64,000 nt of DNA from NCBI RefSeq assembly GCF_041321155.1, contig NZ_JBGGWB010000001.1:1550001-1614000 (forward strand), given 5' to 3'. Below, in pieces: positions 1 to 64,000 of the stretch. Under the pieces are notes generated by a model. That model was not told the DNA's origin, ran no database searches, and worked only from the letters and a program-made list of their open reading frames with translations. Made by a program: the position numbers and the translations under genes. The DNA is from Sphingomonas sp. IW22 (GTDB taxonomy: Bacteria > Pseudomonadota > Alphaproteobacteria > Sphingomonadales > Sphingomonadaceae). How positions within the stretch are numbered: position 1 is the first letter of the stretch; every line of letters starts with the position of its first letter.

Positions 1-146
1 CGATCGTACGCCACGACGGCACCGTGTCGATCGCGCGCGCGTTTCGCACGGCGGAGTGGCAGTCGTTGCTGGCGCGCGCGGGCTGTCATCAGGCGCGCGT
101 GTTCCGCGCGTTCCCGTTCCGGCTATGCGTCGAATACCGGCGCTGA
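1..146 (+). CDS. Class I SAM-dependent methyltransferase, C-terminal end (partial)
   Basis: The reading frame is open from the left edge and ends at TGA 144-146, giving about 47 residues. The visible end (a basic, aromatic-rich tail with RTAEW and FPFRL) resembles the C-terminus of small methyltransferases that sit directly before FAD-dependent oxidoreductases in polyketide or quinone-modifying clusters. The next gene starts inside it, with a 22-base overlap in a different frame, which argues for translational coupling. The identification is weak because the SAM-binding part lies outside the window. Confidence 0.5.
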   Translation, partial: IVRHDGTVSIARAFRTAEWQSLLARAGCHQARVFRAFPFRLCVEYRR

Positions 147-1231
147 TCGTCGGCGGCGGCCCGGCGGGTGCGACGCTGGCGCTGCATCTGGCGCGCGCGG
201 GCCTGCCGCACCTGCTGCTCGAACGCAGCGTCGAGACAGGGGACGCGCTTTGCGGCGGTTTCCTGAGCGGGCGGACGCTGGCAATGCTGGCGCGGATGGG
301 CATTGCCGCCGATGCGCTGAACCCCGCGCCCGTCACACGGCTGCGCCTGCTGACCCGCGAACGGGTAGTTGAGGCGCCCCTGCGCTTCCCCGCACGCGCC
401 GTTTCGCGGCGGCGGCTCGACACGCTGATGCTGGATGCGGCGGCACGCGCGGGCGCGGCGATCGAGCGTGGCACCGGCGTCCGCGCCGTCACCGGCAATG
501 TCGCGCGGCTGGATGACGGTCGCGAACTGGCTGCCGACGCGATCTTTCTGGCGACGGGCAAGCATGAACTGCGCGGCCTGTCCCGCCCCGGCGACGCGCG
601 CGGCGGCGACCCGGCGGTTGGCCTGCGCGTGCGGCTGAGCGCGTCGGCGGCGCTCGACCGGTCGGTGGGCGATACAATCGAACTCCATCTCGTCGATCGC
701 GGCTATGCCGGGCTGGTCCGGCAGGAGGATGGCGGCGCCAATCTGTGCCTGGCGGTGCGCCGGTCGCGCCTGAAACAGGCGGGCAGCCCCGAACGCCTGC
801 TGGCGGCCATCGGCGCGGAGCTACCGCAACTGGGGGAGCGACTGGCCCATCGCCTGAGCGGCTCGCCGGTCGATGCGGTCGCCAACGTCCCCTATGGCTG
901 GCGTGCGCGCAACGGACGCGCGGGGTTGTTCCGGCTGGGCGATCAGGCGGCGGTCATCCCTTCCGTCGCGGGCGAGGGGATGGCGATTGCAATGGCCAGC
1001 GCCGCCGCCGCCGCCGACGCTTATGCCACGGGTGGTCCGAACGCCTCGATCGCGTTTCAGCGCGCGCTGGCGCGGCGGCTGTGGCGGCCTGTGGGCATCG
1101 CATCGGCGGCGTGGCATCTGGCGGAGCGACCGGGCATGGCCGCCCTTGCCCTGCGCGCGGCATCGGCGCGGCCGCAAATCCTGTCGCTGCTCGCCCGGCT
1201 GACACGGATCGACGCCGCGCTGGCGGGCTGA
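125..1231 (+). CDS. NAD(P)/FAD-dependent oxidoreductase, geranylgeranyl-reductase/UbiH-like
   Basis: A 368-residue flavoprotein. The first residues form a Rossmann dinucleotide-binding strand with GGGPAGATLALHLA, followed by an acidic/basic turn (LLLER). A second FAD motif (RLGDQAA...VAGEGMAIAM, around residue 275) is the GD motif of the PHBH/geranylgeranyl reductase fold. An in-frame start exists at 56, but ATG 125 puts the FAD motif right at the N-terminus, as is usual for the family, and overlaps the upstream methyltransferase gene. Such pairs often follow a type III polyketide synthase, so a role in tailoring a quinone or pyrone product is possible. That is inference; the substrate is unknown. 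Confidence 0.75.
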   Translation: MRRIPALIVGGGPAGATLALHLARAGLPHLLLERSVETGDALCGGFLSGRTLAMLARMGIAADALNPAPVTRLRLLTRERVVEAPLRFPARAVSRRRLDTLMLDAAARAGAAIERGTGVRAVTGNVARLDDGRELAADAIFLATGKHELRGLSRPGDARGGDPAVGLRVRLSASAALDRSVGDTIELHLVDRGYAGLVRQEDGGANLCLAVRRSRLKQAGSPERLLAAIGAELPQLGERLAHRLSGSPVDAVANVPYGWRARNGRAGLFRLGDQAAVIPSVAGEGMAIAMASAAAAADAYATGGPNASIAFQRALARRLWRPVGIASAAWHLAERPGMAALALRAASARPQILSLLARLTRIDAALAG

Positions 1232-1238
1232 GCCAAGG

Positions 1239-1685
1239 TCACGACAATTCCTGCGCCTCTGCCTCCAGCCAGCGGATGCGCCCGACGATGCTCACGAAAA
1301 ACGCCGTCGACCAGCCCAGCAGGATGATGCCGTTCGCGCTTTCGATGGCGCCGACGACGCGCCATCGCGGGTCCAGCACCACATCGCCGTACCCGACCGT
1401 CGTATAGGATGCGGTCGAGAAATAGAGCGCCGTCTCAAGGTTCCCTACCGCCCCGACGCCCAGATAAAGGGCGGCATAGGCCCAGATTTCGATCCCGTGC
1501 AGCACGAACAGCCCCGCCGCCGCCGCGACGATCGCCAACCCCTCGGCAATCAGGCCGCGTCGGTCGGGCCGCCCCTGACGATGACGGCGCAGCAACGCCA
1601 AAAGCGCCGCCAGCCCGGCCAGATGCGTGGTCACGGTGGCGGCGACCATGGCCGTGGCGGCGGCAAGCTCCAGCAATAATTGCAT
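1239..1685 (-). CDS. Two-pore-segment potassium channel (Ion_trans_2)
   Basis: About 148 residues with four hydrophobic stretches. The potassium selectivity filter TTVGYGD lies between the last two, within a typical pore loop (STASYTTVGYGD). The N-terminal half carries two further membrane segments. This is the minimal bacterial ion channel 2 arrangement, so it should conduct K+ across the inner membrane. The start at 1685 (MQLLLEL) was preferred over the in-frame codon at 1706 because it begins directly at the first hydrophobic segment. It is convergent with the oxidoreductase, with a 7-base gap. No cytoplasmic RCK domain is present, so gating is unknown. Confidence 0.8.
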   Translation of the reverse strand: MQLLLELAAATAMVAATVTTHLAGLAALLALLRRHRQGRPDRRGLIAEGLAIVAAAAGLFVLHGIEIWAYAALYLGVGAVGNLETALYFSTASYTTVGYGDVVLDPRWRVVGAIESANGIILLGWSTAFFVSIVGRIRWLEAEAQELS

Positions 1686-1746
1686 GGGCCGCGATGCTAG
1701 GGCCAAAATCCCGCCGGGGTCATCCGTAACTGCCCGGATGCGCGCC

Positions 1747-2550
1747 TTATCGCCGGTGCGCCATCAGGATCGGCACCGGCGAATGTTCCAGCATGGTGCG
1801 CGTCGTGCCGCCGAACATCGCCTCGATCGTCCGGCTGTGGCCGAATGCGCCCATCACCAGCCAGTCATGTTGCCCCCGCCCGATTTCGGTCAGCAGCGCG
1901 TTACCCGGCCGGTCCACCGTCGCCGGTTCGTGCTGGACGACCGGCTCGATCCCGTGGCGCGACAGGTATCGCGCCGCCGCCTCCGCCGGCAGTCCCTGGC
2001 CCCCGTCATCCACATGAAACAGCGTGACCGTGCGCGCCAGCGACAGCAGCGGGACCGACGCCTGCAACGCGGCCTGCGCGTTTTCCGAACCGTCCCACGC
2101 CACCATCGCACGGTTCGCCACGTCCAGCCTGCGCGCCTTTGCGGGCACCACCAGCACCGGCTTGCCCAGCCGGACCAGCGCGTCGCCGACCACATCGGCC
2201 AGATGCGGGCACAGCTCGCCTGCCCAGTCGGTGCTCAGCACGATCAGGTCGGTCAGCCCCGCATGATCGCGAATCGCCTGCGCGGCAAAACCGGTCCGGT
2301 CGATCCATTCGAACGACACGTCCTCATGCTCCAGCCGGGCGATCATGCGCGCCCGATTGGCGGCCTCTACCTCCATCTCGCGCGCCATCATCACGGCGAC
2401 CGTGCCGCCATAATCATCGGTGAATTCGGGAATGGCGGTCAGGTCGACACAGATCAGGTGACCGCCCGTCGCGCGCGTGACATCCAGCGCCACCTGATAG
2501 CGCGCCTCCTGACCTTCATCGTCGTGGATAAGAAGAAGGATATTCTTCAT
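1747..2550 (-). CDS. Tandem universal stress protein (UspA family)
   Basis: 267 residues made of two Usp domains. The N-terminal one (about 1-140) starts with KNILLLIHDD. The C-terminal one (about 145-267) carries the ATP-binding signature G-2X-G-9X-G-S/T as MGAFGHSRTIEAMFGGTT. Usp proteins are cytoplasmic and help survival under redox, respiratory or starvation stress. A purine-rich ribosome site (GGAG) precedes the ATG. It lies next to quinone and aldehyde detoxification genes on both strands, which fits a stress setting. The exact ligand and trigger cannot be read from the sequence. Confidence 0.9.
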   Translation of the reverse strand: MKNILLLIHDDEGQEARYQVALDVTRATGGHLICVDLTAIPEFTDDYGGTVAVMMAREMEVEAANRARMIARLEHEDVSFEWIDRTGFAAQAIRDHAGLTDLIVLSTDWAGELCPHLADVVGDALVRLGKPVLVVPAKARRLDVANRAMVAWDGSENAQAALQASVPLLSLARTVTLFHVDDGGQGLPAEAAARYLSRHGIEPVVQHEPATVDRPGNALLTEIGRGQHDWLVMGAFGHSRTIEAMFGGTTRTMLEHSPVPILMAHRR

Positions 2551-2616
2551 GACTATCTCCGTCGGTCGTTCGCAAGGATGCAGGCACTCTCCCCGTCACA
2601 ACATTCGCAAAGCTAC

Positions 2617-3333
2617 TTAAGGCTGCCGGCCGCCCTGCCGCCGCATCGCCTCTCGCGCGCGTTCGGCGTGGCGCAGCCGCAACAGGTCGGCGCAGATCGC
2701 GTTTGTCCGCTGCCGCACGTCTTCCAGGCACTGGTCGATATAATCGGGCCGGGCATCGGGCACGATGCCGTCGAAATGCATCCGGTCCGGCCCCGTCATG
2801 CCGAAGATTTCGGTCAGATACAGGTCGAACGCGTGGCGAAGGCCCGAATATTGCCCCCGCTCCTCCAACCATGGCCGCGTCGTGCCCGACGACGACAGAA
2901 TGACCAGCCGCTTGCCCTTCAACACAGGACTGGGCCGGTGTTCGCTCAGAGTACTGGTAACAAATCCGGCGCCCAGGATGCGGTCGACATAACCCTTGAT
3001 GATCGCTGGCGGCAGCCCGAACCAGATGGGAAAGGCCAGCACCAGCACATCGGACCGTTGCACCCGGTCCAGTTCCGCCGCGACATCGGCGTGCAAGCGA
3101 TAAGCGGGGCCGGGGCGCTCCTCCACCCTCAGCAGCGGGTCGAAACTGTGCATGTACAGATCGTGCAGGTCGCCGACCTGCCCGTTGGCGACCACCGCCT
3201 CGCAATAGGTTCTGGCCATCGAACGACAGAAGCTGGCGGGATTGGGGTGTCCGACGACGACGTGATGGACGATCGGGCCCGTTGCGGCGCGTGGTTCGTT
3301 CGCGGGCGGTCCAGCCCGCTCGGCGGCTGCCAT
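2617..3333 (-). CDS. NAD(P)H:quinone oxidoreductase, flavodoxin-like fold (NQO1/MdaB/KefF type)
   Basis: 238 residues. The core begins near residue 22 with HHVVVGHPNPASF, the FMN/FAD phosphate-binding strand of the flavodoxin_2 family. FPIWFGLPPAIIKGYVDRI is the conserved flavin/quinone loop, and GTTRPWLEERGQY is a later active-site stretch. Family members reduce quinones by two electrons, avoiding semiquinone radicals. The start at 3333 has an AAGGAG ribosome site. The gene is divergent from the quinol monooxygenase gene across a roughly 100-base promoter region that contains a GGTA-N4-TACC inverted repeat. The first 20 residues are a non-conserved extension. Confidence 0.88.
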   Translation of the reverse strand: MAAAERAGPPANEPRAATGPIVHHVVVGHPNPASFCRSMARTYCEAVVANGQVGDLHDLYMHSFDPLLRVEERPGPAYRLHADVAAELDRVQRSDVLVLAFPIWFGLPPAIIKGYVDRILGAGFVTSTLSEHRPSPVLKGKRLVILSSSGTTRPWLEERGQYSGLRHAFDLYLTEIFGMTGPDRMHFDGIVPDARPDYIDQCLEDVRQRTNAICADLLRLRHAERAREAMRRQGGRQP

Positions 3334-3382
3334 TGCCTTCTCCTTCCCCCAGGATGCTAGGAAATGGCCGCAAGGCCCGCGA

Positions 3383-3398
3383 TTGGTAAAACTACCTA
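3383..3398. promoter_or_regulatory. Inverted repeat in divergent promoter region (possible operator)
   Basis: A perfect GGTA-AAAC-TACC inverted repeat (3385-3396), with one further matching outer pair, lies in the divergent space between the quinone reductase and quinol monooxygenase genes. Its place is right for a regulator-binding site serving both genes. The regulator is unknown, and short repeats of this size can occur by chance. Confidence 0.3.
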
Positions 3399-3432
3399 AC
3401 CTATCTCACCCCCTGTCGAAGGATCCGACCCC

Positions 3433-3729
3433 ATGAGCCAACCGATCAAGATCGTTGCCGTTCTGACCGCGCTGCCCGGCAAGGCCGCGGACCTGCGCGC
3501 GCTGATCGACACGATGCTGGCGCCCAGCCGGGCCGAACCGGGCAATCTGCGCTATGACCTGTGGCAGGACCGGGCCGACCCCGCCCGCTTCGCCATCGAC
3601 GAGTTGTATGTCGACGAAGCGGCCATTGCCGCGCACCGCGACAGTGCCCATTTCCGCGCCTTCGCCGCCGCCAGCGCGGCGCTGACCGAACGCGACGTCC
3701 TGCTGCTCGACCCCATCGACGTCGCCTGA
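3433..3729 (+). CDS. Putative quinol monooxygenase (ABM domain, YgiN-like)
   Basis: A 98-residue single-domain protein of the antibiotic biosynthesis monooxygenase fold, a dimeric alpha/beta ferredoxin-like barrel. Family traits visible are IKIVAVLTALPGK at the start, EPGNLRYDLWQD in the middle and an AHRDSAHFRAF helix. YgiN-type members act on quinols and are paired with MdaB/KefF-type quinone reductases, which matches the divergent neighbour. The start has a GAAGGA ribosome site 9 bases upstream. The aldo/keto reductase gene follows 18 bases later, so the two probably share an mRNA. Confidence 0.85.
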   Translation: MSQPIKIVAVLTALPGKAADLRALIDTMLAPSRAEPGNLRYDLWQDRADPARFAIDELYVDEAAIAAHRDSAHFRAFAAASAALTERDVLLLDPIDVA

Positions 3730-3747
3730 ACCCAAGGAGACCGCCTC

Positions 3748-4761
3748 ATGTCACTCAAGGACATTCTGCCCGGCAAGCTCGGCTTTGGCGCCGCGCCGCT
3801 TGGCAACATGTTTCGCGCCATTCCCGAAGAGGAAGCGCTCGCCACGGTCGAGGCCGCGTGGAACGACGGCATCCGCTATTACGACAACGCCCCCTTTTAC
3901 GGCGCGGGGCTGGCCGAGCTTCGCATGGGTGAGGCGCTGGCCGGGCGTCCGCGCGACGAATATGTCATCAGCACCAAGGTCGGCCGCGTCATCCTGGACG
4001 AGGTTGAGGATGTCAGCCTGCGCGACAATGGCGAAAAGGGCGATGTCTTTGCCCATGGCCGCCCCAACCGCATCGTCAACGATTACTCCTATGACGCCAC
4101 GCTGCGCTCGATCGAGGACAGCCTGAAGCGGCTGCGGACCGACCATATCGAAATCGCCTTCGTCCACGATCTGGCGCAGGATTTCTGGGGCGACCAGTGG
4201 ATCGCCCGGTTCGAGGAAGCGCGCGGCGGCGCGTTCAAGGCGCTCGACCGGCTGCGCGACGAAGGGGTGATCAAGGCCTGGGGCCTTGGCGTGAACAAGG
4301 TGGAGCCGATCGAGCTGCTGCTCGAACTGGAAGAGCCCCGGCCCGACGCGTTTCTGCTGGCCGGGCGCTATACGCTGCTCGACCACGCCCGCGCGCTTCA
4401 GCGGGTGATGCCGATGGTGGCCGAACGCGGCCTGGGCATCGTCGTCGGCGGCCCCTACAGCTCCGGCGCGCTCGTCGGTGGGCCGAATTTCGAATATGCG
4501 CCCGCCACGCCCGCCATTCTTGACAAGGTCGCCCGGATCAAGGCGATTGCCGACCGCCACGGCGTCAGCATGAAGGCCGCCGGGCTGCAATTCTCGCTCG
4601 CCAACCCCGCCGTCGCGGCGGTCATCCCCGGTGCCAGCCGCCCCAGCCGCATTGCGGAGGACAGCGCCGCGCTTACCGAATCGGTCCCGGCCGATTTCTG
4701 GCGGGCGTTGCGCGATGCCGCGCTGGTTCACCCCGACGCCCCGCTGCCCGGCGCGGCATAA
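3748..4761 (+). CDS. Aldo/keto reductase
   Basis: 337 residues of the NADPH-dependent (beta/alpha)8 aldo/keto reductase superfamily. Catalytic residues are visible: Asp and Tyr in YYDNAPFYG (about 47-55), Lys in STKVGR (about 77) and His in FVHD (about 135). The C-terminal IPGASRP segment binds the cofactor adenosine phosphate. It resembles the sugar and pyridoxal dehydrogenase branch (D-threo-aldose 1-dehydrogenase or pyridoxal 4-dehydrogenase like), so the natural substrate could be an aldehyde or a sugar lactol. A perfect AAGGAG ribosome site precedes the ATG. A strong stem-loop follows the stop. Confidence 0.85.
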   Translation: MSLKDILPGKLGFGAAPLGNMFRAIPEEEALATVEAAWNDGIRYYDNAPFYGAGLAELRMGEALAGRPRDEYVISTKVGRVILDEVEDVSLRDNGEKGDVFAHGRPNRIVNDYSYDATLRSIEDSLKRLRTDHIEIAFVHDLAQDFWGDQWIARFEEARGGAFKALDRLRDEGVIKAWGLGVNKVEPIELLLELEEPRPDAFLLAGRYTLLDHARALQRVMPMVAERGLGIVVGGPYSSGALVGGPNFEYAPATPAILDKVARIKAIADRHGVSMKAAGLQFSLANPAVAAVIPGASRPSRIAEDSAALTESVPADFWRALRDAALVHPDAPLPGAA

Positions 4762-4770
4762 CCCAGATTG

Positions 4771-4803
4771 CCCCGCAGGCGCCCGCAAACGGCGCTTGCG
4801 GGG
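4771..4803 (+). terminator. Stem-loop after aldo/keto reductase
   Basis: A 13-base-pair stem (arms 4771-4783 and 4791-4803, one mismatch) closes a 7-base loop ten bases after the stop codon. No T-run follows, so termination would rely on the stem alone or on Rho. Confidence 0.5.
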
Positions 4804-4856
4804 ATGCCGCACCCCGCCCATTTGAAAGCGGCGCGCGCAGGACGTATATCGGCGCC

Positions 4857-5468
4857 ATGGCAACCCTCCTGACTCCCGCTCCCAAGGGCCGCCCGCGCGG
4901 CTTTTGCGCCGAAACGGCGCTGGCGGCGGCGCTGCGCGTATTTTGGACCAAGGGGTATGAAGGCGCTTCGATCACCGACCTGACCGAAGCGATGGGCATC
5001 ACCCGGCCCAGCATGTACGCCGCATTCGGCAACAAGGAGGCGCTGTTTCGTCAGGCGCTGGACCTGTATGAGCGCGAAAAGCTGGACTATATGCGCTGCG
5101 CACTTGACGCGCCGACCGCGCGCGGTGTGGCCGAACGGCTGATGCGCGGCGGCATCGACAACCAGACCAGCGATTGCGCGGCCAAGGGGTGCCTTGGCGT
5201 CATCAGCAGCATTGCGTGCGGCGACGAATCGCAGGCCATTCGCGAAGAGGTGATCGCCCGGCGTGCATCGTCACGCGCGGCAATGGTCGAACGCTTCGAG
5301 CGTGCACGCGCGGACGGCGATTTCGGCGCCGATGTCGTGGTCGACGATCTGATCAACTATCTGTTCGCCTTTCTTCAGGGGCTGGCCGTTCAGGCGGGCG
5401 CCGGTGCCACGCGCGAACAGCTGGAATGCACCGTCGACCTGGCGCTGCGTTTGTGGCCCACGCGCTGA
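4857..5468 (+). CDS. TetR/AcrR family transcriptional regulator
   Basis: 203 residues. The N-terminal helix-turn-helix occupies about residues 12-62 (ALRVFWTKGYEGASITDLTE then GITRPSMYAAFGNKEALF), the canonical TetR DNA-binding domain. The C-terminal ligand domain carries a KGCLGVISS stretch found in the subgroup that controls efflux or detoxification genes. Palindromes ACCGATCGGT and ATACCGCTCGGTAT lie just downstream (5493-5551) and look like its operators. It follows the aldo/keto reductase in the same direction but is separated by a stem-loop, so it may have its own promoter. The inducer is unknown. Confidence 0.88.
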   Translation: MATLLTPAPKGRPRGFCAETALAAALRVFWTKGYEGASITDLTEAMGITRPSMYAAFGNKEALFRQALDLYEREKLDYMRCALDAPTARGVAERLMRGGIDNQTSDCAAKGCLGVISSIACGDESQAIREEVIARRASSRAAMVERFERARADGDFGADVVVDDLINYLFAFLQGLAVQAGAGATREQLECTVDLALRLWPTR

Positions 5469-5492
5469 AGGCCGCTCTCCGATTTTTTTTGA

Positions 5493-5502
5493 ACCGATCG
5501 GT
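5493..5502. promoter_or_regulatory. TetR-type palindrome, upstream copy
   Basis: The perfect palindrome ACCGATCGGT sits just upstream of a possible -35 box (TTGACC, 5514-5519). It shares the ACCG..CGGTAT core with the copy at 5538-5551. Two related palindromes flanking a promoter directly after a TetR gene suggest an operator pair. Confidence 0.5.
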
Positions 5503-5513
5503 ATGAAAGTCGC

Positions 5514-5551
5514 TTGACCCGTCACAGGGTGGTTTATATACCGCTCGGTAT
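5514..5551 (+). promoter_or_regulatory. Candidate promoter with overlapping palindromic operator
   Basis: A -35-like TTGACC (5514-5519) is followed by an AT-rich TATATACC stretch (5535-5542) at a spacing of 15-17 bases. The latter runs into the perfect palindrome ATACCGCTCGGTAT (5538-5551), so bound repressor would cover the -10 region. The promoter would drive the small gene at 5685. Confidence 0.45.
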
Positions 5552-5684
5552 GGAAGCGGTGCAGTATTGAGTACCGCAATCCGCGATTGAAAAACACCGC
5601 CGCGTTCGCGAAACGCCGCCCGTTCGACCGTCCGTGTCGTTCGGCGGATCGCGCCCGCGCGCCGTTCGGGGAAGGACGTTCGCC

Positions 5685-6077
5685 ATGGCCTATCTTGCAT
5701 TTGCCGAAACTGCCGCCGGTTGCGCCGACCTGCCGCTCGATGGCGGGCGCACCGCCACCCTTTCCGCGCTGGAATGGTCGGTGGTCGCACTGGCACGGCG
5801 TGACAGCCTGTCGTCGCTGCGCCAGCCGGGCCGCATCGCCATGGCGATGGGCACGTTGTTCGGCGAACGCCCCAATCCACGCCTTGCCGACCCCCGGCTT
5901 GAAGCACTTCGCCGGATCGCGGTGCTCAGCTGGCATCATGGCTACACGGTGGACGGCGACGAAGTGCGCGCCTTCCTCGATGCCGGCTTCGACCTGCGCC
6001 AATATGAGCTGGTCGTCGACAGCATCGCCGCCGACCGCGCCCGCGCGACATCGGCCCGCGCCCGCCGCGCCGCCTGA
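5685..6077 (+). CDS. Conserved hypothetical protein
   Basis: 130 residues from ATG 5685, chosen because GGAAGGA lies about 10 bases upstream; an in-frame upstream start at 5634 has no such support. The protein is alanine- and arginine-rich and soluble, with no signal peptide or membrane segment. It ends in a basic Ala/Arg tail. I recognise no domain. The start follows the two TetR-type palindromes, so it may be the target of the neighbouring TetR regulator. Codon use is like that of the surrounding genes. Function is unknown. Confidence 0.65.
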   Translation: MAYLAFAETAAGCADLPLDGGRTATLSALEWSVVALARRDSLSSLRQPGRIAMAMGTLFGERPNPRLADPRLEALRRIAVLSWHHGYTVDGDEVRAFLDAGFDLRQYELVVDSIAADRARATSARARRAA

Positions 6078-6146
6078 CCCGCTTGCGCGCGGACATCGCC
6101 GCGCCCATTTCGGGTCGATGACCCCGCCGCTCCCCCGGTGCCGCTG

Positions 6147-6356
6147 ATGGCGCTTGCCGAACTTGGCCGGTTCAACCGGATCGAGGCGCATGTGGTCGCC
6201 GGCGCACTGGAAGCAGCCGGCATCCCCGCCGTCAGCTTCGACGCGGAAATGAGCCTTGGGGAAGGCAGCGCTTTCCTCATCCCCGTGCGCGTGATGGTCG
6301 ATGCCGACGATCTGGCCGAAGCGCGCGCCGTGCTGGCCGAAGCATCGGGCGACTGA
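6147..6356 (+). CDS. DUF2007 domain protein (putative signal-transducing protein)
   Basis: A 69-residue protein. The pattern ELGRFNRIEAHVVAGALEAAGI followed by an acidic loop and a PVRVMVDADDLAEARAVL helix is the DUF2007 fold, a small alpha/beta domain sometimes linked to P-II-like signalling folds. An upstream in-frame GTG (6138) is an alternative start. The gene ends eight bases before the NtrC-like site of the glnK promoter. Its proximity to the nitrogen genes may be coincidental. No experimental function is known to me. Confidence 0.7.
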   Translation: MALAELGRFNRIEAHVVAGALEAAGIPAVSFDAEMSLGEGSAFLIPVRVMVDADDLAEARAVLAEASGD

Positions 6357-6363
6357 TCGCGAC

Positions 6364-6380
6364 TGCCCGAAAATTGGGCA
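6364..6380. promoter_or_regulatory. NtrC-like enhancer palindrome
   Basis: A 17-base element with TGCCC...GGGCA half-sites matches about 12 of 17 positions of the enterobacterial NtrC consensus (TGCAC-centre-GTGCA). It is placed about 85 bases upstream of the sigma-54 -24 element, a normal enhancer distance. A second partial half-site, TGCAC, lies at 6393-6397. Confidence 0.55.
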
Positions 6381-6462
6381 GCCGTTCGCCGATGCACAAA
6401 AATCAACACTTCGGTAACAAATAGGGCGGGTGGCGGCCACGCAAACCCGCCATTTTGCCATT

Positions 6463-6478
6463 TGGCACGCCCCTTGCT
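6463..6478 (+). promoter_or_regulatory. Sigma-54 (-24/-12) promoter of glnK-amtB
   Basis: TGGCAC (6463-6468) and TTGCT (6474-6478) place GG and GC exactly 10 bases apart, the hallmark of RpoN promoters. The start codon of glnK is 35 bases downstream of the -12 element. Together with the upstream palindrome, this indicates nitrogen-limitation control through NtrC and RpoN. Confidence 0.88.
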
Positions 6479-6512
6479 GATCTGTTCCTCGGGAAACAGC
6501 CGAGGGGGCGAC

Positions 6513-6851
6513 ATGAAGCTAATCATCGCCATCATCAAACCGTTCAAGCTCGACGAGGTGCGCGAAGCGCTGACCGAAGTCGGGGTGGCCGGCATGACCG
6601 TCAGCGAAGTGAAGGGTTTTGGCCGTCAGAAGGGCCAAACCGAAATCTATCGCGGCGCCGAATACTCCACGAACATGGTGCCCAAGATCAAGGTCGAGGT
6701 GGTCTGCGCCACCGACCTGGCCCCGCGCGTGGTTGAAGTCGTTCAAGCTGCCGCGAACACCGGTTCGATCGGCGACGGCAAGATCTTCGTGCTCGATGTC
6801 GGTCAGGCGGTGCGGATTCGCACCGGCGAAACCGACCAGACGGCGCTGTGA
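6513..6851 (+). CDS. glnK: Nitrogen regulatory protein P-II
   Basis: 112 residues starting MKLIIAIIKPFKLDEV, the classical P-II length. The T-loop holds Tyr51 (in RGAEYSTN), the uridylylation site used by GlnD. The B-loop GDGKIFVLDV binds ATP, and the C-terminal RIRTGETDQTAL is the C-loop. P-II trimers sense 2-oxoglutarate and ATP/ADP and, in this gene order, plug the AmtB channel when nitrogen is plentiful. An in-frame upstream start (6462) would run through the sigma-54 promoter, so ATG 6513 is correct. It is co-transcribed with amtB, 11 bases downstream. Confidence 0.95.
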   Translation: MKLIIAIIKPFKLDEVREALTEVGVAGMTVSEVKGFGRQKGQTEIYRGAEYSTNMVPKIKVEVVCATDLAPRVVEVVQAAANTGSIGDGKIFVLDVGQAVRIRTGETDQTAL

Positions 6852-6862
6852 GGGGGGACAGG

Positions 6863-8194
6863 ATGAAGCGTTTGATTGCACCTTTCGCCGCCGGCGCGGC
6901 GAGCCTGATGGCGGCGATGCCCGCCTGGGCGCAGGAAGCGGCCGCTGCCGCGCCCACGCCCGACAAGGGCGATACCGCCTGGATGATGATCTCGACCGTG
7001 CTGGTCATGGCGATGATCGTGCCGGGCCTCGCACTCTTCTATGGCGGCCTTGTCCGCACCAAGAACATGCTGTCGGTCCTGACCCAGATCCTGGCCGTGG
7101 CCAGCCTGGCGATGATCATCTGGGTCATCTACGGCTATACCATGGCGTTCGGTGACGGCGGCAACGCCTTCATTTCGGGCTTCGGCAAGCTGTTCCTGGC
7201 CGGTGTCACCGCCGATTCGACGGCAGCGACCTTCTCCGACGGGGTCGTCATCCCCGAATATGTCTTCATCGCCTTCCAGATGACCTTTGCCGCGATCACC
7301 GTGTCGCTGGTCGTCGGCGGCCTGGTAGAGCGTCTGAAGTTCTCGGCGCTGATGGTCTTCGCGGTCGTCTGGCTGACGATCGTCTACTTCCCGATCGCGC
7401 ACATGGTGTGGGCGGGTAACGGCCTGCTGTTCAACTGGGAACCGGCGGCGCTCGACTTTGCGGGCGGCACCGTCGTCCACATCAATGCCGGTATCTCGGC
7501 ACTGGTCGGCGCGCTGATCCTCGGCCCGCGCCTGGGCTACAAGAAGGACATCATGGCGCCGCACTCGCTGACCATGACGCTGATCGGCACCGGTCTGCTG
7601 TGGGTGGGCTGGTTCGGCTTCAACGCCGGCTCGGCACTGGAAGCCAATGGTTCGGCGGCGCTGGCCATGATCAACACCTTCGTCGCCACCGCTGCGGGCG
7701 TGCTGTTCTGGATGCTGACCGAACGGGTACTGGGTCACAAGAGCTCGCTGCTCGGCGCATGTTCGGGTGCCATTGCCGGCCTGGTCGCCGTCACCCCGGC
7801 GGCAGGTAATTCGGGCCCGTTCGGCGCGATCCTGCTGGGTGCGATCGCCGCCATCCTGTGCGCCTTCTTCGTGGTCAGCGTGAAGCCCAAGCTCAACCTC
7901 GACGACTCGCTGGACGCATTCGGCATCCACGGCATCGGCGGCATCATCGGCTCGATCGGTACCGCCTTCACCATGCTGCCGTCGCTCGGCGGTCCGGGTG
8001 CGGCGGACTATGCCCTCGGCCCGCAGTTCGTGACCCAGGTGGTCGCGGTGCTGATCGCCGGCGGCTGGGCCGCGATCGGATCGGCCATCGCATTCTTCAT
8101 TGCCAAGGCGCTCACCGGACTTCGGGTTTCCGAAGAGGTGGAACGCGAAGGCCTCGACCTCGGGGAGCATGGCGAGCGCGCCTACAACTACTGA
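6863..8194 (+). CDS. amtB: Ammonium transporter AmtB
   Basis: 443 residues with a cleavable signal peptide (about 1-22, ending AWAQ) and 11 predicted membrane segments, as in the Amt/Rh family. The twin pore histidines are visible in GGTVVHINAG and DAFGIHGIGG. The Amt signature MTFAAITVSLVVGGLVERLKF is shortened here to its conserved part, AAITVSLVVGG. The protein conducts ammonium into the cell and is blocked by GlnK. ATG 6863 follows a GGGGGGACAGG ribosome site, so the GTG at 6848 is unlikely. A rho-independent terminator follows. Confidence 0.95.
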   Translation: MKRLIAPFAAGAASLMAAMPAWAQEAAAAAPTPDKGDTAWMMISTVLVMAMIVPGLALFYGGLVRTKNMLSVLTQILAVASLAMIIWVIYGYTMAFGDGGNAFISGFGKLFLAGVTADSTAATFSDGVVIPEYVFIAFQMTFAAITVSLVVGGLVERLKFSALMVFAVVWLTIVYFPIAHMVWAGNGLLFNWEPAALDFAGGTVVHINAGISALVGALILGPRLGYKKDIMAPHSLTMTLIGTGLLWVGWFGFNAGSALEANGSAALAMINTFVATAAGVLFWMLTERVLGHKSSLLGACSGAIAGLVAVTPAAGNSGPFGAILLGAIAAILCAFFVVSVKPKLNLDDSLDAFGIHGIGGIIGSIGTAFTMLPSLGGPGAADYALGPQFVTQVVAVLIAGGWAAIGSAIAFFIAKALTGLRVSEEVEREGLDLGEHGERAYNY

Positions 8195-8209
8195 GGTTTC
8201 ACAAGCTTC

Positions 8210-8238
8210 GGGACCGGCTTCAATCCCCGGCCGGTCCC
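8210..8238 (+). terminator. Stem-loop downstream of amtB
   Basis: Arms GGGACCGGC (8210-8218) and GCCGGTCCC (8230-8238) form a perfect 9-base-pair stem 16 bases after the amtB stop. There is no T-run; it may act with the stronger hairpin that follows. Confidence 0.45.
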
Positions 8239-8265
8239 GTCACCGGGTTCCTCCTGCGGACCCCT

Positions 8266-8296
8266 GGCCGGTGCAGCAATGCACCGGCCTTTTTTT
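8266..8296 (+). terminator. Rho-independent terminator of glnK-amtB
   Basis: A perfect 10-base-pair GC-rich stem (8266-8275 with 8280-8289) closes a 4-base loop. It is followed by seven T residues (8290-8296). It lies between the convergent amtB and mscL genes. Confidence 0.9.
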
Positions 8297-8297
8297 A

Positions 8298-8765
8298 TCA
8301 CGCCACCGGCGGCGTCCCGCGCGCGGCCTTCAGCTCGTCGCGGATCTCGCGCAGCAGCACCACATCGGCCGGATCGGCGGCGGGGGCGGCATTGCCCTCG
8401 ACCTTTTCCTTTTCCAGCCGCGCCAGCAGCCGGTTGACGCTGCGCACCAGCAGGAAAACGATGAACGCCAGGATCAGGAAATTGATCACGACGGTGATGA
8501 ACTGGCCGAAACCCAACAGCGGCGCGCCCGCCGCCTTCAACGCGGCATAATTGTTCAGCGACCCGGCATACCCTTCAGGGACCGGCCCCAGCCGCAGGAA
8601 ATAGCCCGAAAAATCGACACCGCCGAAAATCGCGCCGATCACCGGCATGATGACGTCGTCGGTCAGCGACTTGGTGATGTTGCCGAACGCCGCGCCGATA
8701 ATGACACCCACCGCCAGATCCAGCACGTTGCCGCGCGCGATGAATGATTGAAAATCCTTGAGCAT
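8298..8765 (-). CDS. mscL: Large-conductance mechanosensitive channel MscL
   Basis: 155 residues. The N-terminal amphipathic helix and TM1 (MLKDFQSFIARGNVLDLAVG) and the glycine-rich TM1 core GVIIGAAFGNI are diagnostic. TM2 is around residues 85-107 (FGQFITVVINFLILAFIVF). A charged cytoplasmic helix bundle ends the protein. MscL pentamers open under membrane tension and release solutes in hypo-osmotic shock. It is a single gene, convergent with amtB, with the strong terminator between them. The length is slightly above the E. coli protein because of a longer periplasmic loop. Confidence 0.95.
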   Translation of the reverse strand: MLKDFQSFIARGNVLDLAVGVIIGAAFGNITKSLTDDVIMPVIGAIFGGVDFSGYFLRLGPVPEGYAGSLNNYAALKAAGAPLLGFGQFITVVINFLILAFIVFLLVRSVNRLLARLEKEKVEGNAAPAADPADVVLLREIRDELKAARGTPPVA

Positions 8766-8833
8766 GGTGCAGTCCCCTCTTCCCGGTTAAAGGCGCGGGC
8801 AACCTAACCCGACACCAACAGACTGGCGAGCGG

Positions 8834-9370
8834 ATGCAAGACGATCATTTCGACCATGACAAACCCGTCGAGACCATGTGGGCCGGCCGCTTTATCGAAG
8901 CGAAGCGCAAGGGCCGCTGGGAATATGTGGCGCGCACGCGCGGTATTCATGCCGCGGTGATCCTGGCGGTTCAGGACGATCATGTGCTGCTGGTCGAACA
9001 ATATCGCGTGCCGCTGGGCCGTCGCTGCGTCGAACTACCGGCCGGCCTGATCGGCGACGAAACCGATGGGGAGGACCCGGTCGAAGCCGCGGGACGCGAG
9101 CTGGAGGAAGAAACGGGCTGGCGCGCCGGACGGGTCGAACCGATGGGCGACTTCTGGTCGGCCCCCGGTCTGGTATCGGAAAGCTTCACCCTGATGCGCG
9201 CGACCGACCTGACCCAGGTTGGCCCCGGCGGCGGCGTCGACGGAGAAGACATTACCGTCCACCACGTTCGGTTGAGCGAAATCCCGGCTTTCCTCGATGA
9301 ACGTCGGGCGGCGGGCTGCGGCGTCGATGTGCGATTGCTGATGCTGCTGGGACCGGCGAACATCGCCTGA
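8834..9370 (+). CDS. Nudix hydrolase, ADP-ribose pyrophosphatase-like
   Basis: 178 residues with a complete Nudix box (G-x5-E-x7-REU-x-EE-x-GU), seen as GDETDGE...RELEEETGW at about residues 75-97. The preceding beta-strands (VLLVEQYRVPLGRR and ELPAGLIGDE) match ADP-ribose and related nucleoside-diphosphate-sugar pyrophosphatases. It probably cleaves ADP-ribose to AMP and ribose 5-phosphate in the cytoplasm; substrate choice cannot be fixed from sequence. It is divergent from mscL, with about 70 bases between starts. Confidence 0.85.
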   Translation: MQDDHFDHDKPVETMWAGRFIEAKRKGRWEYVARTRGIHAAVILAVQDDHVLLVEQYRVPLGRRCVELPAGLIGDETDGEDPVEAAGRELEEETGWRAGRVEPMGDFWSAPGLVSESFTLMRATDLTQVGPGGGVDGEDITVHHVRLSEIPAFLDERRAAGCGVDVRLLMLLGPANIA

Positions 9371-9457
9371 ATGTCAGAGGTCGACGCATGGCGTCGCTCG
9401 GCGCTATGACAGCAGGGCAGGCGGCATCGACCGCGAACATGAGTGGGGAGAATGCAG

Positions 9458-10255
9458 ATGATCCGTTTGCTGGCGATGATCGGCGCGCTGATGACGCCGC
9501 AAGCGGCCCCGAACCCGCATCTGCCCAAACCCAGCTATGATCGCACGCCCCCGACGCTGCCGCCCACGCTAAAGCCCGGCGCGGTGCTGATCCTGTCCAA
9601 GACCAATGGCTGGCGGCACATCGAACATATCCCGCATTCGAACGAAGTCATTGCCGGCATCGCCCACGATCTGGGCCGCACCAGCTTCACGACCGAAAAT
9701 GCCGCCGTGTTCGACGATGCGCTGCTCAAGCGCTTTTCGGTCGTCGTGCTGAACAGCGCCAGCGGCGATTTCATGACCCCGGCACAGCGCGCCGCCTTCG
9801 AACGCTTCGTCGCGCGCGGTGGCGGCGTGGTTGCGTTGCACGCGGCGGGCGACAACAGCCACAAGGCGCCCTGGTATGTCGACACGATCATCGGCACCAC
9901 CTTTACCGGGCACCCCAATGGCGACGATCATATCCAGTCCGCGCGCATGGTCGTGAACCAGGCCGCCCACCCCGTCATGGCGGGCATTCCGCAATCGTGG
10001 ACGCCCAAGGACGAATGGTATTCCTTTTCCCACGACCCCGCGACGCGCGGCATGACCGTGCTGGCGAGCGTGGACGAGAGCAGCTATCGCCCCGGCGAGA
10101 AACTGGCGATGGGCGCCAACCACCCGATGATCTGGACCAATCCGCGCGCCAAGGGCCGCGTCGTCTATTCGGCGCTGGGCCACACGCCCGAATCCTATGA
10201 CGATCCCACTTATCGCCGCTTCCTGACCAACGCGATCCGCTGGGCCGCGCGCTAG
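9458..10255 (+). CDS. Secreted ThuA-like domain protein
   Basis: 265 residues from ATG 9458, which has GGGGAG seven bases upstream; earlier in-frame starts at 9443 and 9452 are too close to that site. A short hydrophobic N-terminus (about 1-17) suggests export. The body is a ThuA fold (class I glutamine-amidotransferase-like): VVVLNSASGDF, GGGVVALHAAGD, GTTFTGHP and WTNPRAKGRVVYSALGH are characteristic family blocks. ThuA-like proteins are tied to trehalose or other sugar metabolism, but their chemistry is unclear. It is convergent with crtB, with a 10-base gap. Confidence 0.8.
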   Translation: MIRLLAMIGALMTPQAAPNPHLPKPSYDRTPPTLPPTLKPGAVLILSKTNGWRHIEHIPHSNEVIAGIAHDLGRTSFTTENAAVFDDALLKRFSVVVLNSASGDFMTPAQRAAFERFVARGGGVVALHAAGDNSHKAPWYVDTIIGTTFTGHPNGDDHIQSARMVVNQAAHPVMAGIPQSWTPKDEWYSFSHDPATRGMTVLASVDESSYRPGEKLAMGANHPMIWTNPRAKGRVVYSALGHTPESYDDPTYRRFLTNAIRWAAR

Positions 10256-10265
10256 GCGTTCGCGC

Positions 10266-11207
10266 TCAGCGCGGGCGGGTCCACAGCACCGGGTCGCGCG
10301 GGGCGTCGGCATATCGCCCCCGCCCTGCGGCCTGCACGCCCGCACGCGCGATCCAGGCGGCCTTTTCCCGCTTCGACGTGGTGACGCGGTGGTCCCACGC
10401 ATGGTCGCCGCGCTCCGCCACCCGACGCGCGATGTCGCCGTAAATCCCCGCCGCCGCCAGCACTGCCCAGGCCGAGCGATACGATAGCGCCGGGGTGCCC
10501 CCACGCGCGCTTTCCTCGTGCAGCGCCGCGCGTTCCGCCAGCCGCCGCGCCAGCACCGACAGGCGCGGGCGATAGGGCGGCTTCATGTGCTGCCCCGGCG
10601 GCATATCCATCTCGACCAGCCATTCGACCGGCAGATAGCATCGGCCCGCGCGGTCATCCTCCTCGATATCGCGGGCAATGTTCGACAACTGAAACGCCAG
10701 CCCCAGGTCGCAGGCGCGGTCCAGCGTCGCCTCGTCCGCCGGATCGACGCCCATCACGACCGCCATCATGCACCCGACCGCACCCGCGACATGATAGCAA
10801 TAACGGTACAGGTCCGCCTCGCTGCGCGGGCGCCATTCGTCGGCGTCCAGCTGAAATCCGTCGATCAGGTCATCGGCAAACCGCTTGGGCAGGCCTGTTT
10901 CAGCAACCACGATGCCCAGGCCGTCGAACGCCGGTTCGCCGGTCAGTTCGCCCGCGAACGCCGCATCGGTCATCGCACGCAAACGGGCGATGCGCGCCGG
11001 CGCATCGTCGACGCGCGTCATGCCATGGCCATGATCCTGTCCGTCGGCCACATCGTCGCACGCGCGGCACCAGGCATAAAGCAGCCACGCCCGCTCCCGC
11101 GTCGCGCGGTCAAACAGTTGCGACGCGGCGGCAAAGCTTTTCGACCCGCGCGCGATCGAACGGCGCGCGCCGTCGACCAGCACCGCGCGCTGGTGCGGCG
11201 ACCTCAC
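10266..11207 (-). CDS. crtB: Phytoene synthase
   Basis: 313 residues from GTG 11207, whose GTGA overlaps the stop of the upstream LOG-family gene. The two Asp-rich prenyl-diphosphate motifs are present: CRACDDVAD (about 49-57) and NIARDIEED (about 175-183). The YRYCYHVAGAVG helix is conserved in trans-isoprenyl diphosphate synthases that join head to head. The enzyme condenses two geranylgeranyl diphosphates to phytoene, the first committed carotenoid step. The other steps here are crtI and crtY upstream. No crtE (GGPP synthase) is seen in the window. Confidence 0.95.
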   Translation of the reverse strand: MRSPHQRAVLVDGARRSIARGSKSFAAASQLFDRATRERAWLLYAWCRACDDVADGQDHGHGMTRVDDAPARIARLRAMTDAAFAGELTGEPAFDGLGIVVAETGLPKRFADDLIDGFQLDADEWRPRSEADLYRYCYHVAGAVGCMMAVVMGVDPADEATLDRACDLGLAFQLSNIARDIEEDDRAGRCYLPVEWLVEMDMPPGQHMKPPYRPRLSVLARRLAERAALHEESARGGTPALSYRSAWAVLAAAGIYGDIARRVAERGDHAWDHRVTTSKREKAAWIARAGVQAAGRGRYADAPRDPVLWTRPR

Positions 11208-11785
11208 AATGCCTCGCGCGCCATCCGCGTGATCGGCACATGCGGCTGATAAGCATCCATCCGCTCGACCAACCGGTTCAGATCGCCATCGACGATCAGG
11301 ATGTCGCGGTGCTGCGGACGCAGGAATCCCACATCGGCCATGCGATCGACAAAGCTGACCAGCGGGTCATAGAAACCCTGCCAGTTGAGCAGCCCGACGG
11401 GGTTTGAGTGATAGCCGATCTGCGACCAACTCATCGCTTCCCACAATTCGTCCATCGTTCCCGTGCCGCCCGGCAGCGTCAGGAACGCGTCCGACAGGTC
11501 GGTGAAACGCTGCTTGCGCTCATGCATGGTCGACACGGTTTCCAGCGATGTCAGCCCGCGATGCGCGACTTCGGCATCGACCAGCGCCTGCGGGATCACG
11601 CCGATCACCTCGCCGCCCGCTGCCAGCGCGCTGTCCGCCACCGCACCCATCAGGCCCAGCCGCCCGCCGCCATAGACGACGCCGATGCCGCGCTCCGCCA
11701 GGGTGCGGCCGACCAGCCGCGCACATTCGATATAGGTCGGATCGGCCGGTGTGGCCGACCCGCAATAAACGGCGATACGCTTCAT
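11204..11785 (-). CDS. LOG-family protein (TIGR00730), nucleoside 5'-monophosphate phosphoribohydrolase-like
   Basis: 193 residues with the PGGxGTxxE signature, LPGGTGTMDELWE (about 90-102), and YGGGRLGLMGAVADSAL upstream of it. LOG proteins cleave cytokinin riboside 5'-monophosphates or similar AMP-type nucleotides; many are misnamed lysine decarboxylases. ATG 11785 has AGGA six bases upstream; in-frame starts at 11788 and 11812 are alternatives. The 4-base overlap with crtB couples it to the carotenoid genes, although no pathway link is established. Its job here could be nucleotide clean-up or production of a cytokinin-like base. Confidence 0.85.
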   Translation of the reverse strand: MKRIAVYCGSATPADPTYIECARLVGRTLAERGIGVVYGGGRLGLMGAVADSALAAGGEVIGVIPQALVDAEVAHRGLTSLETVSTMHERKQRFTDLSDAFLTLPGGTGTMDELWEAMSWSQIGYHSNPVGLLNWQGFYDPLVSFVDRMADVGFLRPQHRDILIVDGDLNRLVERMDAYQPHVPITRMAREAL

Positions 11786-11834
11786 CATCTGTCCTGCAAC
11801 GGTTTCGGTCACGACAATCGTTAAATGGCACGCG

Positions 11835-11870
11835 GCGCAACCCCGCCGCCCATTCGCGGGCGGGGGGCGC
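11835..11870 (-). terminator. Imperfect stem-loop between crtI and the LOG gene
   Basis: CCCCGCC (11841-11847) pairs with GGCGGGG (11859-11865), and outer GCGC segments can extend the stem. It lies in the 91-base gap after the crtI stop and lacks a T-run, so it may only attenuate rather than end transcription into the LOG-crtB pair. Confidence 0.3.
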
Positions 11871-11876
11871 AGCGGT

Positions 11877-13355
11877 TTATCGCGGCTGTTCCAGCATCAG
11901 TGCCGCCGTCGCCTTGGCGCTGCCGACGACACCCGGAATGCCTGCGCCCGGATGCGTGCCCGCACCCACGAAATACAGGTTGGGGATGTGATCGTCACGG
12001 TTGTGCGCGCGGAAAAAGGCGCTTTGCGTCAACAGCGGCTCCAGGCTGAACGCGCTGCCCAGATGCGCGGCCAGATCGCGGGTAAAATCGGCGGGGGTAT
12101 AGCTGAACTTGGTGACGATCCGCTCGTGGATGTCGGGGATCAGGCGGCGGCCCACCTCGTCCAGGATGCGGCGCTCATATTCGTCCTTGATCGCGTCCCA
12201 GTCGGCGGGAAAACGCCCCTGATGCGGCACCGGCGCCAGCGCGTAGAAGGTCGAATGACCCTCCGGCGCCATCGATGGATCGGTGACGGTCGGGTGGTGC
12301 AGGTAAAGGCTGAAATCCTCCGACAACACGCCATGGTCGTAAATGTCGGCCAGCAATCCCTTATAGCGCGGGCCGAACAGGATCATGTGGTGCGGAATGC
12401 CCGGCCACGTCCCCTTGATGCCGAAATGCACGACGAACAGCGAGGGCGAGAATTTCTTCTTCTCAAGCGACTGCGTGGTCCGCCGGGCGCTGCGCGACCC
12501 GGACAGCAGGTCGCGGTAACTGTGCATCAGGTCGGCGTTCGACGCGACGGCATCGACATCCAGGTGAAAGCCGCTGGCCGTCGTCACACCCGTTGCGCGG
12601 TCGCCCAGCGTTTCGATCGACGCGACCGGATCGTCCAGCCGCACCACGCCGCCCAGCCGCTCGAACTGGCGGACCATGCCCGCAACCAGCCGGTTGGTCC
12701 CGCCCTTGGCAAACCAGACGCCCCCGTCGCGCTCCAGCTTGTGGATCAGGGCATAGATCGCGCTGGTCTTCATCGGATTGCCGCCGACCAGCAGCGTGTG
12801 AAAGCTCAGCGCCTGGCGCAGCTTCTCGTTCTTCACGAAGCTGGAGACCATCGAATAGACCGACCGCCACGCCTGATATTTGGCCAGCGCGGGCGCCGCC
12901 TTGATCATCGAGCCAAAGTCGAGGAACGCCTTGGCGCCCAGCTTTACATACCCTTCCTCGTACACGCCGCGCGAATAATCGAGGAAGCGGGCATAACCCT
13001 CGATATCGCCGGGATCGAGCTTGGCGATCTCCTGCCGCAGCACGGTGTCGTCGTTGGTATAGTCGAAGTTCGTCCCGTCGGCCCAGTTCAGCCGGTAAAA
13101 GGGATTGACCGGCAACAGCTCGACATCCTCGGCCATGTCATGGCCCGACAATGCCCACAGCTCCCGCAACGCCTCGGGCGCGGTGATGACCGTGGGTCCG
13201 GCGTCAAAGGTGAAGCCGTCACGCTCCCAGAAATAGGCCCGCCCGCCGGGCTTGTCGCGCGCCTCGAATATGGTCGTCTGCACGCCGGCTGCCTGAAGGC
13301 GGATGGCTAGCGCCAGTCCCCCGAAACCCGAACCGATGACCGCTGCGGTCTTCAC
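11877..13355 (-). CDS. crtI: Phytoene desaturase
   Basis: 492 residues from GTG 13355, overlapping the crtY stop by four bases. The N-terminal FAD motif AAVIGSGFGGLALAIRLQ, the second strand FEARDKPGGRAYFW and the C-terminal FVGAGTHPGAGIPGVVGSAK are the bacterial-type CrtI signature. It inserts the double bonds that turn phytoene into lycopene at the membrane. The frame stays open upstream through crtY, but only this start gives the family's usual length of about 490 residues. It should be translationally coupled to crtY. Confidence 0.95.
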   Translation of the reverse strand: MKTAAVIGSGFGGLALAIRLQAAGVQTTIFEARDKPGGRAYFWERDGFTFDAGPTVITAPEALRELWALSGHDMAEDVELLPVNPFYRLNWADGTNFDYTNDDTVLRQEIAKLDPGDIEGYARFLDYSRGVYEEGYVKLGAKAFLDFGSMIKAAPALAKYQAWRSVYSMVSSFVKNEKLRQALSFHTLLVGGNPMKTSAIYALIHKLERDGGVWFAKGGTNRLVAGMVRQFERLGGVVRLDDPVASIETLGDRATGVTTASGFHLDVDAVASNADLMHSYRDLLSGSRSARRTTQSLEKKKFSPSLFVVHFGIKGTWPGIPHHMILFGPRYKGLLADIYDHGVLSEDFSLYLHHPTVTDPSMAPEGHSTFYALAPVPHQGRFPADWDAIKDEYERRILDEVGRRLIPDIHERIVTKFSYTPADFTRDLAAHLGSAFSLEPLLTQSAFFRAHNRDDHIPNLYFVGAGTHPGAGIPGVVGSAKATAALMLEQPR

Positions 13356-14515
13356 GCCTTGATCTCCCGAATGGCGGCGATGGCGCGTCCGACCGGCACC
13401 GGCGGCTTGCCGGCAAGGACACGCGCCTTGTCTAGGATGGTCGATTGACCGGAATAAAAGCGCCCGATCAATGCGGGATCGAGCCGGTAGAAGCGCTCCA
13501 GCACGCGCCAGCGTTCCCCCGGTTCGGCGGCGCGGAACAGCATCGCCGTCAGCGCGCGGTAAAATCCCCGCGCCTTCCACGTCGCGGCGGCGTGGCCGTG
13601 CGTCAGCTGGTGCAGCGCCGCGCCCGAAAAATCGCGCGCGCGCGCGATCAGCGCGGCGGTCCGCACCGCGTCGGGCAGCGAATAGCCGGTCAGCGGGTGG
13701 AACAGCCCCGCGCGGACCCCCGCCTTGGCGACGCCCCGCCCGCCAGAGGTCCAATATCCCTCGAAATCGCCCGCCCACACGACGGGCAGCGCCCCGCGCT
13801 CGACCCGCGCCACCCGCGCGACCGGCCATCCGCGCGCATCGGCATAAGCGGCGATGCGCCCGGTCAGCGCACCATCGTCAATGTCGGGCGTGTCGCTGTA
13901 ATAGGTGTCCTCCACGAACATCCGGTCCGCGGCAAAGGGCAGGCAATAGACAAAGCGATAGCCGTCGATCTGCTCGACCCCGGCGTCCATCACCATCGGG
14001 CGCGGCGCGCCATGGGGGGCATCCAGCACCAGTTCCTGGCCGACGAATTTCTGCCAGCCCATGCTCAGCATCGACAGGTCGGCGGCGCCGCGACAATCGA
14101 TCACGCCATCGGCCTCGATCCGCTCGCCATCGCCCAGCACCACGGCGGTCGCGCTGGCCGCCAGCACGCGCCGCCCCAGCATCAGCGCGCCGTCGGGCAA
14201 CCGTTCGCGCACCACCCGGTCCAGCCGTTCCGATTCGATGCTGCGGTAATGCGCGGCCAGCGTCCGGCGATGCGCCGGAAAGGCGACGTCATATCCGGTC
14301 CAGCGATGACAGATCAGCGGCTCCACCAGCCAGCGATCCTGCGCCGCCACGTCGCTTTCGAAAAAGGACCAGAGGTGGTTGCCGCCGACCGTCTCGCCCG
14401 CGTCGATCAGCCGCAGGTCTAGATCGGGGTGCTTCTGCGCCAGCGCGAGCGCGATCAGCCCCCCGGCCAGGCCCGCGCCGACGATCGCGACATTGCAACG
14501 ATGGGTGGACGGCAT
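13352..14515 (-). CDS. crtY: Lycopene beta-cyclase
   Basis: 387 residues. The N-terminal dinucleotide-binding motif VAIVGAGLAGGLIALAL and later blocks GGNHLWSF, YRFVYCLPF, FVEDTYYSD and LFHPLTGYSLPDAV define bacterial CrtY. It forms both beta-ionone rings to make beta-carotene. It is the first gene of the crtY-crtI unit and is divergent from the Fnr-type regulator, with a 91-base shared promoter region in which no clear Fnr box is visible. The start follows a short leader; no strong ribosome site is apparent. Confidence 0.93.
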   Translation of the reverse strand: MPSTHRCNVAIVGAGLAGGLIALALAQKHPDLDLRLIDAGETVGGNHLWSFFESDVAAQDRWLVEPLICHRWTGYDVAFPAHRRTLAAHYRSIESERLDRVVRERLPDGALMLGRRVLAASATAVVLGDGERIEADGVIDCRGAADLSMLSMGWQKFVGQELVLDAPHGAPRPMVMDAGVEQIDGYRFVYCLPFAADRMFVEDTYYSDTPDIDDGALTGRIAAYADARGWPVARVARVERGALPVVWAGDFEGYWTSGGRGVAKAGVRAGLFHPLTGYSLPDAVRTAALIARARDFSGAALHQLTHGHAAATWKARGFYRALTAMLFRAAEPGERWRVLERFYRLDPALIGRFYSGQSTILDKARVLAGKPPVPVGRAIAAIREIKA

Positions 14516-14606
14516 CGCCCCCGCCTAGCGGTAAGCGCGGGGACTGGAAAGGGGATGGCACGCGCCGATTTCATGCGCGCCGCCGATGGGGTAGAAGCAG
14601 CGCGCA

Positions 14607-15314
14607 ATGACGCTGCTCCACGCCCTTGCCGAACCGCTGTCATGCGCGCGCTGTCCGGTGCGGGGCGAAGCGGTGTGTGCGGGGCTGGACGCAGCGGGGC
14701 TGGCAGAGCTGTCGCGCCTTGGCCGCCACCGGCATTTCGCGCGGGGTGAGACGATCTTTGCCGCCGGTGACGACGCGGTCGCCTGCGCGACGCTGGTGTC
14801 GGGCGCGGCCAAGCTGGCGACCACCGATGCCGACGGCGTCGAACGCATCGTCGCGCTGGTCCACCCCGCCGGGCTGCTGGGCCGGTTGTTCGCCCATACG
14901 CTGGATTATGACGCGATCGCGCTTGGCGAATGCGAGCTGTGCCTGTTCCCGCGCGGGGATTTCGAACGGCTGATGGCCGATTATCCCGAACTTGCCCGTC
15001 GCGTGCTGGAACGCACGCTGGCCGAACTGGACCGGGCGCATGAACTGGCCGACCTGATCGGGCGGCGCGATGCGCGCGGGCGCGTGGCGGGATTGCTGAT
15101 CGCCTTTTCGCGCGCGGCGGGGGCGGGGTGCCATGCCGCTGACCGATTCGACCTGCCGCTGACGCGCGGCGAAATGGCGGGGCTGCTGGGCCTGTCGATC
15201 GAAACCGTCAGCCGCCAGCTGACCGCAATGGAGCGCGACGGCGTGATCGCGCGCAGCGGCGCCCGCGGCATCGTGCTGCACGATCCGCGGGCGCTGGCCG
15301 GGACCGGCGGCTGA
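14607..15314 (+). CDS. Crp/Fnr family regulator, probably Fe-S (Fnr-like)
   Basis: 235 residues. Three N-terminal cysteines (Cys13, Cys16, Cys24) plus Cys109 and Cys112 in a GECELCLF stretch mirror the four Fe-S ligands of Fnr, with spacing slightly different from E. coli. A cyclic-nucleotide-binding-like beta barrel (about 30-130) and a dimer helix follow. The helix-turn-helix carries the ETVSRQL recognition helix (E--SR) that reads TTGAT half-sites. It should sense oxygen. It is divergent from crtY, so it may link carotenoid synthesis to oxygen supply; that is inference from position. Confidence 0.85.
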   Translation: MTLLHALAEPLSCARCPVRGEAVCAGLDAAGLAELSRLGRHRHFARGETIFAAGDDAVACATLVSGAAKLATTDADGVERIVALVHPAGLLGRLFAHTLDYDAIALGECELCLFPRGDFERLMADYPELARRVLERTLAELDRAHELADLIGRRDARGRVAGLLIAFSRAAGAGCHAADRFDLPLTRGEMAGLLGLSIETVSRQLTAMERDGVIARSGARGIVLHDPRALAGTGG

Positions 15315-15342
15315 ACCGCTCGGCTCCGGCCCCTCCCCTGCC

Positions 15343-15750
15343 TCAGACGCCGGCGCGGATCGCGGCGATGATCAGGCCCCATCCGACGATCAGCACCGGC
15401 AGCGTCATCACCTGTGCCACCACCGCCTTGCCGTTCAGCCAGCCGCTGCCGGTTTCCAGCCCTTCCGCCATGAATTCGGACCAGCTGGCAAAGCGGCCCT
15501 CGCGCGGCTCCACCATCCGCGCCCACAAGGCGGGGACGCCGAACGCCATGGCGATATAGGCGACGAACACCGCGAACGGCAGCCACAGCTCCCCGTTCAT
15601 GAATGTCAGGCCCATGATGGCAAGGAACAGGAAATAGGCGCCGACCGTCGCCGCGAACATGGCGGGGTGCAGGTCGAACGCGCGATCGGCGCGGTTGCGG
15701 CGGACGATTGCCCTGTCGGCAAGGGTGGCGGCGCTGTGCATACGGGTCAT
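15343..15750 (-). CDS. Conserved membrane protein of unknown function
   Basis: 135 residues with a strong AAAGGAG ribosome site before ATG 15750. Two membrane segments lie close together (about 32-51 and 57-75), and a third near the C-terminus (about 113-132) is separated by a hydrophilic stretch containing EGLETGSGWLNGKAV. I recognise no family with known function. It is convergent with the Fnr-like regulator gene and divergent from the hydroxylase gene. The topology suggests an inner-membrane protein with a short cytoplasmic or periplasmic loop. Confidence 0.65.
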   Translation of the reverse strand: MTRMHSAATLADRAIVRRNRADRAFDLHPAMFAATVGAYFLFLAIMGLTFMNGELWLPFAVFVAYIAMAFGVPALWARMVEPREGRFASWSEFMAEGLETGSGWLNGKAVVAQVMTLPVLIVGWGLIIAAIRAGV

Positions 15751-15865
15751 GGCGAATCTCCTTTATCGCCACTTTCGCGCCCGTCGCCGGGCTGCGCCTT
15801 GACGACCGTCAAACTTGCCCCGCGCGTCGTTGTCAGTGGCGCATGCGGGGCGTAGATGTCGCTGC

Positions 15866-16663
15866 GTGACTGCCCTCACCGCCATTTTCCTGTCCGCGCT
15901 CGCGATGACGCTGATCGTCGGCGTGCGCTACCTCGTCACGTCGGGCGCGTTCGCGCTGGCGACGCGGGTGCGAAAGCCGGGCCTTTATGCCGGCCTGGAC
16001 CGCCAGATCTGGCGGGAAATCAAATGGAGCCTCGCCTCCGCCGCGATTTACGGCATCCCGGCGGGCATCGTCGCCTGGGGGTGGCAGGCGCATGGCTGGA
16101 CGCGCATCTATGCCGATGTGAACGCCTGGCCGCTCTGGTATCTGCCGGTGTCGGTGTTCCTGTACCTGTTCGCGCACGACACCTGGTTCTACTGGACGCA
16201 TCGCTGGATGCATGTGCCGCGCTGGTTCCGCATCGCGCACGCCGTGCATCATGCCAGCCGCCCGCCCACCGCCTGGGCCGCCATGGCCTTTCACCCGATC
16301 GAGGCGCTGACCGGCGCTGTGGTAATTCCGCTACTGGTCTTCGCGATTCCCATCCATGTCGGCGCACTCGGCTTGGTGCTGGGCATCATGACCTTTATGG
16401 GAGTCACCAATCATATGGGGTGGGAGATTTTCCCTCGGTTCGTGGTCGACGGCGCGGCGGGCCGATGGCTGATCACCGCCAGCCACCATCAACGGCATCA
16501 TGATCGCTATGGGTGCAATTTTGGACTTTATTTCCGGTTCTGGGACCGGCTGTGCGGCACCGATGACGGGTTGGGCAGCTTTGAACGGGCGGCGCCGCGC
16601 GCTCGCGCTCGTGCCGCTCATGGCGCTGATGGGCGCATCGCCGGTCACGACCCTCACGGTTGA
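15866..16663 (+). CDS. Fatty acid hydroxylase/sterol desaturase superfamily protein
   Basis: 265 residues from GTG 15866. It is an integral membrane di-iron enzyme. The eight-histidine pattern is complete: HDTWFYWTHRWMH (about 109-121), HAVHHAS and SHHQRHHDRYGCNFG near the C-terminus. Four or more hydrophobic segments surround them. The superfamily includes sterol and fatty acid hydroxylases and carotenoid beta-ring hydroxylases. Its place beside the crt genes makes a xanthophyll-forming hydroxylase attractive. It is longer than typical CrtZ, so a 2-hydroxylase (CrtG-like) or lipid hydroxylase role is equally open. Its 3' end overlaps the next gene by about 100 bases. Confidence 0.75.
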   Translation: MTALTAIFLSALAMTLIVGVRYLVTSGAFALATRVRKPGLYAGLDRQIWREIKWSLASAAIYGIPAGIVAWGWQAHGWTRIYADVNAWPLWYLPVSVFLYLFAHDTWFYWTHRWMHVPRWFRIAHAVHHASRPPTAWAAMAFHPIEALTGAVVIPLLVFAIPIHVGALGLVLGIMTFMGVTNHMGWEIFPRFVVDGAAGRWLITASHHQRHHDRYGCNFGLYFRFWDRLCGTDDGLGSFERAAPRARARAAHGADGRIAGHDPHG

Positions 16664-17012
16664 CGTCGATTCGCTTCGCAATGCGCGCGGCATGATCCGG
16701 CTGTGCCTGACGGCGGCGGCGGACAATTTCCCGACATGCGTGGACGATGCGCGCGCGGTCGCCCGCTCGGTGCCCGCCAGCCAGCCCAGCCTGTCCTATG
16801 ACGGCCTGCCGCCGGGCGGTTATGCGCTGGCGGTGATCCATGACGAAAACGGCAATGGCAAGCTCGACACCTTCATGGGCATTCCGCGTGAAGGGTTCGG
16901 CTTTTCGCGCAACCCGCGCATCGCCTTTGGCCCGCCCAGCTTCGCCGCGGCGCGTTTCACCCTGTCCGACGTGGGTGAGGAACAGCGCATCCGCATGAAG
17001 TACATGTTTTGA
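16563..17012 (+). CDS. DUF2141 domain exported protein
   Basis: 149 residues from ATG 16563, which begins inside the hydroxylase gene in another frame. Residues 1-26 form a signal peptide (basic RRR then a hydrophobic core ending near GAS). The mature part is the DUF2141 beta-sandwich: LRNARGMIRLCL at the start, then PPGGYALAVIHDENGNGKLDT and GIPREGFGFSRNP, all diagnostic blocks. It probably acts in the periplasm; function is unknown. A later start at 16620 would shorten the overlap but leave a weaker signal peptide. Confidence 0.75.
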   Translation: MTGWAALNGRRRALALVPLMALMGASPVTTLTVDVDSLRNARGMIRLCLTAAADNFPTCVDDARAVARSVPASQPSLSYDGLPPGGYALAVIHDENGNGKLDTFMGIPREGFGFSRNPRIAFGPPSFAAARFTLSDVGEEQRIRMKYMF

Positions 17013-17068
17013 CGGCACCAAATTCCCGCGCGAACGTTTCGGGAGTGAAATCCTTGGAGTTTCCCCCT

Positions 17069-17929
17069 TTGCGAATCCTCTATGCCTCAGCGCTTGGTGT
17101 TGCTGCCACCGCCACGCCCGCCCTGGCGCAGGACGTGGCCCCCGCCCCCGTGGATACGCCCGCGACGGGCGATCCGCGCGCCGACTTCACCATCCTCGGC
17201 CTGGGCGTCGGCGTACTACCCAATTATGAGGGGTCGGACGATTACGGCGTCTCGCCCATCCCCGCCGCGATCGGGCAGGTCAGCGGCTTTCGCTATCTGC
17301 TGGCGGGCAACCGTTTCAGCGTCGACGTGATCCGCGACGGATACGGCCCGACCTGGGATGTTCAGGCTGGCCCGATCGGCGTCGTCAATTTCAACCGCAA
17401 CAGCCGCGACGCCATCGACGATCCGCAGGTCGCCCTGCTCGACGAAGTGGGCACCGCGATCGAACTGGGCGGCTATGTCGGCATCGGCAAGACCGGGGTG
17501 CTGACCAGCGACTATGACCGTCTGTCGGCTACGGTCAGCTATCGTTACGACGTGGCGGGCGCGCACAGCAGCGGCATCCTGACGCCCGCCGTCACCTATA
17601 CCACGCCGCTCAGCACCAAGGCGCTGGCCGGCATCTTCGCCTCCGCCGAATTTGTCGAGCGCGGTTATGGCGAGGCTTATTTCAGCGTCTCGCCCGCCGA
17701 AAGCGCGCGCAGCGGCCTGCCCATCTATACCGCCGGCGGCGGGTTCAAGAACTGGGGCGTCGGCGCCGTCGCCATGCGCTCGCTGACCGGCGACCTGACC
17801 GGCGGGCTGCAACTGGTGGGCGGCGTCGTCTATCGCCGCCTGTCGGGCGACTATGCCGACTCGCCGATCACACGCGTCGGCTCCGCCAACCAGTGGATCG
17901 GCGCGCTGGGGCTTGCCTACAGCTTCTAA
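17069..17929 (+). CDS. MipA/OmpV family outer membrane protein
   Basis: 286 residues from TTG 17069, preceded by GGAG at nine bases. This start yields a clean 20-residue signal peptide (RILYASALGVAATATPALAQ). GTG 17045 is an alternative start. The mature protein has alternating beta-strands ending in LGLAYSF with a terminal Phe, as in outer-membrane barrels. FTILGLGVGVLPNYEGSDDY is the MipA/OmpV opening motif. Members scaffold murein synthesis or act as porins. A very long stem-loop follows the stop. Confidence 0.8.
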   Translation: MRILYASALGVAATATPALAQDVAPAPVDTPATGDPRADFTILGLGVGVLPNYEGSDDYGVSPIPAAIGQVSGFRYLLAGNRFSVDVIRDGYGPTWDVQAGPIGVVNFNRNSRDAIDDPQVALLDEVGTAIELGGYVGIGKTGVLTSDYDRLSATVSYRYDVAGAHSSGILTPAVTYTTPLSTKALAGIFASAEFVERGYGEAYFSVSPAESARSGLPIYTAGGGFKNWGVGAVAMRSLTGDLTGGLQLVGGVVYRRLSGDYADSPITRVGSANQWIGALGLAYSF

Positions 17930-17949
17930 GCGCCATTGGATGCGCCGCA

Positions 17950-18019
17950 CCGGCCCGCTCCCCCACCCGTCCTCCCACAGCGTATCCTGGATGGGAGGCC
18001 GGGTGGGGGAGCGGGCCGG
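17950..18019. repeat. Long inverted repeat (70-base hairpin) after the MipA/OmpV gene
   Basis: Two perfectly complementary 20-base arms lie at 17950-17969 and 18000-18019. After one mismatch, a further 7-base-pair stem (17971-17977 with 17992-17998) closes a 14-base loop. The stem is extremely GC-rich and has no T-run. It could end mipA transcription or be one copy of a REP-like intergenic element; no second copy was seen in this window. Confidence 0.8.
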
Positions 18020-18031
18020 TACGGCATCCGC

Positions 18032-18370
18032 GTGAGCGGATCGAAGGCGCCACCACCTGTCACCCCCGACGGGCGCTATATCGTCGTGCGCGGTCGCCTG
18101 TGGCGCCGCGCCGACCCTTCGCTGTCCGAAGAACGCCGCGCCGAACTGGTGGCCGAGCTGATGCACGCCCGCCGCGCCGTTCGCGACGCAGCCGACGACG
18201 CGCAGAAACGCGCCGCTCGCGCCCGCGTCCATGCGGCAAAGGTCGCGCTTGGCGAACGCGGCCCCGTCTGGTGGGATGACGGCGCGCCCGACCTGAACCG
18301 GCACATGGCCCGCAACACCCCCTATGCCGCGTGGCATGCATCGCTTGCGGGCAGCAGCGAACACGCCTAG
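18032..18370 (+). CDS. Small conserved hypothetical protein
   Basis: 112 residues from GTG 18032; an earlier in-frame start would force translation through the 70-base hairpin. The conserved core is GRYIVVRGRLWRRADPSL, then a basic/acidic helix (LMHARRAV...ARVHAAKVALGERG) and WWDDGAPD, ending in RNTPYAAWHA. This pattern belongs to a widespread small-protein family without known function; the family is recognised by resemblance only. There is no signal peptide or membrane segment. The TPP riboswitch begins just after its stop. Confidence 0.7.
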   Translation: MSGSKAPPPVTPDGRYIVVRGRLWRRADPSLSEERRAELVAELMHARRAVRDAADDAQKRAARARVHAAKVALGERGPVWWDDGAPDLNRHMARNTPYAAWHASLAGSSEHA

Positions 18371-18377
18371 AACGCAG

Positions 18378-20365
<1,988 letters not shown>

Positions 20366-20460
20366 GTCGCATCATCATCAGAGTCAACAGGAACGAAAAA
20401 AGAACATCAACTTCCTATTGAACCTTTCTACGATTTCCGTATTGAACGTTTAGGCTGAGC

Positions 20461-21333
20461 CTAGGAGGTTTCCGTTATGGAGGCCGGTGAAGGGGAGGAG
20501 AAATCCTCCCCTTTCGTATTTTTCCAGTCAAAGCAGCTATATTTCACACCTAGCTTTGCAATCGCTTCACTAGGCAATTTACAATCGACAGTTCGCTTAT
20601 GGTCTTTGAGAGCTAAAAATGCTCTGTAGTTTGGATCATAAGCCGATTTACAAATTGGGTATAAATATAGGTCGGCCAGCTGGATTAGCGGGGACGTCTT
20701 CTTCTTGAATTTAAGGTCGTAAAGTGTAGCTGAAAGCTCACTGACGCCTAATGGGGCATACTTCCCGGATGCAGTCGCATCAAATGGCATCCCGCCTTGT
20801 CGCATTTCCCCGAAATAACCGCGAATCTTATTATCAGACTTCTTATCTGATTCTTCGACAAATATTTTTAGTTTTCTTCCATCCATACTGGCCAGCTTCG
20901 CGGCGCGCTCACATGAAATCGTAAAAGCTGTTTTGCAAAGTGACCAACGCCGATTTCCGTATTTTGCTCAGTACCTGAGATCATATCCGGGTCGGTCGAT
21001 CACGCATGCTGTGCCGGTCACAGGCGCCCCAACAACAAGTTGCGTCAGTTCATTGTAAAAGCGGACCCGATCCACTTCAGAAAGTTGACTGATCCAAGAG
21101 AACTCTTTTGAACAACCGCGTATTTTGAAAGAATGCAAGGGCGCTTGAATGCGCCAACGTTGCATGAAGTCCAGATGCGCTGCCCGGAAGACCTCTTCGT
21201 CCTCTTCGGCAATTAGGATTCCCCCAAGGGCGAACCAATCCTGTTGCCCCGGTTCTTTTGGCACATAGTCCAAATGCCGAGCTCCAGAATCATCCATGTA
21301 GAAATGCAGGTTCTTGTTCACAGGACTGGACAT
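20461..21333 (-). pseudogene. DUF3800 domain protein, interrupted by one in-frame TGA
   Basis: A single 290-codon frame runs from ATG 21333 to TAG 20461, but has TGA at 20970-20968. Both sides are family-like: HFYMDDSG with a nearby WFALGGI (first half), then RRWSLCKTAF, ERAAKLA and, near the end, IQLADLYLYP (second half). DUF3800 is an RNase H-like fold with an acidic active site, often found in mobile or defence-linked regions. The stop falls where an Arg (CGA) would be expected, so a single C-to-T change explains it. The region is AT-rich compared with its neighbours. An imperfect palindrome at 21379-21397 lies upstream and could be regulatory. Confidence 0.8.
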
Positions 21334-21436
21334 AGCTGATCGAGATTCGTCGAGCTAGAGCGTTACCCGTGGCAATCACATGAGCATTTGCTACATGAAA
21401 AGTGACGGTGTGAAGCTCTGCTCCACCACACCCATC

Positions 21437-21691
21437 TCACCGATAAACCTCCCGCCGGTGTCCCACCCGCACCAATAGAATCATCACGCGGTCATCCTCG
21501 ATCCGCGCAACAACGCGATAATCCCCGATCCGCCAGCGCCAATAGCCTGGATGGTCGCCGGTCAACGCCGCGCCCAGTGCGCGCGGGTCGTCATGTACCG
21601 CGATACGCTCTTCCAATGTGCGGATGATGCGGCCCGCCTCTGCGCGGCCCAGCTTTTTCAGTTCCTTCCCCGCGTCGAGCGCGAAATCAAT
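21437..21691 (-). CDS. Type II toxin, RelE/ParE family, with no ATG/GTG/TTG start
   Basis: The frame encodes about 84 residues of a complete RelE/ParE toxin: KELKKLG, IIRTLEERIA, DDPRALGAALTG, YWRWRIGDYRVVARIEDD and LLVRVGHRREVYR. An in-frame TAG lies at 21697-21695, and the next codons are AAG ATT GAT. No ATG, GTG or TTG exists near the expected N-terminus. ATT 21691 is the best candidate; its ATTGA overlaps the antitoxin stop. RelE toxins cleave mRNA on the ribosome. The toxin may use a rare AUU start, be made at low level, or be dead. Confidence 0.75.
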   Translation of the reverse strand: MDFALDAGKELKKLGRAEAGRIIRTLEERIAVHDDPRALGAALTGDHPGYWRWRIGDYRVVARIEDDRVMILLVRVGHRREVYR

Positions 21692-21905
21692 CTTCTAGGC
21701 CAAGGTCGCGCTTCAGATCGGCCAGCGGAATCGCGTCTTCGGACCGGAAATCGCGCATCCGCGCCTCGGCCAGATAGAAGTCCTCAAGATCGTCCAGATG
21801 GGCGCGGATCGCTTCGCGCGCGTGAAACGTCTTGGTGCGCCCGGTCTTTTCGGCCATCGCCGCCAGCCGCCTTTCCGTGTCAGCGTCGATCCGCACCACC
21901 AGCAT
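21687..21905 (-). CDS. Type II antitoxin, ribbon-helix-helix (TraY/RelB-like)
   Basis: 72 residues. The N-terminal RHH strand and helices (MLVVRIDADTERRLAAMAEK then FHAREAIRAHLDDLED) bind DNA as a dimer. The C-terminal part (RSEDAIPLADLKRDLG) is the toxin-wrapping tail seen in RelB-type antitoxins. ATG 21905 has an AAGGAG ribosome site; the frame continues upstream but without a sensible product. It overlaps the toxin frame by five bases, the normal antitoxin-toxin order. The upstream imperfect palindrome may be its operator. Confidence 0.85.
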   Translation of the reverse strand: MLVVRIDADTERRLAAMAEKTGRTKTFHAREAIRAHLDDLEDFYLAEARMRDFRSEDAIPLADLKRDLGLED

Positions 21906-21917
21906 GACCGTCTCCTT

Positions 21918-21932
21918 GCTATACGTGTATCC
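21918..21932 (-). promoter_or_regulatory. Imperfect palindrome upstream of the antitoxin
   Basis: A CTATACGTGTATC stretch, nearly self-complementary around its centre, lies immediately upstream of the antitoxin ribosome site in a 91-base divergent gap. It is a plausible RHH operator overlapping the promoter. Confidence 0.35.
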
Positions 21933-21996
21933 CACGCGCACCGCCGTCCCTCGACGGCCCTGTCCTACACGCGCAAAATCTGCTCCACACTGTCGG

Positions 21997-22707
21997 ATGA
22001 GCCGCAACTCCCGAAAGGCGCCACCGCGCGCTGCCGACGATGCGCCGTTCGACGCCGCATTCGATCCCGTCAAAACCCGCGAACGCCATGACGGCTGGAC
22101 GCCCGACAAGCAGGTCGCCTTTATCGAGGCGCTGGCCGAATGCGCGTGCGTGAACGAAGCGGCACAGCGTGTGGGGATGACCGCCACCGCCGCCTATCAG
22201 CTACGCCGCCGCACCGACGCGCAAAGCTTTCGCATGGCGTGGCAGGCGGCACTGGATCATGCGGTTGAGCGCGTATCCGACGCCGCCTTTTCCCGCGCGC
22301 TGAACGGCGTGGCGCGGCCCGTTTTCTATCAGGGCGAACAGGTGGGCGAACGCCGTTATTTTGACGAACGGCTGGTGATGTTCATCCTGCGCTATCGCGA
22401 TCCCGTCCGCTATGGCGCGTGGTTCGACAATATGGATTACGAACGCCACCCCGACGGCGCGGCGCTGGCGCTGGGCCGCTGGGTCAACCGGGTCGAGCAT
22501 GATGCCTTTGCCGAACAGTTCGGCGATCCGGTGGCAAAGGGGCGTCCCCGCGCCGCCGCCATGCGCGGCCGCTCCAGCTTCGAGAAGCGGGAGGAAGCGG
22601 CACAGGCCGCGCGCGAAGCCGCCGACGCCGCGCGCCGCCACGCCGAATTCGTCGCCGCCTGTGCCGAAGATGATCCAGCCGAAGGGGGGAAAACAGGGGG
22701 GACGTAG
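21997..22707 (+). CDS. Helix-turn-helix protein of unknown function (terminase small subunit-like N-terminus)
   Basis: 236 residues from ATG 21997. Residues about 32-70 form a helix-turn-helix (WTPDKQVAFIEALAECACVN then EAAQRVGMTATAAYQLRRR) like that of phage terminase small subunits or Mor-type factors. The rest is helical and rich in Arg and Ala, with RYFDERLVMFILRYRDP as a conserved-looking centre and a charged coiled-coil tail (about 185-220). It is divergent from the antitoxin gene. It could be a DNA-binding regulator or phage remnant. No other phage genes are visible nearby. Confidence 0.6.
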   Translation: MSRNSRKAPPRAADDAPFDAAFDPVKTRERHDGWTPDKQVAFIEALAECACVNEAAQRVGMTATAAYQLRRRTDAQSFRMAWQAALDHAVERVSDAAFSRALNGVARPVFYQGEQVGERRYFDERLVMFILRYRDPVRYGAWFDNMDYERHPDGAALALGRWVNRVEHDAFAEQFGDPVAKGRPRAAAMRGRSSFEKREEAAQAAREAADAARRHAEFVAACAEDDPAEGGKTGGT

Positions 22708-22758
22708 TGTGAAGTTCGACAACTTCCGCGCCCGTCGCCCCGCCCGCTCAGCGCCGGG

Positions 22759-23970
22759 TCAGACGGTCATGCCCTGCAACAGCTTGGGCAGATCGCCGCT
22801 CTCGCCCCGCGCCTCGCCCATGAACCGGGCTTTCAGCGGCGGGATGCGGTCGACCGCGCTAATGCCGAAACGCCGGATCGCCGATGCCGCCTTGCCCGGC
22901 ACGCCGAACAGCCGGGTCAGCGTGTCGGTGGCGGTGGCGACCATCATCGTGTCCCAGCCGCGCCAGCGGTCGTACCGCTTCAACAGCTCCGCATCGCCCA
23001 GGTCCAGCCCCAGCCTCTTGCCCTCGACCAGCACTTCGACCAGTGCGGCGACGTCGCGAAAGCCCAGGTTCAGGCCCTGTCCCGCGATCGGGTGGATGCC
23101 GTGCCCCGCATCGCCGACCAGCACCAGCCGCTCGGCCGTCAGCCGCGCGGCATGGTGGAACCCCAGCGGGTAGCTGGTGCGCGCCGTCACCGGGCCAAGC
23201 GCGCCCAGAAACCCGCCCATCCGCTTCTCCGCCTCGGCCAGCCAGGCGCGGTCGGACAGCTTCAACATGCCGGGGGCGTCCTTGGCATCCACCGTCCACA
23301 CCAGTGCCGACCGGTGCCCGCGTTCGTCATCCAGCAGCGGCAGGATGGCAAAGGGGCCGGCGGGGTAAAAGATTTCGTAGGCGCAGTCCTCATGCGGCAA
23401 TTCGTGATGAAACGTCGCGATCATCGCCACATGATCGTACTGCCAGCGCGCAACGGTGATCCCCGCCGCCTCCCGCGTCGGTGATCGCCGCCCCTCCGCC
23501 GCGATCAGCAGCGGCGCCTTGACCACCGCGCCGTCGTCCAGCGTGGCGGTGACGCCGCCGGGCCCGCGATCGACGTGAACCGCGCGCCGCTGCATGCGAA
23601 GGTCGACGCCCTTCGCCTCGCTGGCCGCGGCATGCAGCGCGTGGCGCAACTGCCGGTTTTCGTACATCGTGCCCAGCGCCCCGTCGTCCTCGCCCGGCAC
23701 GAAGTCCAGCTTGCCCGGCGCCAGCCCGTCGCTGACCCGGATCGACCGGATCGGATTGCCCTGCCCGGTCAACCGCTGGCCCACGCCGATGGCGTCCAGC
23801 ATCCGGTGGCTGGCACTCGCCACGGCGGACGCCCGCCCGTCATGCTCCGCCGCCAGGATGGTCGCCGGATCGGCGGGATCGACCACCACGCTGGTCAGGC
23901 CATGCGCATCAAGCGCAATCGCAAGCGTCGAGCCGACCAGGCCGGCACCGAGGATGAGGACATCGGTCAT
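22759..23970 (-). CDS. UbiH/UbiF/VisC/COQ6 family ubiquinone ring hydroxylase
   Basis: 403 residues. The FAD-binding GxGxxG start is DVLILGAGLVGSTLAIALDA, and the second FAD motif is LVGDAGHGIHPIAGQGLNLGFRD (about 282-304), shared by UbiH/UbiI/UbiL flavin monooxygenases. It should hydroxylate the benzoquinone ring during ubiquinone synthesis at the membrane. ATG 23970 was chosen because the family begins at this strand; the frame extends upstream without homology. Which ring position it attacks is not clear from sequence. It is divergent from ftsK. Confidence 0.88.
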   Translation of the reverse strand: MTDVLILGAGLVGSTLAIALDAHGLTSVVVDPADPATILAAEHDGRASAVASASHRMLDAIGVGQRLTGQGNPIRSIRVSDGLAPGKLDFVPGEDDGALGTMYENRQLRHALHAAASEAKGVDLRMQRRAVHVDRGPGGVTATLDDGAVVKAPLLIAAEGRRSPTREAAGITVARWQYDHVAMIATFHHELPHEDCAYEIFYPAGPFAILPLLDDERGHRSALVWTVDAKDAPGMLKLSDRAWLAEAEKRMGGFLGALGPVTARTSYPLGFHHAARLTAERLVLVGDAGHGIHPIAGQGLNLGFRDVAALVEVLVEGKRLGLDLGDAELLKRYDRWRGWDTMMVATATDTLTRLFGVPGKAASAIRRFGISAVDRIPPLKARFMGEARGESGDLPKLLQGMTV

Positions 23971-24107
23971 GCCGCCTGATCTAGAGTGTGGGCGGGCGCT
24001 TGGGAACCGGGCTTTCGGGGCATATGCCGCACATGACCTTGACGCCGCCCCGCCCCGCAAGCGATGGTCGCCCGACGTTCCAGCACATCTCCGGGGGGAA
24101 ACACGTC

Positions 24108-26441
24108 ATGGCCAGCCGAGCGCAGGCCCAGCACCGCTTGTGGCGCGACACCGTTCGCGAAGGCGCCCGCCGCTCGACCGCGCTGCTGGTCGCGGCAACG
24201 CTGTTCCTGTCGGTGGCGCTGCTGCTGGTCGCGATGGCCAGCTATCGCTCCAGCGACCCCGCGATCAACACCGCCGCCGGGGGTCCGGCCGAAAACTGGC
24301 TGGGCCTGCCCGGCGCCTATGCCGCCGACGCGCTGTTCACGCTGTTCGGGGTGCCTGCCTTCCTGATCCTGCCGCTGGGGCTGGTGATCGGCACGCGGCT
24401 GTGGCGCGACCGGCCGGTCGGTGCGTGGCGGGCGATGCTGCGCGGCGTCCTGATCGGTGCGGTGCTGATGGGCACGGCGCTGTCCTTCCTGGTCGGCGGG
24501 TCGGTGCTGGTATTGCCAGCGGGCTATGGCGGCATTGTCGGCATGGCGCTGGCGGCGGCGGCACGGTTCGGGGTCAGCTTCATCGGCAATCCGGTGGCCG
24601 AGATCTGGACCATGCGGACGCTGGGCACGCTGGCCGGGCTGGCGGGCGTCATCCTGTGGGCACGCGGCATGACGATCGAACTGCCGCGCTCCGGGCTACG
24701 CATGCCCCGCCGGAACGCTCGCAGTGAGGGTGAGGCCGAGGGCTTTGACGACGATCTGCCGTTCGCGGTGGACGATGCGGACGTGACGCCCGAACCCCGG
24801 ATGCCCGCCCCGCCGCGCAAGCCGGTCACGCCCGACTCGCGCCCCGCTCCGGTCATTGCCGAGCGCGCACCCGCGACCGCGCCTGCCATGCCCAAGGTGC
24901 AGCAGGGCAATCTGGACCTGCGCGACAATTTTCACCTGCCGTCAGCCGAACTGCTTCAACCTGCCCCGGCCAATGCCGCGAATACCGTCGACAAGGCGGC
25001 GTTGGAGCGCAACGCGCGACTTCTGGAAACCGTGCTGGACGACTTCAACGTCCGCGGCTCGATCGTCGGCGTGCGTCCCGGCCCCGTCGTTACGATGTAC
25101 GAACTGGAACCGGCGAGCGGCATCAAGGCCAGTCGCGTCATTCAGCTGGCCGACGACATCGCGCGTAACATGTCCGCCGTGTCGGCACGCGTGGCGACCA
25201 TTCCCGGCCGGACCGTCATCGGCATTGAACTCCCCAATGCGCGGCGTGAGACGGTGAACCTGCGCGAGCTGATCGGCAGCCAGGGCTTCGCCGATCAGTC
25301 GGCACAACTGCCCATCGTGCTGGGCAAGAACATTTCCGGCGATCCCGTCATCGCCGATCTGGCGCCCATGCCGCACCTGCTGGTCGCGGGCACCACCGGG
25401 TCGGGCAAGTCGGTGGGCCTGAACTGCATGATCCTGTCGCTGCTCTATCGGCTGACGCCCGATCAGTGCCGCATGATCATGATCGACCCCAAGATGCTGG
25501 AACTCAGCATGTACAAGGGCATCCCGCACTTGCTGGCCGATGTCGTCACCGACCCGCCAAAGGCGGTACGCGCGCTGAAATGGGCGGTCGAGCAGATGGA
25601 GGACCGCTATCGCATGATGGCCAGCGTCAATGTCCGCTCGCTCGGCAGCTTCAACGAAAAGGTCCGCGCGGCCAAGGCCAAGGGCCAAAAGCTGGGCCGC
25701 AAGGTTCAGGTCGGCTATGACGACAATGGCCGCCCGATCCACGAGGAAGAATCGCTCGACCTGGCACCGCTGCCGCAGATCGTGATCATCGTCGACGAGC
25801 TGGCCGACCTGATGATGACGGCGGGCAAGGAAGTCGAATTCCTGATCCAGCGCCTGGCGCAAAAGGCCCGCGCGGCTGGCATTCACCTGATCATGGCGAC
25901 TCAGCGCCCGTCGGTCGACGTCATCACGGGCGTCATCAAGGCGAACCTGCCAACGCGCATCAGCTTCCACGTGACCTCCAAGATCGACAGCCGAACAATC
26001 CTTGGCGAGCAGGGGGCCGAACAGCTGCTGGGGCGCGGCGACATGCTGTACATGCCCGGCGGCAAGGCGCTGGCCCGCGTCCACGGCCCGTTCGTGTCGG
26101 ATGAGGAGGTTCAGGCGGTCGCCGATTTCTGGCGCGCGCAGGGGGAGCCAGACTATATCGACGCCGTCACCAACGAACCCGAGGGCGATGGCGGCTTCAG
26201 CCTGGAAGGCGCGCCAACCGGCGGCGACAGCCCGGAAGACCAGATGTATCGCAACGCGATCGCACTGGTGGCGCAAAGCCAGAAGGCATCGACATCGTGG
26301 CTCCAGCGCCAGCTTCGCATCGGTTACAACTCCGCTGCGCGCCTGATCGAACGGATGGAGAAGGACAATCTCGTCTCCAGGCCCGACCATGTCGGGCGCC
26401 GCGAAGTATTGATGGACGAAGAAGGCCGCCCGCTCGCCTGA
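24108..26441 (+). CDS. ftsK: DNA translocase FtsK
   Basis: 777 residues. An N-terminal membrane domain with four hydrophobic segments (about 25-190) anchors it at the septum. A short Pro-rich linker follows (about 205-270), much shorter than in E. coli. The motor has Walker A GTTGSGKS (about 428) and Walker B IVIIVDELADLMM (about 557-569), then ATQRPSVDVITGVIKAN. The C-terminal gamma winged helix (SWLQRQLRIGYNSAARLIERME) reads KOPS. FtsK pumps DNA during division and activates XerCD at dif. GGGGGGAAA precedes ATG 24108. Confidence 0.95.
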   Translation: MASRAQAQHRLWRDTVREGARRSTALLVAATLFLSVALLLVAMASYRSSDPAINTAAGGPAENWLGLPGAYAADALFTLFGVPAFLILPLGLVIGTRLWRDRPVGAWRAMLRGVLIGAVLMGTALSFLVGGSVLVLPAGYGGIVGMALAAAARFGVSFIGNPVAEIWTMRTLGTLAGLAGVILWARGMTIELPRSGLRMPRRNARSEGEAEGFDDDLPFAVDDADVTPEPRMPAPPRKPVTPDSRPAPVIAERAPATAPAMPKVQQGNLDLRDNFHLPSAELLQPAPANAANTVDKAALERNARLLETVLDDFNVRGSIVGVRPGPVVTMYELEPASGIKASRVIQLADDIARNMSAVSARVATIPGRTVIGIELPNARRETVNLRELIGSQGFADQSAQLPIVLGKNISGDPVIADLAPMPHLLVAGTTGSGKSVGLNCMILSLLYRLTPDQCRMIMIDPKMLELSMYKGIPHLLADVVTDPPKAVRALKWAVEQMEDRYRMMASVNVRSLGSFNEKVRAAKAKGQKLGRKVQVGYDDNGRPIHEEESLDLAPLPQIVIIVDELADLMMTAGKEVEFLIQRLAQKARAAGIHLIMATQRPSVDVITGVIKANLPTRISFHVTSKIDSRTILGEQGAEQLLGRGDMLYMPGGKALARVHGPFVSDEEVQAVADFWRAQGEPDYIDAVTNEPEGDGGFSLEGAPTGGDSPEDQMYRNAIALVAQSQKASTSWLQRQLRIGYNSAARLIERMEKDNLVSRPDHVGRREVLMDEEGRPLA

Positions 26442-26503
26442 ACGGACGATTCACCCCGGCTTCATCGCGGAACCGTTACGCCCCTCGCATGTCTAGGACA
26501 GCC

Positions 26504-27133
26504 ATGATCCGTATCGCATCCGCCCTATCGCTCGGCGTCGCCGTGGTTTCGCCCGTCGTCGCCGTCCCCGCCACCGCTCAGGCACAGACCGGCGACCTTG
26601 CCGCCGTGCAGGCGCATCTGCGCGCTGTCGACAGCATGACCGCCGCGTTCAGCCAGACCGATCGCGCGGGCAAGGTGCTGAACGGCACGCTGACGCTCAA
26701 GAAGCCGGGCAAGATCCGCTTTCAGTATGAAAAGGGCGTACCGATCCTGATCGTCGGCGACGGCAAGGCGATCTGGTTTCTGGATTACTCGGTCGGCCAA
26801 CGCTCTCGCTGGCCGATCGCCGACTCGCCGCTTGGTGTGCTGATCGACCCGAACCGCGACATCGCCCGCTATGCCAAGGTGGTGCCCAGCAGCAGCCCCG
26901 ATGTGCTGAGCGTCGAGGCCTATGATCCCAAGCGTCCCGAATATGGCCGGATCACCATGATCTTCCAGCGGCAGGCATCGGCGCCCGGCGGCCTGATGCT
27001 GCAAGGCTGGGTGGCGCTCGATTCGCAGAAGAATCGCACCACGGTCCGGCTGTCCAACCAGCGCTTCAACGTGCCCGTTTCCGACAACACGTTCCGTTTC
27101 AACGACCCGCGGAAGGGAACGCGGCGAAACTGA
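26504..27133 (+). CDS. lolA: Outer membrane lipoprotein carrier LolA-like protein
   Basis: 209 residues from ATG 26504, with AGGA five bases upstream; an alternative ATG at 26489 adds five residues. A signal peptide of about 30 residues ends near TAQAQ. The mature domain shows the LolA unclosed-barrel pattern: FSQTDRAGKVLNGTLTLKKPGKIRFQY, here cut to its core GTLTLKKPGKIRF, then DGKAIWFLDY and the C-terminal DNTFRFNDPRKG. It should carry lipoproteins across the periplasm to the outer membrane. It lies 62 bases after ftsK in the same direction, a common pairing. Confidence 0.88.
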   Translation: MIRIASALSLGVAVVSPVVAVPATAQAQTGDLAAVQAHLRAVDSMTAAFSQTDRAGKVLNGTLTLKKPGKIRFQYEKGVPILIVGDGKAIWFLDYSVGQRSRWPIADSPLGVLIDPNRDIARYAKVVPSSSPDVLSVEAYDPKRPEYGRITMIFQRQASAPGGLMLQGWVALDSQKNRTTVRLSNQRFNVPVSDNTFRFNDPRKGTRRN

Positions 27134-27265
27134 TCATCTGTTCATGCAAGCGCAAGGTAGCGGGGGTTAGAACAGACGCTGCGGAGAAGGGGTGCCTCCG
27201 GGATTTTCCCCCCTGTTGCCCGGATTACGGTCCCGTCTCCAGCCTGCGTGACTGAACGCTAGGTC

Positions 27266-27300
27266 GGCCCCCGTTCCATGCCCCCGGAGCGGGGGCCTTT
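27266..27300 (+). terminator. Terminator-like hairpin after lolA
   Basis: GGCCCCCG (27266-27273) pairs with CGGGGGCC (27290-27297), followed by TTT. An inner alternative stem CCCCCG/CGGGGG (27281-27286 with 27290-27295) is mutually exclusive with it. It lies in the 238-base gap between lolA and xthA, which otherwise shows no gene. Confidence 0.6.
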
Positions 27301-27371
27301 CCATGTCCGCGCGGCACGCATCAACGGCTGACTGGCGCAGTGAACGGGTCGCCGCTACATCGCCCCCACGC

Positions 27372-28169
27372 ATGACCGACACGCTCAAAATCGCTTCGTG
27401 GAACATCAACTCCGTCCGGTTTCGCATCGGCATCGTCGAACAGTTCCTGAAACAAGCCACGCCCGACATCCTGTGCCTTCAGGAAACGAAGGTCGTCGAT
27501 CACGACTTTCCCCACGCCGCCTTTCACGCGCTGGGCTATCAGCACATCGTCGTGCATGGTCAGCGCATGCACCATGGCGTCGCCATCCTGTCGAAAGTGC
27601 CGCTGGTCGAGGATGACCGTTTCGACTGGCAGGCAAATGGGGAGGCGCGCCATGTCGGCGTCCGGCTTCCCAACGGTCTGCGGCTTGAAAATGTCTATGT
27701 TCCGGCGGGCGGCGACGTGCCCGACCGGGACGTGAATCCAAAGTTCGGCCAGAAGCTGGATTTTCTGGAGCGAATGACCCGCTGGTCCGAAGGGCTAAGG
27801 GGCATACCGACGCTGCTGGTCGGCGATTTCAACATCGCGCCGCTGGAATCCGACGTGTGGAGCCACAAGCAGTTGCTGGATGTGGTCAGCCATACGCCGG
27901 TCGAAGTCGCGGCTTTGGCCGGTCTGAAGGCTGCGAACGACTGGGTCGATCTGGGCCGCCATTTCGTGCCCCCGCCGCAGCGGCTCTATACCTGGTGGAG
28001 TTACCGGGCAAAGGACTGGGCCGCATCGGATCGCGGACGCCGTCTGGACCATATGTGGGCAAGTGCGGACGTTGCCGCCACGGCAATCGACCACAAGATC
28101 TTCGAAAGCTGCCGCAGCTGGCTGAAGCCCAGTGACCATATCCCTTTGATGACCGAGTTTTCGCTATGA
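27372..28169 (+). CDS. xthA: Exodeoxyribonuclease III (AP endonuclease)
   Basis: 265 residues of the Mg-dependent exonuclease III/APE1 fold. Active-site blocks are SWNINSVRFR (Asn), LCLQETKV (Glu), VYVPAGGDVPDRD (Tyr/Asp), LVGDFNIAP (Asp/Asn), RRLDHMWAS and SDHIPLM (the Asp-His pair). It repairs abasic sites and trims 3' ends. ATG 27372 begins directly at the family start; an in-frame start at 27303 adds a basic leader without homology. The stop overlaps the ribA start by four bases (ATGA). Confidence 0.93.
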   Translation: MTDTLKIASWNINSVRFRIGIVEQFLKQATPDILCLQETKVVDHDFPHAAFHALGYQHIVVHGQRMHHGVAILSKVPLVEDDRFDWQANGEARHVGVRLPNGLRLENVYVPAGGDVPDRDVNPKFGQKLDFLERMTRWSEGLRGIPTLLVGDFNIAPLESDVWSHKQLLDVVSHTPVEVAALAGLKAANDWVDLGRHFVPPPQRLYTWWSYRAKDWAASDRGRRLDHMWASADVAATAIDHKIFESCRSWLKPSDHIPLMTEFSL

Positions 28170-29224
28170 GCGACGCACGGGACACCGCACGGGCGATCGA
28201 CGCGCTTCGTCGTGGCTGGCCTGTCGCCATTGCCGGTGCCGACGGCGCCATCGAATTGCTGGCGGTCGAAACGGCCGATGCCGCCCGCCTTTCAACCTTC
28301 GATCCCGATCAGAGCGCCGGGGTGCTGTTGTCAGCCGGGCGCGCTGCGACACTCAGGCTGGCGAATCAGATCGATGCCGCCGTGCCCGATGCACCCGTCT
28401 GGGTTGCACGCGCGCCCTGGCTGGATTTCGATACCGCGACGGCGCTTGCCGACCCGCAGCTCGATCTGGCCACGCCGCTCAAAGGGCCGTTCCGCGCCAC
28501 GCCGGTCACTGGGCGCGATGCGGCGGCGGCTGCGCTCAGACTTGCCCGGATCGCGGGGATCCTGCCTGCCTTCTTCGTTCGCGAAACGGATGCCACCGGT
28601 GCGCTGCCCGTCGCGGCGATCGACGCGCATGAAGATGCAGGTCGTCTGGCCATTGCGGCGCGCGCGCGGTTGCCAGTGGTGGTCGCGGAGGATGCCGAGA
28701 TCGTCGCCTTTCGCACACCCGAAGCCGCAGGAGAGCATGTCGCGCTGCTGATCGGTCAGCCCGATGGCCGCCCGCCGCTGGTCCGGTTGCACAGCGAATG
28801 CCTGACGGGCGATGTGCTGGGCAGCCTGAAATGCGATTGCGGCCCGCAATTACAGGCGGCGCTGGCCGCCATGAAGGCGGACGGCTGGGGTATCCTGTTG
28901 TATCTGCGACAGGAAGGGCGCGGCATCGGCCTGGTCAACAAATTGCGGGCCTATGCGCTGCAGGACCAGGGTTTCGACACCGTGGATGCCAATACGCGGT
29001 TGGGCTTTGCGATCGACGCGCGCGATTTCGGGGTCGCCGCGCGGATGCTGACCCTGCTGAAGCAGGATCGTATCAGGCTGTTGACCAACAATCCGGAAAA
29101 GGTCGCCGCGCTGACCTCTGCCGGGGTCACCGTTGTCGAACGGGTGCCCCATGCCCTGCCCGCCAATCCACACAATGAACGCTATCTGGCGACCAAGCGA
29201 GACCGCACCGGCCATCAGCTTTAG
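28166..29224 (+). CDS. ribA: GTP cyclohydrolase II with degenerate DHBP-synthase-like N-terminal domain
   Basis: 352 residues. The C-terminal part (about 208-350) is RibA: the zinc motif CLTGDVLGSLKCDCG (C-x10-C-x-C), LLYLRQEGRGIGLVNKL and LLTNNPEKV. It opens GTP to start riboflavin synthesis. The N-terminal 200 residues follow the topology of DHBP synthase (AIDALRRGWPV, TGRDAAAAALRLARIAGI, ARLPVVVAEDAEIVAFR), but the catalytic DDEDRENEGD-type loop has been replaced by AGADGAIEL. The first domain is therefore probably inactive and structural. The gene overlaps xthA. Confidence 0.88.
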   Translation: MSDARDTARAIDALRRGWPVAIAGADGAIELLAVETADAARLSTFDPDQSAGVLLSAGRAATLRLANQIDAAVPDAPVWVARAPWLDFDTATALADPQLDLATPLKGPFRATPVTGRDAAAAALRLARIAGILPAFFVRETDATGALPVAAIDAHEDAGRLAIAARARLPVVVAEDAEIVAFRTPEAAGEHVALLIGQPDGRPPLVRLHSECLTGDVLGSLKCDCGPQLQAALAAMKADGWGILLYLRQEGRGIGLVNKLRAYALQDQGFDTVDANTRLGFAIDARDFGVAARMLTLLKQDRIRLLTNNPEKVAALTSAGVTVVERVPHALPANPHNERYLATKRDRTGHQL

Positions 29225-29227
29225 CGC

Positions 29228-29890
29228 TTACGCGATCAGGCGCGCGACCTCCTCGAAATCGGCGGCGATATTCTGCACGCCGATCGCCTTCAACGTCGCG
29301 GCGTGATCGGGCGGACAGTGCGTTCCGGCGCACAGGCCGATGACATGCGCGCCCGACGCGACCGCGCCGGTTGCGCCAACCGGCGAATCCTCAAGAATCA
29401 CGCAGTCCTCGATCGCGACACCGATCGCGGCGGCGGCATGCAGATAAAGGTCGGGCGCTGGCTTCCCGCGTGCGACATGTTCCTTGCCGGAATAGACATG
29501 GTCACCAAAAGCATCTTCCAGACCGATATGGCGCAGATGGGTACGAATCCAGTGCGTCGAGCTTGACGATGCAATGGCACGCGGCAGTTCGACCGGCAGC
29601 GCACGGACAAAGGCGATGGCGCCCAGCACTTCGCCGATGCCCTCAGCCAATACGCGCTCATTCTCGACTTCACGCGCGGCGTGGAAATCGTCAGGCAGAC
29701 TGCGGCCGATACGCCGCTCGATCGTGTCGATAAAGTCGCAGCCCGACAGGCCCATATAATGTGCCATGGCTTCTTCGGGCGAATGGGCGTGACCGATACC
29801 GGTCAGATATTCTGCCAGATGCCGGTTGCCCGCATATTCGCTTTCGATCAGCACGCCGTCGAAATCGAAGATGATGCCGCGAAACCTCAT
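29228..29890 (-). CDS. HAD-superfamily phosphatase (beta-phosphoglucomutase-like)
   Basis: 220 residues. Motif I is FDFDGVLIESE with the nucleophile and acid/base Asp pair. Motif II is ASSSST (about 105-110), motif III is GKPAPDLYL and motif IV is VILEDSPVGATGAVASG. The helical cap insert between motifs I and II marks subclass I HAD enzymes such as phosphoglycolate phosphatase or beta-phosphoglucomutase; the substrate is not determined. Its ATG overlaps the yggS stop (ATGA), so the two are coupled. Confidence 0.88.
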   Translation of the reverse strand: MRFRGIIFDFDGVLIESEYAGNRHLAEYLTGIGHAHSPEEAMAHYMGLSGCDFIDTIERRIGRSLPDDFHAAREVENERVLAEGIGEVLGAIAFVRALPVELPRAIASSSSTHWIRTHLRHIGLEDAFGDHVYSGKEHVARGKPAPDLYLHAAAAIGVAIEDCVILEDSPVGATGAVASGAHVIGLCAGTHCPPDHAATLKAIGVQNIAADFEEVARLIA

Positions 29891-30555
29891 GCGCGCGCTC
29901 CAAACAGTGCAGTGCCGACGCGGACATGCGTCGCGCCCAGTGTAACCGCGGTGGCGAAATCGTCGGACATGCCCATGCTCAGGCGCTCCAGCCCCGCGTC
30001 GCGCGCGATCTTGGCCAGCAGCGCGAAATAGGGGGCGGCATCCACGCCGTGGGGCGGCACGGCCATCAGGCCCGCAACCGGCAGTTCGGCCGCCCGCGCT
30101 TCGTCCAGCAGCGACGGCAGGTCGGCGATGGCGCAACCGCCCTTTTGCGGTTCGTCGCCGATATTGACCTGAATGAAACAATCGGGTCGCCGGTCCGCCT
30201 TATCCATCGCTCGGCCCAGCGCGCCGATCAGCGAGGTCCGGTCGACCGAGTGAATGGCATCGAACAGCGCCACGGCGGCATCGGCCTTGTTCGATTGAAG
30301 CTGCCCGACAAGGTGGAGTTCGATCCCGGCTGCAGCTTCCTTGAGCGCGGGCCATTTGGCCTCTGCCTCCTGCACCCGGTTCTCCCCGAACACGCGCTGG
30401 CCCGCTGCGATCAACGGCGCGATTGCGCCGGCATCCTGCGTCTTCGACACGGCGATAAGGGTCACGTCATCGGCCTTGCGACCGGCCAGTGCGGCAGCGC
30501 GCGCGATTTCGGCGCGGACGGCGGTCAGGCGGGCAGCGGCATCGTCCTCGATCAT
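29887..30555 (-). CDS. yggS: PLP homeostasis protein YggS (PROSC family)
   Basis: 222 residues, a single (beta/alpha)8 barrel like the N-domain of alanine racemase. The PLP lysine is in LIAVSKTQ (about residue 36). Other family marks are VFGENRVQEAEAKWP, LHLVGQLQSNK and LSMGMSDDFATAV with a final VRVGTALFGARA. The protein buffers pyridoxal phosphate and affects amino acid balance. It is first in a two-gene unit with the HAD phosphatase. The start at 30555 is divergent from the ThiE-like gene, with only 22 bases between them. Confidence 0.92.
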   Translation of the reverse strand: MIEDDAAARLTAVRAEIARAAALAGRKADDVTLIAVSKTQDAGAIAPLIAAGQRVFGENRVQEAEAKWPALKEAAAGIELHLVGQLQSNKADAAVALFDAIHSVDRTSLIGALGRAMDKADRRPDCFIQVNIGDEPQKGGCAIADLPSLLDEARAAELPVAGLMAVPPHGVDAAPYFALLAKIARDAGLERLSMGMSDDFATAVTLGATHVRVGTALFGARA

Positions 30556-30577
30556 GTGGCGCGCTATAGGCAGCGCG

Positions 30578-31102
30578 ATGCAACGCCGCCACCCCCAACG
30601 CCTCCCCCATCTGTGGTTGATGACCGACGAGCGGCTGGGCGATGCGCTTTGGCCCGCGATGTGGGCCCTGCCGCGTGGAGCAGGGGTAATCTTTCGTGAC
30701 TATGCCACGCCGCCCGATGCGCGCCGCAAACGGTTCGCGCGGGCGCTGGCGATTGCACGACGACGTGGGCTCATCCTGCTGCGTGCGGGTGACGTGGCGA
30801 TGCGGGGGGAGATGGGCGTGCACAACGCCCGCGGTCGCGGCCTGCGGACGCGATCGGCGCATGACCGTGCCGAGCTGGTTGCAGCGCGCCGGGCGGGCGC
30901 CGATGCGGTTCTGATGTCCCCGGTTTTCGCCACCCGATCGCATCCGGGCGCGAAAAGCTTGGGACCGGTCAGGCTGGGTCTGATGCTGCGCGGCTCGACA
31001 TTACCCGCCGTCGCATTGGGCGGAATGAGCCCGGATCGCTACCGGCGGCTGCGCGCGCTAAAGCTGCATGGATGGGCCGCGATTGACGGCCTGACCCCTT
31101 AG
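30578..31102 (+). CDS. Divergent thiamine phosphate synthase/TenI-like protein
   Basis: 174 residues, shorter than ThiE (about 210). It keeps the fold markers LWLMTDERLG at the start, MSPVFATRSHPGAKSLGP and PAVALGGMSPDRYRRL. The catalytic stretches are altered: the usual Q-L-R-E-K becomes FRDYA, the IND loop becomes LRAGD, and the GxSxH loop reads RTRSAH. It may therefore be a TenI-like or non-synthase homologue. The ATG at 30578 begins right at the conserved strand. It is convergent with the next gene, overlapping it by four bases. Confidence 0.65.
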   Translation: MQRRHPQRLPHLWLMTDERLGDALWPAMWALPRGAGVIFRDYATPPDARRKRFARALAIARRRGLILLRAGDVAMRGEMGVHNARGRGLRTRSAHDRAELVAARRAGADAVLMSPVFATRSHPGAKSLGPVRLGLMLRGSTLPAVALGGMSPDRYRRLRALKLHGWAAIDGLTP

Positions 31103-31833
31103 AAGCGGAATGCCGTCCCGACATAGACCGCCTGACTGTCGCGCCGGGTATCGGTCAGCTGCGGCAGGCGCAGACGTTCTTCATCGGTGCGATAGCGTAC
31201 GCCCGCCGTCACATCCAGATTGCGCGTCAGGGAATAGGAAGTGCCAAGATCAATTGAATAGCTGGGCGCTTCGGCCACCATGCGCGGCTGGTTGCCCGTC
31301 GGCTTGTCGGCGCGTGCCTGAACACGCCCGCTCAGCCGCTTGCCGTTATAGCTGACGCCGACATCGACCGCCTCACGGCTGCCCGGCAGCGCGCCCAGGT
31401 CGACGTGCGACACGTCGCCCGACAGCGCGAAGCGCTTCCATCCGACCGACATGCCCAGATTATAGGCAATCGGCTGCATGCTGACCGCAGCGACGGAGGG
31501 TACTGTCACGCTAGCAGTTCGAAGCGCATCATCGCCACGCGACGCACGGGCACGAACCGCAACGGTCACATCCTGCCGCTTGCTCTGCTGCTCGGACGGG
31601 GTGAAGCGAAAGCCGGTTGCTGGCAGACCGCCACGCGAAAGGGCAGCGGCCAATCGCGGATCGGCGGCGGCGGGGGTGAACGAACCGATGCCCGAGCGCG
31701 CGGCCGCGATCGACGCGCGCTTTGCGAGTCGCAGCCCGTCGGGACCCGCAGCGCCCGCGGCGGGGACGAGCGCGAACGCAGTGGTGACCAGCACCCCCGC
31801 GGTCAACCCGACCATGGCCGTCCGAACACCCAA
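31099..31833 (-). CDS. Exported beta-barrel-like protein of unknown function
   Basis: 244 residues. Residues 1-28 form a signal peptide (MVGLTAGVLVTTAFALVPA). The C-terminal half consists of amphipathic strands (VGWKRFALSGDVSHVD, VGVSYNGKRLSGRVQAR, YSIDLGTSYSLTRNLDVTAG) and ends in VYVGTAFRF with a terminal Phe, the signal for BAM insertion. It is therefore probably a small outer-membrane barrel. I recognise no named family. It stands alone between the ThiE-like gene and the DUF3576 lipoprotein gene. Confidence 0.65.
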   Translation of the reverse strand: MGVRTAMVGLTAGVLVTTAFALVPAAGAAGPDGLRLAKRASIAAARSGIGSFTPAAADPRLAAALSRGGLPATGFRFTPSEQQSKRQDVTVAVRARASRGDDALRTASVTVPSVAAVSMQPIAYNLGMSVGWKRFALSGDVSHVDLGALPGSREAVDVGVSYNGKRLSGRVQARADKPTGNQPRMVAEAPSYSIDLGTSYSLTRNLDVTAGVRYRTDEERLRLPQLTDTRRDSQAVYVGTAFRF

Positions 31834-32018
31834 CGCGAATCCCCTCTTTATCCTGCCCTGCGCCTACCATGATTCGAGGCGTTCGTTCCACCGCCCGCCG
31901 CGATTTAGTAGGACTGTTGCATAAGTCTCACAGCCCACGGGCCCTTCCGCGCTGCTTGCGGCGGACGGGCGACCATCTATAGAGGTGCGCCATGTACCCC
32001 GTTCCAAGGACTCCGCCA

Positions 32019-32444
32019 ATGTCGCGTCGCCTGGCTCTTGCCCTTCCGCTCGTGTTCGCACTTGCCGCCTGCGGTGGCGGGGGCGACCGCCCGCGTGAGC
32101 TGGCCGCCAGCCAGATCACGACGATCGGCGTCAACAGCTATCTGTGGCGCGCCAGCCTTGAGACGCTGAGCTTCATGCCGCTTCTCCAGACCGATTCGAA
32201 CGGCGGGGTGATCGTCACCGACTGGTATGTGAACCCGAACACGCCGAATGAGCGGATGAAGGTCACGGTCACCATCCTCGACCAGGATCTGCGCGCCGAC
32301 GCGCTGCGCGTTGCAGCCCTGCGGGAAGTGAACCAGAACGGCCAGTGGGTGGCCGCGCCGGTTCAGGCCGCCACCGTGCAGAAGCTTGAGGACATCATCC
32401 TGACCCGTGCCCGCGACATGCGGCGCGGCGCGGTAGTCGGCTGA
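32019..32444 (+). CDS. DUF3576 domain lipoprotein
   Basis: 141 residues from ATG 32019, with AAGGA eight bases upstream; the in-frame ATG at 31992 gives no better signal. The lipobox is in [12 protein letters not shown], so it is a membrane-anchored lipoprotein. The mature part matches DUF3576: [18 protein letters not shown], then [10 protein letters not shown] and [20 protein letters not shown]. The function is unknown, but it is conserved next to leuS in alphaproteobacteria, as it is here (52 bases upstream). Confidence 0.85.
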
Positions 32445-32496
32445 TCATTTTGATTTCGCGGCGCCCGGCCGGCGCCGCCCCCAACGGAGTTCAGAC

Positions 32497-34995
32497 ATGT
32501 CGCGTTTCAACGCGCTGAAGGCGGACGCCCATTGGCAAGGCGTGTGGGACGACCGCAAAACCTTCGCCGCGCGTGACGATTCGGCCAAGCCCAAAAGCTA
32601 TGTGCTTGAGATGTTTCCCTATCCGTCGGGGAAAATCCATATGGGCCATGTCCGCAATTACACGATGGGCGACGTGCTGGCGCGTTTCCGCCGGATGCGC
32701 GGGTTCGAAGTGCTGCACCCGATGGGCTGGGACGCGTTCGGCATGCCCGCCGAAAATGCCGCGATGGAGCGCAAGGTTCACCCGGGCGCGTGGACCTATG
32801 ACAATATCGCCGCGATGAAGGCGCAGTTGAAGCGGCTGGGCTTCGCGCTGGACTGGACGCGCGAATTCGCGACCTGCGACCCCGAATATTACGGACATGA
32901 ACAGGCACTGTTCCTCGACCTGTATGCATCGGGCCTGGTCTATCGCCGCGACTCGGCGGTGAACTGGGATCCGGTCGACATGACCGTGCTGGCCAACGAA
33001 CAGGTGATCGACGGGCGCGGCTGGCGATCGGGCGCGCTGGTCGAGAAGCGCAAGCTGAACCAGTGGTTCCTGAAAATCACCCAGTTCGCCGACGAATTGC
33101 TGGGCGGCCTTGGCGCGCTTGAGGCTTGGCCGGACAAGGTGCGGCTGATGCAGGAAAACTGGATCGGCAAGTCGGTGGGTCTGCAATTCCGGTTCAAGCC
33201 GGTTGCCCCCTTCGATTCCGAGATCGAGGTTTATTCCACCCGCCCCGACACGATCTTCGGCGCCAGCTTCGTCGCGGTCGCCGCCGACCATCCGGTCGCG
33301 CAGGCACGCGCCGCGGGTGATGCCGAAGCCACCGCCTTCATCAAACGATGCAAGGCGGGCGGCACGTCGGCGGCTGAGGTCGAGACGGCGGAAAAGCTGG
33401 GCTTTGACACCGGCTGGCGCGTGGCCCACCCGTTCGATGCCGACCGCGAGCTGCCGGTCTACATCGCCAATTTCGTGCTGATGGACTATGGCACCGGCGC
33501 GGTCATGGGCGTGCCCGCGCACGACCAGCGCGATCTGGACTTCGCGCGCAAATATGCGCTGCCCGTCCCGCGCGTCGTGGCCGATGGCGACAAGACCGAC
33601 CCGGTGTTCGAGGGTGACGAAGCCTATACCGGCCCCGGCGCGCTGGTGAACTCCGCCTTCCTCGACGGCATGGACGTGGAGGCCGCGAAGGCGGAAGTAA
33701 TCACCCGTGCCGAAGCGGGCGAATGGGGCCGCGGTACCACCGTATGGCGCCTGCGCGACTGGGGCGTCAGCCGCCAGCGTTACTGGGGCACGCCGATCCC
33801 CATCATCCACTGCGACGATTGCGGCGCGGTGCCGGTGCCGCGCGACCAGTTGCCGGTGAAGCTGCCTGAGGACGTGTCGTTCGACATTCCCGGCAACCCG
33901 CTCGACCGGCATCCGACGTGGCGGCATGTCGATTGCCCGACCTGCGGCAAGCCCGCGCGGCGGGAGACGGACACGCTGGATACCTTCGTCGATTCGAGCT
34001 GGTATTTCATCCGTTTCGCCAGTCAGCCTGCAGACAAGCCCTTTGACAAGGCAACCGTCGAGCAATGGCTGCCGGTGCAACAGTATATCGGCGGGGTCGA
34101 ACACGCGATCCTCCACCTGCTCTATGCCCGTTTCTGGACACGCGCGCTGTCCCATATCGGTCTGATCGACGTGAAGGAGCCGTTCGCCGGGCTGTTCACG
34201 CAGGGCATGGTGACGCACGAGACGTACAAGTCGAGCGATGGCCGCTGGCTGTCGCCCGATGATGTGCGCGACGGCAAAGAGATTTCGACCGGCGACCCGA
34301 TCACGCTGGGTCGCGTCGAAAAGATGTCGAAGTCCAAAAAGAACACCGTCGATCCCGGCCCGATCGTCGACCAGTACGGCGCCGACGCAGTGCGCTGGTT
34401 CATGCTTTCCGACAGCCCGCCCGAACGCGACTTGCAATGGTCGGAGGCGGGGATCGAGGGCGCGTGGCGCTTCGTCCAGCGGTTGTGGCGCCTGTTCGAC
34501 GGGCTGACCGAGGGAACGGGTGAGGATGTGGCGCTGCGCCGCCGCCTGCACAAGACGATCGCGGGCGTGGCCGACGATGTGGAGGCGCTGGCCTTCAACA
34601 AATCGGTCGCCAAGCTCTACGAACTGGTCGGCGCCATCGAAAAGGCGCAACCGTCGGCCGACCGGACCGCCGCAATCCGTGCTCTGGCCCGTATCGTCGC
34701 GCCGATGTGCCCGCATATTGCCGAAGAAGCATGGGCCGCGTGGGGCCAAACCGGCCTGATCGCCGATGCCCCCTGGCCCGACGTCGATCCGGCGATGCTG
34801 GTCGAGGATGAAGTGACGATCGCCATTCAGGTCAATGGCAAGCTGCGCGATACGCTGGTCATGGCCAAGGGCGCACCGAAGGACACGGTCGAAGCCGCAG
34901 CGCTTGCATCCGACAATGTGATCCGCATGTTGGAGGGCAAGACACCGAAAAAGGTAATTGTCGTGCCCGACCGCCTTGTGAACATCGTCGCGTGA
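32497..34995 (+). CDS. leuS: Leucyl-tRNA synthetase
   Basis: 832 residues of the class Ia synthetase. The HIGH motif reads [12 protein letters not shown] (about 45-56) and the KMSKS motif reads [12 protein letters not shown] (about 608-619). The CP1 editing domain, which removes mischarged Ile and norvaline, is present between them ([15 protein letters not shown]). A leucine-specific insert and the C-terminal [15 protein letters not shown] ubiquitin-like domain close the protein. It charges tRNA-Leu in the cytoplasm. It overlaps lptE by four bases and starts the leuS-lptE-holA unit. Confidence 0.97.
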
Positions 34996-35501
34996 TCCGG
35001 CTGGCCGCCCCGCTGGCGCTGGCCGCCGGACTGCTGCTGTCGGGCTGCGGGATGCGGCCGCTTTACGGCGGTGGACCGCAGGGCGCGGTTCGCCAGACGC
35101 TGGCGGCGGTGGAGGTCGCCCCGATTGAGGGGCAGAATGGCTGGCTGGTGTCCAATGCCCTGCGCGACCGGCTGGCCGGTGCGGATGCGGGCGCTGCGCC
35201 GCGCTATCGGCTTCAGGTCGCGCTGGACGACGAAATCATTGGGCTGGGCGTGCGCCGCAACGACACCATCACGCGCGAACGGCGGACGCTGCGCGCGCGT
35301 TATCAGCTGGTCGACCTTGCCAGCGGCGGCGTGCTGCTCGACTCGACGGCGGGCTCGGACGCGGGCATCGACGTCGTCAGCTCCGAATACGCCACCATCG
35401 CCGCCGAACAGAGCGCGCTGGAGCGGCTGGCGGGCATTGTAGCCGACCGCATCGTCGCACGCGTCGCGCTTTATGCCGAGCGCCGGCAGGGCGCGGAGTG
35501 A
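34992..35501 (+). CDS. lptE: LPS-assembly lipoprotein LptE
   Basis: 169 residues from GTG 34992 (GTGA overlap with leuS). The lipobox [13 protein letters not shown] is followed by the family stretch MRPLYGGG. Later blocks [17 protein letters not shown] and [18 protein letters not shown] match alphaproteobacterial LptE. It plugs the LptD barrel that places lipopolysaccharide on the cell surface. Its position between leuS and holA is the conserved order in this class. It overlaps holA by four bases. Confidence 0.9.
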
Positions 35502-36514
35502 ACCTAAAGCCCGCGCAGATGCGTGCGCGGCTTGAACGGCCGGACGACGCGACACGCCTTTATCTGCTGCACGGCCCCGATGAAGCGGGCGCGACCGAAA
35601 TGGCCGTCCTGCTCCAGCGCGCGCTGGGCGATGGGGTGGAGCGCGTCGACATGGAAGGCGCCGGCCTGAAGGCCAATCCCGGCCGTCTGGCCGACGAAGC
35701 CGCCTCGATGTCGCTTTTCGGCGACCGCCGCTTCATCCGGGTGACCGCGATGGGAGAGGAAAGCCTTGAGGCGGTGACGCTGCTGCTGAACGCCGAACGC
35801 GCGGGCAATCCGGTGGTCGCAATCGCACCGACGCTGCGCAAGACGGGCAAGCTGATCAAGCTTGTCGATGCCGCACCCAATGCCGCCGCCTGCGCGCTTT
35901 ACGTCCCGGAGGGGGCGGACGCCGCACGACTGGCGGCGCAGATTGCGCGTGACCATGGCTTGCGGCTTGCGGGCGGCGTGGCGGACCGGCTGGTCGCTAC
36001 GACAGGCGGCGACCGCGCAGTGATGACGCGGGAGATCGAGAAGCTCGCCCTTTATCTGGATGCCGCCCCCGAACGTCCGGCAGATTGCGGCGCCGAGGTG
36101 CTGGATGCCGTCGGCGCCGTGCTGGACGAAAGCGCAATGGGCGCTGCGATCGAGGCGGTGGTCGGCGGCGATCCCGCGCGCGCAGGTGTCGAGCTGGCGG
36201 CCATCGCCGAAGACAATCTTGCCATCCCGACCCTGCGCCAGTTGACCCGGCGTCTGATCGCCCTTGCCGACATGCGCCGCGAGGTCGAAAGCGGCGACAG
36301 CGCCGCCGTCGTCATCAAGCGCCACCGCGTATTCTGGAAGGAAGAAGCGGCAACGATGCGCGCGCTTCAACGCTGGAACGGCGCCCAGCTTGCGCGCGCG
36401 GTCGAACGCGTTCGTGCCGCCGAACGGGCGCTGGTCACTCCCGGTACCCCCGGCGCGATCATGGCCGAGGTCGAAGGTCTGGCCATCGCCCGCGCCGCCC
36501 AGCGCATGGGCTGA
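35498..36514 (+). CDS. holA: DNA polymerase III subunit delta
   Basis: 338 residues. The protein begins [33 protein letters not shown] sequence (LYLLHGPDEAGATE is the conserved nucleotide-fold strand without a working P-loop). Further family blocks are SLFGDRRFIRV, VTAMGEESLEAV and KEEAATMRALQRWNGAQL near the C-terminal collar. Delta opens the beta sliding clamp within the clamp loader. It is third in the leuS-lptE-holA unit, starting with GTGA overlap. The alphaproteobacterial form is divergent, but the length and context agree. Confidence 0.9.
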   Translation: MNLKPAQMRARLERPDDATRLYLLHGPDEAGATEMAVLLQRALGDGVERVDMEGAGLKANPGRLADEAASMSLFGDRRFIRVTAMGEESLEAVTLLLNAERAGNPVVAIAPTLRKTGKLIKLVDAAPNAAACALYVPEGADAARLAAQIARDHGLRLAGGVADRLVATTGGDRAVMTREIEKLALYLDAAPERPADCGAEVLDAVGAVLDESAMGAAIEAVVGGDPARAGVELAAIAEDNLAIPTLRQLTRRLIALADMRREVESGDSAAVVIKRHRVFWKEEAATMRALQRWNGAQLARAVERVRAAERALVTPGTPGAIMAEVEGLAIARAAQRMG

Positions 36515-36529
36515 ACGCGGGCGCGCGGC

Positions 36530-37378
36530 TCAAACGTCCTCGACCAGCCGGCGATAAAGCTCAGGACGGCGGTCGCGAAAAAAGCCCATGCCCGCGCGGT
36601 TCTTCTTCACGCGATCCAGGTCCAGCGTCGCGGTCAGCACGCCAGTTTCGTCCGCACCGAATTCGGCCAGCATCTCGCCAAACTCGTCACAGATGAAGCT
36701 GTGACCGTAAAAGACCTGACCATGTTCGTTGCCGACCCGGTTCGACGCGACGACGGGCACGACATTGGACACCGCATGGCCCAGCATCGCGCGGCGCCAC
36801 ATATGGCGCGTGTCCAGCGTCGGATCGTGCGGCTCGGCCCCGATAGCGGTCGGATAGAACAGGATTTCCGCGCCCATCAGCATCATCGCGCGCGCGGTTT
36901 CGGGGTACCATTGGTCCCAGCAGATGCCGACGCCCAGCCGCGCCTGCGGTCCCGACCATACCTTGAACCCGGTATTGCCGGGGCGGAAATAGAATTTCTC
37001 CTCATATCCCGGCCCGTCGGGAATATGGCTCTTGCGATACACGCCCTCGATCCGTCCGTCGGGGCCGATCATCGCCAGCGAATTGTAATGATGCGGCCCG
37101 TCCGCCTCGAAAAAGCTGGTGGGAATATACAGATCCAGCTCGTCCGCCAGGCGCTGCATCGCCAGCACTGCCGGATGCTCGCCCACGGGCCGCGCGGTCG
37201 CGAACCATTCCTCTTCCTCGGTGCGGCAGAAATATTCGCCCTCGAACAGCTCGGGCGGCAACACGACCTGCGCAGCGCGCCCCTTTGCTTCGCGGATCAG
37301 TTCGCTGACGGCGCGGATATTGGCGTCGATGTCACGCGTGAAGGCGAGTTGCATCGCCGCGACGGTCACTTGGGTCAT
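36530..37378 (-). CDS. aguB: N-carbamoylputrescine amidase
   Basis: 282 residues of the nitrilase superfamily. The Glu-Lys-Cys triad is visible: ELFEGEYF (Glu), YRKSHIPDGPGYEEKFYF (Lys) and GVGICWDQWYPE (Cys). FYPTAIGAEPHD and the closing RPELYRRL are typical of AguB. It hydrolyses N-carbamoylputrescine to putrescine, CO2 and ammonia. It overlaps the agmatine deiminase gene upstream by four bases, so the last two steps of the arginine-decarboxylase route to putrescine are encoded together. Confidence 0.93.
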   Translation of the reverse strand: MTQVTVAAMQLAFTRDIDANIRAVSELIREAKGRAAQVVLPPELFEGEYFCRTEEEEWFATARPVGEHPAVLAMQRLADELDLYIPTSFFEADGPHHYNSLAMIGPDGRIEGVYRKSHIPDGPGYEEKFYFRPGNTGFKVWSGPQARLGVGICWDQWYPETARAMMLMGAEILFYPTAIGAEPHDPTLDTRHMWRRAMLGHAVSNVVPVVASNRVGNEHGQVFYGHSFICDEFGEMLAEFGADETGVLTATLDLDRVKKNRAGMGFFRDRRPELYRRLVEDV

Positions 37379-38349
37379 GCGATCCTCGGAAGTTGCTGGC
37401 TGATGCAGTGAAAGCTGCCGCCGCCGGTCAGGATATGGTCCGCTCGCAGGCCGACCGCGCGGCGATCGGGGAACAGCGCCTGCACGGCCTCGACCGCGCG
37501 CGCGTCATTCGCCTGACCATAGACCGGCACGGCCACCACCGTGTTGCCGATATAGAAGTTCATGTAGCTGGCGGGCACGATTTCCTCGTCCACCAGCACG
37601 CGCCCCGGCGACGGAAGCCGAACCACCTCGACCCCGAACGCGTCCGCCCGGCGCGCTGCGTCCAGATAGATCAGCCAGTTGGGGTCGTTTTCCTCCGGCA
37701 TAGGCAGCGCCAGCCGGTTCGGCCCGACAAAGCGCGCCAGATTATCGACATGCCCGTCGGTATGATCGTTGAGCAGACCGTCACCCAGCCACAGCACCCG
37801 GTCCAGCCCCAGGTCGCGCGCCAGCAGCGCCTCCGCCTTTTCCTTCGACAGGCCGGGATTGCGATTGCGGTTCAGCAGGCACTGCTCGGTCGTGACGACA
37901 AGGCCGGTGCCGTTGCCGTCGATCGAGCCGCCTTCCAGCACCCAGTCGCATGCCTCGAACGCGATACCCTGCCGCCGCGCCAGCCGCTCGCCCACATCCT
38001 CGTCGCCGGGGAAGTCATATTTGCCGCCCCAGCCGTTGAAGCCGAAATCGCGCGCCGTGCCGTCGCCCGTCACGATCGCGGCGGTATCGCGCAGCCACAC
38101 ATCACCGAATGGCTCGACGATCAGCGTCACCTCGCGCTCGATCAGGCGGTCGGCGGCATTGGCGGCTTCTTCATCGGCACAAACCAGCAACACCTGCTCA
38201 CCCCGCCCACCATCGGCAATGGCATTGGCGAAAGCGGCGGTTTCGACCCGCGCGCCATATAGCGGCGGACCCCAGATTTCGGGATGGCTCGGGAAACCGA
38301 TCAGGACGGCATCGTGCGTCGCCCATTCGGGAGGAGGAGGTAGCGTCAT
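37375..38349 (-). CDS. aguA: Agmatine deiminase
   Basis: 324 residues of the guanidine-modifying (peptidyl-arginine deiminase) fold. The catalytic Cys is near the C-terminus in LTGGGSFHCISQQLPR. Other marks are VWLRDTAAIV (Asp), LEGGSIDGNG (Glu), LNDHTDGHVDNLARFV (His/Asp) and MNFYIGNTVVAVPVY. It converts agmatine to N-carbamoylputrescine plus ammonia, feeding AguB. Length is a little short of the plant enzyme but normal for bacteria. The stop overlaps the aguB start (ATGA). Confidence 0.95.
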   Translation of the reverse strand: MTLPPPPEWATHDAVLIGFPSHPEIWGPPLYGARVETAAFANAIADGGRGEQVLLVCADEEAANAADRLIEREVTLIVEPFGDVWLRDTAAIVTGDGTARDFGFNGWGGKYDFPGDEDVGERLARRQGIAFEACDWVLEGGSIDGNGTGLVVTTEQCLLNRNRNPGLSKEKAEALLARDLGLDRVLWLGDGLLNDHTDGHVDNLARFVGPNRLALPMPEENDPNWLIYLDAARRADAFGVEVVRLPSPGRVLVDEEIVPASYMNFYIGNTVVAVPVYGQANDARAVEAVQALFPDRRAVGLRADHILTGGGSFHCISQQLPRIA

Positions 38350-38370
38350 GGCAGAGCCTCTAGCAGCCAG

Positions 38371-39063
38371 TTATGACGAACGGGAGGGGGCCAGCGCACG
38401 CGCGACCAGCGGCGTAACCCGGTCGGCAATACGCTCGATCCCCTGCGGATTGGGATGGATGCGGTCGGGCAGCATCAGCGCGGATTGCGTCACCACCCCT
38501 TCGAGGAAGAAGGGGTCGAGCAGCGCGTCATATTTGCGCGCCAGATCGGGATAGATGCCCTCGAACGCCTTGACGTAATCGGCACCCAGATTGGGGGCCG
38601 CACGCATCCCGGTCAGCAGGATCGGGATGCCCCGGCGCTGCAATTCGGCGCAAATGGCGTCCAGGTTCGCGCGCGTCTCGGCCGGGTCGAGCCCGCGCAG
38701 CATGTCGTTGCCGCCCTGTCCGACGATCGCCAGATCGGGCTTGCGCGACAATCCGTCCAGCGTGAAGGCAAGCCGCCTCAGCCCCGCCGCCGTCGTATCC
38801 CCCGACACGCCCGCGTTGCGAACCGTCGCGGGCACCCCGCTGGCGCGCAATCGCTGCTCAAGCACATAGGGAAAGGATTGCTGCGGCAAGACGCCATAAC
38901 CTGCATACAGGCTGTCACCGAATGCCAGCACCAGCCGCTGATCGGCCGCCTCCGCCGTGGCGGCGGGTGTCGGGGCGGTGGGTTCGGCGGAACAGGCGCC
39001 AAGCGATTGGACGAGTGCCGCCGCAACCAGATATGACAGCGGGGATTTCATCAAAGGACGCAT
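38371..39063 (-). CDS. Arylesterase, SGNH hydrolase (TesA-like) lipoprotein
   Basis: 230 residues from ATG 39063 (ATG 39051 also possible). A lipoprotein signal is suggested by VQSLGACSAEP. SGNH blocks are LAFGDSLYAGYGV (Ser), RNAGVSGDTTAAG (Gly), IVGQGGNDMLRGL (Asn) and LPDRIHPNPQG (Asp-His). TesA acts as thioesterase, arylesterase or lysophospholipase in the periplasm. It is divergent from an ABC ATPase gene with a 9-base gap between starts, the same order as tesA-ybbA-ybbP in enterobacteria. Confidence 0.88.
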   Translation of the reverse strand: MRPLMKSPLSYLVAAALVQSLGACSAEPTAPTPAATAEAADQRLVLAFGDSLYAGYGVLPQQSFPYVLEQRLRASGVPATVRNAGVSGDTTAAGLRRLAFTLDGLSRKPDLAIVGQGGNDMLRGLDPAETRANLDAICAELQRRGIPILLTGMRAAPNLGADYVKAFEGIYPDLARKYDALLDPFFLEGVVTQSALMLPDRIHPNPQGIERIADRVTPLVARALAPSRSS

Positions 39064-39072
39064 TCGCCACCC

Positions 39073-39774
39073 ATGAGCCAGTCTTACACGGCGCCCGATA
39101 TCGCGATCCGCGCCCGCAATGTCACCCTGTCGCTGGGCAGTCGCGAGGCACCGACCGCGATCCTGCGCGGCATCGACCTGAACGTGGCGTCGGGGAGCAG
39201 CGTCGCCATTCTCGGTCCGTCGGGTTCGGGCAAGTCGTCGCTGATGGCGATCCTGTCGGGGCTGGAACGCGCAAGCGGCGGTTCGGTCGAGGTTGCGGGC
39301 GTCGATTTCACGGCACTGGACGAAGACGGGCTGGCGCGGGCCCGACGCGGGCGGATCGGCATCGTGCTTCAGGCCTTTCACCTGTTGCCGACCATGACCG
39401 CGTTGGAAAATGTCGCCGTACCGCTTGAACTGTCGGGCGCGCGCGATGCCTTTGACCGCGCCGCACGCGAGCTTGAGGCGGTGGGGCTGGGCCACCGGAC
39501 CCATCATTATCCCGCGCAGCTGTCGGGCGGGGAGCAGCAGCGCGTCGCCATCGCGCGCGCGGTCGCTCCTGCCCCCGCCATCCTGTTCGCCGACGAGCCA
39601 ACCGGTAATCTGGACGAGGCGACCAGCGCCGACATCGTCGCGTTGCTGTTCGCGCGCCAGCGGGCGGCGGGGGCGACATTGGTGATGATCACCCATGATC
39701 CCGCCTTGGCCCAGCGTTGCGACCGCATCATCCGCATGCGCGACGGCCTGATCGCCGAAGACAGCGCCCGATGA
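39073..39774 (+). CDS. ABC transporter ATP-binding protein (YbbA/LolD type)
   Basis: 233 residues. Walker A is LGPSGSGKSSLM (about 50-61), the Q-loop is VLQAFHLLPTMTA, the signature is LSGGEQQRVAIARA and Walker B is ILFADEPTGNLDEATS. This belongs to the MacB/LolD group of ATPases that power mechanotransmission systems rather than membrane transport pores. Its partner permease overlaps its stop by four bases. Together with the neighbouring TesA-like esterase gene it matches the ybbA-ybbP arrangement, whose cargo is unknown. Confidence 0.92.
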   Translation: MSQSYTAPDIAIRARNVTLSLGSREAPTAILRGIDLNVASGSSVAILGPSGSGKSSLMAILSGLERASGGSVEVAGVDFTALDEDGLARARRGRIGIVLQAFHLLPTMTALENVAVPLELSGARDAFDRAARELEAVGLGHRTHHYPAQLSGGEQQRVAIARAVAPAPAILFADEPTGNLDEATSADIVALLFARQRAAGATLVMITHDPALAQRCDRIIRMRDGLIAEDSAR

Positions 39775-42278
39775 GCTGGGCCGCACTGTGGCGCATCGCG
39801 CGCCGCGATCTTCATGCGGGGTTCCGGGGCCTCAGGCTGTTGTTCGTCTGCCTGTTTCTGGGCGTGGCGACGCTGGCGACGATCGGCAGCCTTACCGCGT
39901 CGATCACGTCCGAACTGGCGGCGCGCGGTCGCGTCATACTGGGCGGCGATGTTGAGGTCGAGATGACCCAGCGGGAGGCATTGCCCGACGAACGCGCAGT
40001 GATGCAACAGGGCACCGCCGGCTTTTCTGAAACGATCCGCATCCGCGCGATGGTGAACGGCCCCGCACGGCCCGGAACGCCGGGCGCGGTGCTGACCGAG
40101 TTGAAGGGCGTGGACAGCGCCTATCCCCTGACCGGCAATCTGCGCGTCGAGGGCGCCGGTCCACCGCTTGGCAAAGATATGGTGCTGGTCGACCGCGCAC
40201 TGGCCGACCGGCTGCTGCTGCGCGTCGGGGACAGCCTGCGCTATGGCACCGCATGGTTCCGGGTGGCAGGCATCATCGTTGAGGAGCCCGACCGGGTGGG
40301 CGAAGGCTTCACGCTCGGTCCGGTCGCGATCGTTTCATTGGAGGGGCTGCGCCAGACCGGGCTGGTCCAGCCCGGCGCGCTGTATGAGACTAAATACCGC
40401 CTGACCCTGCCCGCTACCGCCGCCCCGGACGGTGTGGTGGAACGGCTGAAGGCACGCTTCCCCGCCGCTGGTTGGGAATACAAGACGCGGGAGCGCGCCG
40501 CCCCGGGCGCCGACCGCTTCTTTCAGCGGCTGGGCCAGTTCCTGTCGCTGATCGGCCTCGCCGCGCTGGTGATTGCGGGGATCGGGGTGGGCAATGGCGT
40601 TGGCGCCTATCTGGCGTCCAAGCGCGGCGGGATCGCGACACTGAAGGTGCTGGGCGCGACCACGCGCGATATTGCGCGCATCTATCTGATGCAGATCGGG
40701 GCGGTCGCACTGCTGGCGGTGGCGAGCGGCCTGGCCGTCGGTGCCGCGCTGCCGTCGGTGATCGTCGCATTGGTGGGCGACTTGCTGCCCGTGCGACCGG
40801 CCACCGGTCTTCACGCGCTTCCCCTGCTGACCAGCGGCACCTTCGGCCTGCTGATCGCATTCGCCTTTGCACTGCCGCCACTTGCGCGTGCCCGCTCGCT
40901 TCCGGCGGCGGCGCTGTTTCGCGATCTGGTCGAGCGGCCGGTAAGGCCCGATGCGCGGACGCTGGGCGGTGTGGCGCTGGCGGCAGGCGCCGTCGTCGTG
41001 CTGGCCATCGCCACGGCGCGCGATCCGTTGTTCGCGGCAGCGGTGCTGGCCAGTGTGGCGGGCGTGCTGATCATCCTGGCGGGGCTGGGCCATGTTATTC
41101 GGCGGATTGCCGCGCGCCTGCCGCGTCAGCGCGCGCCGCTGCTGCGGCTTGCCATCGCCAATCTGCACCGTCCGGGATCGCAGACGGTGGCGCTGGTCAT
41201 CGCACTGGGGCTGGCGTTGACGCTGTTCGTTACGCTGGCGGCGATCCAGACCAGTCTGGATGCGGAAATCGAACGCGCCGTTCCGGCCCGCGCGCCCGAC
41301 CAGTTCGTCCTCGACGTACCCTCCGATCAGCGGGCGCGGTTCGAGGCGCTGGTCCAGCGAAACGCCCCCGGCGCGACGCTGAACGTCGTACCGTCGCTTC
41401 GTGGCACGATCACCGCGTTCGGCGGCACGCGCGTCGCGGATCTGGCGACGCTGCCCGACGATGCCTGGTTCCTGCGCGGCGAGCGCGGCGTGACCTATTC
41501 CGCCACCCTGCCGCAGGGGAGCGTGCTGACAGCGGGCAAATGGTGGCCAGCCGACTATGCCGGTCCGCCGCTCGTCTCGCTCGACCGCGAAGCGGCGCGG
41601 GCGATGGATGTCGGCGTGGGTGACACGCTGACGATCAGTATCCTTGGCCGCGAGATCGAGGCGCAGATTGCGAACCTGCGCGAGATCCACTGGGAGACGA
41701 TGGGCTTCAACTACATCATGGTCTTCTCCCCCAACACCCTCGCCGCCGCGCCGCACAGCCTGACCGCGACGATCGAGATGCAGGACCGTTATCAGGGCGC
41801 AGTGACGCGCGCGCTGCTCGCTGCCTTCCCCTCCGCCTCGATCATCGCCACGCGGGAGATTGTGGGACAGGTGCGGACCATCCTCGATCAGATGGCGGCG
41901 GCGATCCTGTTGTCGGCGTCGGTCGCGATTCTGGCCGGGATCGCGGTGCTGGTGGGTGCCATTGCCGCCTCACGCGCAGCGCGAACCTATGACAGCACCA
42001 TCCTCAAGACGCTGGGCGCCACGCGCGCGCAGGTGCTGGGGGCACAGGCGGTCGAATATGCGCTGCTGGCCGCCGTTCTGGCCGCGCTGGCGCTGGCGCT
42101 GGGTATCGGCGCGGCGTGGTTCGTGATCGTGCAGGTGTTCGAATTCGGCTGGGCGCCCGATTGGGCCACCGTGCTGGCGACGCTGCTGGGCGGTGCGATG
42201 CTGACGCTGGGCATCGGCCTGGCCGGGAGCTGGCCGGTGCTGTCGGCACGCCCAGCTGCGGTGCTCAGGCGGCTTTAA
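39771..42278 (+). CDS. ABC transporter permease, FtsX-like (YbbP type)
   Basis: 835 residues from ATG 39771. It has an N-terminal membrane segment (about 20-42), a large extracytoplasmic domain, then two FtsX-like blocks with three or four segments each (about 265-460 and 700-830). GVGNGVGAYLASKRGGIATLKVLGATTRDI is the conserved coupling region of the first block, shortened here to its core IATLKVLGATTRD. The second block repeats it as STILKTLGATRAQVLGAQ. It works with the adjacent ATPase, probably in lipid or lipoprotein handling; the substrate is not known. Confidence 0.9.
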   Translation: MSWAALWRIARRDLHAGFRGLRLLFVCLFLGVATLATIGSLTASITSELAARGRVILGGDVEVEMTQREALPDERAVMQQGTAGFSETIRIRAMVNGPARPGTPGAVLTELKGVDSAYPLTGNLRVEGAGPPLGKDMVLVDRALADRLLLRVGDSLRYGTAWFRVAGIIVEEPDRVGEGFTLGPVAIVSLEGLRQTGLVQPGALYETKYRLTLPATAAPDGVVERLKARFPAAGWEYKTRERAAPGADRFFQRLGQFLSLIGLAALVIAGIGVGNGVGAYLASKRGGIATLKVLGATTRDIARIYLMQIGAVALLAVASGLAVGAALPSVIVALVGDLLPVRPATGLHALPLLTSGTFGLLIAFAFALPPLARARSLPAAALFRDLVERPVRPDARTLGGVALAAGAVVVLAIATARDPLFAAAVLASVAGVLIILAGLGHVIRRIAARLPRQRAPLLRLAIANLHRPGSQTVALVIALGLALTLFVTLAAIQTSLDAEIERAVPARAPDQFVLDVPSDQRARFEALVQRNAPGATLNVVPSLRGTITAFGGTRVADLATLPDDAWFLRGERGVTYSATLPQGSVLTAGKWWPADYAGPPLVSLDREAARAMDVGVGDTLTISILGREIEAQIANLREIHWETMGFNYIMVFSPNTLAAAPHSLTATIEMQDRYQGAVTRALLAAFPSASIIATREIVGQVRTILDQMAAAILLSASVAILAGIAVLVGAIAASRAARTYDSTILKTLGATRAQVLGAQAVEYALLAAVLAALALALGIGAAWFVIVQVFEFGWAPDWATVLATLLGGAMLTLGIGLAGSWPVLSARPAAVLRRL

Positions 42279-42303
42279 CGGCGGCCCTTGCCAGGCGGTT
42301 TTG

Positions 42304-42330
42304 GGGTGGTCCGCAACAAACGGACCACCC
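42304..42330. terminator. Bidirectional stem-loop between the YbbP-type permease gene and topA
   Basis: Arms GGGTGGTCCG (42304-42313) and CGGACCACCC (42321-42330) form a perfect 10-base-pair stem with a 7-base loop in the 58-base convergent gap. There is no T-run on either side, so it is a stem-only terminator candidate. Confidence 0.55.
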
Positions 42331-42336
42331 GATGCC

Positions 42337-44898
42337 TCAGTCCGCCTTCTTGGCAGCCGCCTTTTTCGCAAGGGCCTTTTTCGCAGCCGCCTTTTTGGGT
42401 GCGGCCTTCTTCGCAGGCGCCTTTTTCGCTCCCTTCTTGCCCTTGGCGGGTGCGCTGGCAGCCTTGGCGTCGATAAGCGCCACCGCCTCCTCCAGCGTCA
42501 GCGCATCCTTGTCGGCTGACTTGGGCAACGTGGCGTTGGTCGTCCCGTCGGTGACATAGGGACCATAGCGGCCCTCCATCAGCTTGACCTCGCCACCGCT
42601 GGTCGGGTGAGCGCCCAGCACCTTGAGCGGCGCCTGTGCCGTACGCGCAGCCCGCCCGCCGCCCTGCGCGGCTTCGGCCAGCTTGACGACGGCGGCGTTC
42701 ATGCCCGTCTCGAACACCTCGGCGGTCGAGGACAGGCGCGCATATTTGCCGTTATGCGCCAGATACGGGCCATATCGCCCGATCGAGGCGGTGATCGCTT
42801 CGCCCGTTTCCGGGTGGTTGCCGATGCTGCGCGGCAGGCTGAGCAGCTTCAGCGCCATTTCCAGATCAAGTTCAGGAACGTCCTTGGGGATCGAAGCCCG
42901 CTTGGCGTCCTTCCCCTCACCCAGCTGGATATAAGGTCCGAAGCGACCCGACTTGCGCTCGACCGGCAGGCCCGTTTCCGGGTCGTTGCCCAGCGTTTCC
43001 GGCCCGGTATCGTCCCCCGAACCACCGCCCGGCTGTGCGAAGCGGCGGGTATATTTGCATTCGGGATAGTTGGAGCAAGCAACAAACGCCCCAAACCGAC
43101 CGCCGCGCAGTGCAAGTCGCCCTTCGCCGCAATTCGGGCACAGGCGCGGGTCGCCGCCATCGGCCTTTTTGGGGAAGAGATAGGGTTCGAGAAACTTGTC
43201 CAGTTCGGCCGTGATGTCCGACGGCTTCTGCTCCATCACCTCGTCGGTGCGCGGGTGGAAGTCGCGCCAGAAATCGGACAGCACCGCCTGCCATTCGGCA
43301 CGGCCGCCCGACACGTCGTCCAGCTCCTCCTCCAGCCCGGCGGTGAAGTCGTAGCTGACATATTTCTCGAAGAACCGTTCCAGGAACGCCGTCAGCAGCC
43401 GCCCGCTTTCCTCGGCATGGAAGCGGTTCTTTTCGGTGCGGACGTAATTGCGATCCTTCAGCACCTGAATGATCGAGGCATAGGTGGACGGGCGCCCGAT
43501 CCCCAGCTCCTCCAGCCGCTTGACCAGCGACGCTTCCGAAAAGCGGGGCGGCGGCTGGGTGAAATGCTGTTCGGCGGACACGTCCTGCTTGGCCGGCGCG
43601 TCCCCCGAACGCAGCATCGGCAGGCGGCGCGAATCCTCGTCCCCCTCGTCGTCACGGCCTTCCTCGTACAGCGCCAGATAGCCGGGAAACAGCACCACCT
43701 GGCCGGTCGCGCGCAGCATGTGGCGGCCGGTGCCGTCCTCCATCTCGACGGCGGTGCGCTCCATGCGGGCGGATGCCATCTGGCTGGCCAGCGCGCGCTT
43801 CCAGATCAGTTCGTACAGGCGCGCATGGTCGCCGGTCCCGGCCCGGTCGCGGCTGAAATCGGTGGGGCGAATCGCCTCATGCGCTTCCTGCGCGTTCTTG
43901 GCCTTGGTCTGGTACTGGCGCGGCTTGTCGGGGACATAGCTGGCGTCATACCGTCCGGCGATCGCCTTGCGCGCGTCCTGAATGGCCGATCCGTCCATCT
44001 GCACGCCGTCGGTGCGCATGTACGTGATCGCGCCGTCCTCATACAGATTTTGCGCGACCCGCATCGTATGGCTGGCCGAAAAGCCCAGCTTGCGCGCGGC
44101 TTCCTGTTGCAGGGTCGATGTGGTGAAGGGCGGCGGCGGGTTGCGCGTCGCGGGCTTGGTCTCGACCGAGGTGACGGTGAAGCGCCCCTCCTCGACCGCC
44201 GCTTTGGCGCGCATCGCGGTGGCTTCGTCGCTGATCGACAGCCGGTCCAGCTTGTCGCCATCGAATCGGGCCAGCCGCGCCTGGAACCGGGTGCCATCGG
44301 CCTCCATCTCGGCGGTAACCGACCAATATTCCTGCGGGGTAAAACCCTCGATCTCGCGCTCCCGCTCGACGATCAGGCGCAGCGCCACCGACTGGACGCG
44401 CCCCGCCGACTTCGCACCCGGCAGCTTGCGCCACAGCACTGGCGACAGGGTAAAGCCCACCAGATAATCCAGCGCCCGGCGCGCGCGATATGCGTCGATC
44501 AGGTCGGTATCCAGCTCGCGCGGGCGGGCCATCGCCTCGGTTACGGCGGCCTTGGTGATCGCATTGAACGTCACACGTTCGACCGATTTCGGCAGCGCCT
44601 TTTTCTTGGCCAGCACTTCCTGCACGTGCCACGAAATCGCCTCGCCCTCCCGGTCAGGGTCAGTCGCCAGGATCAGTCGGTCGGCCTTTTTCGCCTCGTC
44701 CGTGATCGCCTTCAGCTGGCGCGATTTGTCGGCATAGGTTTCCCACTCCATCGCGAAACCATCATCGGGATTCACCGACCCGTCCTTTGGCGGCAGGTCG
44801 CGTATATGACCGTAGGAGGCGAGCACGCGATAATCGCCGCCCAGATATTTCTCGATGGTTTTCGCCTTGGCGGGCGATTCGACGATGACGAGTTGCAT
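42337..44898 (-). CDS. topA: DNA topoisomerase I
   Basis: 853 residues. The TOPRIM domain opens with MQLVIVESPAKAKTIEKYLG, and ILATDPDREGEAISWH carries the Mg-binding acids. The nucleophile Tyr lies in GAITYMRTDG (about residue 300). A C-terminal zinc ribbon (LCPNCGEGRLALRG...CSNYPECKYTRRF, with four Cys) and further Topo_C_Rpt units (GRYGPYL, EGRYGPYVTDG) follow. The end is a Lys/Ala repeat tail. It relaxes negative supercoils. It is separated from dprA by an opposite-strand hemerythrin gene. Confidence 0.96.
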   Translation of the reverse strand: MQLVIVESPAKAKTIEKYLGGDYRVLASYGHIRDLPPKDGSVNPDDGFAMEWETYADKSRQLKAITDEAKKADRLILATDPDREGEAISWHVQEVLAKKKALPKSVERVTFNAITKAAVTEAMARPRELDTDLIDAYRARRALDYLVGFTLSPVLWRKLPGAKSAGRVQSVALRLIVEREREIEGFTPQEYWSVTAEMEADGTRFQARLARFDGDKLDRLSISDEATAMRAKAAVEEGRFTVTSVETKPATRNPPPPFTTSTLQQEAARKLGFSASHTMRVAQNLYEDGAITYMRTDGVQMDGSAIQDARKAIAGRYDASYVPDKPRQYQTKAKNAQEAHEAIRPTDFSRDRAGTGDHARLYELIWKRALASQMASARMERTAVEMEDGTGRHMLRATGQVVLFPGYLALYEEGRDDEGDEDSRRLPMLRSGDAPAKQDVSAEQHFTQPPPRFSEASLVKRLEELGIGRPSTYASIIQVLKDRNYVRTEKNRFHAEESGRLLTAFLERFFEKYVSYDFTAGLEEELDDVSGGRAEWQAVLSDFWRDFHPRTDEVMEQKPSDITAELDKFLEPYLFPKKADGGDPRLCPNCGEGRLALRGGRFGAFVACSNYPECKYTRRFAQPGGGSGDDTGPETLGNDPETGLPVERKSGRFGPYIQLGEGKDAKRASIPKDVPELDLEMALKLLSLPRSIGNHPETGEAITASIGRYGPYLAHNGKYARLSSTAEVFETGMNAAVVKLAEAAQGGGRAARTAQAPLKVLGAHPTSGGEVKLMEGRYGPYVTDGTTNATLPKSADKDALTLEEAVALIDAKAASAPAKGKKGAKKAPAKKAAPKKAAAKKALAKKAAAKKAD
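42340..42435 (-). repeat. Lys/Ala tandem repeat encoding the TopA tail
   Basis: Degenerate repeats of a KKAAAKKA-type unit encode the last 30 or so residues of TopA (a run of AKKA, PKKA and AKKA blocks). The DNA shows recurring GCC-TTTTTCGC units about 15-18 bases apart. Basic tails of this kind aid DNA binding and vary in length between strains. Confidence 0.7.
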
Positions 44899-45009
44899 GG
44901 AGAGTGGCTGAACCTCTTACGTGTGTGCGCGAGCATGGGGAGCGGGTCCGGGGTGCGTCAACCCGTCCTGTCAGCAACGAACGCGATGATGACCGGCTGT
45001 TAACGCGTG

Positions 45010-45480
45010 ATGCGACACAAACGCATCGTGCCCGCCGCCCCGCCCCCGATCGCATCCTATGCGCGGTTGATCGCCGAACATGCGCTGATCGCGGAACACG
45101 CGGATCGGCTGACGTCGGCGCTGGGGCAGCATGACGCACGAGCCATGCGGGGCGCGCTGGATGCGCTGACGGAATTGCTGCTGGCGCATCTGGAGCATGA
45201 AGACTGCGACATCCATCCGCGCCTGATGACCTCACGCGATAGCGGGACCGCCGCCGCCGCGCGGGCCACTCAGCTGCGATATGAGCGGTTGGCCGAAGAC
45301 TGGCTGGCACTGATCGGCGATTGGACCGAATCGCGAATCGCCGACGCGCCGTCGGATTTCGCTGAAGCGGCGACGGTCCTGATCGACCGCCTGCGCGCCC
45401 GGATCGATGAAGAGGATGAGCTGCTCTACCCCGCCGCGCTTGCCAGCGGACAGTTGGCGCTCAGAGAGCCGACAGGCTGA
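45010..45480 (+). CDS. Hemerythrin-like HHE domain protein
   Basis: 156 residues from ATG 45010 (GTG 45007 is in frame). Four helices carry the iron-ligand pattern: LIAEHALIAEHADRL (His/His), LLAHLEHEDCDIHPRL (His, Glu, His) and DEEDELLYPAAL (Glu). This is the HHE four-helix bundle that binds a di-iron centre and senses or binds O2 or NO, or stores iron. No output domain is attached. It interrupts the plsY-dprA-topA order on the other strand, and its end overlaps dprA by 20 bases (convergent). Confidence 0.82.
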   Translation: MRHKRIVPAAPPPIASYARLIAEHALIAEHADRLTSALGQHDARAMRGALDALTELLLAHLEHEDCDIHPRLMTSRDSGTAAAARATQLRYERLAEDWLALIGDWTESRIADAPSDFAEAATVLIDRLRARIDEEDELLYPAALASGQLALREPTG

Positions 45481-46549
45481 CGCGACCGCCCGCATGGCGC
45501 TCCAGCCGGCCGGCCAGTTCCAGTTCCAGCAGCACCGTCTGAACAATGGCCGGGACACGGCTGGACTGGCGGATCAGCTCATCGACGGTAACCGGCACCG
45601 GACCCAGCAGTGCGGTGACGGCGGCGCGGTCGGCGTCGCCTGCGTCCTCGACCGGCGGAGCGCCCCATCGGCTGACCGGCGCGCGCACCGAACGGATGTC
45701 GATGGGGCGGATCTGCTCCATCACATCGGCGGCAGACTGGATCAGGGTCGCGCCCTCGCGGATCAGGGCGTTGCACCCTTGCGCGCGCGGGTCGAGCGGG
45801 CTGCCGGGCACCGCCATGACCTCCCGCCCCGCTTCCGCTGCCAGCCGCGCGGTAATCAGCGAGCCTGATCGCGGCGCTGCCTCCACCACCACCGTGCCCA
45901 GCGCGGCCCACGCGATGATACGGTTGCGGCGCGGGAAGAACCGGGCCAGCGGCTCGGTCCCCGGCGGCTGTTCGGCAATGACCAGCCCTTCCTCACCCAG
46001 CCTTGCCTGAAGCTCGGCATTTTCGGGCGGAAAGGCGATGTCGATCCCGCTGGCAATGACCCCGACGGTGCCCGTCGCCAGCGATCCGTGATGGGCGGCG
46101 GTGTCGATGCCGCGCGCCAGCCCCGATATGATCGTCGCCCCGGCCTGCCCCAGTTCATGGGCCAATTGCCGTGCAAAGCGACAGGCAGCGGCCGACGCGT
46201 TGCGCGCGCCGACCATGGCGATGCTCGGCCGGTCCAGCAGCGACAAGTCGCCGCGCACGATCAGCACCGGCGGCGCGGCGTCGGTCTGCTCGAGAAGTGC
46301 GGGGTAATCCGCATCGCCGATCATTACATGGCGCGCACCGGCAGCCGCCACGCGGCGCAATTCGTCGTTCAGCCGGCGGGGATCGGCCAGTTCCGGCGCC
46401 CGCCCGCCACCGCGCGCGGCCATCATCGGCAGCGCTTCGATCGCCGCGCTGGCGGTGCCGAAACGCCCGATCAGCTGGGCAAAGGTGACCGGCCCGATTC
46501 GCGACGACCGCGCCAGCCGCAGCCGTGCGCGGCGTTCGGGATCATCCAC
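45461..46549 (-). CDS. dprA: DNA processing protein DprA (Smf)
   Basis: 362 residues from GTG 46549, overlapping the plsY stop by eight bases. It has an N-terminal SAM-like region, then the Rossmann-type DprA core: VGARNASAAACRFA, ISGLARGIDTAAHHGSL, PPGTEPLARFFPRRNRIIAWA and EAAPRSGSLITARLA. A C-terminal winged helix (about 300-362) is present. DprA loads RecA on single-stranded DNA entering during transformation. Its presence alone does not prove competence. Confidence 0.93.
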   Translation of the reverse strand: MDDPERRARLRLARSSRIGPVTFAQLIGRFGTASAAIEALPMMAARGGGRAPELADPRRLNDELRRVAAAGARHVMIGDADYPALLEQTDAAPPVLIVRGDLSLLDRPSIAMVGARNASAAACRFARQLAHELGQAGATIISGLARGIDTAAHHGSLATGTVGVIASGIDIAFPPENAELQARLGEEGLVIAEQPPGTEPLARFFPRRNRIIAWAALGTVVVEAAPRSGSLITARLAAEAGREVMAVPGSPLDPRAQGCNALIREGATLIQSAADVMEQIRPIDIRSVRAPVSRWGAPPVEDAGDADRAAVTALLGPVPVTVDELIRQSSRVPAIVQTVLLELELAGRLERHAGGRVSLSAL

Positions 46550-47159
46550 GCGAACGGCCGATTCGCGGTTCGCTGCCGTTCATCAGTCGTTCGATATTGG
46601 CGCGGTGCTTCCACAGGACGATCAGCGCCAGACCCAGCAGCACCAGCACCAGATCGAACCGGCCGAACCATGCGGCGCTGACCGGCGCGCTGACCGCCGC
46701 CAGCATCCCCGCGACCGAAGAAATCCGCAGCAGCGCAAGCAGGCCAAGCCACACCACCGCATAGACCGCCGCAACCGGGCCGCTCAGCGCCAGCGAAATG
46801 CCCATCAGCGTCGCCACGCCCTTGCCGCCCTTGAAACGCAGCCACAGCGGATAACAATGCCCGATAAACGCCGCCGCTGCCGCCAGCGTCCCCAGCCCCG
46901 GCAAGATGGCGGCTACCAGCCACACCGCGACCGCGCCCTTCAGCATGTCCAGCAGCAGCGTCGCCGCCGCCAGCCCCTTTCGCCCCGTCCTCAGGACGTT
47001 CGTCGCGCCGATATTGCCCGACCCGATGGCGCGCAGGTCACCTGCGCCGGCCATCCGCGTCAACAGCACACCAAAGGGAATGCTGCCCAGCAAATAGCCG
47101 ACCAGCAATGCAGCCACCGGCGGCCACCAGATGATCGCGTTGGTCAATACGCTCCCCAT
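46542..47159 (-). CDS. plsY: Glycerol-3-phosphate acyltransferase PlsY
   Basis: 205 residues from ATG 47159; an in-frame start at 47198 has no conserved sequence. Five or more membrane segments. The three catalytic loops are present: GSIPFGVLLTRMAG with GSGNIGATNVLR, then FKGGKGVAT, and the third loop with KHRANIERLMNG. PlsY transfers acyl from acyl-phosphate to glycerol 3-phosphate, beginning phospholipid synthesis. It lies upstream of dprA on the same strand and is divergent from murI, with a 101-base gap. Confidence 0.95.
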   Translation of the reverse strand: MGSVLTNAIIWWPPVAALLVGYLLGSIPFGVLLTRMAGAGDLRAIGSGNIGATNVLRTGRKGLAAATLLLDMLKGAVAVWLVAAILPGLGTLAAAAAFIGHCYPLWLRFKGGKGVATLMGISLALSGPVAAVYAVVWLGLLALLRISSVAGMLAAVSAPVSAAWFGRFDLVLVLLGLALIVLWKHRANIERLMNGSEPRIGRSRG

Positions 47160-47260
47160 GCTCCCTGTTCCCGCTTTAGTCCACACAGGCACGGACACGC
47201 AACGATCTGTATCAGTTTCCGCCGGTTGCCGTCGCCGGGTGCGGCGCGGTAACGCGCCCC

Positions 47261-48058
47261 ATGGTGGATGAACGACCGATATTGTTTCTCGATTCGGGGG
47301 TTGGCGGCTTGTCGGTGCTGGCCCCGACGCGTGCGCTGCTGCCCCGTGCGCCCGTTGTTTATTGCGCCGACTCGGCCGGCTATCCTTATGGCACGCGCAG
47401 CGAGGCCGAGATTGCGGCGCGCGTCCCCGCCCTGCTCGGCCGGCTGGTCGAGCGGTATCGACCGCGTCTTGTCGTCATCGCATGCAACACCGCGTCCACC
47501 ATCGCCCTGCCCGCCGTCCGCGCTGCGCTCGACCTGCCTGTCGTGGGCACGGTTCCCGCGATCAAGCCCGCAGCCGAAGCCAGCGTCACGCGCACTTTCG
47601 GGGTGCTTGGCACCGATGCGACCGTGCGACAGCCCTATGTCGACGACCTCGCCCAGCGTTTCGCCGCCGATTGCCGGGTGCTGCGCCACGGATCGGCTGC
47701 ACTGGTCGCACTGGCGGAGGCGGAACTGGCGGGCGAGCGTCAGGCGGACCATGCCTACCGCACGGTGTTGGCGGGCCTGCTGGATCAGCCGGGGGGCGAT
47801 GCCATCGACGTGATCGTCAACGCCTGCACCCATTTCCCGTTGGTGGCAGACCGGCTGGCGGCGGTCGCGCCGCGCCCCATTGCCTTTGTCGATGGCGGAC
47901 CGGGCATCGCCCGGCGAATCGCGTTTCTGACCAAGGGACAGGCGTGGCCCGATACCCCCGCACCCGGACGCGCGGTGTTCACGCGGCTGGACGATGCCGC
48001 ACGGCGACTCGCCCCCGCACTCGCCGCCCATGGGCTGGACGTGATCGAGGCGCTGTAG
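47261..48058 (+). CDS. murI: Glutamate racemase
   Basis: 265 residues. Both catalytic cysteines are visible: VVIACNTAST (about 71-80) and IVNACTHFPL (about 184-193). The start LFLDSGVGGLSVL and the ADSAGYPYGTRSE loop are family signatures. It makes D-glutamate for peptidoglycan. It is a single gene facing rhlE in the same direction with a 205-base gap. No allosteric UDP-MurNAc-Ala N-terminal extension like that of E. coli is present. Confidence 0.95.
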   Translation: MVDERPILFLDSGVGGLSVLAPTRALLPRAPVVYCADSAGYPYGTRSEAEIAARVPALLGRLVERYRPRLVVIACNTASTIALPAVRAALDLPVVGTVPAIKPAAEASVTRTFGVLGTDATVRQPYVDDLAQRFAADCRVLRHGSAALVALAEAELAGERQADHAYRTVLAGLLDQPGGDAIDVIVNACTHFPLVADRLAAVAPRPIAFVDGGPGIARRIAFLTKGQAWPDTPAPGRAVFTRLDDAARRLAPALAAHGLDVIEAL

Positions 48059-48263
48059 CTTGACTTTTCGCGCCTGAAGCGCCATTTGCCGCACCGCAGC
48101 GACGCTTTCGGAACAACCGGAACCAAGCAGCGTGATCGGCAGGTCTTATCCCTGCCAAGGCTCGCGTCGCGGCTCGACCAGCATCCCAAGTCACGCGGGG
48201 CGCCTTTCGACCCCCGCTCGTCGTGCGTCTGGCGCATGGCGCGCCAGATAACGAGTTTTCTCC

Positions 48264-49628
48264 ATGTCCTTTTCGTCACTCGGCCTTTCGCGGTCCGTGC
48301 TCGATGCGCTCGCGCAAAAGAATTACGACACCCCCACCCCCATTCAGCAACAGGCGATCCCCGCCCTGCTGGAAGGTAACGACCTGCTGGGTATCGCCCA
48401 GACCGGGACCGGCAAGACGGCGGCGTTCATGCTGCCGTCGATCGATCGGCTGGTAAAGGCGAACGAGCGCCGCAAGCCGATGCGCTGCCGCATGCTGGTG
48501 CTGGCCCCGACGCGCGAGCTGGCCAGCCAGATCGCCGATTCGGCCCGCGCCTATGCCAAGTTCACCAAGCTGACCGTCGCCACCGTGTTCGGTGGCGTGC
48601 CGATCGCACGCAACCGCCGCGACACCGCCGCTGGCGTCGACATTCTGGTCGCAACGCCGGGTCGCCTGATGGACCTGATCGAGCAGCGCTGCATGAGCCT
48701 GTCCGACGTCGAGATCCTGGTGCTGGACGAAGCCGACCAGATGCTGGACCTGGGCTTCATCCACACGCTTCGCAAGATCGTGACGATGCTGCCGCAGGAT
48801 CGCCAGTCGCTGTTCTTCTCGGCCACCATGCCCAAGACGATCAAGGACCTGGCGGACAAGTTCCTGAGCGACCCGGTAGAGGTTCGTGTCGCCCCCGTCG
48901 CGACCACGGCCGAGCGCGTCGAGCAATATGTCACGTTCGTCAACCAAGCCGAAAAGCAGGCGCTGCTGACCCTGTTCTTCCAGCGCAACGAGGTTGAGCG
49001 CGCGATCGTATTCACCCGCACCAAGCATGGCGCGGACCGTGTGGTGAAGCTGCTCGGCTCGAACGGCATCGTCGCCCACGCCATCCACGGCAACAAGTCG
49101 CAGCCCCAGCGTGAGCGCGCGCTGGCCGATTTCCGTTCGGGCAAGGTGAAGATCCTGGTCGCCACCGACATCGCCGCGCGCGGCATCGACGTATCGGGGG
49201 TCAGCCATGTGCTGAACTTCGAACTGCCCAATGTTGCCGAACAATATGTTCACCGCATCGGCCGCACGGCACGCGCGGGCAAGGACGGCGTCGCCTTTGC
49301 CTTTTGTGACGTCGAGGAACGCGGCTATCTGCGCCAGATTGAGAAGCTGACGCGTCAGAGCATCTCGGTCGTGCCGCTGCCGGACAATTTCCAGGCCGAA
49401 TCCGAACGGATCAAGTCCAGCCGGGTCGGCCCCATCCCTGCCGAGCGCCCCGAACGCCCGCGTCAGGAACGCGGCCCGGCACGTCCGCGTGCAACGCATT
49501 CGGCCAAGCCCGCAGGCGAAGCGCGCGGCGGTGCCGGTCGTCCCGGCGGCCCGCGTCGTGGCGGCCGTCCCGGCGGCGGCGGTCGCCCCGGTGGCGGCGG
49601 CCGCGGCGGACAGCGCGCTCAGGGCTGA
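48264..49628 (+). CDS. rhlE: DEAD-box RNA helicase, RhlE type
   Basis: 454 residues. Motifs in order: Q-motif (YDTPTPIQQQAI), I AQTGTGKT, Ia APTRELASQ, II VLDEADQMLD, III SATMPKT, IV/V TDIAARGIDV, VI HRIGRTARAGK. After the helicase core (about 1-375) comes a basic tail ending in repeated Gly/Arg/Pro (RPGGGGRPGGGGRGG), an RNA-binding tail typical of RhlE and CsdA relatives. It remodels RNA in ribosome assembly or decay, often in the cold. It has a 205-base leader without other genes. Confidence 0.93.
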   Translation: MSFSSLGLSRSVLDALAQKNYDTPTPIQQQAIPALLEGNDLLGIAQTGTGKTAAFMLPSIDRLVKANERRKPMRCRMLVLAPTRELASQIADSARAYAKFTKLTVATVFGGVPIARNRRDTAAGVDILVATPGRLMDLIEQRCMSLSDVEILVLDEADQMLDLGFIHTLRKIVTMLPQDRQSLFFSATMPKTIKDLADKFLSDPVEVRVAPVATTAERVEQYVTFVNQAEKQALLTLFFQRNEVERAIVFTRTKHGADRVVKLLGSNGIVAHAIHGNKSQPQRERALADFRSGKVKILVATDIAARGIDVSGVSHVLNFELPNVAEQYVHRIGRTARAGKDGVAFAFCDVEERGYLRQIEKLTRQSISVVPLPDNFQAESERIKSSRVGPIPAERPERPRQERGPARPRATHSAKPAGEARGGAGRPGGPRRGGRPGGGGRPGGGGRGGQRAQG

Positions 49629-49646
49629 TCCCCTTCACCCGAACCC

Positions 49647-49693
49647 GTTTCACTTTGGCCGGGGCTGTGCAATGCTTGCGGCCAAGGTGAAAC
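49647..49693 (+). terminator. Stem-loop after rhlE
   Basis: Fifteen-base arms (49647-49661 and 49679-49693) pair fully apart from one G-U wobble, around a 17-base loop, 19 bases after the rhlE stop. No T-run follows. It precedes the ribosome site of the next gene. Confidence 0.55.
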
Positions 49694-49710
49694 GATACGG
49701 GGGACGGACA

Positions 49711-50109
49711 ATGCGATTTCTTGCCGCGATATTGCTGACGGCGACCACGCTGGCACCGACCCCGGCGTTGGCGGCACAGGTTGCGGCGACGCCCCAGCCG
49801 CGTTTCGTCCATCACGTCTTTTTCTACCTCAAGCGGCCCGGCAACGCGCAGGACAAGGCGCGGCTGGCCGCAGCGCTCCAACGCCTGTCACGCGCGCCGA
49901 CCATTCGCTCCCATCAGATCGGCGAACATGCTGGAACCACGCGGGCGGTGGTCCAACGCGGCTATGACCTGTCATGGACGCTGACCTTCGACAGCGCCGC
50001 CGATCAGGAAGCCTATCAGGTCGATCCCATCCACCTTGATTTCGTGCGCGAGAATGAAGGGCTTTGGTCGCGGGTCGTCGTTTACGATACGGTGCCCGCT
50101 CAACCCTGA
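49711..50109 (+). CDS. Exported Dabb-domain (stress-responsive A/B barrel) protein
   Basis: 132 residues from ATG 49711 with GGGGGA upstream. A signal peptide (RFLAAILLTATTLAPTPALAA) is followed by a dimeric alpha/beta-barrel domain (FVHHVFFYLKRPG, then SWTLTFDSAADQEAYQVDPIHLDF, given here in part as SWTLTFDSAADQEAY). The Dabb fold is found in small plant and bacterial stress or ring-modifying proteins; no catalytic residue is certain. It lies between rhlE and the GGDEF gene in the same direction. Confidence 0.72.
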   Translation: MRFLAAILLTATTLAPTPALAAQVAATPQPRFVHHVFFYLKRPGNAQDKARLAAALQRLSRAPTIRSHQIGEHAGTTRAVVQRGYDLSWTLTFDSAADQEAYQVDPIHLDFVRENEGLWSRVVVYDTVPAQP

Positions 50110-50165
50110 AACCTTCGGTCGGTTCATAGGCACCCGCTAAAACAAACTTGCGCTTAACAATTGTC

Positions 50166-53619
<3,454 letters not shown>

Positions 53620-54112
53620 CCCGTCCCGACGCAAGACCTGCGCGAAGATAGTGCTCGTAATCGAGCGCTATCTTCGGCGAGGGGTCCGGCACTTATTATC
53701 TAACCTCTGCGCTTCCCGCGCTCGCTACCGGCTATCTTACTGCCGCGGATAAGCGCGCCGACACGGCACCACATGGCGTTGACGTATCGCAGCGCTGCGG
53801 GTCGAAGGCGCTGCCCTCTGGTTCGGTCATTATCCGTCATCCATGCGGGTCGCATCAGCCCATCCGCAACGGACCTCGCCACGGCGATAAGCTGCAACCG
53901 AATCGCCCCGACAAGCTGCGTCCTGCAAGTTCCGGCCGCGCACCCCGTTTGCGAAATCCAGGTACCCAGCATCCGCCTTGAGCGTCGCAACGTGGCACTC
54001 CTGGGGTGAGCCGAAGTGGTTCAGTCGGGGGAAGCCGGTTGTTCCTGCCTTTTTAATAAAATAAGTTTCGAATGACGGGCGAAAAAAGCTCGGTAAAAAC
54101 AGGGAGGATAGG
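53620..54112. other. Gene-poor region between gyrB and the TonB receptor gene
   Basis: No supported gene is seen in about 490 bases. Short frames on both strands lack recognisable motifs and codon bias. It begins with a stem-loop (53643-53676) and ends with an AT-rich leader (54040-54110) holding the GGGAGGA ribosome site of the TonB receptor. An AATAAAATAAG stretch in that leader could be part of a promoter, but no clear -35/-10 pair stands out. Confidence 0.5.
53643..53676 (+). terminator. Stem-loop after gyrB
   Basis: Fifteen-base arms (53643-53657 and 53662-53676) with one G-U wobble close a 4-base loop, 24 bases after the gyrB stop. No T-run follows, so it is a stem-only terminator candidate. 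Confidence 0.6.
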
Positions 54113-56980
54113 ATGCGCCACTATAAAGTGGGTTTGCTGATCGGCACCATGTTGGCGGCGGTTCCGGCATTTGCGCAGGACGTGACAACACCCGGCGCAG
54201 GGCAAGCGCCCGCGACGCCGCAAGATCCATCACCAATCGCCGCGCAGGTAGGACCGGACAATGTCCCGGCCGAGGACATCGTCGTTACCGGCATCCGCAA
54301 CAGCTTGGCCAACTCGGCCCGCGTGAAGCGCGAGGCACAGCAGATCGTCGACAGCATCTCCGCCGAGGATGTCGGCAAGTTCCCTGACGCCAACATCTCG
54401 GAATCGCTTCAGCGTATCACCGGCGTTGCCATCGACCGCTCGGGTGGCGAGGGACAGTTCATCACCGTGCGTGGACTTGGTCCCGAATTCAACTCGGTGC
54501 TGGTCAACGGCCGGATCATGGCCACTGACAATCCCGGTCGTGAATTCTCCTTCGACGTGCTGTCGTCGAACATGATCCAGCGCACGGACGTGTTCAAATC
54601 CAGCGTGCCCGAGTTGCAGGAAGGCGGTATCGGCGCGACCGTCAACATCATCACCGCCCGGCCGCTGGACCAGCGCGAGGGATTCCACTTCTCCGGCTCC
54701 GTCGGCGGCATCTACGACACGATGCGCCAAAAGGTCGGGCCGGACGCCTCCGCCGTCGTGTCCTGGACCAATACCGACAAGACGTTCGGCGCGGTGCTTT
54801 CCGGCTCTTACACCAAACGCATGAATCAGGCCGATCAGATCGCGATCGACGGATGGATCAACGGCAGGCCGGACATCATTTCCATGATCGATGGCCAGCC
54901 GACACTGATAACGGGATCCGACCCGCGATATCCGGTGGAGGGCAACGTCAACGTGCCCCAAAGCCTTTATTATCAACGCGTGGAAGAAGAGCGGGAGCGG
55001 ATCAACGTCGCAGGATCGGTTCAATTCCGGCCCACCGATAATCTCGAAATCACTGTCGACGGCATCTATTCGAAGTTCGACGTGTCAGGCGTGGTCCGCA
55101 GAATGGATAATTTCCTGGCGGCGCCCTATTACGAGCCGACGTTCAATTCGAACGGTACTGTGACCAGCATGGGCATGATCGGCGCCGATTTTATCGGGCA
55201 ATACCCACAGTTTCTTGAGGAAAATCGTGACCGGCTGACCAATAACGGCCTGAACGCAAAGATCGATCACGTCTATAACCGGACGAACCGACAGTCCGAC
55301 AGCTATCAGATCGGTGGAAACATCAAGTGGAACCCGACCGAGGATGTCGAACTCCGGTTCGACGCTTCGATGACAGGTGCCAACCGGGCGTCGCCGAACC
55401 AATATCTCGTCATCGGCGCGCTGTTGCCGTACAGCTATCAGTTCGACGTGGACGGGGGGCAGGGATTGCCGACCGTGTCGTTCGACAACGCCATCATCAA
55501 CGATCCTGACCGGATGCGGCTGCACTACATGGCTGTCGATCGGAACACTTCCCGCGACCGGGGCTCGGAATTTCACTTCGACACCAAATATGATGTTCAG
55601 GATTCGATCCTGAAATCGGTGTTGATCGGTGGATCCTATACCGAACGGCGCAAGATCAATCGGTCGTTCAACAACAGCGATACGAATTGCACTTATTGCG
55701 GCTATCAGGTGCCGATCGCCGACGGTCTGTTGCAGGAATATGCATGGGGCGATCTGCTTGGCACGGGGAACGCGATACCTCCGACGCTGTTCGAATTCGA
55801 TGCCGACGCAATGATCGCCTATCTCAACGATCCGGCGACCCTGGCAATTCCGTCCAACGGTCGCACGCCGGAAGAACAAGCCGCGTTCGCCCAGCAGTTG
55901 CTTGCCTTGCCTGGTGGGCCGTTTGGCGTTCGCGAACAGCTTCGCGGGACGGTCAATGTCCAGGAAAAGCTTACCGCAGGCTATATCGCGATGCAGTTTG
56001 CGGGACCGAACTGGTCGGGCAATTTCGGCGTTCGCGTCATTCAGACGGACGTGATTTCGTCAGGCTTCGACACGCCCGTCACCAGCATCAACAACACGCC
56101 CGGTGACGATACGCTGCAATATACCTATGGTCCGGCAACGGCCATTTCGGTGCGGAACAGCTATATCAACGCGCTGCCGTCGGCGAACCTCAAGTTCAAT
56201 GTCACCGACAATTTCATCGCGCGTGCCGCCTTTTCACAGACGGTGACCAGGCCGACGCTGACCGATCTGGGCGTCAACAATGACTATGGCGGGCGTATTT
56301 CGGTACCGCTGTCCTCGGGCGGCAATCCCAACCTTCTGCCATTCCGATCGACCAATTACGATCTATCGGCCGAATGGTATCTGTCGTCGGTCAGCTATCT
56401 GAGCATCGGCGGCTTCTACAAGGACCTGAGCAACTTCCTCGAGCTACAGACGCTGCCGGTCGTGCGCTTCGGACGCACGTTCCAGGACACGCGCACGCGC
56501 AATGGGCAGACAGGCTATATCCGCGGGATCGAGGTCGGCGGGCAATATGCGTTCGACTGGCTGCCGGGCTTTGCATCCGGCTTTGGCGTCGCAGGCAACT
56601 ATACCTATGTCGACAGCAAGGTTGAGCGCGACCAGACACTGGCTGATTACGATTGCGGCTATAATGGCCTGTCGCCGCATTCCGCCAATGGCAGCGTCTT
56701 TTACGAAAAGTTCGGGATTTCGGCGCGCGCGTCGTACAATTGGCGTTCCGACTATCTGCGGTCCTGCCGATCAAGCCAGGGACGTCCGCGCAACCGCACT
56801 GCCTATGGCCAACTCGACTTCAGCCTCGGTTACGACCTTACCAACAATTTCCAGATATATGTACAGGGCGTAAACGTGACCAATCAAAAGGTGGATGAGT
56901 GGTCGGCGATCGAAGAACGCTACCTGCTGCTTGAGGAAACAGGCGCTCGCTACAACTTCGGCGTTCGCGTCAAGTTTTAA
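54113..56980 (+). CDS. TonB-dependent receptor (carbohydrate-type)
   Basis: 955 residues with a signal peptide (about 1-22, ending AFAQ). The TonB box is EDIVVTGIR (about 54-62). The plug domain (about 65-200) contains VDSISAEDVGKFPDANISES, here shortened to SAEDVGKFPDANI, and GEGQFITVRGLG. The barrel ends in YNFGVRVKF with a terminal Phe. Together with the LacI regulator, transporter and sugar enzymes nearby, it should import a glycoside or oligosaccharide across the outer membrane using TonB energy. Ribosome site GGGAGGA. A hairpin follows. The ligand cannot be read from sequence. Confidence 0.92.
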   Translation: MRHYKVGLLIGTMLAAVPAFAQDVTTPGAGQAPATPQDPSPIAAQVGPDNVPAEDIVVTGIRNSLANSARVKREAQQIVDSISAEDVGKFPDANISESLQRITGVAIDRSGGEGQFITVRGLGPEFNSVLVNGRIMATDNPGREFSFDVLSSNMIQRTDVFKSSVPELQEGGIGATVNIITARPLDQREGFHFSGSVGGIYDTMRQKVGPDASAVVSWTNTDKTFGAVLSGSYTKRMNQADQIAIDGWINGRPDIISMIDGQPTLITGSDPRYPVEGNVNVPQSLYYQRVEEERERINVAGSVQFRPTDNLEITVDGIYSKFDVSGVVRRMDNFLAAPYYEPTFNSNGTVTSMGMIGADFIGQYPQFLEENRDRLTNNGLNAKIDHVYNRTNRQSDSYQIGGNIKWNPTEDVELRFDASMTGANRASPNQYLVIGALLPYSYQFDVDGGQGLPTVSFDNAIINDPDRMRLHYMAVDRNTSRDRGSEFHFDTKYDVQDSILKSVLIGGSYTERRKINRSFNNSDTNCTYCGYQVPIADGLLQEYAWGDLLGTGNAIPPTLFEFDADAMIAYLNDPATLAIPSNGRTPEEQAAFAQQLLALPGGPFGVREQLRGTVNVQEKLTAGYIAMQFAGPNWSGNFGVRVIQTDVISSGFDTPVTSINNTPGDDTLQYTYGPATAISVRNSYINALPSANLKFNVTDNFIARAAFSQTVTRPTLTDLGVNNDYGGRISVPLSSGGNPNLLPFRSTNYDLSAEWYLSSVSYLSIGGFYKDLSNFLELQTLPVVRFGRTFQDTRTRNGQTGYIRGIEVGGQYAFDWLPGFASGFGVAGNYTYVDSKVERDQTLADYDCGYNGLSPHSANGSVFYEKFGISARASYNWRSDYLRSCRSSQGRPRNRTAYGQLDFSLGYDLTNNFQIYVQGVNVTNQKVDEWSAIEERYLLLEETGARYNFGVRVKF

Positions 56981-56988
56981 GGTGCACT

Positions 56989-57023
56989 GGCGTTTGCGTA
57001 GACCAGATGTTTACGCAAACGCC
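56989..57023 (+). terminator. Stem-loop after the TonB receptor gene
   Basis: Perfect 12-base arms (56989-57000 and 57012-57023) close an 11-base loop, starting nine bases after the stop. No T-run follows. Confidence 0.6.
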
Positions 57024-57111
57024 TGCGTTCCTCGAACACAGGTCGGCTGCACAGGAATCCCGGGATCATGTTGTCCGGCGTGCTGATATTCCTGCAATTC
57101 CCTTCCCGCTT

Positions 57112-58149
57112 TTATCGTAACAGGAGGTCGCGTCGGGAGCCGGTGTCGTTCCCCTCGACGGGCGCGGTGCTGCTCCGGACGATCAGTTCGTGGCGCAGCA
57201 TCACCTGTTCCACCGGTTCGGGCTCGCCACGCAGGATGCCCACCAGCAATTCGACCGCGCGGCGCCCGATCAGCCCCTTTGGCTGAGCCACCGTTGTCAG
57301 AGCGGGCTGAAAAAATGGTGCGAGCGGCAGGTCGTCGAACCCCACCACCGACACATGATCGGGGCAAGACAACCCCGCGCGGCTGATCGCACTAATCGCG
57401 CCCATCGCCATCTCGTCGCTGAAACAGAAAATCGCCGTCACGTCGCGCGCCAGCAATTCGCATGTCGAATCGAACGCCGATGCGGCCGAGTAATCCGCCA
57501 CACGCACATGCAGGTCGGACGACAGGTCATGACGCGCCGCCGCCAGCCGCGCGCCAGCCAGGCGATCGCGACTGATCGGGCTGATGGCCGGACCGGTGAT
57601 CACGCCGATCCGCCGGTGGCCCAGCGCGATCAGATATTCGATCGCGTCCCCGCTGGCGGCGGCATTGTCGATATGCACGCTCGGCACCCCCAGGTCGGGG
57701 CTGTATTCGCAACCGTTAACGACGGGGGCCGACGCGCCCAGCCGCCCCAGCAGCGGCTTCAGGCTGGCGGGCAACCGGTGGCCCAGGAAGATCAGCCCGT
57801 CCACCTCACGGCGGGAAAGCATTTCGGCATATTGGTCCTCGACATCGGGATCGTGTCGCGTGTCGCCCAGCACCACGGCATAGCCGGCGTCGCGCGCAGC
57901 CTCTTCAGCGCCGCGAATGACGCTGGCGAAAAAGGGATTCGAAATGTCGGGCACGGTCAGCAGGATCTTGGCCGCACGCAGCGTCCTGAGACTGCGCGCC
58001 GCGACGTTGGGTGAATATCCCAGCGCCTGAACGACTTCGAGCACGCGGCGGCGCGTTTCGGCCGCCACCCGCTCAGGCTGGCTCAACACGCGTGAGACCG
58101 TGGCGGTTGACACACCGGCAACCTCGGCGACCTGGATGATCGTGGTCAT
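57112..58149 (-). CDS. LacI family transcriptional regulator
   Basis: 345 residues. N-terminal helix-turn-helix: TTIIQVAEVAGVSTATVSRVLS (shortened here to VAEVAGVSTATVSRVL), with the hinge RVLEVVQALGYSPN. The periplasmic-binding-like core follows (about 60-330): ISNPFFASVIRGAEEAA, VDGLIFLGHRLP, HRRIGVITGP and VVGFDDLPLAPFFQP. It should bind a sugar and release the operator. It is divergent from the MFS gene; a TGTAA-N4-TTACA site lies in the 127-base gap. Convergent with the TonB receptor gene. Confidence 0.93.
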   Translation of the reverse strand: MTTIIQVAEVAGVSTATVSRVLSQPERVAAETRRRVLEVVQALGYSPNVAARSLRTLRAAKILLTVPDISNPFFASVIRGAEEAARDAGYAVVLGDTRHDPDVEDQYAEMLSRREVDGLIFLGHRLPASLKPLLGRLGASAPVVNGCEYSPDLGVPSVHIDNAAASGDAIEYLIALGHRRIGVITGPAISPISRDRLAGARLAAARHDLSSDLHVRVADYSAASAFDSTCELLARDVTAIFCFSDEMAMGAISAISRAGLSCPDHVSVVGFDDLPLAPFFQPALTTVAQPKGLIGRRAVELLVGILRGEPEPVEQVMLRHELIVRSSTAPVEGNDTGSRRDLLLR

Positions 58150-58194
58150 CCTGCCTTCATGTCGCTTGTGGCAGAAGGTGTCGACCGGTTTCGA

Positions 58195-58208
58195 TGTAAT
58201 CCTTTACA
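58195..58208. promoter_or_regulatory. LacI-type operator
   Basis: TGTAATCCTTTACA is an inverted repeat (TGTAA-N4-TTACA) like known LacI/PurR-class operators, which usually have a central CG. It lies 46 bases from the LacI start and overlaps the -35 hexamer of the divergent operon promoter. Confidence 0.6.
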
Positions 58209-58231
58209 TACGCTTTTGCGCTGCATAGGCT
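58203..58231 (+). promoter_or_regulatory. Candidate promoter of the sugar operon
   Basis: TTTACA (58203-58208) and TAGGCT (58226-58231) are spaced by 17 bases, 45 bases upstream of the MFS start codon. The -35 is the right half of the LacI-type palindrome, so repression by the regulator is plausible. Confidence 0.45.
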
Positions 58232-58276
58232 GACCATTGAAGAGCAGGGAAACTGCGTTCGGGGAGGACAAGGCGC

Positions 58277-59524
58277 ATGGTCGCTGCTGAAGGGGTGCCG
58301 CATTCGACGCGCCCAGTACCGGGAATGCTGACGGGGCGCCTCAGTGCCCTCATGTTCATGCAGTTTTTTGTCTGGGGTGCATGGAATGTCACCCTTGGGC
58401 TGGTCATGCAGACCGTTGGCATCGGCAACCTGATCGCCAACGCCTTTTCGGTGGGGCCGATCGCCTCAATCGCCGGATCATTCCTGCTCGGCATGGCGGC
58501 CGCGCGCTATCTCAGCCCCAAGATGCTGATGGTGATCCTGCACCTGGTCGGCGGCGTCATCCTGTTCGTGCTGCCGAGTTTGGTAACGCCGGAAAATGGC
58601 GACAGCTTTGTCTGGCTGCTGCTGGGCTATATGATCCTTTACATGCCGACCGTCGGGCTGGCGAACACCATTGCGCTGAAAAGCTTTGGCGAGCGGGTGG
58701 ACCGTTTCCCCTTTGTGCGCGCATTCGGTACGCTGGGCTGGATCGCGGCCGGGCTGATCATCGGCTGGGCGGGCCTGTCCGCCAGCCCACAGATCTTCAC
58801 CATCGCGGCGGTCGTATCGGTGGCGCTGGGCCTTTACAGCTTCACGCTGCCCAATGTTGAGCCGGATGCTCCGCGCGACGAAAGCATTGTCCGTCAGGTG
58901 CTGTGTGTCGAGGCGTTCGGCCTGATGAAGCAGCGCTCGTTCCTGATCTTCATCACCTGCGCTACGCTGATCTCGATCCCGCTGGCGATGTATTATGCCT
59001 ATGCGTCCCCCTATGTCGGCACGGCGGGGATTTCGAATGTCGGCGGCACGCTGGCCATCGGCCAGATGTCGGAACTGGCCTTCATGTTCTCGATGCCGTG
59101 GCTGTACCGCCGGTTCGGGGTGAAGCCGTTGCTGCTGGTGGGCATGGCCGCGTGGGCGGTTCGCTATGCATTGTTCGCGATTGGCGATGGCGGCGATTCG
59201 CTGTGGGCGATCTATCTGGGCGTGGCGCTGCACGGGGTCTGCTACGACTTCTTCTTCGTGGCCGGCGCGATCTATACCGGCACCATCGCCTCGCCCAAGG
59301 GTGTCAATGCACAGGCGCAAGGGATGCTGACGCTGTTTACCTATGGCGTGGGCATGCTGCTCGGCTCGCAGATCGGCGGGTTCCTGTACGCACAGCTGCC
59401 TGCCGACCCGACCATAGCCGACTGGCAGCAAATGTGGTGGTACCCCGCGATCGCCGCGGCTTTGATCGCCATCCTGTTCCAGTTGAGCTTCCGCGACGAC
59501 AGCAAGAAGGAGGTGCGGCCGTGA
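58277..59524 (+). CDS. MFS transporter, nucleoside:H+ symporter (NupG/XapB) family
   Basis: 415 residues, 12 predicted membrane segments. Blocks typical of the NupG-like family are LSALMFMQFFVWGAWNVTLG, KSFGERVDRFPFVRAFGTLGWI (here the core RFPFVRAFGTLGW) and YDFFFVAGAIYTG. In sphingomonads and Bacteroidetes such proteins sit in sugar loci and may carry sugars or glycosides rather than nucleosides. It starts the operon with SD GAGGACAAGG. The stop overlaps the next gene's GTG start by four bases. Confidence 0.88.
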   Translation: MVAAEGVPHSTRPVPGMLTGRLSALMFMQFFVWGAWNVTLGLVMQTVGIGNLIANAFSVGPIASIAGSFLLGMAAARYLSPKMLMVILHLVGGVILFVLPSLVTPENGDSFVWLLLGYMILYMPTVGLANTIALKSFGERVDRFPFVRAFGTLGWIAAGLIIGWAGLSASPQIFTIAAVVSVALGLYSFTLPNVEPDAPRDESIVRQVLCVEAFGLMKQRSFLIFITCATLISIPLAMYYAYASPYVGTAGISNVGGTLAIGQMSELAFMFSMPWLYRRFGVKPLLLVGMAAWAVRYALFAIGDGGDSLWAIYLGVALHGVCYDFFFVAGAIYTGTIASPKGVNAQAQGMLTLFTYGVGMLLGSQIGGFLYAQLPADPTIADWQQMWWYPAIAAALIAILFQLSFRDDSKKEVRP

Positions 59525-60594
59525 CCGCGATGAAGGGACCAGCCATTTTCCTGGCGCAGTTCATGGGCGATACCGCGCCGTTCGACACGCTGGACCACAT
59601 GGCCGAATGGGCAGCTGGTCTGGGCTATGTCGGTGTTCAGATTCCGTGCGACCCGCGCCTGATCGACGTAAAGCTGGCGGCGGAGAGCAAGACCTATTGC
59701 GACGACCTTCGCGGGCGTCTGGCGCAATTCGGTATCGAACCGACCGAATTGTCGACCCACCTTCAGGGGCAGCTGGTTGCCGTCCACCCCGCCTATGACA
59801 CGCTGTTCGACGGTTTCGCCCCCGCCGAAGTCCATGGCAAACCGGCTGAGCGGCAGGCATGGGCCGTCGAGCAGGTAAAGCTTGCCGCGCGCGCCAGTGC
59901 AAATCTGGGGCTGAACGCACATGCGACCTTCTCAGGCGCGCTGGCATGGCCCTATGTCTATCCGTGGCCCCAACGCCCGGCGGGGTTGGTTGAAGAGGCC
60001 TTTGCCGAACTGGCGCGGCGCTGGACGCCGATCCTCGACACGTTCGAGGATGCGGGTGTCGATTGCGCGTTCGAGATTCATCCCGGTGAGGATCTGCACG
60101 ACGGCGCGACCTGGGAACGCTTTCTGGCTGCGGTCGACAATCACCCGCGCGCGCGCATCCTGTTCGACCCTTCGCATTTCGTGCTGCAACAGCTCGATTA
60201 TCTCGACTTCATCGATCGCTATCACAACCGGATTTCGTGCTTCCACGTCAAGGATGCCGAATTCAATCCGAACGGCCGGACCGGCGTTTACGGCGGTTAT
60301 GAACGCTGGACCGACCGGGCCGGGCGTTTTCGCTCAACCGGTGACGGACATGTCGATTTTGGCGCCATTTTCAGTAAGATGGCACAATATGGCTATGGCG
60401 GATGGGCAGTTATCGAATGGGAATGCGCATTGAAGCGGGCGGAGGACGGCGCGCGTGAGGGCGCACCCTTCATTCGCGATCACATGATTCGCGTGACCGA
60501 ACGCGCCTTTGACGACTTTGCCGCAAGCGGGGTCGACCGGGCGGCGATCCGCGCATTGATGGGTCTGTCGCGCGACGGGGAGGATCGGGCATGA
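59521..60594 (+). CDS. Sugar phosphate isomerase/epimerase-like TIM-barrel protein
   Basis: 357 residues from GTG 59521 (GTGA overlap with the MFS gene). Xylose-isomerase-like AP endonuclease 2 fold. Metal-ligand Glu and Asp/His positions are visible: [30 protein letters not shown] and VIEWECAL. No signal peptide, so it is cytoplasmic. Partners include a Gfo/Idh dehydrogenase directly downstream (ATGA overlap). In C- or O-glycoside 3-keto pathways this type of protein acts as a 3-keto-sugar eliminase or isomerase; that role is inferred. Confidence 0.85.
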
Positions 60595-61730
60595 GCCGGC
60601 AACCCCTTCGGCTGGGCATGGTCGGCGGCGGTGAGGGTGCCTTTATCGGCGCGATTCACCGCATGGCCGCCGCGCTGGACGGTGATTGGCGGCTCGTCGC
60701 GGGCGCGTTCAGCACCGATACGGGGCGCAACGAGCGGACCGGGGCGCAACTGGCGCTCGATCCCGCTCGCGTCTATCCCACGATAGACGCGATGCTGGCG
60801 GGCGAACAGGCACTCCCAGCCGACGAACGGATCGACGCCGTGGCGATCGTCACCCCCAACCACCTGCACGCGCCGATGGCGATCGCCGCGCTGGACGCGG
60901 GCTTTCATGTCTTTTGCGAAAAGCCGATGGCGATGAACGTGGCGGAGGCAGAGGCCATTGCCCGTTCGGCCAGCGCCAGCGGGCGGCATTTCGGCCTCGC
61001 CTTCACCTATAGCGGCTATCCGCTGGTCGAAGAGGCGCGCGCACGGATCGCGCGCGGCGACCTGGGCGACATTCGGCTGGTGCAGGTCGAATATCTGCAG
61101 GGCTGGCTGAGCCAACCGATCGACAATGACGGGAACAAGCAGGCCGAATGGCGCACCGATCCCGCACGCGCCGGGCTCGGCGGGTGTCTTGGCGATATCG
61201 GCACCCATGCCTTTCATCTGGCCGAACATGTCTCGGGCCTGCGCGTGGCGTCGGTGTCGGCGGATCTGTCGATCCATGTCCCCGGCCGGCGGCTGGATGA
61301 CGATGTCAACGCGCTGCTGCGGTTCGACGGCGAGGCGCGCGGCACGCTGAAGGCCAGTCAGGTGGCAGCGGGTGAGGAAAACGGCCTGAAGCTGCGCATC
61401 TACGGCTCGCTGGGCGGGCTGGAATGGGCACAGATGGAGCCGAACACGCTGACGCTGCGTTGGCTGGACCGTCCGGCAGAGGTCGTGCGCGCGGGCGGCC
61501 CCGGTCTTCAGGACGGCACTACGCGCCTGTTGCGGACGCCATCGGGCCACCCTGAAGGCTATGTCGAGGCCTTCGGCAATCTCTACCGTGCCTTTGCCGC
61601 CGCCATCCGGGGCGAGGACGGCCGCCGCTTTCCCGGGGTCGACGACGGATTGCGCACCATGCGCTTTGTCGAGTCGGTCGTCGCGAACGCGGCCTCGGAT
61701 CAAAAATGGACACCCATCAATCGGGGATAG
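60591..61730 (+). CDS. Gfo/Idh/MocA family sugar dehydrogenase
   Basis: 379 residues. The Rossmann N-domain starts [19 protein letters not shown]. The catalytic EKP motif is FCEKPMAMN (about 108-116), followed by [16 protein letters not shown] (active-site Asp/His). The C-domain is an open beta sheet. Family enzymes oxidise or reduce sugar hydroxyls with NAD(P), often at C3 of glycosides, or act on inositols. It is placed between a TIM-barrel enzyme and a cytochrome c gene in the LacI-controlled operon, supporting a role in sugar oxidation or re-reduction of a 3-keto product. Confidence 0.92.
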
Positions 61731-61735
61731 ACTGA

Positions 61736-62116
61736 ATGACTTGCTTTACTCGTTGGGCAGGGGCGGCAATCGCCGCCACCGCATTTGTTACCATCACCAC
61801 GCCCGCCATGGGCCAGACTGCCGCCCCGCCCGCCTTTGCCGCGTGCAAGGCGTGCCACACCGTTGAAAAGGGTGCGCGCAGTGGCATCGGCCCCAACCTG
61901 CACGGCGTGGCGGGTCGGGACGCGGCATCGGTGCCGGGCTTCCGATATTCGACCGCGCTCAAGAACTCGAAGCTGACCTGGGACGATGCCTCGCTCGATG
62001 CGTTCATCGCTGCGCCGACCAAGAAGGTGCCGGGCACCCGCATGCCGATCGGCATGGCCGACCCCAAGAAGCGCGCCGCGATCATCGCCTATCTGAAAAA
62101 GGCGGGCGCGCAATGA
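61736..62116 (+). CDS. Exported class I cytochrome c
   Basis: 126 residues. Signal peptide to about residue 26 (ITTPAMG). Haem motif CKACH (Cys37, Cys40, His41) and axial Met in GTRMPIGM (about 99-106), with the classic GIGPNLHGVAGR and IAYLKK helices. It is a soluble mono-haem electron carrier in the periplasm. Within a sugar operon it is a likely electron acceptor for a periplasmic FAD sugar dehydrogenase. Five bases separate it from the upstream dehydrogenase gene. Confidence 0.92.
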   Translation: MTCFTRWAGAAIAATAFVTITTPAMGQTAAPPAFAACKACHTVEKGARSGIGPNLHGVAGRDAASVPGFRYSTALKNSKLTWDDASLDAFIAAPTKKVPGTRMPIGMADPKKRAAIIAYLKKAGAQ

Positions 62117-62129
62117 GCCCGGTGCGGCC

Positions 62130-63041
62130 ATGACGCTATCGCGCCGCACGCTGCTGGCTGCGGGGGCGGCATCCCCCGTCGCGATGGGGATCGCCGCAGC
62201 CCAGTCGCCAAAGTCGAATGCGGCGCGATTTTCGCTCGGATACGCTCCGCATGAGGGCAGCTTTGCAAGCCGGGGAGGCCTGATCGAACAGATCGCCTTC
62301 GCCGCCGATCAGGGCTTTACCGCGTGGGAGGATAACGAGGCACGCAACCGCCCCGTGGCCGAACAGACGCGCATGGCCAAGGCGCTGGCCGATCGCGGCA
62401 TGACGATGGGCGTTTTCGTCGCCAGCATGCCCAAATGGGCCGAATCGCGCCCCCGGCTGGGCGCCAATGACGGTGCGGAGCGAGAAGCGTTTCTGGCCGA
62501 TGTGCGAAGCGCGATCGACGTCGCCAAGCGGCTGAACGCGCGGCACATGACCGTGGTGACCGGCTTCATGGACCCCAGGGTGCCGGTCGAAATCCAGACC
62601 GGGCGCGTGATCGACGTAATGCGCCGCGCGGGAGACATCGTCGCTCCGCATGGGCTGGTGCTGGTGATGGAACCGCTCAACACCCGCACTGATCACCCCG
62701 GCGTCTACATGCAGGGCATCGCCCAGGGCTATGCCGTTGCACGCGGCGTGAACGGACCAGGGGTCAAGATATTGGCCGACCTGTATCATGAGCAGATCCA
62801 GTCCGGGAACCTGATCCCGACGCTGGATGCATGCTGGGACGAGGTCGGCTACATCCAGTTCGGCGACAATCCCGGTCGTAACGAACCGGGCAGCGGCGAA
62901 ATCAATTATGCCAATGTCGTCAAATGGTTGCGCTCTCGCCGCTATTCGGGCGTGATTGGCATGGAACATGGCAATTCGGCCAAGGATCGCGCGGGGGAAG
63001 AGCGGCTGATTGCCGCCTATCGCGCGATCGACAAGGCCTGA
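62130..63041 (+). CDS. Tat-exported TIM-barrel protein, hydroxypyruvate isomerase-like
   Basis: 303 residues. The twin-arginine signal SRRTLLAAGAAS precedes a hydrophobic stretch ending near AAAQS, so export in folded form is expected. The mature domain is a xylose isomerase-like TIM barrel: VMEPLNTRTDHPGVYM (Glu), LADLYHEQIQ (Asp/His), IQFGDNPGRNEPGSGEINY and GMEHGNS. This resembles hydroxypyruvate isomerase but is exported, so a role on periplasmic (3-keto) sugars is more likely than hydroxypyruvate. Metal-dependent. Confidence 0.85.
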   Translation: MTLSRRTLLAAGAASPVAMGIAAAQSPKSNAARFSLGYAPHEGSFASRGGLIEQIAFAADQGFTAWEDNEARNRPVAEQTRMAKALADRGMTMGVFVASMPKWAESRPRLGANDGAEREAFLADVRSAIDVAKRLNARHMTVVTGFMDPRVPVEIQTGRVIDVMRRAGDIVAPHGLVLVMEPLNTRTDHPGVYMQGIAQGYAVARGVNGPGVKILADLYHEQIQSGNLIPTLDACWDEVGYIQFGDNPGRNEPGSGEINYANVVKWLRSRRYSGVIGMEHGNSAKDRAGEERLIAAYRAIDKA

Positions 63042-63055
63042 GGAGAGGAAACAGG

Positions 63056-63874
63056 ATGCTCATCCGAACAGCGGCATGTCTGATGGTCGGCCTGGCCACG
63101 GTCGCTACGGCGCAGGAAAAGCCCGGCTTTACCGACACACCCGTGCTGCCCGACGGCAAATGGCGTGTGCATGACGCCGAACGCCCCGCACCTTCCGTCG
63201 TGACCCCGGCGGCAAATCCCGGCGGCGCGCCGTCGGACGCGGTGGTGCTGTTCGACGGCATCTCGCTCGACGCCTGGCGTGCGGAACGGACACCATGGAC
63301 CGTCGAAAACGGCGCGATGACCGTCCCGTCCCGCGCCCGCAGCGGCGGCGAGAACAATCTGATTTCCAAGCAGAGTTTTGGCGATGTCCAACTGCATCTG
63401 GAATTCCGGTCGCCGACGCCGCCGACCAAGAGCTCCCAGGATCGCGGGAACAGCGGCATCTGGTTCATGCAGCGCTACGAACTGCAAATCCTCGATGGCT
63501 ATCAGAACCCGACCTATGCCGACGGCACGGTCGGTGCCGTCTATGCCTGGAAACCGCCCTTGGCCAATGCATCGCGCCGCCCGGGCGAGTGGCAAAGCTA
63601 TGACGTGATTTTCGAACGCCCCCGCTTCGCCGCTGACGGATCGCTGGTCCGCCCGGCATATGTCACCGCCTTCCTGAACGGCGTGCTGGTCCAGAATCAT
63701 CAGGCGATGCTGGGCACCACGGTCTGGCGTCAGGTCGCGAAATATCAGGCTCATCCCGACGCGGCGCCGATCCAGCTTCAGGACCATGATTCGCCGGTGT
63801 CGTTCCGCAACATCTGGGTCCGTCCGCTGCCCGAAGCTGCCATTGGACAGGATCTGCCGGGAGAACGTAAATGA
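63056..63874 (+). CDS. Exported DUF1080 (3-keto-disaccharide hydrolase) protein
   Basis: 272 residues from ATG 63056 with an AGGAGAGGAA ribosome site. Signal peptide about 1-20 (LMVGLATVATAQ). The DUF1080 jelly-roll domain shows VVLFDGISLDAWRAE, WTVENGAMTV, ISKQSFGDVQLHLEFR, RGNSGIWFMQRYELQILD and SFRNIWVRPL. Members hydrolyse 3-keto-glycosides or bind glycans; annotation in databases as a 3-keto-disaccharide hydrolase stems from family studies. It fits downstream of a C3-oxidising system. The stop overlaps the next gene (ATGA). Confidence 0.88.
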   Translation: MLIRTAACLMVGLATVATAQEKPGFTDTPVLPDGKWRVHDAERPAPSVVTPAANPGGAPSDAVVLFDGISLDAWRAERTPWTVENGAMTVPSRARSGGENNLISKQSFGDVQLHLEFRSPTPPTKSSQDRGNSGIWFMQRYELQILDGYQNPTYADGTVGAVYAWKPPLANASRRPGEWQSYDVIFERPRFAADGSLVRPAYVTAFLNGVLVQNHQAMLGTTVWRQVAKYQAHPDAAPIQLQDHDSPVSFRNIWVRPLPEAAIGQDLPGERK

Positions 63875-64000
63875 TTGATCGCAGAACCGCGCTTGCCGGC
63901 GTCGTCGCCATGTTCGGCGCGGGCGTTTTCGCCCCCATCGCACGTGCCGCAGGGCAGGCACAGGCAACACGCATGCCGGTGATCAGCGACGGCCCGCCCA
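63871..64000 (+). CDS. Tat-signal protein, start only (possible gluconate 2-dehydrogenase subunit 3-like)
   Basis: 43 residues are visible. The twin-arginine motif DRRTALAG and hydrophobic GVVAMFGAGVFAPIARA give a Tat signal. In sugar loci of this type, the gene at this position is often the small hitchhiker subunit of an FAD (GMC) sugar 3-dehydrogenase, which needs Tat export with the catalytic subunit. Only the signal region is in the window, so the identity is a guess from context. ATGA overlap with the DUF1080 gene. Confidence 0.5.
   Translation, partial: MIDRRTALAGVVAMFGAGVFAPIARAAGQAQATRMPVISDGPP

Follow-up and report, generated by a model that had tools for sequence, protein, structure and literature searches.

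Organisation of the locus

The locus described here closes the window, by which we mean the whole 64,000-nucleotide stretch of Sphingomonas sp. IW22 DNA that was analysed, and comprises a LacI-family regulator gene and, divergent from it, nine genes running from an MFS permease to a GMC oxidoreductase with intergenic gaps of -4 to 23 bp (Table 1). Comparison with 38 related operons reveals that LacI/MFS to GMC is the conserved unit, which reaches past the window end. All the genes listed in the original prediction (TonB receptor, LacI regulator, NupG-type permease, two barrels, Gfo/Idh/MocA protein, cytochrome c, DUF1080 protein and a Tat-signal protein at the edge) are present. The edge protein is a Gluconate_2-dh3 small subunit, and the GMC gene, on whose presence within a few kilobases downstream of position 64,000 the prediction had been staked, was found there. 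Gene set and order, operator, signal-like N-termini, homologies and active-site residues are observed features of this DNA and its relatives.

Table 1. Features of the locus (positions in the window; C1, contig coordinates).
Feature	Position	Strand	Basis
TonB receptor	54113-56980	+	gene confirmed
LacI-family regulator, divergent from operon	57112-58149	-	Pfam LacI + Peripla_BP_3
Operator ATGTAATCCTTTACAT in LacI/MFS gap	58194-58209	.	sole perfect ATGTAANNNNTTACAT of the genome
NupG-type MFS permease, first operon gene	58277-59524	+	PF03825, 282 bits
AP_endonuc_2 barrel without signal, predicted AtHYD-type 2-hydroxy-3-keto-glucal hydratase	59530-60594	+	8ro4 match
Gfo/Idh/MocA oxidoreductase, predicted 3-keto-sugar reductase	60591-61730	+	Pfam
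Cytochrome c with CKACH, predicted periplasmic electron acceptor	61736-62116	+	PF00034
TIM2, Tat-signal AP_endonuc_2 barrel, isomerase/epimerase-like	62130-63041	+	nearest 3ngf, 1k77, YcjR 6wn6
Exported DUF1080 (3keto-disac_hyd) protein, predicted accessory 3-keto-glycoside-cleaving enzyme	63056-63874	+	PF06439
Gluconate_2-dh3 Tat small subunit	63871-64000, on to window-equivalent 64440	+	PF13618, 115 bits
Tat-signal eliminase (third barrel), outside window	window-equivalent 64437-65279, after small subunit		sequence past 64000
GMC oxidoreductase, outside window	C1:1615303-1616976, window-equivalent 65303-66979, after eliminase		sequence past 64000

The related operons were taken from a hydratase-based set of loci (best 80 of 581 confirmed) by retaining the 38 with a GMC protein of >70% identity. 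The remaining 42 were left out for want of such a GMC in their locus; 13 of them hold a distant eliminase-like match. Since the 38 are the best hydratase matches and mostly from Sphingomonas, counts among them do not represent independent events, and the hydratase is present in all of them by choice of set. As a second sample we drew 12 related genomes regardless of the eliminase.

The LacI operator named in the original prediction is real: besides being unique as a perfect site in this genome, the pattern TGTAAN4TTACA recurs in the LacI/MFS gap of all 29 related operons having such a divergent gap, and a LacI match of at least 65% identity accompanies 30 of the 38. When up to two mismatches are allowed the genome contains 12 operator-like sites, against 15 for a reversed control pattern, so that weaker operator sites are indistinguishable from chance. 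The TonB receptor, also counted earlier as part of the locus, is a doubtful member: the operator is absent from about 210 bases upstream of its gene, and TonB-type matches flank 6/38 related operons and are distant (27-42% identity).

Predicted oxidation and cleavage in the periplasm

The GMC large subunit, the Tat small subunit and the cytochrome c occur jointly in 38/38 operons. Throughout this set the GMC proteins keep the motifs HE[MT]GGxRMG and NPSxT, C-terminal His and Asn motifs being typical of GMC enzymes, and the cytochromes keep C-x-x-C-H. The nearest relatives of the GMC protein are fructose and glucose dehydrogenase subunits, which partner with a small subunit and a cytochrome; a PDB sequence search with the small subunit gave no meaningful match. 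We infer from the partner enzymes that oxidation is at C3 of a glycoside, such that the flavoprotein would oxidise C3 of a glycosyl residue in the periplasm and pass electrons to the operon's cytochrome c. The genome has a second pair of GMC and small-subunit genes, and both eliminase and hydratase are absent from the 18 kb read around it.

Twin-arginine N-termini are found on the eliminase in 38/38 operons, on the small subunit in 37/38 and on TIM2 in 34/34 (matches of at least 55% identity); the sole miss is a small subunit (L016) whose N-terminus is not an in-frame Tat signal, a looser motif giving 38. The same motif, loosely sought, was found in 0/38 GMC proteins, 0/38 hydratases, 1/36 Gfo proteins, 2/38 cytochromes, 4/28 DUF1080 proteins and 4/35 permeases. 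The GMC protein would be exported by Tat by way of its signal-bearing small subunit.

The third barrel finds its best PDB match in 8bvk (86 bits, E 3e-23, residues 36-259), which is AtOGE according to excerpts of the source paper (PMC10628242). Its H161 aligns with the catalytic base H134 of AtOGE and its H218 with the metal ligand H189, and H161, E164, D192, H218 and E256 are invariant across 39 sequences. It therefore appears to be a candidate O-glycoside beta-eliminase of AtOGE type, albeit a distant relative in a barrel family that includes isomerases too. Its gene is present in 38/38 operons, in each case within 120 bp of GMC, and adjoins GMC in 12/12 drawn genomes, 11 of which have the hydratase within 7 kb; in the twelfth (G113) the hydratase and eliminase genes are some 54 kb apart. 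Such a Tat-exported, metal-dependent enzyme would act by beta-elimination, splitting off the aglycone or the following sugar and leaving a 2-hydroxy-3-keto-glycal.

The DUF1080 protein scores 141.7 bits against PF06439 (gathering cut-off 26.8) and 195 bits against 4qhz, and had been taken as the cleaving enzyme. It stands as a candidate second cleaver that would act on further 3-keto-glycosides, while the constant cleaver of the related operons is the predicted eliminase: a DUF1080 orthologue (at least 55% identity) is found in 28/38 and missing in 10/38, four of these (L014, L041, L044, L045) being so scored despite a 44-50% identical copy elsewhere in the locus. On these comparisons DUF1080 is probably not the main, or not the sole, cleaving enzyme, and the bond is most likely broken by periplasmic beta-elimination.

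The intervening barrel, TIM2, is nearest in both sequence and fold to 3ngf, 1k77 and YcjR (6wn6), although the match to YcjR reaches 43 bits and TIM2 has Gln in place of one metal-site His of YcjR. With 129 bits against the TIGR03234 cut-off of 353 it is a relative of the hydroxypyruvate isomerases rather than a member. TIM2-type proteins are common exported proteins, and the names among the 120 matches listed are hydroxypyruvate isomerase, xylose isomerase and TIM barrel protein.

Predicted uptake, hydration and reduction

The NupG-type permease, matched at 55% identity or more in 35/38 operons, would import the cleavage product, its presumed substrate, across the inner membrane. The cytoplasmic barrel was expected as a xylose-isomerase-like protein and is indeed present and signal-less; its role we revise to that of a hydratase of the elimination product. 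It matches 8ro4 (608 bits, residues 1-345 of 353 given), is 74-90% identical across the 38 operons and is a predicted 2-hydroxy-3-keto-glucal hydratase of AtHYD type, which would convert the imported product to a 3-keto sugar.

The Gfo/Idh/MocA protein would then reduce the 3-keto sugar to the plain sugar. Hydratase and Gfo genes are neighbours in Rhizobium L091 and Caulobacter L065 as well, and excerpts of PMC10628242 propose the reductase role for the A. tumefaciens counterpart. Final reductase is most likely its function here; it could instead oxidise.

Weighing the alternatives

Were the Gfo protein to oxidise C3 in the cytoplasm, the GMC system would be a separate respiratory sugar dehydrogenase. 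Relatives of the protein do include Gfo enzymes named as 3-dehydrogenases (DgpA, a glucuronide 3-dehydrogenase and the BT_2158 model), but tried as a BT_2158-type glycoside 3-dehydrogenase (NCBIfam NF058561) it reaches 35 bits, where the cut-off is 750. Moreover, the export signals on eliminase and DUF1080 imply that the 3-keto substrate should be outside, and the eliminase keeps to the side of GMC in both samples, so we regard this reading as highly improbable. It is also rather improbable, if less so, that DUF1080 is the main cleaver, hydrolysing 3-keto-glycosides in the periplasm while the Tat barrels merely isomerise the freed 3-keto sugars. Such hydrolysis is proposed for lactose use by Caulobacter in the accessible text of PMC9007349, a PF06439 member does lie within the operon, and 9 of the 10 genomes without an operon orthologue have a PF06439 protein elsewhere, so that its loss from the operon is no proof of dispensability. 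The eliminase is, however, the more constant of the two, and the hydratase, found in 12/12 drawn genomes as well as in the set chosen by it, would be superfluous for a purely hydrolytic route.

The natural glycoside is a further matter, on which the proximity of GH92 mannosidases gives no more than a hint. We think it unlikely that the operon works for the adjacent alpha-mannan type locus (GH92, GH125, GH43, TonB), though all four GH92 genes of the genome fall in the roughly 17 kb downstream of GMC, GH92 genes of >70% identity directly adjoin the operon in L010, L025, L030 and L031, and 3/12 genomes not chosen for GH92 have one within 15 kb of GMC against 0.13 expected (P 0.0003), in a test designed after the neighbours were known. 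Two of these three cases come from a single genus, a GH3 control leans likewise (2 genomes against 0.56 expected, P 0.11), 9/12 genomes have no GH92 inside 15 kb, four of them none at all, and a second perfect operator is wanting in the genome.

The prediction of a complete C3-oxidation and cleavage locus with oxidation outside the inner membrane is supported by gene content and homology. We consider it likely that the locus is a nine-gene operon under LacI control that breaks down glycosides non-hydrolytically, by oxidation, elimination, import, hydration and reduction; the reactions, their locations, the transported species and the substrate are what we infer.

Comparison with known systems

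TIM2 resembles the E. coli 3-keto-D-glucoside 4-epimerase YcjR in sequence and fold but, unlike it, has a Tat signal and is encoded within a GMC operon. The BT2156-2160 type pathway of Bacteroides thetaiotaomicron proceeds by C3 oxidation and elimination/hydration, and shares these and a DUF1080 member with the Sphingomonas operon; its first oxidant is a Gfo enzyme (the NCBIfam BT_2158 'glycoside 3-dehydrogenase'), whereas the Sphingomonas Gfo protein falls below the cut-off of that model. The DUF1080 member is BT2157, according to excerpts of PMC9007349.

Closest among known systems are the GlycDH/OGE/HYD/Gfo operon of Agrobacterium and the lacABC lactose cluster of Caulobacter. The former, as far as the accessible text of PMC10628242 describes it, likewise combines an FAD dehydrogenase, an AtOGE-type eliminase, a hydratase (AtHYD) and a Gfo reductase in the same order of steps, the dehydrogenase having been expressed together with a partner protein from Rhizobium sp. 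GIN611 that bears a Tat signal. The Sphingomonas operon differs in including cytochrome c, DUF1080 and TIM2, in having a NupG-type permease in place of the ABC importer of the Rhizobium locus, and in the Tat signal of its eliminase, which is lacking from the homologues of three rhizobial relatives (L091, L080 and L088); the alignment with AtOGE begins at residue 11 of 8bvk, a structure entry whose native gene start may differ. Judging from gene order, Caulobacter vibrioides L065 would be the counterpart of the lacABC cluster (PMC9007349, in excerpt). It clusters the same kinds of gene (GMC, cytochrome c, small subunit, transporter, eliminase-like and hydratase-like barrels, Gfo, LacI and DUF1080), and its eliminase-like barrel also has a twin-arginine N-terminus, but identities are 47% for GMC and 31% for the eliminase, the gene order is different, with DUF1080 ahead of LacI, and TIM2 has no match there.

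The chemistry is already known in other bacteria, and what appears to be new is the layout, with an exported eliminase and the additional exported TIM2. No report of a Sphingomonas operon of this type is among the literature matches listed (two of the lists giving the best 15 of 432 and the best 30 of 103, in coverage that takes in few subscription papers). TIM2 may epimerise 3-keto-glycosides ahead of cleavage, and we offer as a doubtful proposal that it is a periplasmic C2/C4 epimerase turning 3-keto-mannosides or 3-keto-galactosides into 3-keto-glucosides. If so, a single glucose-type line of eliminase, hydratase and reductase would handle sugars of other configuration and, beside alpha-mannan loci, mannosides would be turned into glucose without phosphorylated intermediates. 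Should the overall reading hold, the sphingomonads would gain a form of sugar cleavage that bypasses ordinary glycosidases and in which the bond is broken in the periplasm.

Organisation and regulation of the operon

Gene reading, extended past the end of the window in the 4.0 Mb genome (stretches L005 and L006), together with family scans, places nine genes on a single strand from window-equivalent 58277 to 66979, with intergenic gaps, in order, of 5, -4, 5, 13, 14, -4, -4 and 23 bp. The original prediction had placed a GMC oxidoreductase gene a few kb downstream of the window and it is there, as the last gene of the operon.

Features of the operon and of other loci in the same genome (window-equivalent positions, the window being C1:1550001-1614000, unless a locus or contig is named)
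Feature	Position	Description
LacI gene		front of operon, divergent
Operator	58194-58209	ATGTAATCCTTTACAT
Gene 1		NupG-type MFS permease
Gene 2	59530-60594	AP_endonuc_2 barrel without signal (predicted hydratase)
Gene 3		Gfo/Idh/MocA protein
Gene 4		cytochrome c
Gene 5	62130-63041	Tat-signal AP_endonuc_2 barrel (TIM2)
Gene 6	63056-63874	DUF1080 protein
Gene 7		Gluconate_2-dh3 Tat small subunit
Gene 8	64437-65279	second Tat-signal AP_endonuc_2 barrel (predicted eliminase)
Gene 9	65303-66979	GMC oxidoreductase
Fourth GH92 of genome	L005:14107-16461	immediately after operon
Alpha-mannan type locus	L006:106-14930	three GH92, GH125, GH43, TonB receptor, glutaminase A-like (GtaA_6_Hairpin) protein
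Second GMC	G000:C3:213491-215152 (L093:9492-11153)	72-73% identical, own Gluconate_2-dh3 subunit (67%)
DUF1080 and GMC-type genes, side by side	L007:6434-10727	GMC-type 35% identical, weak Gluconate_2-dh3 match (29%), adjoining SBF-like transporter
Two-stretch DUF1080 protein	L008 (G000:C1:898000-916000)	near three Gfo/Idh/MocA proteins, ApbE protein, TonB-type receptor

The operator is the sole perfect match in the genome, a search that found no perfect copy upstream of the TonB receptor or within the mannan locus. Across related genomes TGTAAN4TTACA occurs in all 29 divergent LacI/MFS gaps, the first match having an identical core in 26. Four loci (L034, L037-L039) have neither LacI nor operator match, and tryptophan-halogenase-like genes precede their MFS gene (one member scanned, the others by clustering); in L022, L026 and L028 a glyoxalase-type family gene (from a scan in L028, from clustering in the other two) stands upstream of LacI, separated by 38 bp from where the LacI match ends.

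Elsewhere in the genome, the 18 kb read around the second GMC hold neither eliminase nor hydratase, its neighbours being genes for a DUF2254 protein and a dienelactone hydrolase-like protein. The L008 group is possibly a separate C3-oxidation set.

Conservation of the operon

With the hydratase as query against genome contigs, the best 80 of 581 confirmed loci were retained and 38 of these hold a GMC of >70% identity. At identities of at least 55%, the eliminase, small subunit and cytochrome are present in every one of these 38 operons, the Gfo protein in 36, the permease in 35, TIM2 in 34 and the DUF1080 protein in 28; the GMC lies within 120 bp of the eliminase end throughout. In a draw independent of the hydratase (199 family genomes, the source genome among them), 32 genomes match the GMC with E <= 1e-150. 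The eliminase adjoins the GMC in all 12 other drawn genomes with a GMC at least 74% identical, and in 11 of them the hydratase is at most 7 kb away, against about 54 kb in the remaining one. A Sphingomonas parapaucimobilis plasmid carries the same gene kinds in a different order.

Enzymes and their compartments

The cytoplasmic barrel matches PDB 8ro4, a '2-hydroxy-3-keto-glucal hydratase', at 608 bits (345 of 353 given residues aligned). The top PDB match of the third barrel (86 bits) is 8bvk, which PMC10628242 describes as AtOGE, an O-glycoside beta-eliminase from Agrobacterium tumefaciens. By counting along the alignment, H161 and H218 correspond to the base, His134, and the metal residue, His189, of AtOGE; H161, E164, D192, H218 and E256 do not vary across 39 sequences. 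Because the eliminase is never absent from the 38 operons and the DUF1080 orthologue is missing from ten, the former is our putative core cleaving enzyme, with the latter as an addition or alternative to it. Nine of those ten genomes, whose completeness is unstated, encode a PF06439 protein at another place, and a DUF1080 gene of a different type flanks the operon in 5 of 39 loci (one member scanned, the others by clustering).

Twin-arginine N-termini are found on the eliminase (38/38), small subunit (37/38) and TIM2 (34/34); a looser motif search gave GMC 0/38, hydratase 0/38, Gfo 1/36, cytochrome 2/38, DUF1080 4/28 and permease 4/35. The GMC protein, closest to fructose and glucose dehydrogenase subunits, has no signal and its small subunit bears a Tat signal. 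In hitch-hiker export one partner's signal carries the whole pair, and these sequences make joint export on a single signal likely. By eye, twin-arginine starts also occur on eliminase-like barrels of Caulobacter (L065), other Caulobacterales (L048, L052), Phenylobacterium (L060), L046 and L087, and Sec-like starts in four Pseudoxanthomonas loci. Rhizobium ruizarguesonis has a related eliminase-like barrel without signal, whose gene neighbours encode a hydratase, a Gfo protein and an ABC importer, and the barrels of two further rhizobial loci (L080, L088) have no signal by eye. The signal-bearing starts suggest that, in the operon and in lineages whose barrel has such a start, the glycoside would most likely be cleaved in the periplasm and the cleavage product then imported. 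The Gfo protein scores 35 bits where the glycoside 3-dehydrogenase model BT_2158 requires 750, and we read it as a putative reductase, following the role proposed in Agrobacterium (PMC10628242).

TIM2 is the least certain step of the scheme. In sequence it is related to hydroxypyruvate isomerase-like proteins; its relation to YcjR and D-tagatose 3-epimerases is weaker. A fold search with its modest model (pLDDT 65) again put this group at the top (3ngf, 1k77, tagatose epimerase and YcjR), but a second aligner placed xylose isomerases next, together with 7exz, a C-glycoside eliminase, at a distance of about 2 Z units or less (20.7 to 18.8), so the fold by itself is indecisive. E181, D217, Q243 and E279, which we take to be the expected metal site, are invariant in 35 sequences. 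Our guess is an epimerase acting on 3-keto-glycosides; TIM2 may instead be a second eliminase or an isomerase.

Substrate and relation to known systems

The operon adjoins a locus of alpha-mannan type, which holds four GH92 along with GH125, GH43, a TonB receptor and two ROK proteins. Among 12 genomes picked without regard to GH92, a GH92 lies within 15 kb of the operon in three against 0.13 expected (P 0.0003), two of the three being from one genus; the same kind of test with GH3 as control gave 2 against 0.56 (P 0.11). The operon and mannan locus have no operator in common. Caulobacter uses a broad range of substrates, including lactose, salicin and raffinose (PMC9007349), and by analogy such broad use seems as likely here as a mannan link.

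The proposed chemistry matches the Agrobacterium operon, and the redox front end and gene clustering resemble Caulobacter lacABC, whose presumed counterpart, L065, has the same gene kinds except TIM2. What sets this operon apart is a predicted Tat export of the eliminase, constantly over the 38 operons, together with cytochrome, DUF1080 protein and TIM2 in one operon, TIM2 itself being extra.
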